Both the position numbers and the translations under genes were made by a program. The notes beneath the pieces were generated by a model that was not told where the DNA came from, made no database searches, and saw only the letters and a list, made by a program, of their open reading frames with translations. From NCBI GenBank assembly GCA_009776805.1, contig WRNB01000011.1, positions 1 through 34,997 on the forward strand: a DNA stretch of 34,997 nt, in the 5' to 3' direction. Below, in pieces: positions 1 to 34,997 of the stretch (position 1 is the stretch's first letter; each line of letters starts with the position of its first letter). The DNA comes from Candidatus Bathycorpusculum grumuli. Its GTDB lineage: Archaea > Thermoproteota > Bathyarchaeia > Bathyarchaeales > Bathycorpusculaceae.

Positions 1-78
1 CGTGGTTTTTCTCCTGCAAGGCTTGAGGGTTTGGCGGATCATTTGTGGTCTTGGCATGAATTCTTCTATTTCAAATAG
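1..78 (+). pseudogene. C-terminal remnant of a transposase-like protein (cut by window edge)
   Basis: The window opens inside a reading frame that codes 25 residues, containing GFSPARLEGL and LWSWHEFFYF, and then ends at a TAG. A homologous stretch lies at 13504-13584 (GFSHAKLEGL, LWSWYEFYCC), with about three quarters of bases identical by eye over some 65 bp. A repeated C-terminal fragment of this kind, beside other insertion-sequence debris, suggests a transposase tail. I cannot name the IS family. Whether this copy is intact depends on sequence before the window. Confidence 0.35.
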
Positions 79-436
79 GTATTCTAAATTAGGACACTAC
101 CTTTATTTTTGTTGATGTTTAACACTTGTATTTCTTTTCATTAAATTATTAGATCACATATTAAAATGGTTTACAATGAAATTCTAACACAATCATAAAC
201 AAACCAAACAAAACCCTATCTCCAAAGACTTGAAATAACAAAAAATCTTACACACTAAACGTTTCAATCTTGTGCGAAATGTCAAATGTATAGTTATTAC
301 TCAGGAGATGGTTAAGAGAGTTAGTGATTGTTACAAGTTGTTTGATATTGTGTGCCCTGTTTCTATTTTGCGAAAACACGATTAGTATTTGTACCTAGAA
401 AAAATAGCGGAAACTACGGTTAAATATCTAAACATG
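79..436. other. Intergenic, AT-rich, no supported gene
   Basis: No convincing gene is present. The stretch around 185-260 is A/C-rich. A 25-codon plus-strand frame from the ATG at 308 has no family resemblance that I recognise and is not annotated. The region would hold the 3' end signals of the minus-strand surface-protein gene. Confidence 0.5.
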
Positions 437-2128
437 TTACTTTTTAAGTTTTTTTTGCAGCAACACGCCGACAATTCCTATAATGATTAACATAACACAT
501 GTAATGAATACAATAGTGCTAAGCGACAAGGAGGAAGGCTCGGTTATATCCTGTGTGGGGAGGTTGTTGTTCATATCAGATGCAGGTTCACTTGGTGTAG
601 AGTCGTTAGGTATGGAGTTACTTGTTGATGGTTTACTTGATGAGAAATTATCATTGGTGGACGATGTACTCTTAGACTGTTCTGTTGTTGATGTGGATTC
701 TGGAGGTGTGGAATAGTGTTGTGTTGTGCCCATTCCAATGCATTGTGAGTTAGTTGGCATATAATCAGTGTCAAGTGCTGGATTGACTTCAAGTGAACCG
801 TTGTCACCGTTGATATGTGTTTGCCATGCAATAAGTCCTGCGTTTTCTAATGTACTATCTGGTCTGTTATCAATAAAAACTGCGTTTTTGTCGGTAATGT
901 AATAACAGTTATAGCTCATCGTTGGATTGCCCGTGAGGGCAGATAGCCCACCAAGTTCATATGCATAGCGAATTTCTATCATCGGACGAACTATACTTGA
1001 TGATTGAATTACGATGTTATGGTGAATGTTTGGATTGACATTAGCAGGACGGCCTGCATAGCTTTCCCAATCTTGAAATGTAATGCCAAAGTAAATTGCA
1101 CTGTGATATTGTCCACCATTAGTTACATTGACTAGCGTGTTACTGTAAATCTGTGCATCTTTAGAACCGTATAGGCCAATGCCTTCCCAACCAGTATTAA
1201 TAATCAGGTTATTGCGTACAATGCCTCCTATATTTTCATAATAGTGTGGATTTACAGTAAGATCAAAAAACTCTGGGCTAGTATCAAATCCGACAAGAAT
1301 GCCTCCTCCATAAGCGCGTTCAATCCGATTATTTTCAATTAACATATCAGTAGCACCGCCTTTTGCATAAATCGCGTTTGAACAAATATCGTGAATATAG
1401 TTATTTTGTACCACCATATTATCACCATTGACGTTATCAATACCTTCAGCATTATCTTCGCCATTAGGTGTTTTACCGGCAAACGCCTGTCCTGAATTAT
1501 AAATTTCATTATAGCGAATAATAACATTATCACAGTTAGGTTTTATTTTAATTACATCATATCTGGAATCATGTAATATACAATCCTCAATGACAATATT
1601 GGAAGCCCCAGCTCGATTGGTAGGATCATCCCAATCCCATCTAGTTTCCAAAGCAACAGCATACCAACCTCCCTTTACTTCAACACCTTGTAATTTACCG
1701 CCTGAAGAATCAACATCAAAATAAACACCAGAGTCCTCATTATGACCAGAATTATAAGTAGTTAAATCAATAATTGCCCATTCGCCTTTTGCAGACTTTA
1801 TAGTGATGTCGGGTAATCGAACACGAACATTAATCCCTTCACAATAAATGCCATCACGCAGAATTATAGTATCACCAGGTTTTGTAATTGCTAAAGCGGC
1901 ATTAATGCTCTTATAGGGTGCATCAATCAAACCAGTTGCAGTAAAATCATTACCGCTTGGAGAAACATAAATTCCATTAACTGGATCATCTCCAGAATTA
2001 ACGCGCGGACCAAAATTACTTGGTGCTGCAGACATATGTTCAAACACGACAGGCAACAAAATAAGCGTAACAGTGATTGCAAGAACAGGTAAGAGCATTT
2101 TCACTGCCTTACTTTGAAATAATCTCAA
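437..2128 (-). CDS. Membrane-anchored right-handed parallel beta-helix surface protein
   Basis: The product (about 563 aa) is an extracellular protein of the right-handed parallel beta-helix type. It has an N-terminal signal or anchor (basic start, then LLPVLAITVTLILLPVV). A YVSPSGNDFTATG segment follows, then a PGDTIILRDGIY strand; this pair opens many DUF1565 and polysaccharide-lyase-like beta-helix proteins. Asn-rich coils such as NNYIHDICSNAIY and NNRIERAYGGGI come next, then a Ser/Thr/Pro-rich linker of about 70 residues, one C-terminal membrane segment (IVFITCVMLIIIGIVGVLL) and a basic QKKLKK tail. I chose TTG at 2126-2128 because GGAGG lies six bases upstream; an in-frame GTG at 2167 would add 13 residues. 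A carbohydrate-binding or carbohydrate-cleaving role at the cell surface is inferred from the fold; no catalytic residues were identified. Confidence 0.75.
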   Translation of the reverse strand: MRLFQSKAVKMLLPVLAITVTLILLPVVFEHMSAAPSNFGPRVNSGDDPVNGIYVSPSGNDFTATGLIDAPYKSINAALAITKPGDTIILRDGIYCEGINVRVRLPDITIKSAKGEWAIIDLTTYNSGHNEDSGVYFDVDSSGGKLQGVEVKGGWYAVALETRWDWDDPTNRAGASNIVIEDCILHDSRYDVIKIKPNCDNVIIRYNEIYNSGQAFAGKTPNGEDNAEGIDNVNGDNMVVQNNYIHDICSNAIYAKGGATDMLIENNRIERAYGGGILVGFDTSPEFFDLTVNPHYYENIGGIVRNNLIINTGWEGIGLYGSKDAQIYSNTLVNVTNGGQYHSAIYFGITFQDWESYAGRPANVNPNIHHNIVIQSSSIVRPMIEIRYAYELGGLSALTGNPTMSYNCYYITDKNAVFIDNRPDSTLENAGLIAWQTHINGDNGSLEVNPALDTDYMPTNSQCIGMGTTQHYSTPPESTSTTEQSKSTSSTNDNFSSSKPSTSNSIPNDSTPSEPASDMNNNLPTQDITEPSSLSLSTIVFITCVMLIIIGIVGVLLQKKLKK

Positions 2129-2134
2129 AATATA

Positions 2135-2139
2135 CCTCC
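2135..2139 (-). promoter_or_regulatory. Shine-Dalgarno GGAGG that sets a TTG start
   Basis: GGAGG on the minus strand lies six bases before TTG at 2126-2128. This favours that codon over the GTG further upstream as the start of the beta-helix protein. Confidence 0.6.
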
Positions 2140-2167
2140 ATTTCTTTTCGCATTTTAATTGTATCAC

Positions 2168-3013
2168 CTAAACAACTATTCGCTATTTCATATGTTAGCA
2201 TATATTAATTGTTTTGCTATTTGGACATAAAGAACGATTTTCTTCATAAACATCACAAGCAGTTCCAACTCTTCATAGAAAAATGTTTTTTATAGTCTTT
2301 CTCTGTTTTAATTTTATTGATATAGCGTATAGGTAACCTCTAAAACATATGTTTACACTTCAAATCAACAAAAACAAAAAACCTGTATCCATAAATTGCA
2401 TACACGAATTACAAAACAGCATTCTTCAAATTACTATGAACAAAAATTTTTTTGCCAAAACAAAATGTTTCATCATTTTTTGCGTACCTGTGATTCTTAG
2501 GCAGTTATGAAAAGTGTCTCTTCAAAACTTGTATGTTATTTATAGGTGCATATTTTTTTTCGTGTATGCATAAGTAATATACAAATTCTGAAAAGTATTT
2601 CTACAATCATATAAACCATAACAAAGCCATAAAAACAGTGTAACCAAACCAATTCAACAACATCTCTGTAAATTATTAATCATGTTAAAACATATAGTTC
2701 ACAAATTTGTATGCTAATTATGAATGTATAGTTTTTTTGTTTATTGTTGGTGTTTTGTTTGTAGATATTTTTCACGTGTTTTTTGTGAGTAGATGGTTGG
2801 TGTTTTGTTTATGGTTGTTGGGAAATGTTAATTGCTCTATTTAGTTGTGTTATTGAAGGTTGGATTGAACATTGCGGTTATGGACTATAAAAAGTCAAAT
2901 TATTATATTACTTTCTAAGTGTTTGTTGGATAAGGGTGATTTGTGGAATAGGTCACTAGTTTTTTGTGTTACTATTAGTATGGTGTATAGTTATTTTGGG
3001 AATAGTGTATGCT
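2168..3013. other. AT-rich spacer with a 15-bp direct repeat
   Basis: About 850 bases separate the surface-protein gene from the transferase gene, with no coding region I can support. A perfect 15-bp direct repeat, GTTGGTGTTTTGTTT, occurs at 2746-2760 and 2796-2810, exactly 50 bp apart. The left part is A-rich, and the part from about 2735 is G/T-rich on the plus strand. It forms the left border of the assembly-line-like locus. Confidence 0.5.
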
Positions 3014-3682
3014 ATGTTTGAAGTTGTTATTCTTATTGTTATTCCAGAGCTTACATTGGATGAATATGCCTTTTTGTTTTCATGTGTTTCTTCTGAAAAA
3101 CAAAAGCGTATAATGCGTTTTTGTGATTTTCAGAGTGCTCAGAACTGCTTGTTGGGTGATATTTTAGCTCGTACTGAGTTGTGTCATGCAACAGGGCTTA
3201 GTAATAAACAGCTTGAATTTGCTACTAATCCTTATGGGAAACCGTATTTAACAAATAGTTCTATTTATTATAATATTTCTCATGCTAGTTCTTATGTTGC
3301 TTGTGTGGTGGCTGATGAACCTGTTGGTATAGATATAGAGTTTGTTAAGTATGTTGATGTGAAAATTGCTGAACGTTTTTTTTCACCAAATGAAGTAGCA
3401 TATATTTTATCGGTTTTTGGTGATATGCGAATTCAACGTTTTTTTGAGGTGTGGACAAAGAAAGAAAGTAGGATTAAATTAGAAGGGAAAGGTTTGTTAA
3501 AGCATTTAAGTGATTTTAATGTATTAGATGGTTTAAATCAGTCTGGGATTTTTTATCATTCTGTTTATAGTGACGCGAAAGTTATGTGTCATGTGTGTTC
3601 AAGTAAAAAGGAAGCTCCAAATGTTAGAATAATTGATGTAAACACTTTGTTGCATCATTTTCAATTGTGTGATAAGGTGTAA
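3014..3682 (+). CDS. 4'-phosphopantetheinyl transferase, Sfp type
   Basis: The enzyme would transfer the phosphopantetheine arm of CoA to the carrier-protein serine and so activate the carrier domain coded next door. The 222-residue product shows the family signatures in order: NPYGKPYL near residue 72, NISHAS at 88-92, VGIDIE at 104-109 (Mg-binding Asp107 and Glu109) and WTKKES at 147-152. The length fits Sfp-type enzymes. The frame is open back to 2966, but ATG 3014 gives the usual start, a few residues before the first beta strand and PELT. It converges on the FAAL-ACP-reductase gene with 59 bp between stop codons. Sfp-type transferases are uncommon in archaea, so its partner is very likely the neighbouring carrier domain. 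Confidence 0.85.
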   Translation: MFEVVILIVIPELTLDEYAFLFSCVSSEKQKRIMRFCDFQSAQNCLLGDILARTELCHATGLSNKQLEFATNPYGKPYLTNSSIYYNISHASSYVACVVADEPVGIDIEFVKYVDVKIAERFFSPNEVAYILSVFGDMRIQRFFEVWTKKESRIKLEGKGLLKHLSDFNVLDGLNQSGIFYHSVYSDAKVMCHVCSSKKEAPNVRIIDVNTLLHHFQLCDKV

Positions 3683-3700
3683 ACAAGCATTATCAAGATC

Positions 3701-3728
3701 ATTTTTCACATCTATTTTTTATAATTTT
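3701..3728 (+). terminator. Oligo-T tracts between convergent genes
   Basis: Two T-runs (3701-3705 and 3714-3720) follow the transferase stop codon in the 59-bp gap between convergent genes. Oligo-T without a stem is the usual archaeal terminator form. No hairpin is evident. Confidence 0.35.
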
Positions 3729-3741
3729 ACGGCATATGGCG

Positions 3742-6700
3742 TTAATTTTCTTTTTTTCTATCAACATCATTGTTAACATTTGATGGGTATCCTTTGATTT
3801 GAGTAGTTTTTGAAATATACCCCATTTCAGCAAACATTTCTAAATATTTGCGGAAAATTTTTTCATCTAAAAACGGACACTTAATTTCACTACCTTCAAG
3901 CAACTCATCTGTGTTTGTGGTATCAATATGTGCTTGCATGTTTCCATATCTTTCAATTAAGCTCTCACCCTCTTTATGTTTGTTTGTAAATAATCGCGAT
4001 AGAATGCTTAACGCGTTTTCTTGAAAAGAATATGTGACTAATTTTTTTGTCCATTCAGTATAGGGTAAAATTTCTAAATCGTAACCTGCATTTTTAATAA
4101 AACCGCCAATGTTTTTAATGTTTGTAACGTTTTTGTTGACGAGGTTGAAGCATTTACCAACGGCCTTTGTTTGGCGAGATATGTGTATAATTGCGTTGCT
4201 CACATAGTCTACTGGTGTGAGTGGTAAATGTATGTCTATATTTGGTGCAGCACTCATTTGAATGCATCCTACAATAGTGCGACTTATAATATCTTCTAAT
4301 TTCCATACGCCTTCATTGAAAGAAGCAGTGATTTCGCCTGGGCGATATATGGTGGTTCGTAAGCCACGTGACGTTGCCTCTGATACAAGTTTTTCAGCTA
4401 CCCATTTTGTTTCAGAATAACCTAGAAAATATCCATCAGAAGATAGCAAAGGGTCAGATTCCAAACCTATTTTATTGAAGTGACTAGGATTGTCATATAC
4501 GCTATATGATGAAACATGGTGAAAATATTTTGGTTTGCCTGTACAAGCAAAACGTAAGCATTCAATTGTACCGTTTACATTTGTCTGTTTGAGGTGATTG
4601 TATGAAAATAAGAAATTCAATACAGCACCATTGTGGTATATTGCGTCAATTATGTTGCAAAGGTCAGTGTATAATTTGTTTTCAATACCAAGGTCGGGTT
4701 TTGTTAAATCTCCTGGTATCGCTACAATTTTGTTTCTGAATTTTTCTTCCCAGCAACGGAAATATTGCATGTTTTTAACGATACGTTCTATGGCTTTTTG
4801 TTGATTTTCAGCTCGCACATGACAAAAAATGGTAATGTTTTCATCTTTAGACTGTTCAATTAATGCTCGGATTAAATGAGCTCCTAAAAAGCCGGTGCTA
4901 CCTGTAAGGAAAATATTGTGACACGTTTCAGGTTGGGTGTCATAATTTTGTAGTGGTCTAATATTGTCATCTAAAATACATTCATTTGATAAATTAATTT
5001 GTTTGTGTTTTTCACCTCGTAACAAAAGTTGAATATGGTGTGCTAAGTCTTTTACAGTTAATGAACCGACAATTTGTTTAATGTCTATTTCTACACCTGT
5101 TTGATATTCTAACTTGTTTAACATTTCAATTGCCGTAAGAGAGTTAGTACCTAAATCCGTGAAAAAGGTGTTATCATCAAAGTCCATGTGACCGATGAAA
5201 CTTTGAAACACGTTTCTAACACAAATTTTTATTTCTTCTATGGAAGCATTCGCTGATAAATTTGATGAAGCCGTACATAAAATTTCAGTGTTATCCTTGA
5301 TTGATGTTTTTGTGCTGTATAAAATGTTTAATTTATTTTTTTCGTAAAGTTGTTTGATAGTGTTTGTTTTGATTTTTCTGTTATCAGTGCGAGGGAGTGT
5401 GTTTTTTTGAACAAAAACAATGTCATTAAATGAGAAATTGTATGATTGAGCTACAACATGATTAATGTCACGTATTAATGGGGCAAACGTGTGTGTGTCA
5501 CTTTCTATACAGAGCACAGTTTCTTCTTTATTACCGGTTTGAACAGAAAAAACACTTATAGTGTCTTTTGGTAATGTGGGGCAACGTTGTTGTAGAAGAA
5601 GTGTAATATCATTAGGGTAAATATTTTTGCCATTAACAATAATCATTTCCGATAAACGGCCTGTAAGGTAAAGTTCATCATCAAAAATAATGCCCATATC
5701 GCCTGTACGATAAAAAAAACCGTCAAATCCTTTAATGGTTGTGTAAAATCGTTTTGTTTCTTTTGGATTTTTCCAATAGCCCTGGCAAACGCTATCACCT
5801 TGAATGCATATTTCGCCAATTTCGTTTTCTGCACAAGGTAAGCCATTTTCATTTATGGCTAAAACTTTTAAACCCTTTATAGGTGGACCTAGGCTAACTA
5901 CTCGTTTATGTTTTTCGTTTTCAGTTATAATGAATTTGCCAGTTAAGTATTCATTGGTATCAATTTTTTGGTATTTGTATGAAAGAGGTGAAAGTGAGGT
6001 GATGCAGACACACTCAGATAGACCATATCCAGCAGCAAAGGATTTATGGGCAATGTTAAACAGGTCGCAAAATGTCTCTATGGTGTGGGAGAATACAAAT
6101 TCTGATCCGTTAATTAAAAGTGTTACATGAGATAAATCGTATTTTTTAGCGTCTTCTTTGCTTACAAGTTTTGTACATGTATCATATGCTGAGTTGGGTG
6201 CTACTGTTACGTTAATTTTGAAATCGGATATAACTTTTAACCAAATTGTTGGTTTTTGTAAGAATTGAAGTGTAGGTATGAAATATGCTATACCATGTTT
6301 TGCTACAATAGGAAGAAATATTGCAACTAACAAACCAATGTTATGATAAAAAGGAACCCATGACACTAAATTATTACCTTGAGAGAAATCAAACACTTCT
6401 TTACAATTATTAATACAACTCATAAGTTGCCTATTTGTCACCATAACTCCTTTAGGTTCAGATGTGGAACCGGAAGTATATTGTAAATATACAAGGTCAT
6501 CTCTTTGAAGAGTTTTAAAAACATCAATGTCATCATGTTCAACTACCCTATCCGTATATATGCGCTTTAAAAATATGACCTGTAAAAATGCTTTCCTGAG
6601 AAGAACTTTAGTTATGTCATTTTTCGATTCTTGCTCTAAGGCATAATTGGATACTAAAAACTTTGGTTTGCAGGATTTAAGTACTGAAATAAATCGCGAC

Positions 6701-6996
6701 AATTTTGAATCATCAATAGGCGGTGGAATAACAGTAAATACAATGCCCTCCATCATACAACCAAAAATTGCATAAATTGTACCTGCATCTTGCATAGAAA
6801 ATATAATTGCTCTATCACCATTTTTTGCACCCTTATTTCTTAATGTTAAAGCAATATCGCGTGATTTTTGATATAATTGTTTTACACTAATTTGCTGTGT
6901 ACCTAAAGGGTCTTTGCTGCAATCTAAAAAATTATATACGCATCGTTCAGGATTGCTCTTTATACCCATATATAAATAATCAAGAATACTTTCCAT
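3742..6996 (-). CDS. Fatty-acyl-AMP ligase / acyl carrier / thioester reductase fusion
   Basis: This 1084-residue single-module protein should activate a carboxylic acid as acyl-AMP, load it onto its own carrier domain and release it by NAD(P)H reduction. Residues 1-550 are an adenylating domain: YTSGSTSEPKG at 173-183, SWVPFYHNIGLL at 212-223, YGLSE at 324-328, TGD at 431-433 and LPRTDNRKIK at 534-543. The SWxPxYHxxGL motif and the extra segment at about 335-370, before VVSLGPP, are typical of fatty-acyl-AMP ligases and not of CoA ligases. Residues about 585-660 are the carrier domain, with DLGTNSL and attachment Ser619. Residues 692-1060 are an extended SDR reductase: TGSTGFLG at 698-705 and catalytic Tyr860/Lys864 in GYSETK. 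The architecture resembles carboxylic acid reductases and reductive release modules. The natural acid is unknown. Confidence 0.85.
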   Translation of the reverse strand: MESILDYLYMGIKSNPERCVYNFLDCSKDPLGTQQISVKQLYQKSRDIALTLRNKGAKNGDRAIIFSMQDAGTIYAIFGCMMEGIVFTVIPPPIDDSKLSRFISVLKSCKPKFLVSNYALEQESKNDITKVLLRKAFLQVIFLKRIYTDRVVEHDDIDVFKTLQRDDLVYLQYTSGSTSEPKGVMVTNRQLMSCINNCKEVFDFSQGNNLVSWVPFYHNIGLLVAIFLPIVAKHGIAYFIPTLQFLQKPTIWLKVISDFKINVTVAPNSAYDTCTKLVSKEDAKKYDLSHVTLLINGSEFVFSHTIETFCDLFNIAHKSFAAGYGLSECVCITSLSPLSYKYQKIDTNEYLTGKFIITENEKHKRVVSLGPPIKGLKVLAINENGLPCAENEIGEICIQGDSVCQGYWKNPKETKRFYTTIKGFDGFFYRTGDMGIIFDDELYLTGRLSEMIIVNGKNIYPNDITLLLQQRCPTLPKDTISVFSVQTGNKEETVLCIESDTHTFAPLIRDINHVVAQSYNFSFNDIVFVQKNTLPRTDNRKIKTNTIKQLYEKNKLNILYSTKTSIKDNTEILCTASSNLSANASIEEIKICVRNVFQSFIGHMDFDDNTFFTDLGTNSLTAIEMLNKLEYQTGVEIDIKQIVGSLTVKDLAHHIQLLLRGEKHKQINLSNECILDDNIRPLQNYDTQPETCHNIFLTGSTGFLGAHLIRALIEQSKDENITIFCHVRAENQQKAIERIVKNMQYFRCWEEKFRNKIVAIPGDLTKPDLGIENKLYTDLCNIIDAIYHNGAVLNFLFSYNHLKQTNVNGTIECLRFACTGKPKYFHHVSSYSVYDNPSHFNKIGLESDPLLSSDGYFLGYSETKWVAEKLVSEATSRGLRTTIYRPGEITASFNEGVWKLEDIISRTIVGCIQMSAAPNIDIHLPLTPVDYVSNAIIHISRQTKAVGKCFNLVNKNVTNIKNIGGFIKNAGYDLEILPYTEWTKKLVTYSFQENALSILSRLFTNKHKEGESLIERYGNMQAHIDTTNTDELLEGSEIKCPFLDEKIFRKYLEMFAEMGYISKTTQIKGYPSNVNNDVDRKKEN

Positions 6997-6999
6997 GAT

Positions 7000-7260
7000 T
7001 TACCAATTCCAATAAACAAAAATATGACTAACCATATCAAAAACAATATGACTATTTTGTTCCTCAAATTTGTTACTGAGAAAAACATTACTTATAACAC
7101 ATAAAAACAGCGTTTTTACCATAGAACAAAAACCCGTAAAGTATCCATCACGTATACATGTAAAAATTTTTATTACATCAACATTTTTACGCCCAAAAAA
7201 TAACGCTTTATTTTTTCTCTCGATAACAAACAATTCAGTCAAACAACCTACAAACATCAT
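7000..7260 (-). CDS. Possible small protein directly upstream of the FAAL gene
   Basis: An 86-codon minus-strand frame ends three bases before the ATG of the FAAL fusion, as a translationally coupled gene would. The product contains a hydrophobic stretch (MVKTLFLCVISNVFL) and no motif that I know. A plus-strand frame of similar length overlaps it, so the open frame alone proves little. It may simply be the leader region of the fusion gene. Its position is the only support. Confidence 0.25.
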   Translation of the reverse strand: MMFVGCLTELFVIERKNKALFFGRKNVDVIKIFTCIRDGYFTGFCSMVKTLFLCVISNVFLSNKFEEQNSHIVFDMVSHIFVYWNW

Positions 7261-7667
7261 GTTGCCTCTAACTTCCCATAAATACCATTTATTAACGTAT
7301 GTATTCTTTTAAGACAATCATATGTATGTAGTACAGAATTAAACTAAACATACTGCACATTTTTTGAAATATTGGGGGTTGCTTAATCAAAAAACAGACC
7401 TTTTTAGTAAGTATTTCTCACTACTTAGCAACACTGCTCCAACACTACACACAATTTACCTGAAAGCAGATTTTCTGCTGAAAAACAAAAATCCAACGAT
7501 ATAATGCGACAACAAATACTAACAACAACAAACAGCAATTGTTCTCAATTATTCTGTTACATAACATACATGCGACACAGGTGAATCCGACATAGTTTTA
7601 TCCAAAAACCACATAGTATATCTTTTCAATGAAAACTCTTGGATATAATTTTTATGTATCGAGTTAA
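7261..7667. other. Spacer between decarboxylase and FAAL genes, with two short inverted repeats
   Basis: The gap lies between two genes on the same strand and holds no convincing gene. Two small inverted repeats are visible: AGCAGA-TTT-TCTGCT at 7465-7479 and TAAGTA/TACTTA at 7408-7427. On the minus transcript the first lies downstream of the decarboxylase stop. It could act as a processing or attenuation hairpin, but no T-run follows it directly. The gap leaves room for a separate promoter for the FAAL gene. Confidence 0.4.
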
Positions 7668-9353
7668 TTAACGAAATACAAACGATCGCGGTTTGTGAGG
7701 TACTTCTTTTACTTTAAAACTATCTTTTATTAAATCAAATTCTGAAATTAATCGATCCAAGTCTTGTACCATTTGTTCCACTTTTTCAAGTGTAAAATAT
7801 GGAGACATTTGATACACCTTAAGGACGCCAATTTTTATTCCATTGGATAATACCTTGTATCCGCTGGCATAATCAAGTGTAAACCAGCATTTACCTAACT
7901 TTTGTTGTTCAAAAATGTATAAATAAAATTTATGATTAAACAGAGCAAATTTTCTTGTTTCTTCAACATCTTTGTTAGTTAAATGAAAGAAAGATGTGTC
8001 ATTATGAATTTCTTTTGCTACAAATAATGTAACAAAGCCATCGCTATCTTCATTATTGATAACTTCAAATCTAGGATGTGCGTTAAGCAATTCTTTTAGT
8101 CGTTCTGCAGTGTTGTATAAATTGCCTATTAATTTTTGATACCCTGCAAATCCAAGCATTTTTAAATTTACGTAAGCTCCAATAGGTCCATTTAAAGAGC
8201 GTGAAAGCTCTAGTGTGTATTGAAAAGGTGAATAATTTCCATATTCTAGTTCCTTGTAGGGAATGGGTTTTAGCTTTCCTTGAGCATAAATTTCTGATAC
8301 ATCAGCTGTTATATAAACGCTTGAAAGATAAGGACAAAATCCAGTTTTATGAAAATCAACACCAAATGAGTCAGCATATTTAATATCTTCTATTTTCTGT
8401 AGTTGTCTTTGAATTTTTTTCAATGCACCGGGTAATAAATCTAGAGGATTTGTTTTAAAATCATATTTTTTGAAAAAAAGCATTACCCAACCAATAACAG
8501 AATCAACATGAATTCTCGGTTTATAATTTAATTGATGCTTTTTTACCATTTTATCTCGCAATTCAACAATTTTACGAATTGGATCAACCGTCATTTGAAT
8601 TGTAGTGCCACCATTTGCCGTAATCAGAGCCACCTTTTTTCCTTCAGACAAAGCACAATTCATTTCTTTTTCCAATATTTCAATGTCAATAACACCCATT
8701 TGGTTGGTGGGAATACGAATACAGTTCTTCTCACCTATCCCTAACCACCCACAGACTTCAGGTAGACATGGATGACCTTGTGTTGATGTAAATGCTACAA
8801 TTTCATCTTTAATTCCATTTTCAATTGCATCTGGACTTACTCTTTGAATACCATGCTTTAATGCGTGTAAATTAGTAGATTTACCACCAAATGTAAATAT
8901 GCCTCCTGCTACTTTATAATCTAACCCAACTAGTTGACAAAGCATTTTAATAACTATCAATTCTGTTGTGAGTAAATATCCGCAGGCTATGTCTTGTGCA
9001 CCATTTCCATTATATAATGATACATAACTTGTTGCTGCAATAGATGGAAGTGTTGCGGGTGGATTAATGTTTATCATGGTTCCATGATGGTTCCATTTTA
9101 AAATGCCTTGTGCATAAAAAGATAAGTCTTCATAAACTTTTTCAATGCTTGTTTCTTTTTCTGGCAAAATTTCTTTTTCTAAAATGGCAGCATACTTTTT
9201 GTGTATATCATTTTTCATTCTTGGATTTTCAACATCAAAATAGCGCAAAAATTTTTTGTGAAGTGACTGAATTCCATCAATAACTTGATCAATATTCATA
9301 GTTTCAGGGTTTAAAAATAACTCTTTTACATCTGCCGCTTTTTTTTCGTTCAT
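7668..9353 (-). CDS. PLP-dependent group II amino-acid decarboxylase family protein
   Basis: This 561-residue fold-type I PLP enzyme belongs to the glutamate/aromatic amino-acid decarboxylase superfamily. GGIFTFGGKSTNLHAL (150-165) matches the phosphate-binding GGS/T region. His194 in STQGHP is placed to stack on the cofactor ring. Asp284 in HVDSVIG should bind the pyridine nitrogen. Lys336 in FHKTGFCPY is the Schiff-base lysine. The usual HVDAA is HVDSV here, and the sequence is longer than typical GadB (about 466 aa). The substrate cannot be read from the sequence. It lies upstream of the FAAL fusion on the same strand, so it may provide an amine or act on a carrier-derived intermediate; that is inference. 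The start has a weak AAGGA about 11 bases upstream. Confidence 0.8.
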   Translation of the reverse strand: MNEKKAADVKELFLNPETMNIDQVIDGIQSLHKKFLRYFDVENPRMKNDIHKKYAAILEKEILPEKETSIEKVYEDLSFYAQGILKWNHHGTMININPPATLPSIAATSYVSLYNGNGAQDIACGYLLTTELIVIKMLCQLVGLDYKVAGGIFTFGGKSTNLHALKHGIQRVSPDAIENGIKDEIVAFTSTQGHPCLPEVCGWLGIGEKNCIRIPTNQMGVIDIEILEKEMNCALSEGKKVALITANGGTTIQMTVDPIRKIVELRDKMVKKHQLNYKPRIHVDSVIGWVMLFFKKYDFKTNPLDLLPGALKKIQRQLQKIEDIKYADSFGVDFHKTGFCPYLSSVYITADVSEIYAQGKLKPIPYKELEYGNYSPFQYTLELSRSLNGPIGAYVNLKMLGFAGYQKLIGNLYNTAERLKELLNAHPRFEVINNEDSDGFVTLFVAKEIHNDTSFFHLTNKDVEETRKFALFNHKFYLYIFEQQKLGKCWFTLDYASGYKVLSNGIKIGVLKVYQMSPYFTLEKVEQMVQDLDRLISEFDLIKDSFKVKEVPHKPRSFVFR

Positions 9354-9970
9354 GTTGATTGTCTTCCTTTAATAAACCTGATATTTGCTTTGCGCAACTA
9401 TTGCGTTTAGTTATTGATGGATTTATATCCAGTTACTTTTTGTATGGTGTGGTTTGTATGTATGATCGAAACTATGTTTCTGATAACACAGCAGTAAAGC
9501 ACATAATAATCTCTTCGAAAATTATAAATATTATGTTGGATTCGGCTTTGGGACAAAATTATTCAACTTCGTTATTTAACACTTTTTCATCCTCAAGAGT
9601 TAATACAACATCATAGTGTAGACCTTAGCATTATACTTATGCACAAAGACAAAAAAAACATACACTTCAACATTGAAAAACAACGCGCCACATTAGAACA
9701 TCCATAACACACTTCAAACCGTCACACTACAAAACATAAACTAAATCTTCAAACATAATTAACCAAATTTTATTGCTCTTTAAACACAAACAATAATTCT
9801 TCTAAGATAAAACCGTAACACAACCTCCACACTGATCACCAAATCACAATTAAATCTTGGCAAAAACCCAAAATCCAGACTGCGCAAAAACATGTTCTAA
9901 AGTATATTAGCATACAAGATTCAACAACAGGTAACTATATATAAGTGTTAAAAAAAATTAACCTTGAGAG
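9354..9970. other. AT-rich spacer, A/C-rich on the plus strand
   Basis: No gene is supported. A plus-strand frame at 9359-9616 begins at a TTG immediately beside the decarboxylase start and looks like chance. From about 9640 the plus strand is strongly A/C-rich, a bias that runs on into the IS1182-like pseudogene. It forms the right border of the assembly-line-like locus. Confidence 0.45.
9935..9945 (+). promoter_or_regulatory. TATA-like box before the transposase pseudogene
   Basis: CTATATATAAG lies about 30 bases before the ATG at 9971. This is close to the archaeal TATA-box spacing for a nearly leaderless transcript. TTGAGAG just before the ATG could serve as a ribosome binding site. Confidence 0.3.
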
Positions 9971-10842
9971 ATGTTAAATACCATGCGATACAAAGAAGGA
10001 ATCGACAGATATCAAACAGTACTAGTGCCAAAAAGCCTTGACCAATGCATACCACAAAACAGCATCTGCAGACTAATAGATGCCTTCACACAAGCCCTAG
10101 ACATGCAAAAACTAGGCTACAAATACGTAACCACAAACCAAACAGGCGACCGCCCATACGACCCACGCATGATGCTAAACCTCTATTTATACGGATACCT
10201 ACACAAAATACGCTCCAGCCGACGCCTACAAGCAGAAACAACACGCAACATAGAAGTTATGTGGTTAACAAACCAACAAACACCTGATTATGAGACAATT
10301 ATAAACTTCCGACACGACAACATAGTAGCCATAAAACAAACTTTCCTCATATTTTCATTAATGTTAAGCGATGTCGGTCTTTATGGTAAAGAAACCGAGG
10401 TTATTGATGGTATTAAATTTCGTGCAAACAATAGTCACAAAAATAGCTACAACCCTACCACTTTAAAAGGAAAAATTATAAATATTGACAAGCAAATAAC
10501 ACAACGTTTAAACGAACAAGAAAAAAATGCCAAACAACAAGAAGAAAAAGATGTTTTGTTTAATTCTCAGAAAAGTAAAGAGTTGATTCAACAATTAAAA
10601 GATGAAATTGTTTATTTGGAAAAACTCTTAGAACAAGTAGAAAAAGAAGACAAGTCTTAACAGTAGGCCATGAATTCACGTTTAATGCGCAGTGGTGGAG
10701 ACATCAGACCACTTGATGTGTGTTACAACACCATAACAATTGTAGATGCAAAACACAAATTTATTGTGGTTTTTGAAGTAACCAACCAACCAATGATTCT
10801 GGGTACTTTGGAGTTGGTGTCAAAAAAAGTACAAGATGTTTT
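9971..10842 (+). pseudogene. IS1182-family transposase, broken by two stops and truncated
   Basis: The frame matches an IS1182-type DDE transposase. Its N-terminal part reads GDRPYDPRMMLNLYLYGYL, then RSSRRLQAETTRNIEVMWLT, then TIINFRHDN. The catalytic domain begins at EVIDGIKFRANNS. A Glu/Lys-rich coil follows, and the same frame continues after TAA 10658 and a nearby TAG with NSRLMRSGG, DVCYNTITIVDAKHKFIVVFEVTN and KKVQDVLG. Two nonsense codons in one frame, without a frameshift, therefore interrupt it. Homology stops at about 10842, where a small inverted-repeat element begins, so the remaining C-terminal part is lost. The first 350 bases are strongly A/C-rich and the rest is not. Confidence 0.8.
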
Positions 10843-10953
10843 AGGCAGCCTCCGAAAACCCCATTTCAGAAAACTAAGTAACATAGCTACACTGTTTTTG
10901 GTATGTGATTTTTGGGAAAAATATAGGTTTTCGGAGGTCGCCTTTAGTATCTT
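10833..10953. mobile_element. MITE-like element inserted in the IS1182 remnant (copy 1)
   Basis: Inverted ends CCTCCGAAAACC (10849-10860) and GGTTTTCGGAGG (10926-10937) bound about 100 bp of non-coding DNA. With flanking bases the inverted similarity extends to about 28 bp (21 matches by eye). If the element proper is 10844-10942, TTTA occurs on both sides (10840-10843 and 10943-10946) as a possible 4-bp target duplication. It sits exactly where transposase homology ends. Related, more degraded copies lie near 12339 and 20664. Confidence 0.55.
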
Positions 10954-11081
10954 ATGGGTAAAATTCTTTGTAAAGTGTGTAGAATTTTTGTTCGTTTTGG
11001 TTTCAACTCAACCGTGTTGGGTTTATAGTCAGTTTTTCTTGGTGTTACTATGTTTATGGGCAATCTGTCATTAGCTATAAT

Positions 11082-12215
11082 TTAACTCTCCATTTTTTCT
11101 TTTAAGAGACTAGAAACACAGCATTTTGATACTCTCAATATTTCAGAAATGTTGGCATAACTGAATGTTTTCTCATCAAGGCTTCTCAAATATTTCGCTT
11201 TTTTTGCATTAATGTCTTTTTTTGTGCTGTAACCATCCAGAGTGTCAAGTATTTTTTTTAGATCAAAAAAAACCGCAAACAAGCTTTCAAGACTTAAATT
11301 CTTATTGGCTATTACAGAATCAATTGATGCTTTTTGGCATATTTCCTCAATTTCAGCACCAGTTAACCCACTAAATGCAGTTGTCAACAAATTTAATTCT
11401 TTATCACTAAATTTTTTGTTAGTAAAGTATTGTATTAATTGTTTTGTTGTTTCCTTATCTGGTTTTTCGATCTTGATACGGAAACTAAATCGTCTCCACA
11501 CAGCGGGATCTAATAGTTGCTCATGGTTTGTTGCAGCAATAATTATACTGCCGCTTTGCAGTTGATCTATATTTTGTAGTAGACTATTAACAACACGTTT
11601 CAATTCACCTAGTTCGTTGTTATCGTCGCGTATTTTTGCGATGGCATCAAATTCGTCCAAAAACAAAATACAAGGAACTGCTTGTGCATACTCAAAAATT
11701 GCACGTATATTTTTGGCCGTACGGCCTAGATATGATGAAATAAGACCATCAATTCTTGCAATTACTAAGGGCAACTTAGTTTTTAAGCAGATATAGTTTG
11801 CTAATTTGCTTTTTCCGCATCCCGGAGGGCCATATAGTAAAATTGTGTTTGGAACTTTAATCCCGGCGTTGACAAGTTTGTTTGTATTTTTGTGGTATTC
11901 TAAAAACTTGTTGACTTGTTCTTTTGCTAAATGGTTTAGTGCGATTTTTGTGTCAGTTAATTGATCGGCTTGGAGTATGTCTGCCATTGGTAGACGGAAT
12001 TCTTGATCCAATGGAACTTTAACCATCTCATCTATAGATTTTTGTGACATGTTATTCAAATTGTTGTTTAGTATTTTAACAAAAGAGTTTGCTATTTTAT
12101 CTTCTTTGTTTTCTTTTAATTTATCGACTAGGAGATTTGTGTAACTTAGTACTTTTGCTTTGTCGGATTTTAAGGCCCCCTCGACTATTTTTATCATTTC
12201 ATTTGAGTATTCCAC
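11082..12215 (-). CDS. AAA+ ATPase of the type often paired with a subtilase (S8) peptidase
   Basis: This 377-residue soluble ATPase has one AAA module. Numbered from GTG 12215, Walker A GPPGCGKS is at 129-136 and Walker B ILFLDEFD at 183-190. The sensor segment AATNHEQLLD and the arginine segment WRRFSFRI follow, then an alpha-helical lid. The ELKRVVNSLLQNIDQ segment and the NKLVNAGIKVPNTILL entry resemble ATPases that stand beside S8 proteases in bacterial and archaeal accessory loci. No peptidase gene is found on either side: downstream is the MITE-like element, upstream is A/C-rich non-coding DNA. The start was set by GGAGG eight bases before GTG; an in-frame TTG at 12230 lacks such support. 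Its role is unknown, and it may be an orphan. Confidence 0.7.
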   Translation of the reverse strand: MEYSNEMIKIVEGALKSDKAKVLSYTNLLVDKLKENKEDKIANSFVKILNNNLNNMSQKSIDEMVKVPLDQEFRLPMADILQADQLTDTKIALNHLAKEQVNKFLEYHKNTNKLVNAGIKVPNTILLYGPPGCGKSKLANYICLKTKLPLVIARIDGLISSYLGRTAKNIRAIFEYAQAVPCILFLDEFDAIAKIRDDNNELGELKRVVNSLLQNIDQLQSGSIIIAATNHEQLLDPAVWRRFSFRIKIEKPDKETTKQLIQYFTNKKFSDKELNLLTTAFSGLTGAEIEEICQKASIDSVIANKNLSLESLFAVFFDLKKILDTLDGYSTKKDINAKKAKYLRSLDEKTFSYANISEILRVSKCCVSSLLKEKMES

Positions 12216-12223
12216 TGTATGCG

Positions 12224-12228
12224 CCTCC
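12224..12228 (-). promoter_or_regulatory. Shine-Dalgarno GGAGG that sets a GTG start
   Basis: GGAGG lies eight bases before GTG at 12213-12215, which makes that codon the likely start of the AAA+ ATPase. It overlaps the first codons of the longer TTG-initiated frame. Confidence 0.6.
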
Positions 12229-12338
12229 AAATACGATTATTATGTTAATACAGACGGTATCCCCAATAAATAGGTATTGAAGTGTTTTTTTAAGAACGAA
12301 TTTAATGATTTTTAGAACGATACCGTTTAGATATATGT

Positions 12339-12434
12339 AGTATCTGAAAACCTTCTAAATATGGTTTGAAACGCTATTATACGCCATATTTAGAGGTAAA
12401 ATGTGGGTTTCCGGAGGTTACCTATAATATTCTG
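12339..12434. repeat. Degraded relative of the MITE-like element (copy 2)
   Basis: The right end GGTTTCCGGAGGTTACC (from 12406) resembles the right end of copy 1, and the next dozen bases are also similar. The left end retains only CTGAAAACC near 12344. The inside differs from copy 1. The inverted-repeat structure is eroded, so this is a tentative member. Confidence 0.35.
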
Positions 12435-12439
12435 CGGGC

Positions 12440-12830
12440 GACTCTAAAAACTAAACTTTTAACAAAAAACAAAAAATCCCACAACCCCAAACACACCCAA
12501 AACCCTACCAAAACCCAAAACCGCAACCACCCGCTTCATATTATACACAAAAAACAACAAAGTCAACACCATCAACAACCTTATCTGTGCCCCTAAACAA
12601 CAAATAAGACCTAACACTCCAAAACGCTACACTACTAAAACGAGTGCTCAGATAAACACTTACGACTATCCAACATACAAACATCAAAAAAACTATAAAC
12701 TTCACCACCCGTACACCAACCTTACGGCGAGCCCTCACTAAACACTTTTATGCCAAAAAGATCTACCACGACAGCCTAGCCCTCCCCAAAATGAGCCACC
12801 AAATACTTTGACCACTAACTTTGCAGTTTT
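12440..12830. other. Extreme A/C-rich block, possibly a decayed gene
   Basis: The plus strand is almost all A and C; in 12481-12540 I count 54 of 60 bases as A or C. No intact gene is present. One plus-strand frame near the end (after the stop at about 12652) reads RRALTKHFYAKKIYHDSLAL and then KMSHQIL before a stop at about 12811. It looks protein-like and may be the tail of a dead gene. On the minus strand, frames give only low-complexity Val/Gly/Trp/Cys strings. Confidence 0.35.
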
Positions 12831-12932
12831 TTGGTAACCTACTCTTTTTTAGTATCTTCTATTTCCTTTAAATTTAGTAAAAACATGGAAATAACTACAA
12901 ATCAAACCATAATCGCACATAAATTTCTGCGT

Positions 12933-12962
12933 GTACATATTATCAATATTGGTAATATGTAC
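12933..12962. repeat. 30-bp near-perfect palindrome at the skew switch
   Basis: GTACATATTA and TAATATGTAC form perfect 10-bp arms. Between them lies CAATATTG, itself a palindrome, with one T/G mismatch on either side of it. The whole 30 bp is thus symmetric apart from one position pair. It lies midway between the A/C-rich block to the left and the G/T-rich block to the right. It could bind a dimeric protein, form a cruciform or mark a replication or recombination site. No Shine-Dalgarno sequence or gene start is nearby. Confidence 0.55.
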
Positions 12963-13044
12963 TGTAAATGTTTTTGTGTATTTGTGGTGAATTTTAAGGT
13001 TGTTTTTTGATTTATAGCTAAATTTAGTTGATTTTTAAAAAGAT

Positions 13045-13500
13045 ATGAGGCCATATTGCCAAAAAAATGAAGAGATACGGGTCAAAGTTTTAGTTTGTTG
13101 TAGGTTTGGTTGTGTTCTTTCTATGTTTGTTTTTGTGGTTTTGGGTTGTTTTTTTTGGAAGTTGGTGTTGGTGTGGTGTTTGGGTGTTTGGGTGTTGTAT
13201 AGTCATGTTGTTTGTGGATTGTTGTGTGTTTTTCTTTTGGGTTTTTTGCTGGGGTGTATTTTGTTGTGGTGGTCGTTTGTGTATTGTTTTTGTATTTGTT
13301 GTGGTGGATGTGTTGGTTGTTTTTTTGTTTTTGGTGTGGTTTTTGTGGGGTCTAGTTTTTGGGGGTTTGGGGTGTTTATGTATGTGTTTATTGTTTTTGT
13401 TGGGTTTTTTGTTGTGTTGTATTTTTTTTGTTTGTTTTGTGTGTGTTGTTGTTAATGGTTGTTGTTTGTTTTTGTTGTTGTTTTTGTGTTAGTTTTCAGA
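13045..13500. other. Extreme G/T-rich block, non-coding
   Basis: In 13201-13260 I count 53 of 60 plus-strand bases as G or T. The two overlapping plus-strand frames here encode only Val/Phe/Leu/Cys/Gly/Trp strings, as expected from the composition, and are not annotated as membrane proteins. The block leads directly into the transposase-like tail at 13504. Confidence 0.55.
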
Positions 13501-13503
13501 TAG

Positions 13504-13584
13504 TGTGGTTTTTCTCATGCTAAGCTTGAGGGTTTGTTTGGTTATTTGTGGTCTTGGTACGAGTTTTATTGTTGTAGAGCATAA
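13504..13584 (+). pseudogene. Second copy of the transposase-like C-terminal fragment
   Basis: A 26-codon frame with GFSHAKLEGL and LWSWYEFYCC ends in TAA. It follows a stop codon directly, so no upstream part survives in frame. It is homologous to the fragment at the left window edge. The stretch between about 13045 and here may be its decayed body, but I cannot align it to anything. Confidence 0.35.
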
Positions 13585-13691
13585 TCAAATCTTAATTAGG
13601 GCACTGTTATTTGTTAATTTGTTGTTATAATTACATTGGTTATGTTTGTGTTGTAGAGTATTTTATGTTTTTAGAAAGGTTTTAAATATGA

Positions 13692-13736
13692 AAATTTAAT
13701 AAAAATAAAAAATAAAATTAAAAAAGATAAAATTAA
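13692..13736 (-). terminator. T-rich terminator of the zinc-ribbon gene
   Basis: On the minus strand this stretch is nearly all T and A with repeated T-runs of five or more. It begins about 30 bases after the zinc-ribbon stop codon. It fits an archaeal oligo-T terminator. Confidence 0.5.
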
Positions 13737-13763
13737 GACGTTAAAGATGTAAAAAGCTTACGC

Positions 13764-13910
13764 TTAGTATCTTCGTGGTGGTCTTCTTTTTGCATAACAC
13801 TCGCGGCAGTAAACTGGCCTGCTACCGTCTGGTTTGAATGGTACATCACATTCATTCCCGCAGTCTGCGCAGGTTGCTTTATGCATCTCTCTATTATTAC
13901 CATATGACAT
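13764..13910 (-). CDS. 48-aa zinc-ribbon protein (CxxC-x17-CxxC type)
   Basis: The protein reads MSYGNNREMHKATCADCGNE and continues with a CDVPFKPDG segment and VYCRECYAKRRPPRRY. Cys14/Cys17 and Cys35/Cys38, separated by 17 residues, should bind one zinc; Cys21 is an extra conserved cysteine. The basic Arg/Pro tail suggests nucleic-acid or ribosome contact. Small proteins with this CxxC-x17-CxxC layout and the VPFKP / RPVYC segments are known from several archaeal groups, with no established function to my knowledge. The ATG has AGGAG 13 bases upstream, TATA-like boxes at 13986-14009 and a T-rich end. It stands alone on the minus strand. Confidence 0.8.
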   Translation of the reverse strand: MSYGNNREMHKATCADCGNECDVPFKPDGSRPVYCRECYAKRRPPRRY

Positions 13911-13985
13911 TTCGATATTTCAACTCCTACTCTATTAATGTGTAAGACTTATTTCCTACAAGAACTAAACCATGTGGCAACGCCT

Positions 13986-14009
13986 CTTATAAACTGATGC
14001 TTTTATAAC
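13986..14009 (-). promoter_or_regulatory. TATA-like boxes for the zinc-ribbon gene
   Basis: On the minus strand, TTATAAAAG (14000-14009) and TTTATAAG (13986-13993) lie 75-100 bases before the ATG at 13910. Both match the archaeal TATA-box pattern. They imply a 5' leader of about 50-70 bases. Confidence 0.35.
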
Positions 14010-14339
14010 GAGCAGTTGCTTAAGGAAAAACTGTTAATTCTGTGTATTGTGAAAATAATTATAGTTTATTTGTGTAAGCAAAATACGCGTTTAATTTTAA
14101 CTTTAATTTTTGTTGTTTTCTTTTTAATCTTTAAAATAGATTTTGTTTTTCATTAAAGCTTAGTTATCTATTGCTGGAAAAAGCGTTTTTGGACAAATTT
14201 AGAACAAAAACACGTTTTTTTATAGTCATACTAATATAGGAAGACGCCTATTTATTTTATAATTATTTGGATTCTTGAGAAAAGAACGGTATAGTTCCTT
14301 TTTTCTCTGTTTCTAAAAAACAAAAACGGAAGAACCACT
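14010..14339. other. Divergent intergenic region before the OB-fold gene
   Basis: The region separates the minus-strand zinc ribbon from the plus-strand OB-fold gene. It is T-rich, with no gene. TTTATAATTATT at about 14256-14267 is a possible TATA box for the plus-strand gene, about 75 bases before its start. Confidence 0.4.
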
Positions 14340-14975
14340 TTGAGACAAAAGAAATCACCATTAGGCGAACATCTCGCTCTTGTATCAGTCAAATATAACG
14401 TTTACCCAGCTGAAGTTGTTCAGGCATTAATTAACGCAAAAGAAGCTGGCAAATCTACCTGCGGTGAACTCTCCGTAGAGTACCGTGGGAAAACAAAAGA
14501 TGACATAATATTTCTAATAAAGAAAGATGATAATGTTGTCGCTCAATTTAGAGTCGATGAAACATTCCTTACACAAAATAATGATGCTTCATTCGAAACT
14601 TATATGAATACTGACAAAATACGTAAAAAAATAGCGAAGCAAAATCCGGATGCTCTATTTAGTACTGTATCAGATTTACGTTCAGGTATGAAGCATATAA
14701 ACCTCAAAGCAAAAGTCCAGGAAATACCTAAACCTGCACAAGTGCACACACAATTTGGTAACACTGCTATGGTTGTAAACGCGATAGTTGGCGATGATAC
14801 GGGGACAATCAAACTATGCCTTTGGGAAGGTCAAATTAGCACCGTAAACTTGTATGATGATATTGAAATAAAAAATGCTCAAGTTTGTTTATTTAGAGGC
14901 GAAAAGCAGGTGCGACTTGGCAAAAATGGCACTCTTACAGTATTAAATGCGACACAACAAATAGTGGCAGAATAA
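14340..14975 (+). CDS. OB-fold nucleic-acid-binding protein (archaeal RPA/SSB-like)
   Basis: The 211-residue protein has an alpha-helical N-terminal half and a C-terminal OB fold. The OB region (about 115-205) reads HINLKAKVQEI, then VVNAIVGDDTGTIKLCLWEG, DDIEIKNAQVCLFRGEKQVRL and GTLTVLN, the pattern of archaeal single-stranded-DNA-binding and RPA-like OB domains. It probably binds single-stranded DNA or RNA. The start is a TTG preceded by GGAAG about 11 bases away; no nearby ATG gives the same N-terminus. A cupin gene follows on the same strand after about 100 bases. Confidence 0.7.
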   Translation: MRQKKSPLGEHLALVSVKYNVYPAEVVQALINAKEAGKSTCGELSVEYRGKTKDDIIFLIKKDDNVVAQFRVDETFLTQNNDASFETYMNTDKIRKKIAKQNPDALFSTVSDLRSGMKHINLKAKVQEIPKPAQVHTQFGNTAMVVNAIVGDDTGTIKLCLWEGQISTVNLYDDIEIKNAQVCLFRGEKQVRLGKNGTLTVLNATQQIVAE

Positions 14976-15077
14976 CTCTACTTATTGCAATAAATATGCA
15001 TACATAACACTTATTTTATTTGTCTTATAATTCTCTTGATTAATTTACATTTGTGCGTCATTGAGGTATGGAAATAC

Positions 15078-15446
15078 ATGAATCCACTAATCATAAAAGC
15101 AAACAGTCTAAACATAACCTTAACACCTGAACGTTGTTTTGTTGCAGAAAACTATAGCTCTAATGACAATAGAGTCTCTATAGCTGTAGCTGTTGTAAAA
15201 CCTGGTGTAACTACTGTTGCGCATCATCTTGAAGGTATCGAAGAAATTTATATAATCACCCAAGGTATAGGCCTTATGTATATAATTGACATGGAACCAA
15301 CACAAGTTACTGTTGGTGATGTAATTGTAATACCTGCTGGTACTTCACAACGAATAAAAAATATAAGTGATTGCGACTTGGTATTCTATTGTGTATGCAC
15401 ACCAAAATTTGTTAAAGAACAATATTTCAGTGACGAATCCACATAA
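15078..15446 (+). CDS. Small cupin-domain protein
   Basis: This single-domain cupin has 122 residues from ATG 15078. The first cupin motif is HHLEGIEEIYIITQG, with the His/His/Glu metal ligands. The second part is VTVGDVIVIPAGTSQRIKN, which keeps the PAGxxQ/H turn but has Gln where His is common. Cupins of this size act as isomerases, dioxygenases or ligand sensors, and the function here is open. I chose ATG 15078 because TTGAGGT lies about ten bases upstream; the frame extends back to 15036. Confidence 0.75.
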   Translation: MNPLIIKANSLNITLTPERCFVAENYSSNDNRVSIAVAVVKPGVTTVAHHLEGIEEIYIITQGIGLMYIIDMEPTQVTVGDVIVIPAGTSQRIKNISDCDLVFYCVCTPKFVKEQYFSDEST

Positions 15447-15487
15447 TTTGCTCATATTTTACAGTTTTTTGTTTAGTTGAAGATATA

Positions 15488-16243
15488 TTATGTTGACTCT
15501 AATTCTTGCACGAGTTTTATTACTTGATTGATTACGTGTATATTGATTTTTTGTCCTTTTTCTTTTGTTGCTATTGTAGGATCACCGTGTACGCCACTTG
15601 GAAAGTATTGCTCAGGATGTAGTACAACTTCAAAACGTGGCATCTCATAGTTGCTGGGTATGCCTTTTGTTTTAATTAGATCAGGTCGTATGTCCATAAC
15701 GCGTGAGGTTTCAATGGTTCCTGCGTGTCCATCTTTTATATTTGCTAATTCTTCAGTTAGTTCTTCAGCAAAATCATAGTCTGATAGTACCATGATGCGT
15801 GTGTGTTGTTTACCATTTTTTTCTCCGTTTTGGTGAATGATTTCTTGTGCTGCAAGTCTAAGGGCAACCATGTGAGATGTGCCTGCATGGCCGCTGAGAA
15901 TGATTATGCGGTTGAATCCGTTGCGAGTTAATTCTGAGAGTATGTCTTTGGTTACATTGAAAAGTGTGTTAAATTGTATGGTTATACTGCCTGGAAAGTT
16001 GCGTCCAGCATTTACAATACCGTAACGGAAAGGTGGTGCTACCAAGCATCCTGTTTTACGTGCAACTTCAAGTGCAACATATTCTGTTTCAATACTGTCT
16101 GTACACAATGGTAAGTGTTCGCCGTGTTCTTCTACGCAGCCAACTGGGAAAATAACTACTTTGCCTTGTTGTGCAAATTTCGCAACTTCAACAGTACTTA
16201 ACTCATCAAACCACAGGTGTACTGGTTTTTCAGTGTTTGTCAT
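15488..16243 (-). CDS. Creatininase-family amidohydrolase, ArfB-like
   Basis: The 251-residue enzyme shows the creatininase metal site: Glu38 and His40 in EEHGEHLPL, Asp49 in CTDS, His119 in SGHAGTSH and the later DGHAGTIETS segment. In archaea this family includes ArfB, the formamide hydrolase acting early in riboflavin and F420 synthesis, and that is a reasonable but unproven assignment. Other family members hydrolyse creatinine or mature peptides. It starts five bases after the DUF3006 stop and is last in a tight minus-strand set with that gene and an MBL hydrolase. Confidence 0.75.
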   Translation of the reverse strand: MTNTEKPVHLWFDELSTVEVAKFAQQGKVVIFPVGCVEEHGEHLPLCTDSIETEYVALEVARKTGCLVAPPFRYGIVNAGRNFPGSITIQFNTLFNVTKDILSELTRNGFNRIIILSGHAGTSHMVALRLAAQEIIHQNGEKNGKQHTRIMVLSDYDFAEELTEELANIKDGHAGTIETSRVMDIRPDLIKTKGIPSNYEMPRFEVVLHPEQYFPSGVHGDPTIATKEKGQKINIHVINQVIKLVQELEST

Positions 16244-16248
16244 AGGGA

Positions 16249-16473
16249 TTACTTCTTATTTTTTGTTTTTAGCTTTTCGAAGAGTGTATCTATTTCGTCT
16301 CTTCGTTGTTTTGTCATTGCAGCATCTACAGTGTATGATACGCCATTTCCATTATCTTTTAATACGTCTCCCTCTTTGACGTCTTTGCTGATTTTTGATA
16401 ATGGTATATCTACCATTGTATCGTCAACTTCGCAAATGGCTAATCCGTTTTCTATTCGATCAACAATTATCAT
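16249..16473 (-). CDS. DUF3006 domain protein
   Basis: The 74-residue protein starts with IIVDRIENGLAICEVDD, the typical DUF3006 opening, and ends in a Lys-rich helix (LFEKLKTKNKK). DUF3006 proteins often sit next to or are fused with ComEC-like metallo-beta-lactamase proteins, and the same holds here: its ATG overlaps the stop of the upstream MBL gene by four bases (ATGA). This suggests translational coupling. Its biochemical role is not known. Confidence 0.8.
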   Translation of the reverse strand: MIIVDRIENGLAICEVDDTMVDIPLSKISKDVKEGDVLKDNGNGVSYTVDAAMTKQRRDEIDTLFEKLKTKNKK

Positions 16474-17531
16474 GGTTTACACGTACCACATGGTGTATAA
16501 CCTGCATCTATTGCTTCCTGTCGTGAATTAAAATATATTCTATTTGTTTCGATAGGTAACGAGTGACAAGTAGGTAAATGGAATATTTTGCTGTTTTTAT
16601 TGCCTATGTATATTGTTCCTTCTTCTGTTGGGGTTGGCGTGTCTTTTTCAACTGTTACAGTTATTGTTTTTCCATCAGTTGTAAATATTATTGTGCCGTT
16701 TTCGTCAGTTCTATAAATTGTGGCTCCTGTTGCAATTAAGCGTGTCATGGCTTCTTGATGTGGGTGATTATAAGTGTTACCTGCGCCACAGCTTATCACT
16801 GCATAAGTGGGGGTAACGATGTCTAAATAATTTTTAGAACTGCTTGTTCGTGACCCGTGATGTCCAACTTTAAGCACGTCGGCGTCAAGTGATAATCCAT
16901 TTGTTATTTGATCATTTTCTGATTTTGTGTCTGCATCACCTGTGAATAAGAAAACTGTTTCGCCAAATTCTACGCGTAAAACGACAGAGCATTCATTGAG
17001 GTCTGAATATATGTAATTTGGTGCAATAACTTGTATGTTTGCGTTTCCCATAGTAAAATTTTGTCCTGGTTCTGCTATATTTACAGTTATGTCTTTTGCA
17101 TCAATAGCGGTAATTAAGTTTTTATATGCTTGTATGGTGTGTGTTTTATCTGGCATAATAATTGTATCTATATTGTCCATTTTATTGACAACAGCTGTCA
17201 TTGCTCCAATGTGGTCTGCATGTGGATGTGTTGCTACAAGATAATCTAAACTTGTTACCTCATATGTGGATAAATAATTGAGCATAAGTTGGTCTTGGCC
17301 AATATTTCCTGCATCTATTAGCATTGTATGTGTACCAGTTTTTAAGAGAATAGAATCTGCTTGTCCAACATCAAGAAAAATAACTTCTAACGTGCCCTGA
17401 TCTAGTACTTGGGTATCTATTGTTGGTGTAGTTGGAAACAAAGAATCAGAGTTTTCATTAACTACTACACACGTAGCGATTAACGCTATAGCAACTACTG
17501 CTGTTATCGCAAAAATCTGTGGCTTTTTCAT
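16470..17531 (-). CDS. Exported ComEC-like metallo-beta-lactamase hydrolase with Ada-type zinc tail
   Basis: The 353-residue protein begins with a signal or membrane anchor (IFAITAVVAIALIATCVVV). A ComEC/Rec2-type MBL domain follows: IFLDVGQADSILL (51-63), THPHADHIGA (101-110), FLFTGDAD and the distal KVGHHGS. The C-terminal part, after PTPTEEGTIYIG, has NKNSKIFHLPTCHSLP and CGTCKP, the pattern of an Ada-type metal-binding domain. A secreted or surface-bound nuclease or phosphodiesterase acting on extracellular DNA is plausible. The first gene of the DUF3006/creatininase set, it has a TATA-like box about 27 bases upstream, which suggests a leaderless transcript. Confidence 0.8.
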   Translation of the reverse strand: MKKPQIFAITAVVAIALIATCVVVNENSDSLFPTTPTIDTQVLDQGTLEVIFLDVGQADSILLKTGTHTMLIDAGNIGQDQLMLNYLSTYEVTSLDYLVATHPHADHIGAMTAVVNKMDNIDTIIMPDKTHTIQAYKNLITAIDAKDITVNIAEPGQNFTMGNANIQVIAPNYIYSDLNECSVVLRVEFGETVFLFTGDADTKSENDQITNGLSLDADVLKVGHHGSRTSSSKNYLDIVTPTYAVISCGAGNTYNHPHQEAMTRLIATGATIYRTDENGTIIFTTDGKTITVTVEKDTPTPTEEGTIYIGNKNSKIFHLPTCHSLPIETNRIYFNSRQEAIDAGYTPCGTCKP

Positions 17532-17550
17532 TATTAAACATAACCTATAT

Positions 17551-17564
17551 TGTTTATATTTTTA
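17551..17564 (-). promoter_or_regulatory. TATA-like box for a leaderless MBL operon transcript
   Basis: On the minus strand AAAAATATAAACAA is centred about 27 bases before the ATG at 17531. That is the archaeal TATA-to-start distance, so transcription may begin at the start codon. Confidence 0.4.
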
Positions 17565-18487
17565 ACTGATTTTTGTATTACATTATATTTAATTTTAAAT
17601 CCAGAAAACATTGTGTCTAATTTAATTTTGTTTAGACAAAAATGTCGATTGTTTAACAGTTTTCTAAATACACTGTGTGGTGACAAAATTTTTTTACCTC
17701 GTATATGCCACTTTTCGTATTATGTTATTTAAAGTTTTCTAAAAATTCGGTTTTTGTGTCTTTTCCCAAAATAATTTCACCTCCTAAAATATTGTATGGT
17801 TAAAGTTAAAAACAAGAGCGCACTAAAATGATGTGTAGAAAAAACATGCCACAGGCAAAGTCACTGTGAAATAGGCCGCTAACCACCTAAAACTAACTCC
17901 CAGACTGTATGAAAACTAACCAAAAATATGAACAAAAATTAAAAACCACCTAATTAAAAATATTTAAATAAAAAAACATAAAAATATTTCTAAAACACAA
18001 ACTTTTTGGAATTATTTACAACAACAAAAATTCTGTAACCTATTTTTCAGACAATCTCATGGGTTTCTTTGGTATTTTGGTCCGCATAGGCATGGTAATA
18101 GTTTGTCTTGTAGTTTTAGTATAGCTGTTTTGAGTGTTTCTTTTGGAATGTTTAGTTTTTCTATTTTTGGGATATGTTGGCAAGATTTATGTCTTCTTGT
18201 ATTTCTATTTATGTTTGGTCTGTGATTACTTGGGTTTCATTTCTATGTTTTTTTGAGCGATAACATAGAATGAACTTTACTCAATCCAAAAAAGTTAACC
18301 GATTAGACGACAACACTCATACTTAATTTGTGTTTATTGCGTTTTTGGAAATTGTTTACTTTTTTACATAAATAAATAGCAACAAAATCATTTAACTCTT
18401 TATCAACTAAATCACTATTACACACTAAATAATCAACTCCAATAAGTTCTTATGCAGCAATAGTTAAAAATCTGTTAAAATAGATTC
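17565..18487. other. Long intergenic region with a possible gene fragment
   Basis: About 920 bases lie between the MBL promoter and the end of cca. No intact gene is supported. The left part is AT-rich with A/C-rich patches. The part 18060-18245 is G/T-rich on the plus strand and carries a protein-like minus-strand frame, annotated separately. Confidence 0.45.
18062..18245 (-). pseudogene. Short protein-like fragment, origin unknown
   Basis: A minus-strand frame of about 60 codons without a start codon reads KIEKLNIPKETLKTAILKLQ, then DKLLPCLCGPKYQRNP, before a stop. The helical pattern with a CxCG turn looks like the N-terminal domain of a transposase or DNA-binding protein. I cannot assign it to a family. 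Confidence 0.25.
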
Positions 18488-19909
18488 TTATTTTAACCAA
18501 TCAGTTTTCCCCAACAGAAATCTTGACAAAAAACATGCAAAATCCCTATATTCACTATAAATTTGAATAATTCCATTACTATCAAAAACCGTAAAACCCT
18601 CATTAAACGCTTTAGCGAAAAGTTCTGAAACACCAACATTTTTTCCTCCATCAACAAGTTTCTCCCTTAAAAAACTTAGAGCATTAACATTTTTACGAGT
18701 AATTTCAACAACCCATTTTCCATCTTCAATATATGGTCCGGCAACTGTCTGACTATTTTTTGTGTATTTAGCAAGAAAATGTGCACACTCATCTGAACAT
18801 TCAAGAGGTGGTCCAAAATGTTTTTTGACATCAGCAATAATTAGTTGTTCCAACTTAAAAATAAAAACATTAAACGATTTTTCATTGCTCCAAACTGCGT
18901 CTCTGAATACTTTGAAACCATTAAACTCTAACAGTTTACGCAATGAACGTCTAGATTTGTAGAATTGCCCCCAAAACACGTCAGGTACAGCATCAATGCC
19001 TCCCGTAACTAGAAACAACAATGATGATCCATGATTATTCATCATACACTTCAAATCATCTGTGTCAAGAGCTGATTGTTTGGGTGCAAAAAAGAATATT
19101 TCTGACGGATTTTGCAAAAACGCACGCGATGCCCCAATGAAACTGTAAAGCTTTTCAGCTTGAACCGCTGAAGCAACATTACGCGCTTTATCAACCGGAT
19201 CAACAATCACCAGTGGCTCTGAGAACAATGTTACTACATCTTTTTCTTTGTCTGCAAAATGGCGTTGTGGGTCAATTACGAGGCGTTTATTGTAATTTGC
19301 AAATGCTTGTACTGTTTGAACAAACGAACCAAAAGTTAGAATCAACAATTCACACAAGTAACCGCTGAATCCTCCGATTTTGATTTCAGCTCCATACACA
19401 TTTATACATTTCATAAATTGTTTAAGTAGTCGTGTTTCTTCACGCATTTTAGGTGTTAAATGTTGTCTAATATAATTAGTGTGGTATGGTGTTCTGTCGG
19501 TTGCGCTTTGCCATTCACCTATTGCCGCATTAAAACAGGGAACAATATCTACCCGCATTTCGTTAATGGTTATTTCAAGATAAGGATGTTCCGCAAATCG
19601 TTCTGTAACGTGTGTTGCATTTTGCGTTACAGATCTTGCAATTTTTAAACCTATTTCACCGAGTTTTTCACGTGAAATGGTTGTGGGTAAACGAATAAAA
19701 ATGTCAATGTCGGGGTTTTCCTTTAACCAAGTGTCTTTTGCTATGGATCCCTCTACTCTTACAGTTGCCTTTACATTTTGTTGTTTGCACGCATCTAAAA
19801 GTTTTTGTTTTAATTGCTTACTTAAAACCTCAACTTTACAGTATTCTTCAGGCGTAGGCGAAATTTTTTTTAATACCTGTTGAGTTAAGGTTTCAAGTTC
19901 TATTTGCAT
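18488..19909 (-). CDS. cca: Archaeal (class I) CCA-adding tRNA nucleotidyltransferase
   Basis: The enzyme adds and repairs the 3'-terminal CCA of tRNAs without a nucleic-acid template. The 473-residue protein matches the archaeal class I enzyme. The N-terminal catalytic domain has Gly54-Ser55 in VEGSIAKDTWL, the metal-binding Asp67/Asp69 in NPDIDIFI and the third acid Asp121 in RVDIVPCF. The HPYLEITI segment lies between. The central and tail domains follow (GGFSGYLCELLILTFGSF, then a C-terminal RNA-binding part). The length is close to the usual 430-470. It follows thpR on the same strand after 17 bases, a gene pair common in archaea. Confidence 0.93.
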   Translation of the reverse strand: MQIELETLTQQVLKKISPTPEEYCKVEVLSKQLKQKLLDACKQQNVKATVRVEGSIAKDTWLKENPDIDIFIRLPTTISREKLGEIGLKIARSVTQNATHVTERFAEHPYLEITINEMRVDIVPCFNAAIGEWQSATDRTPYHTNYIRQHLTPKMREETRLLKQFMKCINVYGAEIKIGGFSGYLCELLILTFGSFVQTVQAFANYNKRLVIDPQRHFADKEKDVVTLFSEPLVIVDPVDKARNVASAVQAEKLYSFIGASRAFLQNPSEIFFFAPKQSALDTDDLKCMMNNHGSSLLFLVTGGIDAVPDVFWGQFYKSRRSLRKLLEFNGFKVFRDAVWSNEKSFNVFIFKLEQLIIADVKKHFGPPLECSDECAHFLAKYTKNSQTVAGPYIEDGKWVVEITRKNVNALSFLREKLVDGGKNVGVSELFAKAFNEGFTVFDSNGIIQIYSEYRDFACFLSRFLLGKTDWLK

Positions 19910-19926
19910 GTCTTTTTCGCTTCATT

Positions 19927-20487
19927 TTATGGGCTGTATTCCTTCAAAGTGGTATAAGCAGGACCCATAGTCGAAAGCTGACTTCTTTTTAACCGTAAAT
20001 AATTCGCTTTGATATTCCCAAATTCATACTCTTGATGTCGTGTGACAAAATCAACTAATCGCTGTTTATTCGCGCCCGAACTAACGCGTGCAATAGTTAG
20101 ATGAGCTTTAAATTCAGGTTCTGGTGCAAACCCCAAATCATGAAGCATTGGTTCAAGTTGTTCAAAAATACTTCGTAGTTGTTCAGCTCCTAAAGTAATT
20201 CCAGCCCAAACAACTCTTGGATAATTTATTGTTGGGAAGACGCCTAAACCTTGAAGCTGAATATTAAATGGAACAAATTTTACTTTTTTCATAACTTCAT
20301 AAACTTTGTCAACCATTTCTGGATTTATAAGCCCAAGAAATCTTATGGTGATATGAATGTTTTTAGGCGAAACAAGTTTTAAATCTGCGTTAGTCTGCAT
20401 TAACAATTTCTGTACAGCAGCTATTCTATTTATCAAATTTTCGTTTTGTATGTCGAAAGCAATAAAGCTTCGTATTTGTTCAGACAT
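19927..20487 (-). CDS. thpR: RNA 2',3'-cyclic phosphodiesterase (2'-5' RNA ligase family)
   Basis: This is a small 2H-phosphoesterase of 186 residues. The two catalytic HxTx motifs are His45-Ile-Thr47 in HITIRFLG and His129-Leu-Thr131 in HLTIARV, at the usual spacing. Family enzymes open 2',3'-cyclic phosphates at RNA ends and can join 2'-5' ends in vitro. The protein starts MSEQIRSFIAFDI, the standard ThpR entry. It lies 17 bases upstream of cca on the same strand, so both probably share a transcript for RNA end metabolism. GGAAAG just before ATG may be the ribosome site. Confidence 0.92.
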   Translation of the reverse strand: MSEQIRSFIAFDIQNENLINRIAAVQKLLMQTNADLKLVSPKNIHITIRFLGLINPEMVDKVYEVMKKVKFVPFNIQLQGLGVFPTINYPRVVWAGITLGAEQLRSIFEQLEPMLHDLGFAPEPEFKAHLTIARVSSGANKQRLVDFVTRHQEYEFGNIKANYLRLKRSQLSTMGPAYTTLKEYSP

Positions 20488-20520
20488 TTTTCTTTCCGTT
20501 ACTATCTACAACGTTCCCTC

Positions 20521-20532
20521 ATAAAAGTTTTA
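20521..20532 (-). promoter_or_regulatory. TATA-like box for thpR-cca
   Basis: On the minus strand AAACTTTTATGA lies about 40 bases before the thpR ATG, consistent with a short leader of 10-15 bases. The match to an archaeal TATA box is moderate. Confidence 0.3.
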
Positions 20533-20663
20533 AGCATGAAAACTGTCTAAAAGCCAATAAATTTAAACATTTTAAACACAATAGCCAAAATGTGGACAAA
20601 AAACGGGGGTTCAACTGTTGTTTAAAGGTGAAGGTAGTTAATTTATAAAAGTTGGAATTGTAT

Positions 20664-20763
20664 GGGTAATTTCCGAAAATCACGTTTTAGAAAACTAAAT
20701 AGCATTATGACACGTTTTTCAGCAGGTAATTTTTGGAAAAATACAGTTTTTAGGCGGTTGTCT
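20664..20763. repeat. Relative of the MITE-like element (copy 3)
   Basis: This stretch shares with copy 1 the order TCCGAAAA, then TTTTAGAAAACTAA/TTTCAGAAAACTAA, then TTTTTGGAAAAATA/TTTTTGGGAAAAATATA, then the G-rich right end (TTTTTAGGCGG versus TTTTCGGAGG). Similarity runs the full length, about 100 bp, with many substitutions. It lies upstream of a dead DnaJ fragment. The TATAA that follows is also shared with copy 2. Confidence 0.5.
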
Positions 20764-20840
20764 ATAAACTTACCTTCGGCAGTTTGAGCAAAAAAACATA
20801 ACGAATTAAAACCCAACACACAAACAACCCCAAACAAAAA

Positions 20841-21200
20841 CAGGCTAATTATGGCGAAGATAACCCCTTTGAAATATTGGGCGTAAGCGAGACCGCCACA
20901 GAAGAAGAGGTTAAAAGTGCTTGGCGACGGCTTTGTAAAGAATGGCACCCTGCTACATTTGCGGAAAATGGCGAAGAAGTCAAAAAAGTCACATCAGAAA
21001 AATTTGACAAGATACAAAAGGCGTATGAGTGTATAAAACAGCGTGGGCTGGAGATAATTAATGGAGAAATCACAAATATAGTGTTAAACTTTAAAATTGT
21101 GACGCTAAAAGGGCTGCACAAACGACAACTTATCACTAAAGACGAGTTGGAGCAAGCTATAAAAACCCTAAAAAGCAGTGTAGTTGTAAGCAAAAATTAA
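20841..21200 (+). pseudogene. DnaJ-like J-domain fragment with HPA in place of HPD
   Basis: The frame from 20841 reads QANYGEDNPFEILGVSETAT, then EEEVKSAWRRLCKEWHPATF, then SEKFDKIQKAYECIKQRG, clearly a J domain. The invariant HPD tripeptide, needed to stimulate Hsp70, is HPA. There is no ATG in frame; the first possible start, TTG 20877, would remove helix I. The tail after the J domain is unlike any standard DnaJ domain. I read this as a dead fragment, probably of bacterial origin, at the head of a block of bacterial-type pseudogenes. Confidence 0.65.
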
Positions 21201-21265
21201 ATGCTGGACTTTTAAAACGTCGTATGTTAAAATGACGGTAGTTTAAAGTAAGGTGGGAGCAAAGC

Positions 21266-21602
21266 ATGGAAATAACGCCAAATCAAAATGAAATTTACCA
21301 AAACATCAGAGAAATCATCTTAACCGCTCGGCAGGTATTAAGCGAACGGTTGAGTTTGCTATGGTGAAGACATATTGGCAAATAGGTAAGCAAATTATGG
21401 AGGCACAAGGCGGTGAGGTTAGAGCGGAATATGGCACACAACTTTTGAAATTTTTGGCAGAAAGATTGATGGTAGAGTTCGGTGTTTCTTTTGATGAACG
21501 AAATTTACGATACATGCGTCAATTTTACAACGTTTTTCCAATTTGGAACGCGCTGAGTTCCGAATTGAGCTGGACACATTACAGGCGGATTATGAGAATA
21601 CC
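21266..21602 (+). pseudogene. DUF1016 (YhcG-type) N-terminal fragment, frameshifted and truncated
   Basis: A fair Shine-Dalgarno (GGTGGGAG) precedes ATG 21266 and MEITPNQNEIYQNIREII, then TARQVLSER. A frameshift near 21350 follows, after which VEFAMVKTYWQIGKQIMEAQ and FDERNLRYMRQFYNVFP and LSSELSWTHYRRIMRI continue. These are hallmarks of the N-terminal domain of DUF1016 (YhcG) proteins, whose C-terminal PDDEXK nuclease domain is missing. The homology ends abruptly at about 21602, where serine-recombinase sequence begins. Confidence 0.7.
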
Positions 21603-22440
21603 AAACGCAAACGAACGAGGGCGAGGAAGCCGTTATCACGGTTGAAAATAATCACATGCTTATTGTGGATAAGGAAGTATTTGACAGGGCACAGAGGGAG
21701 ATGTAGCGTCGAAAGACTGCGACCTTTGAGAAAAGCCGATATTCCAACCGTCATGTGTGGAGTAGCAAGGTCAAATGCGCTATTGTAATTCGAGTTTTAA
21801 GCGCAGAATTAACAATAAAAAGGCGCAAAATCAGCAGATTATGTGGCAGTGCAGCGAGGCGTTAAAGTTTGGTAGGGAGAAGGTTAATGCGCAGGTCATA
21901 AGGTGGGTTGTTACTGTCGCGCTGTTCATGAGCATGTTTTGCGGGATAATTTTCTTGCTGTCTTGAACACGGTGATTGAGCATAAGACCAAGTTGTGCGT
22001 GAGTTAAAGGTCGCGGTAAATCAAGCCATAGCAGCAGTCCTGATAAATCAGGTGAAATTAGGGCGATTGGGGCGGATATGGATAAGATAACGGTGAAAAA
22101 GTTGAAGCTGCTGGATTTGTGTGTTGATGGCGTGGTTTCGCGTGCAGAGTTTGAAGCGTCTAATAGTCAGTATAATAAGCAATTGGATGCGTTGAATAAG
22201 CAGTCTTTAGTCTTGAAATTGGATAATAAAATTGTGGAAGATTTGACGCAAAAATTGGCTAATATTGAGGTGGCTATTGAGGCTATTGTGAGGTTTAAGG
22301 AGTTTAGTGAGTCGGTGTGCGGTGAAATTTTGCATAAGGTAATTGTTGAGGGTAGGGATAAAATGTCCTTTTACCTGATGACAAGTGAGACCGCGGGTCC
22401 TCTTTTTGTTAAAATGTCTCCTTTGTTAGTGAGGTATTGA
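21603..22440 (+). pseudogene. Large serine recombinase, C-terminal part, multiply broken
   Basis: Pieces in several frames assemble into the C-terminal half of a large serine recombinase of the kind found in Bacillota mobile elements. First comes NEGEEAVITVENNH with VDKEVFDRAQREM, then an in-frame TAG, RRKTATFEKSRYSNRHVWSS and KVKCA. After a frameshift the zinc-ribbon part CNSSFKRRINNKKAQNQQIM follows, then HEHVLRDNFLAVLNTVIEHK. The end is the coiled coil at 22078-22440: KLLDLCVDGVVSRAEFEASN, KQLDALNKQ and SVCGEILHKVIVEGRDK. The N-terminal catalytic domain is missing. The G+C content is higher than in the surroundings, which supports a recent bacterial source. Confidence 0.75.
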
Positions 22441-22542
22441 ATAGGATAATAGTAATATTCGTCGTCATTTAGGGCGGTTTACGCGTAGAGTAAAAGTGGT
22501 TTCTAAATGTGAATGATGGTTGATACTTTGTTAAATTTGTGA

Positions 22543-22640
22543 GAAAATTTGACTACGCCCGAGGTTTTCACTCAAATTCAAACAATAGTGCTGTCTCCAT
22601 ATAGGTGAAAACTCTCAGGAAAAGTAGCAGTATGCTAAAA
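22543..22640 (+). promoter_or_regulatory. Structured leader with a glycine-riboswitch-like 3' part (weak)
   Basis: GTGAAAACTCTCAGGAAAAG at 22605-22624 resembles the conserved 3' segment of glycine aptamers (GAAxCTCTCAGGxAAAAG). TGAGA near 22542 can pair with TCTCA to close a stem, and AATTTGA (22547) pairs with TCAAATT (22572). However, the conserved GCCGAAGGxGCAA core was not found in the expected place. It precedes the UPF0200 gene and follows the recombinase remnant. It may be a degenerate aptamer or coincidence. Confidence 0.2.
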
Positions 22641-22679
22641 TAATGGTTGTTTTCTTTTTGTACTGGAAAAGGGTTTGTT

Positions 22680-23246
22680 ATGAATGTTGATAAGCTTGTT
22701 ATAGGTTTAACTGGTATGCCGGGTGCAGGGAAATCAGTTTTTGTAGAGGCTGCAAAAACAGTTGGTTATGTTGCAGTGTCGATGGGTGATGTAATACGTG
22801 AAGAGACTAAAAAGCGTGGTTTGGAGTTAAATCCGCAAAATGTGGGTCAGGTGATGTTGGAGTTGCGTAAAGAGGGTGGGGATAATGTGGTTGCTGAGTT
22901 GTGTGTGCCAAAAATTGAGTTGCAGGTTGGTAGTAGGATTGTTATAGATGGGTTGCGAAGTTTAAATGAGGTTGATGTGTTTAAGGCAAATTTTGTTGGT
23001 TTTAAGCTTGTTGCTGTTCATGCTGCTTCTTTGGTTCGTTTTGCGCGTTTGAGTTTACGTGGTCGAAGTGATGATCCTAAAACTTTTGAATTATTTCATG
23101 AACGTGATATGCGTGAGTTAAGTGTTGGTTTAGGTAGTGTAATTGCTTTCTCTGAGCATGTTATAGTTAATGATAGTAGTATAGAAGTGTTTAATACAGA
23201 AGTGAAAAAGTATTTGGGGCTGGTTGAATCTATATGGAAACAGTAA
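22680..23246 (+). CDS. UPF0200 P-loop kinase-like protein (dephospho-CoA kinase/adenylate kinase fold)
   Basis: The 188-residue protein has a P-loop GMPGAGKS near its start, MGDVIREETKKRGL and IVIDGLRSLNEVDVF, then an Arg-rich lid RFARLSLRGRSDDPKTF. These are the marks of the archaeal UPF0200 nucleoside-kinase-like family; the true substrate is not established. I chose ATG 22680, whose product starts MNVDKLVIGLTG as in relatives; the frame extends to a TTG at 22647. Its end overlaps the UPF0201 gene by 13 bases, and the pairing is conserved in archaea. The coding strand is strongly G/T-rich. Confidence 0.85.
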   Translation: MNVDKLVIGLTGMPGAGKSVFVEAAKTVGYVAVSMGDVIREETKKRGLELNPQNVGQVMLELRKEGGDNVVAELCVPKIELQVGSRIVIDGLRSLNEVDVFKANFVGFKLVAVHAASLVRFARLSLRGRSDDPKTFELFHERDMRELSVGLGSVIAFSEHVIVNDSSIEVFNTEVKKYLGLVESIWKQ

Positions 23247-23638
23247 CGGTTCGCGTAGAAGCAGATGTTAATGCTACAGAGGATGAAGAGAAAGTTAAAA
23301 AGGCGGTTAGTAATATTTTTGATAATCTAGTTTTTACTGTTGAACCTGCTTTTCAAGGTTGTCGTTTGAAAGCTGTTGGTCAAGGTCAGGTTTCTTTAAT
23401 TAAATTTCGTAATGTGTTGCGTAATGATCGTGTAAGAGATGCGGCAAGAAAATTGTTATATCGTGCAGCGTGTGATGATAGGATTGTTTTTTATTTAAAT
23501 AAGCAGGTTGCTTATGTTGGGCATGTTAGTTTTTCAGAGGAATATGGTGAGTCGCCTTTAGGGCCGTTGTGTGTGGTTATTGAGACTGCTGCGCCTAAGC
23601 AGCTTGTTGATTGGCTTGCAGAAAAAACAAAGAAGTGA
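23234..23638 (+). CDS. UPF0201 (DUF54) RNA-binding-like protein
   Basis: The 134-residue protein starts METVTVRVEADVNATEDEEK, the usual UPF0201 entry, and continues with VKKAVSNIF and a C-terminal GESPLGPLCVVIET strand. Family structures show an RNA-binding-like fold, and a link to RNA metabolism has been proposed from genome context. It overlaps the UPF0200 gene by 13 bases and is followed without a gap by an MBL nuclease gene, so the three genes form one operon. Confidence 0.85.
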   Translation: METVTVRVEADVNATEDEEKVKKAVSNIFDNLVFTVEPAFQGCRLKAVGQGQVSLIKFRNVLRNDRVRDAARKLLYRAACDDRIVFYLNKQVAYVGHVSFSEEYGESPLGPLCVVIETAAPKQLVDWLAEKTKK

Positions 23639-24667
23639 TTGGTGTTGGTTGAGCGTGTGTATGTTACAAGGTCTGGTGCGGTTCTTATGGGTGATAGTGT
23701 GTCATGTGATGCTTTTGATGCGGGGCGGCCGTTGCGTGTTGTTACTCATGCGCATGCGGATCATTTAGGTGGTTTGCGTAAAAGTATTAAGTGTTGTGAT
23801 AAGGTTATTATGACTCCTGCTACAAGGGAGCTTGCAGGAATTGTGAATCCTAAATTTGAACTTGATGCTAGTAATGTTTTGTCTCTTGAGTATGGTAAGT
23901 CGTTTATGTATAATGGTGAAACAATTACGCTTCTAAAAGCTAATCATATTATGGGTGCTTCTCAAGTGTTAGTGGAAGATAAGGATAGTGTTCGAACTGT
24001 TTATACTGGTGATTTTAAACTTTGTGAAACTCCTGTTATTGATTGTGATGTGCTTGTGATTGAAGCTACTTATGGTAATCCAGCATATAGGCGTAATTTT
24101 GATGTTGATATTGACAAGTTGTTGATTTCGATGATTGAGCGGCGTTTGCGTGGTGGGTCTGTGTATGTTTTTGGTTTTTATGGTAAATTGCAAGAGGTTA
24201 TGCAGATGTTGCGAAATGCTGATGTAGAGGTTCCTTTTGTGATGCCTGATACTGTGTATGAGATTTCTAATGTTTGTTGCAATTATGGTATGAATCTTGG
24301 CGGATTAACTCTTGATACAAGTAAAGCTGGTCAAGAACTTCTTAATGGTGATTTGCCCTGTGTTGCTTTTTATCATACAAATGCTCGTTTTAAAGTTGGG
24401 TTGAGAAATTCTCGTGTGTGTGTAAGTGGGTGGGAGTTTCAAAATCCTTGTAGGCAAATTACTGAAAATGAATATCTTGTGGCGCTTAGTGATCATTCTG
24501 ATTTTGATGATTTAATTGAATATGTAAAACGTTCTAAAGCAAAAAAAGTTATAACAGATAGTTATCGTTCAAGTCATGGAAAAATGTTGGCTGGTGAGAT
24601 AACAAAAAGATTAGGGGTGCCTGCAACGGCACAGCCATTATCAAAAGGCCAAACAACACTGTTATAA
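23639..24667 (+). CDS. Metallo-beta-lactamase RNA-processing/exonuclease-like protein (beta-CASP-like)
   Basis: The 342-residue protein has the MBL metal motif HAHADH (in VVTHAHADHLGGL), VYTGDFKL with a metal Asp, VIEATYGNP, and a distal ALSDHSDFDDLIEYV with the final His. The layout matches archaeal proteins annotated as mRNA 3'-end processing factor-like or SNM1-like exonucleases. An RNA or DNA nuclease is likely. The start is TTG 23639 immediately after the UPF0201 stop, with GTG 23642 as an alternative. The stop lies three bases from that of the convergent clpB. Confidence 0.8.
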   Translation: MVLVERVYVTRSGAVLMGDSVSCDAFDAGRPLRVVTHAHADHLGGLRKSIKCCDKVIMTPATRELAGIVNPKFELDASNVLSLEYGKSFMYNGETITLLKANHIMGASQVLVEDKDSVRTVYTGDFKLCETPVIDCDVLVIEATYGNPAYRRNFDVDIDKLLISMIERRLRGGSVYVFGFYGKLQEVMQMLRNADVEVPFVMPDTVYEISNVCCNYGMNLGGLTLDTSKAGQELLNGDLPCVAFYHTNARFKVGLRNSRVCVSGWEFQNPCRQITENEYLVALSDHSDFDDLIEYVKRSKAKKVITDSYRSSHGKMLAGEITKRLGVPATAQPLSKGQTTLL

Positions 24668-24670
24668 GTT

Positions 24671-27262
24671 TTATTTGTTGCCGAAAATGAGTTGTTGGTT
24701 TTTTTCGTCTACTACAATTGTTACTTTTTTGTCAATTTTGTCTGCTAAAATCATTTTCGAAAGCTCATTTATGATTTCTCTTTGAATTACTCGTTTAATT
24801 GGTCTTGCACCAAATTGAGGGTCAAACCCAATTTTAGCGATATGCTCTATTGCGGCTTTGGTTGTAATCATATGTATGCCATTTTTTTCTAGCATTTTTT
24901 GAACGTTGTCAAGTTGTTTTTCAACGATTTTATTAATTTCTTCTATTGATAAGGGTTGGAACATGATTGTTTCGTCAATGCGATTAAGAAACTCTGGTTT
25001 TATAGTTTTTTTAAGTAGATTAAACACTTCTTCTTTTGTTTTGTTTAATATTTCTTCTCGGTTATCGGCTGTTATTTTTTCAAGATTATTTTGAATAAGG
25101 TGGGAACCAATGTTTGATGTCATAATAATTATAGTGTTCTTAAAATCAACTGTTCTGCCTTTATTGTCAGTTAATCTGCCATCATCTAAGACCTGTAGTA
25201 AAATATTGAAAACATCTGGGTTAGCTTTCTCAATTTCGTCAAGTAATACTACAGAGTATGGTTTACGTCGTACTGCTTCTGTTAATTGTCCGCTTTCTTC
25301 ATAACCAACATATCCTGGAGGTGCACCAACGAGTTTTGAAACGGTGTGTCGTTCTTGGTATTCAGACATGTCAATTCTAATCATGCTATTTTCAGTATTA
25401 AAAAGAAACTCTGCTAATGATTTTGCTAACTCAGTTTTACCAACACCTGTTGTTCCAAGGAAAATAAATGACCCTATGGGACGTTTAGAATCCTGTAAAC
25501 CCGCGCGACTGCGCCGTATAGCATCTGAAACAGCACTAATTGCTTCTTCTTGTCCAACTACTCTTATATGTAACTCGTTTTCGAGGTTTAATAATTTTTG
25601 GCGTTCACTTTGTAACATTCGATTAACTGGTATACCTGTCCAATGAGAAACGACTTCTGCAATCTCTTCTGCACCAACTTCTTCATTTACAAGTGCTGAA
25701 TCTTTTTGTACTTCCGAAAGTTTTTCTTTGAATTGTTCTATATCTTTTATAGCTTCAGGAATTTTGCCATAACGAATTTCAGCAACTCTCTCTAAATTGC
25801 CCATGCGGTTAGCAGCTTCATCTTCAAGTTTAAGTTGCTCGATTTCATTTTTTCTTAACTGTATTTTTTCTACAAGATCTTTTTCAGTTTGCCATTTAGC
25901 CTTCAATTTGTTGCGTTCTTCAGTTAAATTGGCAATTTCTTCTTTTATAGGTCTAAGTTTTGTTTCATCTTTTTCTCGTTTGATAGCTTCACGTTCAATT
26001 TCTAATTGCCTGATTTTGCGTTCTATTGCTTCAAGCTCTTCAGGTGCACTATTAATCTCTAAACGTAATTTAGCTGCTGCCTCATCTATAAGATCTATGG
26101 CTTTATCAGGCAAAAATCGTTCTGAAATATATCTTTGAGAGAGTTCTACAGCAGTTATTATAGCTTCATCCTTTATACGTACATGATGAAACACTTCATA
26201 TCGTTCTTTTAACCCTCGAAGAATTGAAATGGCGTCAAGAATATTTGGTTCGTTAACTATGACTGGTTGAAAACGTCTTTCTAAGGCTTTATCTTTTTCA
26301 AAATATTTTTGGTACTCTTTAAGCGTGGTTGCACCAATAGCTCGTAACTCGCCTCTTGCTAAAGCTGGCTTTAAAATGTTTGCTGCATCCATTGCGCCTT
26401 CGCCTGCACCTGCTCCAACCAGAATGTGTATTTCGTCAATAAACAGAATTATTTCTCCATCAGAAGAAACTACCTCTTTTATGACGCTTTTTAAGCGTTC
26501 TTCAAATTCTCCTTTATATTTGGCTCCTGCAATTAAAGCTCCCATGTCCAGCGAGTAAAACTGTTTGGTTTTTAGATTTTCTGGTACGTCTCCATTTATG
26601 ATGCGGTGTGCTATGCCTTCTGCTATTGCTGTTTTACCTACTCCTGGTTCACCGATGAGTATGGGGTTGTTTTTGGTTCTTCGTGATAAAATTTGTAGAA
26701 CACGGCTAATTTCTTCATCTCTGCCAATGACTGGATCAAGTTTACCTGTTTGTGCTTGTTTGTTAAGGTTGATGGCGTATTTGTTTAAAGCATTGTATGT
26801 GTCTTCGGCTGTTTGTGAATTTACGTTTGAGCCTTTGCGTAGTTGGTTGATGGCTGTTTTTAATTCTTTTTCTTGGATTCCACAGGTTTGCATTAAACGG
26901 GTTGCAGGGTCATTAATTGAGAGTGTGGCGATTAAAAGTTGTTCAATTGGTATGAATTCATCTTTCATTTTTAATGCGTGTTCTTGGGCTTTTTGTAGTA
27001 TTTTATTAAAATTTGGAGATAGATAGGATTGACCGCCTACAATTTTTGGTAAATCTTCAATTAATTTGTCTAGTTGTTTTGTAAAATAGTCAACATTCAC
27101 ATTTAATGCAGATAATAAGTAGGGCATCACGTTTTCGTCAACTGTTAAAATTGCTTTTAACAAGTGTACTGGTTCAATTGCTTGATGCTGTTTTGTGGTT
27201 GCAATCTCTGAGGCTTTTTGAATGGCTTCTTGAGATTTTACAGTAAAATTATTTAGATTCAT
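24671..27262 (-). CDS. clpB: ClpB disaggregase
   Basis: The full-length 863-residue protein disaggregase works with DnaK/DnaJ to rescue aggregated proteins. The N-domain is at 1-150. NBD1 has GEPGVGKT (204-211), pore loop KYKGEFEERL (248-257) and Walker B IILFIDE (271-277). The coiled-coil middle domain is at about 405-525. NBD2 has GTTGVGKT (603-610), pore segment GYVGYEESG and Walker B VVLLDE (671-676). Sensor 2 GARPIKR is near the C-terminus. The usual DEIHTLVGAG is DEIHILVGAG. Segments such as SLDMGALIAGAKYKGEFEER and KYFEKDKALERRFQ are close to Bacteroidota ClpB, which suggests transfer from bacteria. GGTGA six bases before ATG is a good ribosome site. No DnaK or intact DnaJ is in the window. 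Confidence 0.95.
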   Translation of the reverse strand: MNLNNFTVKSQEAIQKASEIATTKQHQAIEPVHLLKAILTVDENVMPYLLSALNVNVDYFTKQLDKLIEDLPKIVGGQSYLSPNFNKILQKAQEHALKMKDEFIPIEQLLIATLSINDPATRLMQTCGIQEKELKTAINQLRKGSNVNSQTAEDTYNALNKYAINLNKQAQTGKLDPVIGRDEEISRVLQILSRRTKNNPILIGEPGVGKTAIAEGIAHRIINGDVPENLKTKQFYSLDMGALIAGAKYKGEFEERLKSVIKEVVSSDGEIILFIDEIHILVGAGAGEGAMDAANILKPALARGELRAIGATTLKEYQKYFEKDKALERRFQPVIVNEPNILDAISILRGLKERYEVFHHVRIKDEAIITAVELSQRYISERFLPDKAIDLIDEAAAKLRLEINSAPEELEAIERKIRQLEIEREAIKREKDETKLRPIKEEIANLTEERNKLKAKWQTEKDLVEKIQLRKNEIEQLKLEDEAANRMGNLERVAEIRYGKIPEAIKDIEQFKEKLSEVQKDSALVNEEVGAEEIAEVVSHWTGIPVNRMLQSERQKLLNLENELHIRVVGQEEAISAVSDAIRRSRAGLQDSKRPIGSFIFLGTTGVGKTELAKSLAEFLFNTENSMIRIDMSEYQERHTVSKLVGAPPGYVGYEESGQLTEAVRRKPYSVVLLDEIEKANPDVFNILLQVLDDGRLTDNKGRTVDFKNTIIIMTSNIGSHLIQNNLEKITADNREEILNKTKEEVFNLLKKTIKPEFLNRIDETIMFQPLSIEEINKIVEKQLDNVQKMLEKNGIHMITTKAAIEHIAKIGFDPQFGARPIKRVIQREIINELSKMILADKIDKKVTIVVDEKNQQLIFGNK

Positions 27263-27319
27263 AACTTGTCACCCACACTTTTTAATTATGTATGATTATG
27301 GGATACTTAATATTCGTTA

Positions 27320-27358
27320 CACCAAAAATTAACAAACAACAAAATAAATATTTTGGTG
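27320..27358 (-). promoter_or_regulatory. Inverted repeat around a TATA-like box upstream of clpB
   Basis: CACCAAAA (27320-27327) and TTTTGGTG (27351-27358) are perfect inverted 8-mers separated by 23 bp. Between them lies AAATAAAT, which reads ATTTATTT on the minus strand and could be the clpB TATA box about 85 bases before ATG. A repressor bound to this site would block transcription-factor access. The known archaeal heat-shock operators were not recognised. Confidence 0.35.
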
Positions 27359-27450
27359 AAAATACCTAAAAACAACATTTCACAGACAACCAAAAACCGC
27401 AAACTATTTTTAACCTAAACCAGATTTTAGCCACTAAAACACTTTTTGAC

Positions 27451-27462
27451 ACATAAAAGCTT
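27451..27462 (+). promoter_or_regulatory. TATA-like box for ilvD
   Basis: ACATAAAAGCTT lies about 50-60 bases before the ilvD start. It is the best TATA-like match in the short divergent region shared with clpB. Confidence 0.25.
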
Positions 27463-27510
27463 AACAACCACTACCCACAACATTACCTACAACAGTTAAC
27501 ATGCAAAAGG

Positions 27511-29148
27511 ATGACAAAATTGCGAAGTAACCAAATAAAAACAGGAATCGAACATGCCCCTCATCGTGCATTACTTAAATCATTAGGACTAAATGATGAT
27601 GACATAACTAAACCTTTCATTGGAATAGCTAACAGTTACAACACAATTGTTCCCGGACACATTCATCTACGCACACTTAGCGAAACCGTAAAAGAAGGCA
27701 TCCTATCTGCAGGCGGAACACCATTTGAATTCAACACCATAGCAGTTTGTGACGGAATAGCCATGGGACACGAAGGCATGCGATACAGCCTTCCAAGCCG
27801 TGAAATCATTGCAGATTCCGTTGAAATCATGATTCAAGCCCACCGCCTTGACGGTCTTGTCATGATAAGCAACTGCGACAAAGTCACACCAGGCATGCTC
27901 ATGGCCGCAGCACGTATAGACATTCCAGCAATTATGCTCACAGGCGGCCCAATGCAAGCTGGACAATACAACGGAAAAAAAGTCAGTTACTCAAACGTTC
28001 CAGAAGCACTTGGACAAGTAGTTGCAGGAAAAATGAGTACAACCGAACTCACTAAACTTGAAAACACTGCATGCCCCGGATGCGGAAGCTGTAGCGGCAT
28101 GTTCACAGCAAACACCATGGCCTGCATGAGCGAAGCACTAGGCATGTCCCTACCATACTGCGCAACAACTCTTGCCACAAGCGCAAACAAAATCAGACTT
28201 GCACGCCAAACAGGCAAACAAATACTCAAACTCATAGAACAGAACATAAAACCTTCCAATATACTCACATTAAACGCTTTCAAAAATGCTATAGCCGTAG
28301 ATATGGCTCTAGGCGGCTCAACTAACACAGTGCTACATTTACCAGCTATCGCAAAAGAAACCGGACTAACACTCCCACTTTCATTGTTTGATGAAACAGG
28401 CCGAAAAGTACCCCACCTGTGTAGTATGATACCAAGTGGAACACACGCAATTGAAGACCTAGATGCCGCAGGAAGTGTCCCAGCAGTCATGCACCAAATC
28501 CAAACACTACTAAATACCAACACAATAACAGTCACAGGACGAACAATTGCTGAAAACATCAAAAACGCAACAGTACTCAACCAAAATGTCATACACTCCA
28601 TAGACAACCCTGTGCACACAGAAGGCGGCATTGCTATTCTAACAGGTAATATTGCACCAAAAGGAGCAGTAATCAAAACCGCAGGTGTTTCACCAAAAAT
28701 GCTCAAACACACTGGCCCAGCCAAAGTCTACGATTCAGAAAAAGAAACCATAACAGCTATCCACAACAAACAAATCAACCCTGGCGACATCATAGTCATA
28801 CGCTACGAAGGACCAAAAGGTGGACCCGGCATGCCTGAAATGCTTATCCCAACAGCAACAATTGCAGGTATGGGCCTAAGCGAAAGTGTCGCCCTAATCA
28901 CCGACGGCAGATTCAGTGGAGCAACACGCGGCGGAAGCATAGGACACGTCACTCCAGAAGCATTCGATGGCGGACCAATAGCAATCATACAAAACGGCGA
29001 CATTATAACAATCGATATCCCAAACAGAACACTAAACATTAACTTAACCAACAAAGAGATTGAAACACGATTAAGCACGTGGAAACCAAAAAAACCCGAA
29101 TTTACTAAAGGCATCCTCTCAAAATACCGTCCAACGTCAACCGAATAA
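27511..29148 (+). CDS. ilvD: Dihydroxy-acid dehydratase
   Basis: This Fe-S dehydratase acts in isoleucine and valine synthesis, converting 2,3-dihydroxy acids to 2-oxo acids. The 545-residue product has [20 protein letters not shown], with a cluster Cys, and [19 protein letters not shown], with further cluster cysteines. [18 protein letters not shown] and a C-terminal [20 protein letters not shown] complete the family pattern. The length is typical. The start is uncertain: ATG 27511 directly abuts AAAAGG, whereas an in-frame TTG at 27520 would place AAGGATGA at proper spacing and give [11 protein letters not shown]. The coding strand is strongly A/C-rich. No other branched-chain gene is in the window. 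Confidence 0.95.
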
Positions 29149-29516
29149 AATATCCAAACTATTAGCAATCAATGAAAATATGCTATATCAGTTTATTTTT
29201 TTTTAGTTCTATTAATATCTTGGACATTATGGTTTCATGTTAATTTTTTGATGAAAAAAAATGGTTGTTTTTAAAGTTTAGTTTAAGGTTAACCTTCTCT
29301 TTTTTAGAGAAATATGCATGAAAAATCATGTTTTTACGTATTTAGTGGACAAAACAAAATCTTTTTTCATGTTTTAAGATTTATATAGTTTAGATGGTGC
29401 AAAAAAGCTAAAAACAACACTATTGTACACTATACAGTGTGCATTAACTCTATGCTGTTGTTATAGTTGTGATTCTGAGATTTTTAGTTTGATTTTTCAG
29501 CTAGGCTAACGAATTT
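29149..29516. other. Convergent intergenic region with oligo-T and an inverted repeat
   Basis: A run of nine or more T at about 29192-29201 may terminate ilvD. TGTACACT and AGTGTGCA (29424-29443) form an 8-bp inverted repeat with one mismatch and a 4-base centre, operator- or hairpin-like. I see no gene. Confidence 0.4.
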
Positions 29517-29882
29517 TTAACAAAGTTTGGCGTGTTTAGCTGTGAATACTGCATTGTAGGTTCTTTTACCATTTTTATTTACCTCAAATTTTACATTACC
29601 CCCAAAGCAGGCATCGAATATTTTTCTAAAATCCCCTGTCATTTCAGGAATTGTATCATCAAACCAGCATAACACATAATGATCGTTTATTCCTTCAGTC
29701 GAAGATAAATAATCAATACTGCCCATAAGTTTAAAGAAATCTTGAATCGACCCTGTTAATGAATTGTTTGTTTGGTTAATCACAAGTTTTCGTGCCTTAA
29801 TGACAACAAAAGGTTCAACTTCAGGGATATCTCTTTCTTTAAAAATGCATATTACAGGTTTATTCCAAATATTTTCTGTCAA
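29517..29882 (-). CDS. Hypothetical protein, 121 aa
   Basis: I do not recognise the family. The protein is soluble by composition, with mixed alpha/beta segments such as KPVICIFKERDIPEVEPFVV, SIQDFFKLMGSIDYL, DHYVLCWFDD and a C-terminal KFEVNKNGKRTYNAVF. Translation from TTG 29880-29882 is supported by GAGGT exactly six bases upstream. It stands alone, convergent to ilvD and divergent from the GNAT operon. Confidence 0.6.
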   Translation of the reverse strand: MTENIWNKPVICIFKERDIPEVEPFVVIKARKLVINQTNNSLTGSIQDFFKLMGSIDYLSSTEGINDHYVLCWFDDTIPEMTGDFRKIFDACFGGNVKFEVNKNGKRTYNAVFTAKHAKLC

Positions 29883-29888
29883 ACAAAG

Positions 29889-29893
29889 ACCTC
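29889..29893 (-). promoter_or_regulatory. Shine-Dalgarno GAGGT supporting a TTG start
   Basis: GAGGT on the minus strand, six bases before TTG 29880-29882, is the main reason to accept the 121-aa frame as a real gene. Confidence 0.5.
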
Positions 29894-30032
29894 AAAGAAC
29901 ATGTTACACCGATAAATAATAAGATTCCCAACAATGTTTTAATGGATAGAATTTATTAAATAGGTAGATTCATCAGTTATTGCAGTGAAGGTTCTGTAAA
30001 CTTTAATTGTTTCAAACGTGGTTAATTTTATT

Positions 30033-30872
30033 ATGTTGCAAGTTCGAGTCATGTCTGTAAAAGATTACGTGTTTGCGGTTGATTTAGCTAATACTATGGG
30101 TTGGGCTATGGAGTTAGCAGATTTTAGGTTTAACCAATTTCTTGAGCCTGAGGGTTGTTTTGTATTGTTTAATGGTTCTGTTCCTGTAGGAGTGGCGACT
30201 TGTATAAGTTTTGGTAATGTGGGTTGGTTTGGAAATTTGGTTGTTAAGCCTGAGTATAGGGGTTGTGGTGGTGGTCGTTTGCTTTTGGATTATGCTGTTA
30301 GGTATTTGTGGAGTAGAGGTGTGAAGTCTGTTGGTTTGTATACTTATCCGTGTTTTAGGGATTTTTATGGTAAGGTTGGGTTTAAGGTGGATATGGATTT
30401 GGTGGTTATGCAGTGTAGTCAGTTGCAATCTTGTGATTTTGGTTCGTTTGGGTTTGAGTCTTGTTTTGATTTTTCTTTGTTGGCTAGTTTTGATAGGCGT
30501 TTTTTTGGTGCTGATAGGTCGCGGTTGTTGAGGGGTATATTGCAAGGGGAGGGTAATTTGTGTTATGTTTCAATGGATGGGGATAATGTTGTGGGTTATG
30601 TTTTAGCTAAGATTTATGATGGTGTTGTGGAGGTTGGGCCATTAGTTTGTAGTGTTGATAGGTCTGAGGTGGTGTTTGGGCTTTTGAAGGCAGTGTTAGG
30701 TAGGTTAGTTGGTAGGTCTGTTTTGCTTTATTTGCATCAGAATCAGTTTTGTTTGGAAGAGTTTTTGTTGGGGGTGGGTTTTAGGAAAAGTTTTTTTTTA
30801 TCAAGAATGTTTTTAGGGGAGTCTAAGGTTCAAGCTGGTGTTTGTCTCGCTGAATCATTGGAGCGAGGGTAG
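30033..30872 (+). CDS. GNAT-family N-acetyltransferase with a C-terminal second domain
   Basis: The 279-residue protein carries an N-terminal acetyltransferase domain: GVATCISFGNVGWFGNLVVK, then PEYRGCGGGRLLLDYAVRYL, the acetyl-CoA-binding RGxGxG-type loop, and FYGKVGFK. The second half (from about residue 135) has a GNAT-like strand pattern, VVGYVLAKIYDGVVEVGPLV, as in two-domain YitH-type acetyltransferases. The substrate is unknown. ATG 30033 is preferred to GTG 30018 on sequence grounds. The coding strand is extremely G/T-rich (47 of 60 bases in 30241-30300). It heads a three-gene operon. Confidence 0.75.
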   Translation: MLQVRVMSVKDYVFAVDLANTMGWAMELADFRFNQFLEPEGCFVLFNGSVPVGVATCISFGNVGWFGNLVVKPEYRGCGGGRLLLDYAVRYLWSRGVKSVGLYTYPCFRDFYGKVGFKVDMDLVVMQCSQLQSCDFGSFGFESCFDFSLLASFDRRFFGADRSRLLRGILQGEGNLCYVSMDGDNVVGYVLAKIYDGVVEVGPLVCSVDRSEVVFGLLKAVLGRLVGRSVLLYLHQNQFCLEEFLLGVGFRKSFFLSRMFLGESKVQAGVCLAESLERG

Positions 30873-30877
30873 TGTCT

Positions 30878-32239
30878 ATGTCTGATTGCTGTTATCGTCT
30901 CGTTAAGGATTTTTTAGTAAAGTCTATGCCGGCTGTTAGAGCTTTAGTTGATAGTGTCCAGCGTCATAAAGAAAGTGAATTTTGTCGTAAAGTAACTTTT
31001 TTAGAATTTGTCGGTGGAAAAAAAGTCAGTTGCTCTATAAATGGCACTCATTTTTATTTACGCGGTTCGGTTGAGTATACAAATCCACAATTAACAGCTG
31101 AAGAAGTTCAAGGCATCATTGGCATACGTTTACTTCAAGTATGTGCAAATTATTACCTTGAATCAGGTATGCAAAATCCTGTTGAAGCTGATTATAATAA
31201 TTTATGTGAAGAACTTAAAAAACCACCTAACGGTTATGTTTTACCATTTTTACTTAACACTGATGATGTAGAGGCTGATAGATATTCTATTAATCCTTTA
31301 AGACAATCAATAATTGATAGTGGACAGAGCGCATTCCCAGTAGCTAACATTAAAACAGATCAACTTTGTGTTGATAAAGTATTTACTGAAAAATATGATG
31401 GTGCTTTAATTTCTAAAGAAGAAGTTAATTTGATATCAGAAGAACTTTTGGCTAACAATTGTTATATGGATTTTGTTGATGCTGTTAAATTTCGACAGAT
31501 GGATATGTTATCAAAAGTTTTTGGTATAAATTTTAGTTTTTATACTCTTCGTATGCCATTGTCTACTTTGCAAATAGAAAAGAAAGATGATTTGCTACAT
31601 TATATTATAAGTGAGGTACATCAGAGTTTTCAATCAATAGAACAAGCCTACAATTGTATGGGTAGAAGCATAAATAAACGTACTACTTTGCTTACAGTTC
31701 CCCACTCAGAAAAAGGATATGGTTCCAAACGAGCTGCCCATGGAAAAATCCATTTCGACAACAATAACAAACTCTTAAATGTAAGCATAAAATACAAGCC
31801 TACATTGCTTTATCCAAATGGTATAGACTCTAATGATGTATCTATAACACAAGGTGAGGATACTTTTGTTGTAGACGCAGAAAAATTTGTTAATTATAGC
31901 TATGCTGAAACGCCTTCTTCACCACAATTTTTTCTATACGCGTTAGCTTCTCCTGAAGATGCAGCTTTGTGGCATGGTGTAGGTGCCTTTGCAGCACCAC
32001 AACTTTTACAAACATATACTTTAGCACATAAAGCTTGCAGTAAAGGCTTGTTAATTCCAAATATTACAGAAAAATTTGGTTTACACTGCCAAACCCCATT
32101 ACAGTTTAATTTAGTACCTGAAGACATGTGGCGCAATTTAAAGTATCAAAACATTGATGCAAGCATTGGTACCATCAAAAACTTTGATAACTTTATCCAA
32201 AGAGGTATGCGACTTGAATATCTCTCAGAATATAAATAG
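30878..32239 (+). CDS. Hypothetical protein, about 453 aa
   Basis: I recognise no family. The protein appears soluble, with no signal peptide or membrane segment. It has a helical N-terminal region, a central helical part (DLLHYIISEVHQSFQSIEQA) and a C-terminal alpha/beta part with HGVGAFAAPQLLQTYTLAHK. GAGGG lies about ten bases before ATG 30878; a GTG at 30872 that overlaps the GNAT stop is the alternative. The tight spacing on both sides (0-6 bases to GNAT, 12 bases to the zincin) indicates one operon, so it may work with an acetyltransferase and a metallopeptidase. Confidence 0.65.
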   Translation: MSDCCYRLVKDFLVKSMPAVRALVDSVQRHKESEFCRKVTFLEFVGGKKVSCSINGTHFYLRGSVEYTNPQLTAEEVQGIIGIRLLQVCANYYLESGMQNPVEADYNNLCEELKKPPNGYVLPFLLNTDDVEADRYSINPLRQSIIDSGQSAFPVANIKTDQLCVDKVFTEKYDGALISKEEVNLISEELLANNCYMDFVDAVKFRQMDMLSKVFGINFSFYTLRMPLSTLQIEKKDDLLHYIISEVHQSFQSIEQAYNCMGRSINKRTTLLTVPHSEKGYGSKRAAHGKIHFDNNNKLLNVSIKYKPTLLYPNGIDSNDVSITQGEDTFVVDAEKFVNYSYAETPSSPQFFLYALASPEDAALWHGVGAFAAPQLLQTYTLAHKACSKGLLIPNITEKFGLHCQTPLQFNLVPEDMWRNLKYQNIDASIGTIKNFDNFIQRGMRLEYLSEYK

Positions 32240-32251
32240 GAGCAAACAAAC

Positions 32252-32809
32252 ATGTCCTCTATAGACTTGTTAATGCTTAACATTCAAAAAACATGCCATA
32301 AACTAATAGTAAACCATTCAAACACCGAAACCGTCAAAGGACACTTTCTGGATTATTTTAAAGAATTCGATAAAGTTGAAGCCGTACAGAGACTTTTTGG
32401 AGATAATACAACAAATATCCTACAGGAATTAGAGGTTGAATTCAACTGGCTAAATGGATACATGCACGTTGATGGTAAAGATGGACACATTGTTATATGC
32501 AGAACTTATCTTCAAAAAGGCAATAAAACCGACATTTACCTAGACCTAATCCATGAACTCTGCCATGTAAAACAGTTCAGAGAAGGCAAAGAACTCTTTG
32601 ACAAAAAATACAAATACGTTGACCGACCCACAGAAATTGACGCATACCATTATACCATACAAGAAGCAAGACGAATAGGCCTAACCGAAGACCGCATATG
32701 CCAATACCTAAAAACCGAATGGATAAACAACGCAGAACTTGAACGACTAGCAACAGCTATTGGAGTAACCTTTAAACAACACACCCCAAAACATCCTGAT
32801 AAACCCTAA
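32252..32809 (+). CDS. HExxH zinc metallopeptidase-like protein
   Basis: The 185-residue protein has His101-Glu102-x-x-His105 in DLIHELCHVKQF, and DRPTEIDAYHYTIQEARRIG supplies a downstream Glu128 that could be the third zinc ligand, as in gluzincins and SprT/ImmA-like zincins. It is cytoplasmic by sequence. AGGAG sits nine bases before ATG. It is the last gene of the GNAT operon and its final 38 bases overlap the 3' end of the convergent glycosyltransferase gene. The substrate is unknown. Confidence 0.7.
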   Translation: MSSIDLLMLNIQKTCHKLIVNHSNTETVKGHFLDYFKEFDKVEAVQRLFGDNTTNILQELEVEFNWLNGYMHVDGKDGHIVICRTYLQKGNKTDIYLDLIHELCHVKQFREGKELFDKKYKYVDRPTEIDAYHYTIQEARRIGLTEDRICQYLKTEWINNAELERLATAIGVTFKQHTPKHPDKP

Positions 32810-33962
32810 ACATTTTTTGAGCACAAATATCCCACGTAAATTTCTCACTAACAAACTTACGCCCAGCTAACCCCATATTCTGCCGCAAATTAACATCACC
32901 CAAAAGTTTCAACAACAATTCAGCTAACTCACCACTACAACCACAATCAGCCAATAAACCTGTTTCACCATTAACAACAACCTCATTTACACCACCAATA
33001 TTGAAAGCAACCACAGGCTTCTCTGATGCAGAAGCTTCAAGCAACACAATACCCTGACCTTCCTGAATAGAAGGTAAAACAAACACATCACAACAACTAT
33101 ACAATGCAGAAAGCTCAATCTCAGATAAACCATTTTTAAAAACAAAATTATCCAAAAGCTTTGCATCCATTAAACAGTTAAATAACCAATTTTTCAAAGG
33201 ACCATCACCAACGATAACAAATTGCACATTTGACTGAAATTTAACTACATGTTTAGCAGCTTCCACTAAAAACATTAACCCTTTACGAGGTATTAAACTA
33301 CCCACAAAAAGCACCACAGGCACATCTCTTAAACCAAACTGAGCTTTAATCAAGACAGGATCTTTCGCAGAACAAAACTTTTCTAAATCAACACCATTAG
33401 GCACTATACACACTTTTAAAGGATCAACATCATAATATTTCTGCATTTTCTCAAAAGAATACTTACTGATAGTAACAACAAAATCTGCTTCTTTAACTGT
33501 TTTTCCCTCTAATCGGGCAAGACGCGCCATAAAACAATTAGCAATTCTACTCCTAAAAGGTAAGCAACCATTTAATTTTGCCTGCTCAAACTCATCAGCT
33601 AACACCCCATGAACCGTATGCACAACCGCTTTTTTTATAGACCTATTTTTAAATGCTTTAAGAAGCCCATAACCATTATCATTATGCACCTCGTAAACAT
33701 TAGCATTAAAATTGGTTTTAGATACAGTACGATTAAAAGTCCAATTATCAAGAGGGTAAACACTATCAGTTGATGCAAGAGGAACAAAAAATACACCATT
33801 TATTTTAACAGGTTTTTTAAAACTCGCTTTTGTTCCGCTATAAACAGTAATATCCACACTATTTACAAGCCGTAGTGTAGACTCACGTATACGCCTCTCC
33901 ACACCCCCAGTGTACAAATGAGGCGGCTGAGTGTTAAAAACAGCTAAACGCATTTTGTCCAT
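32772..33962 (-). CDS. Family 4-type glycosyltransferase
   Basis: This 396-residue GT-B-fold glycosyltransferase has an N-terminal acceptor domain opening MRLAVFNTQPPHLYTGGVER. The C-terminal donor domain contains VPNGVDLEKF, VVLFVGSLIPRKGLMFLVEA, FVIVGDGP and the EX7E segment IQEGQGIVLLEASASEKPVV. Such enzymes use nucleotide sugars to build polysaccharides, glycolipids or glycoprotein glycans. There is no membrane segment. The start is ATG 33962 or the next ATG three codons in; neither has a clear Shine-Dalgarno. A TATA-like box lies at about 34044-34054. The coding strand is G/T-rich. Confidence 0.88.
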   Translation of the reverse strand: MDKMRLAVFNTQPPHLYTGGVERRIRESTLRLVNSVDITVYSGTKASFKKPVKINGVFFVPLASTDSVYPLDNWTFNRTVSKTNFNANVYEVHNDNGYGLLKAFKNRSIKKAVVHTVHGVLADEFEQAKLNGCLPFRSRIANCFMARLARLEGKTVKEADFVVTISKYSFEKMQKYYDVDPLKVCIVPNGVDLEKFCSAKDPVLIKAQFGLRDVPVVLFVGSLIPRKGLMFLVEAAKHVVKFQSNVQFVIVGDGPLKNWLFNCLMDAKLLDNFVFKNGLSEIELSALYSCCDVFVLPSIQEGQGIVLLEASASEKPVVAFNIGGVNEVVVNGETGLLADCGCSGELAELLLKLLGDVNLRQNMGLAGRKFVSEKFTWDICAQKMFRVYQDVLGCVV

Positions 33963-34351
33963 ATAATACTTTTGTTTAAAGCAGTTTTTATGTCTACTGA
34001 TTTAATCTCAGATAAGTGAGTTTGTGTTTGTTGTGCAAAAAAAGTGTATAAAAATAATGCCTCTTTTTAGATTAAAAACAAACCAAAATTGGATCACAAT
34101 AACTTCAAAAATCCTAAGATTACAATGTGCAGTGGTACATAAATACATAGAAACTATGCACAAGAGTTATTATAGTGGATTATTTGAAAGTTTTCACACT
34201 TAGAAAGATAAAACTACTCATATTTTTATTGTTTTTAATATTTCTTTTTGGAAGATAATTCTTACATTTTACCATAATTTACATTCTACTTGTTCGCTCG
34301 TGAAATATGTTACGTCACATTTTTTTCTAAACGTGAATACGCTCGAATTTT
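33963..34351. other. Intergenic region upstream of the glycosyltransferase
   Basis: No gene is supported. On the minus strand TTTTTATACAC at 34044-34054 is a candidate TATA box, about 85 bases before the glycosyltransferase ATG. The region is AT-rich with no other clear signal. Confidence 0.4.
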
Positions 34352-34997
34352 TTATGTGTAAACGTTAATTGTGTCGTTATATGCAACATAGTTTTTAACC
34401 TGTGTTTTAACAGCACCCGATTTTTTTAGTGCAAAAACTGCTAATACAACAAGAAGTGCTATGACAAGAACTATTGTTACAATAAGTAGAAGAGGCCAAT
34501 GTTTTGGTTCAACTATAATTTCGGGATTAGTTGGTGTTGCATGGGTAGTTCTACTTGGTGCAGGGTTATTTGATGTAGACGTATTGGGTGAAGGTTTACT
34601 TGGTGACCCTTCAGAACCACCGCCTTTTGAACCACCACCCGATTCAGATCCGCCTGAAGTGGGATTCCAGATAGCTGTTATGGCAACATTACGGTCAGGC
34701 ATAGTGAAGGTTGCAGTGGCACTATTAATGTTTGACAATGTAACACTACCCGCAGTAACACTCCACCTGGTAAATGTGTAGCCTTCACGGTTGCCAGCGT
34801 TTATGGTAACAGTTACTTCTGGGACATAATTGCCTGAACCAGTAGTTGATGCAAAGCTATCCGCTATAGATACAGTATATGTGATTGGTGTGTTTTTGGT
34901 GTAGCTGATGTCATAATTGTTGTATCCTTGAGTAAAAGGATCTGTCCAAAAAGTGCATTTTATGTTTGTAGCATAAAGGGCATCATCATTGGGATTT
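34352..34997 (-). CDS. C-terminal part of a membrane-anchored surface repeat protein (partial)
   Basis: The frame is open from the right window edge to TAA 34352; the N-terminal part lies outside. Visible are beta-rich segments (YTVSIADSF, VPEVTVTINAGNREGYTF), then TRWSVTAGSVTLSNINSATA and MPDRNVAITAIWNP. This is the InlB-type or Listeria-Bacteroides-like repeat ending. A Gly/Ser-rich linker, a Pro/Thr/Ser stretch, one membrane segment (LLLIVTIVLVIALLVVLAVF) and a short polar tail follow. It should be anchored with its bulk outside the cell. The C-terminal layout matches the beta-helix protein at the left of the window. Confidence 0.8.
   Translation of the reverse strand, partial: NPNDDALYATNIKCTFWTDPFTQGYNNYDISYTKNTPITYTVSIADSFASTTGSGNYVPEVTVTINAGNREGYTFTRWSVTAGSVTLSNINSATATFTMPDRNVAITAIWNPTSGGSESGGGSKGGGSEGSPSKPSPNTSTSNNPAPSRTTHATPTNPEIIVEPKHWPLLLIVTIVLVIALLVVLAVFALKKSGAVKTQVKNYVAYNDTINVYT

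Follow-up and report, generated by a model that had tools for sequence, protein, structure and literature searches.

Bacterial FAALs such as LpFAAL (3kxw), the olefin-synthase FAAL (7r7f) and FadD32/FadD28 feed PKS or NRPS systems, and FAALs possess three bulky residues that block CoA. An absence of FAALs from archaea was reported in 2021, and one exception has been named since. Carboxylic acid reductases (CARs), which have the domain order A-T-R, depend on a phosphopantetheinyl transferase (PPTase), and the myxalamid terminal reductase MxaA stands at the end of a PKS-NRPS line. NRPSs are already known in archaea: the gut archaeon Methanobrevibacter ruminantium has carrier chemistry and a PPTase of likely bacterial origin, its NRPSs being multimodular with condensation domains and the PPTase lying in a separate cluster (PMC2812497). 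The closest relatives that we found to the protein described here are FAAL-ACP-R proteins of gut Clostridia (Anaerotruncus massiliensis, Angelakisella, Anaeromassilibacillus and others), which are of full length and have the same domain order, and for which we found no described product. The locus analysed here resembles M. ruminantium in placing carrier chemistry and a PPTase of likely bacterial origin in a gut archaeon, but differs from it in having a FAAL domain fused directly to a carrier and a reductase. We are fairly confident that it is best explained as a two-gene, horizontally acquired and self-sufficient acid-reducing module.

The window, which is the whole 34,997-nucleotide stretch of DNA that was analysed, comes from a Bathycorpusculum MAG (Bathyarchaeia) of the termite gut. 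Its minus strand encodes, at 3742..6996, a fusion of 1084 aa in which Pfam places AMP-binding, PP-binding and NAD_binding_4 domains in that order, in agreement with the FAAL, carrier and reductase assigned to this ORF in the preliminary description and with alignments of 7 archaeal and 14 bacterial copies; the AlphaFold model has a mean pLDDT of 79.8. The label of the adenylation domain (residues about 1-560; 5317..6996, minus strand) is borne out by its fold, as the solved structures nearest to it are FAALs (3kxw, 7r7f, FadD23 and FadD32) and Foldseek superposes it on the olefin-synthase FAAL with a TM score of 0.88. The FAAL-specific helix at the canonical pocket (PMC8460268), residues 252-258 of EcFAAL, has its counterpart at residues 242-249 (TLQFLQKP; 6250..6273, minus strand), which align with TQDFAMRP of EcFAAL (3pbk) and are modelled as a helix at 242-247. 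The FAAL-specific insertion (residues 333-366; 5899..6000, minus strand) aligns throughout with that of Legionella FAAL and forms a separate strand-helix-strand in the AlphaFold model, and Trp224 and Pro226 of EcFAAL, which belong to the blocked and alternative pockets, correspond to Trp213 and Pro215, invariant in the 21 copies. What differs from the bacterial FAALs is the bulky CoA block: Phe279 of EcFAAL is replaced by Ser269 in 21 of 21 copies, those of the gut Clostridia included, and Met231 by Ile220, a position occupied by Ile or Leu among the copies, so that CoA exclusion may be imperfect. By fold and by its other marks the domain is of FAAL type with an altered CoA block, and strict rejection of CoA is not part of our claim.

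The acyl carrier domain follows at residues 584-662 (5011..5247, minus strand; PP-binding 1.6e-8), with its predicted attachment site, Ser619, at 5140-5142 and invariant in all 21 copies. The carrier motif reads LGTNSL in most archaeal copies, that of the window among them, as against LGGDSL in most bacterial copies; this difference and the altered CoA-block residues were counted against our preferred explanation. The thioester reductase domain (residues 690-1061; 3814..4929, minus strand) passes TIGR01746 with 301 bits (cut-off 213) and carries both the GxxGxxG motif (TGSTGFLG) and the SDR Tyr-x3-Lys pair, Tyr860 and Lys864, which like Ser619 had been singled out beforehand and are invariant across the 7 archaeal copies. 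Its closest solved relative is MxaA (4u7w/4w4t; 33-34% identity, TM 0.89-0.91), a kinship in sequence that does not separate two- from four-electron reduction, and whereas MxaA completes a PKS-NRPS product, the acid in the archaeal fusion would be loaded directly. The fusion is under purifying selection, with dN/dS of 0.07-0.19 where measurable.

Tail-to-tail with the fusion and 59 bp from it lies an Sfp/AusB-like 4'-phosphopantetheinyl transferase (3014..3682, plus strand; Pfam ACPS 2e-14, AASDHPPT_N 3e-13). The neighbouring Sfp-type transferase of the preliminary description is therefore present, but its start is most likely the ATG at 3014 and not the GTG at 2966, because homologues begin at MFxV. 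The motifs GxDxE and WTKKES..K are invariant, as are the individual residues D123/E125, W163, K166/E167 and K171, and two ACPS-fold halves are present, as in Sfp-type enzymes. The NCBIfam AusB profile matches at 6e-31 but with 107.6 bits, below its curated cut-off of 225, so the protein is related to the aureusimine PPTase and is not AusB itself. It is the sole ACPS-family protein in the genome, and the carrier domain of the fusion is the sole carrier domain found there. Its dN/dS of 0.2-0.5 indicates weaker constraint than on the fusion. Domains and motifs thus support an autonomous reductive module equipped with its own transferase.

From these features we infer the catalytic steps, substrate, product and biological role of the module. 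The dedicated PPTase would place a phosphopantetheine arm on Ser619, and the FAAL domain would activate a carboxylic acid as acyl-AMP and then load it onto this arm; the C-terminal NAD(P)H-dependent reductase would release the acid as an aldehyde, or as an alcohol after a second reduction. On this scheme the fusion probably takes a fatty acid, or one like it, and reduces it as far as an aldehyde or an alcohol. The genome holds no further carrier and no ketosynthase recognisable as one of fatty-acid synthesis; the acid would therefore most likely be an external one (a fatty acid of the gut or diet) or stem from the cell's own fermentation of amino acids, rather than being a product of fatty-acid synthesis. 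Matches to PF00109 trace to one short piece of an ORF of ~400 aa that is common to the genus, and occur also in all archaeal controls.

An unlikely alternative is that the fusion acts as a general CAR-like enzyme, turning aryl or branched fermentation acids into alcohols as a sink for reducing equivalents, with no lipid or signal as its product. The three-domain logic and the need for a PPTase are indeed those of CARs, the carrier and reductase parts match the structures 5msc and 5msp, the genus ferments amino acids (PMC10684969), and neither a carrier nor a ketosynthase of fatty-acid synthesis was found in the genome. However, the A domain is closest to FAALs and groups with them instead of with CAR A domains, and a core redox role sits poorly with the patchy presence of the fusion in the genus. 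The CAR model NF041592 itself gave 162 of 1300 bits, far under its cut-off, the best stretch again spanning carrier and reductase.

A PLP-dependent decarboxylase (7668..9353, minus strand; Pyridoxal_deC 4e-19) does lie upstream on the same strand as the fusion, as had been noted, and was thought to form a three-gene unit with the fusion and PPTase. It is itself under purifying selection, and a pathway could be imagined in which the aldehyde condenses with an amine made by this enzyme, or is itself aminated. The 671-bp gap between the two genes holds no conserved gene, and they are therefore not a tight operon; an 86-aa ORF within it (7000-7260) lacks a convincing homologue at the other loci and was treated as a chance ORF. 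When co-occurrence and synteny were examined, the decarboxylase was absent from beside the fusion in all other fusion loci of the genus, and its orthologues of 83% (G012) and 69% (G004) identity belong to genomes without the fusion. Homologues of 42% identity stand on other contigs, and the copy in G015 sits where the G004 orthologue does, next to genes for an amino-acid kinase and a DNA glycosylase that are conserved and unrelated to it. We consequently place the decarboxylase outside the unit and regard the three-gene pathway as very improbable; the amine-derived product once proposed is left without support, because in other genomes decarboxylase and fusion do not stand together.

The two-gene module of fusion and PPTase, by contrast, recurs. 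The fusion is found in 8 of 32 Bathycorpusculum genomes and the PPTase in exactly those eight, whether its own profile or the general Pfam family is used. The genes are adjacent and convergent in six loci. In G010 they lie on separate, unjoined contigs, between which a search for an overlap that would restore adjacency found none, and the PPTase of G008 is interrupted, through a frameshift or an error of assembly; both cases, with the weaker constraint on the PPTase, were counted against the two-gene explanation. Matches to the R domain in G007 and G026 belong to a different protein, a reductase-AMP-ligase without a carrier. Within the genus, carrier domains occur in the same eight genomes only, all within the fusion except for one in G020; across the phylum the count is 33 of 398. 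The statement that archaea rarely encode carrier-protein chemistry thus holds for genus and phylum, with the known archaeal NRPSs (PMC2812497) as a qualification. The extra carrier in G020 belongs to a C-A-T-TE NRPS whose contig also bears an archaeal Nop5 gene, and might suggest that the fusion is the starter or loading unit of a larger assembly line encoded elsewhere, its reductase acting on the returned product. We consider this extremely improbable, since the other seven genomes have no further carrier domain and the module already terminates in a release domain.

In the fusion tree the archaeal copies form one clade (support 100/100); those in the eight MAGs are 68-74% identical to that of the window, and no bacterial copy as close was present in the collection searched. 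The closest kin that turned up outside this clade are genes of gut Clostridia occurring singly, at 44-52% identity, which together with the trees supports the acquisition from bacteria that had been suggested. That a bacterial gene was merely binned into the archaeon is scarcely credible, for although the data are MAGs and the closest non-archaeal kin are Clostridia, the contig of the fusion also encodes an archaeal CCA-adding enzyme (TIGR03671, 427 bits; cut-off 281) and the same pair recurs in eight genomes of the genus, so that the archaeal context holds and the concern that the contig might prove bacterial falls away. Groupings of the fusion according to the species tree, for which rpoB was used, are rejected (p-AU 0.0007 and 0.0014), and a pairing of G000 with G024 that conflicts with the species tree appears in the trees of both fusion (97/95) and PPTase (95/99). 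On this phylogenetic evidence fusion and PPTase have passed from one lineage of archaea to another; architecture, catalytic residues, co-occurrence and joint history can all be read from the sequences themselves. The simplest history is a single entry into the Bathycorpusculum of termite guts, from a lineage that gut Clostridia share, after which the two genes would have travelled jointly among the archaea. In the order of Anaerotruncus the bacterial family is thinly represented: 1 of 295 genomes was positive, the query genome itself. IMG/VR viruses gave only matches of 27-29%, to the adenylation part, and plasmids gave no fusion match of at least 60% identity. The neighbours of the clostridial genes vary, two or three having a GAF-ABC ATPase and a MacB/FtsX-type permease, and no PPTase was found in the surrounding DNA examined.

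These genomes provide a clear archaeal FAAL set, in eight genomes, together with a carrier, a release domain and the genome's only PPTase. We tentatively suggest, as a possibility somewhat short of an even chance, that a lineage of archaea otherwise devoid of carriers gained an entirely new chemistry with a portable FAAL-ACP-reductase cassette that brings its own PPTase, namely the making of free fatty aldehyde or alcohol in the termite gut. If so, this product could serve as a signal or as a wax-like or ether-lipid precursor, in the one domain of life from which FAALs were said in 2021 to be missing. The locus is a clean natural test of how a host without carrier chemistry comes to have it: archaeal fusions move together with their transferase, and none was found beside the genes of the bacterial relatives.

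Within the window, an Rfam scan returned nothing reaching the gathering threshold and a tRNA scan returned none. Transposase remnants had been proposed at both borders, and only the right one stands: a broken IS1182-family transposase in two ORFs (9971..11074, plus strand), outside the unit, whose N-terminal ORF matches NF033551 at 2.5e-40 and whose second ORF, with no family match, is read as the remainder by position. The left border carries only a 77-bp repeat, present in about 10 copies in the genome, with a degenerate copy at 13505-13565.

Fusion and phosphopantetheinyl transferase (PPTase) form a two-gene unit in this archaeal genus. The 1084-residue fusion (3742-6996, minus strand) unites an AMP-binding domain, a carrier and an NAD_binding_4 reductase in a single protein, and these domain matches bear out the FAAL-carrier-reductase architecture put forward in the preliminary description. 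The PPTase, of the Sfp type, lies tail-to-tail with it on the plus strand, 59 bp away, and homologues indicate that it starts at the ATG at 3014. The fusion is present in eight of 32 Bathycorpusculum genomes and the PPTase in exactly the same eight, a coincidence with a chance of about 1 in 10 million if genomes are taken as independent, kinship making the real value less extreme. On an rpoB tree of 27 of the 32 genomes, at least five changes are required to explain this pattern. The general ACPS family is likewise restricted to the eight fusion-bearing genomes. The two genes are convergent neighbours in six loci, and in G010 they lie on separate contigs. The PPTase of G008 is split in two frames (G008:C74, 1756-2446), either through decay or through an error of assembly, and in this genome the fusion too is split, across two contigs.

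The same description had counted the PLP-dependent decarboxylase (7668-9353, minus strand) as a third member. This is disfavoured by its absence beside the fusion at every other fusion locus compared and by orthologues, 83% and 69% identical, in two genomes without the fusion (G012 and G004). More distant homologues (42%) are located on other contigs, and in G015 the site is the same as in G004, alongside genes for an amino-acid kinase and for a DNA glycosylase. The decarboxylase is judged a neighbour.

In both sequence and fold the adenylation domain is closest to FAALs, and it contains the insertion, the FAAL-specific helix and the pocket Trp and Pro among the marks laid out for this class (PMC8460268). 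Phe279 of E. coli FAAL (3pbk) is replaced by Ser269 in all 21 aligned fusion copies (7 archaeal, 14 bacterial), and Met231 by Ile220 in the window protein. Because most FAAL marks are present but these two residues are replaced, we class the domain as FAAL-type but with the CoA block altered. For the reductase domain, the TIGR01746 score exceeds the cut-off and the closest solved relative is the myxalamid reductase. The predicted structure has a mean pLDDT of 79.8 and a pTM of 0.51, and relative domain positions in the model therefore carry little meaning.

The window is the entire 34,997 bp contig C11 of a 2,287,482 bp genome in 173 contigs. It encodes an archaeal CCA-adding enzyme, scoring far above the family cut-off; the contig is therefore archaeal, not bacterial. 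The close full-length non-archaeal relatives of the fusion come from gut Firmicutes (44-52% identity), as found by a scan with two short peptide patterns that misses more distant kin. The archaeal copies form one clade (support 100/100, or 100/99 in another tree). The rpoB tree divides the genus in two (100/100), a split that is broken in the fusion tree; AU tests reject the two groupings of the species tree (p-AU 0.0007 and 0.0014). The PPTase tree repeats (95/99) the fusion tree's odd pairing of G000 with G024. Given the single clade, the rejected groupings and the shared pairing, the simplest history would be a single entry followed by joint transfer of both genes between archaeal lineages, in keeping with the acquisition proposed earlier. 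We infer transfer from bacteria to archaea because such enzymes are more widely spread in bacteria and carriers are absent from the rest of the genus. The DNA examined around the bacterial fusion genes contains no PPTase; a related one lies elsewhere in 10 of 15 bacterial fusion genomes. Purifying selection acts on the fusion (dN/dS 0.07-0.19 where dS is unsaturated) and more weakly on the PPTase (0.2-0.5).

FAALs have been reported everywhere except in archaea (PMC8460268), and a review of 2025 lists one MAG of Halobacteria as having a FAAL (PMC11837247); a rumen methanogen has NRPSs and a PPTase of likely bacterial origin (PMC2812497). We found no description of an archaeal FAAL-ACP-reductase in the open-access literature. 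Among 398 genomes of the phylum, carrier domains occur in 33 and close fusion relatives (E <= 1e-60) in four, all Bathycorpusculum. The anatomy and history of the archaeal fusion are well supported, and its chemistry is predicted from sequence. According to this prediction, the PPTase would arm the carrier at Ser619, the FAAL domain would form an acyl-AMP and load the arm, and the reductase, with NAD(P)H, would free the product as an aldehyde or alcohol. A gut source or amino-acid fermentation probably supplies the acid, because the window genome has no other carrier domain and its sole PF00109 match covers one short segment of an ORF of ~400 residues, of a kind common to the genus, PF00109 also matching in all archaeal control genomes. 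Th196P4_bin19 is a Bathyarchaeia MAG recovered from termite hindgut (Termes hospes; PMC7886697), and its lineage is now placed in Bathycorpusculum (PMC10684969). In Clostridia the fusion is followed by a MacB/FtsX-type permease at three loci (L026, L028 and L033), that of L033 being assigned by clustering with the other two, and two of the loci also have a GAF-ABC ATPase; the permeases fit an exported product, which is only suggestive.

Carrier domains in the genus are limited to the eight fusion genomes, and the only one outside the fusion belongs to a 1304-residue NRPS with C-A-T-TE domain order (G020:C16, 7517-11428). This NRPS gives G020 a second carrier system, distinct from the fusion, and its contig also carries an archaeal Nop5/56 gene. 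Similar reductase domains occur in proteins of about 935 residues in G007 (C3, 2362-5166) and G026 (C2, 4766-7567), and resembling frames are found in G011 and G016. The G007 protein has a Male-sterility-type reductase ahead of an AMP-binding domain and no carrier, and adjoins a polysaccharide pyruvyl transferase.

Elsewhere in the window, an AAA ATPase (11085-12230, minus strand) scores 424 bits against the NCBIfam model of the anti-phage ATPase IteA, short of the 510-bit cut-off, and is a candidate defence gene. At 16473-17531 (minus strand) a metallo-beta-lactamase domain is joined in one protein to an Ada-type metal-binding domain, an uncommon combination. A strongly T/G-rich low-complexity stretch on the plus strand (12969-13513) is extremely skewed between the strands and holds many imperfect repeats. 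A 77-bp repeat (1-80) has about ten copies in the genome, two of them at contig starts, and a degenerate copy at 13505-13565.
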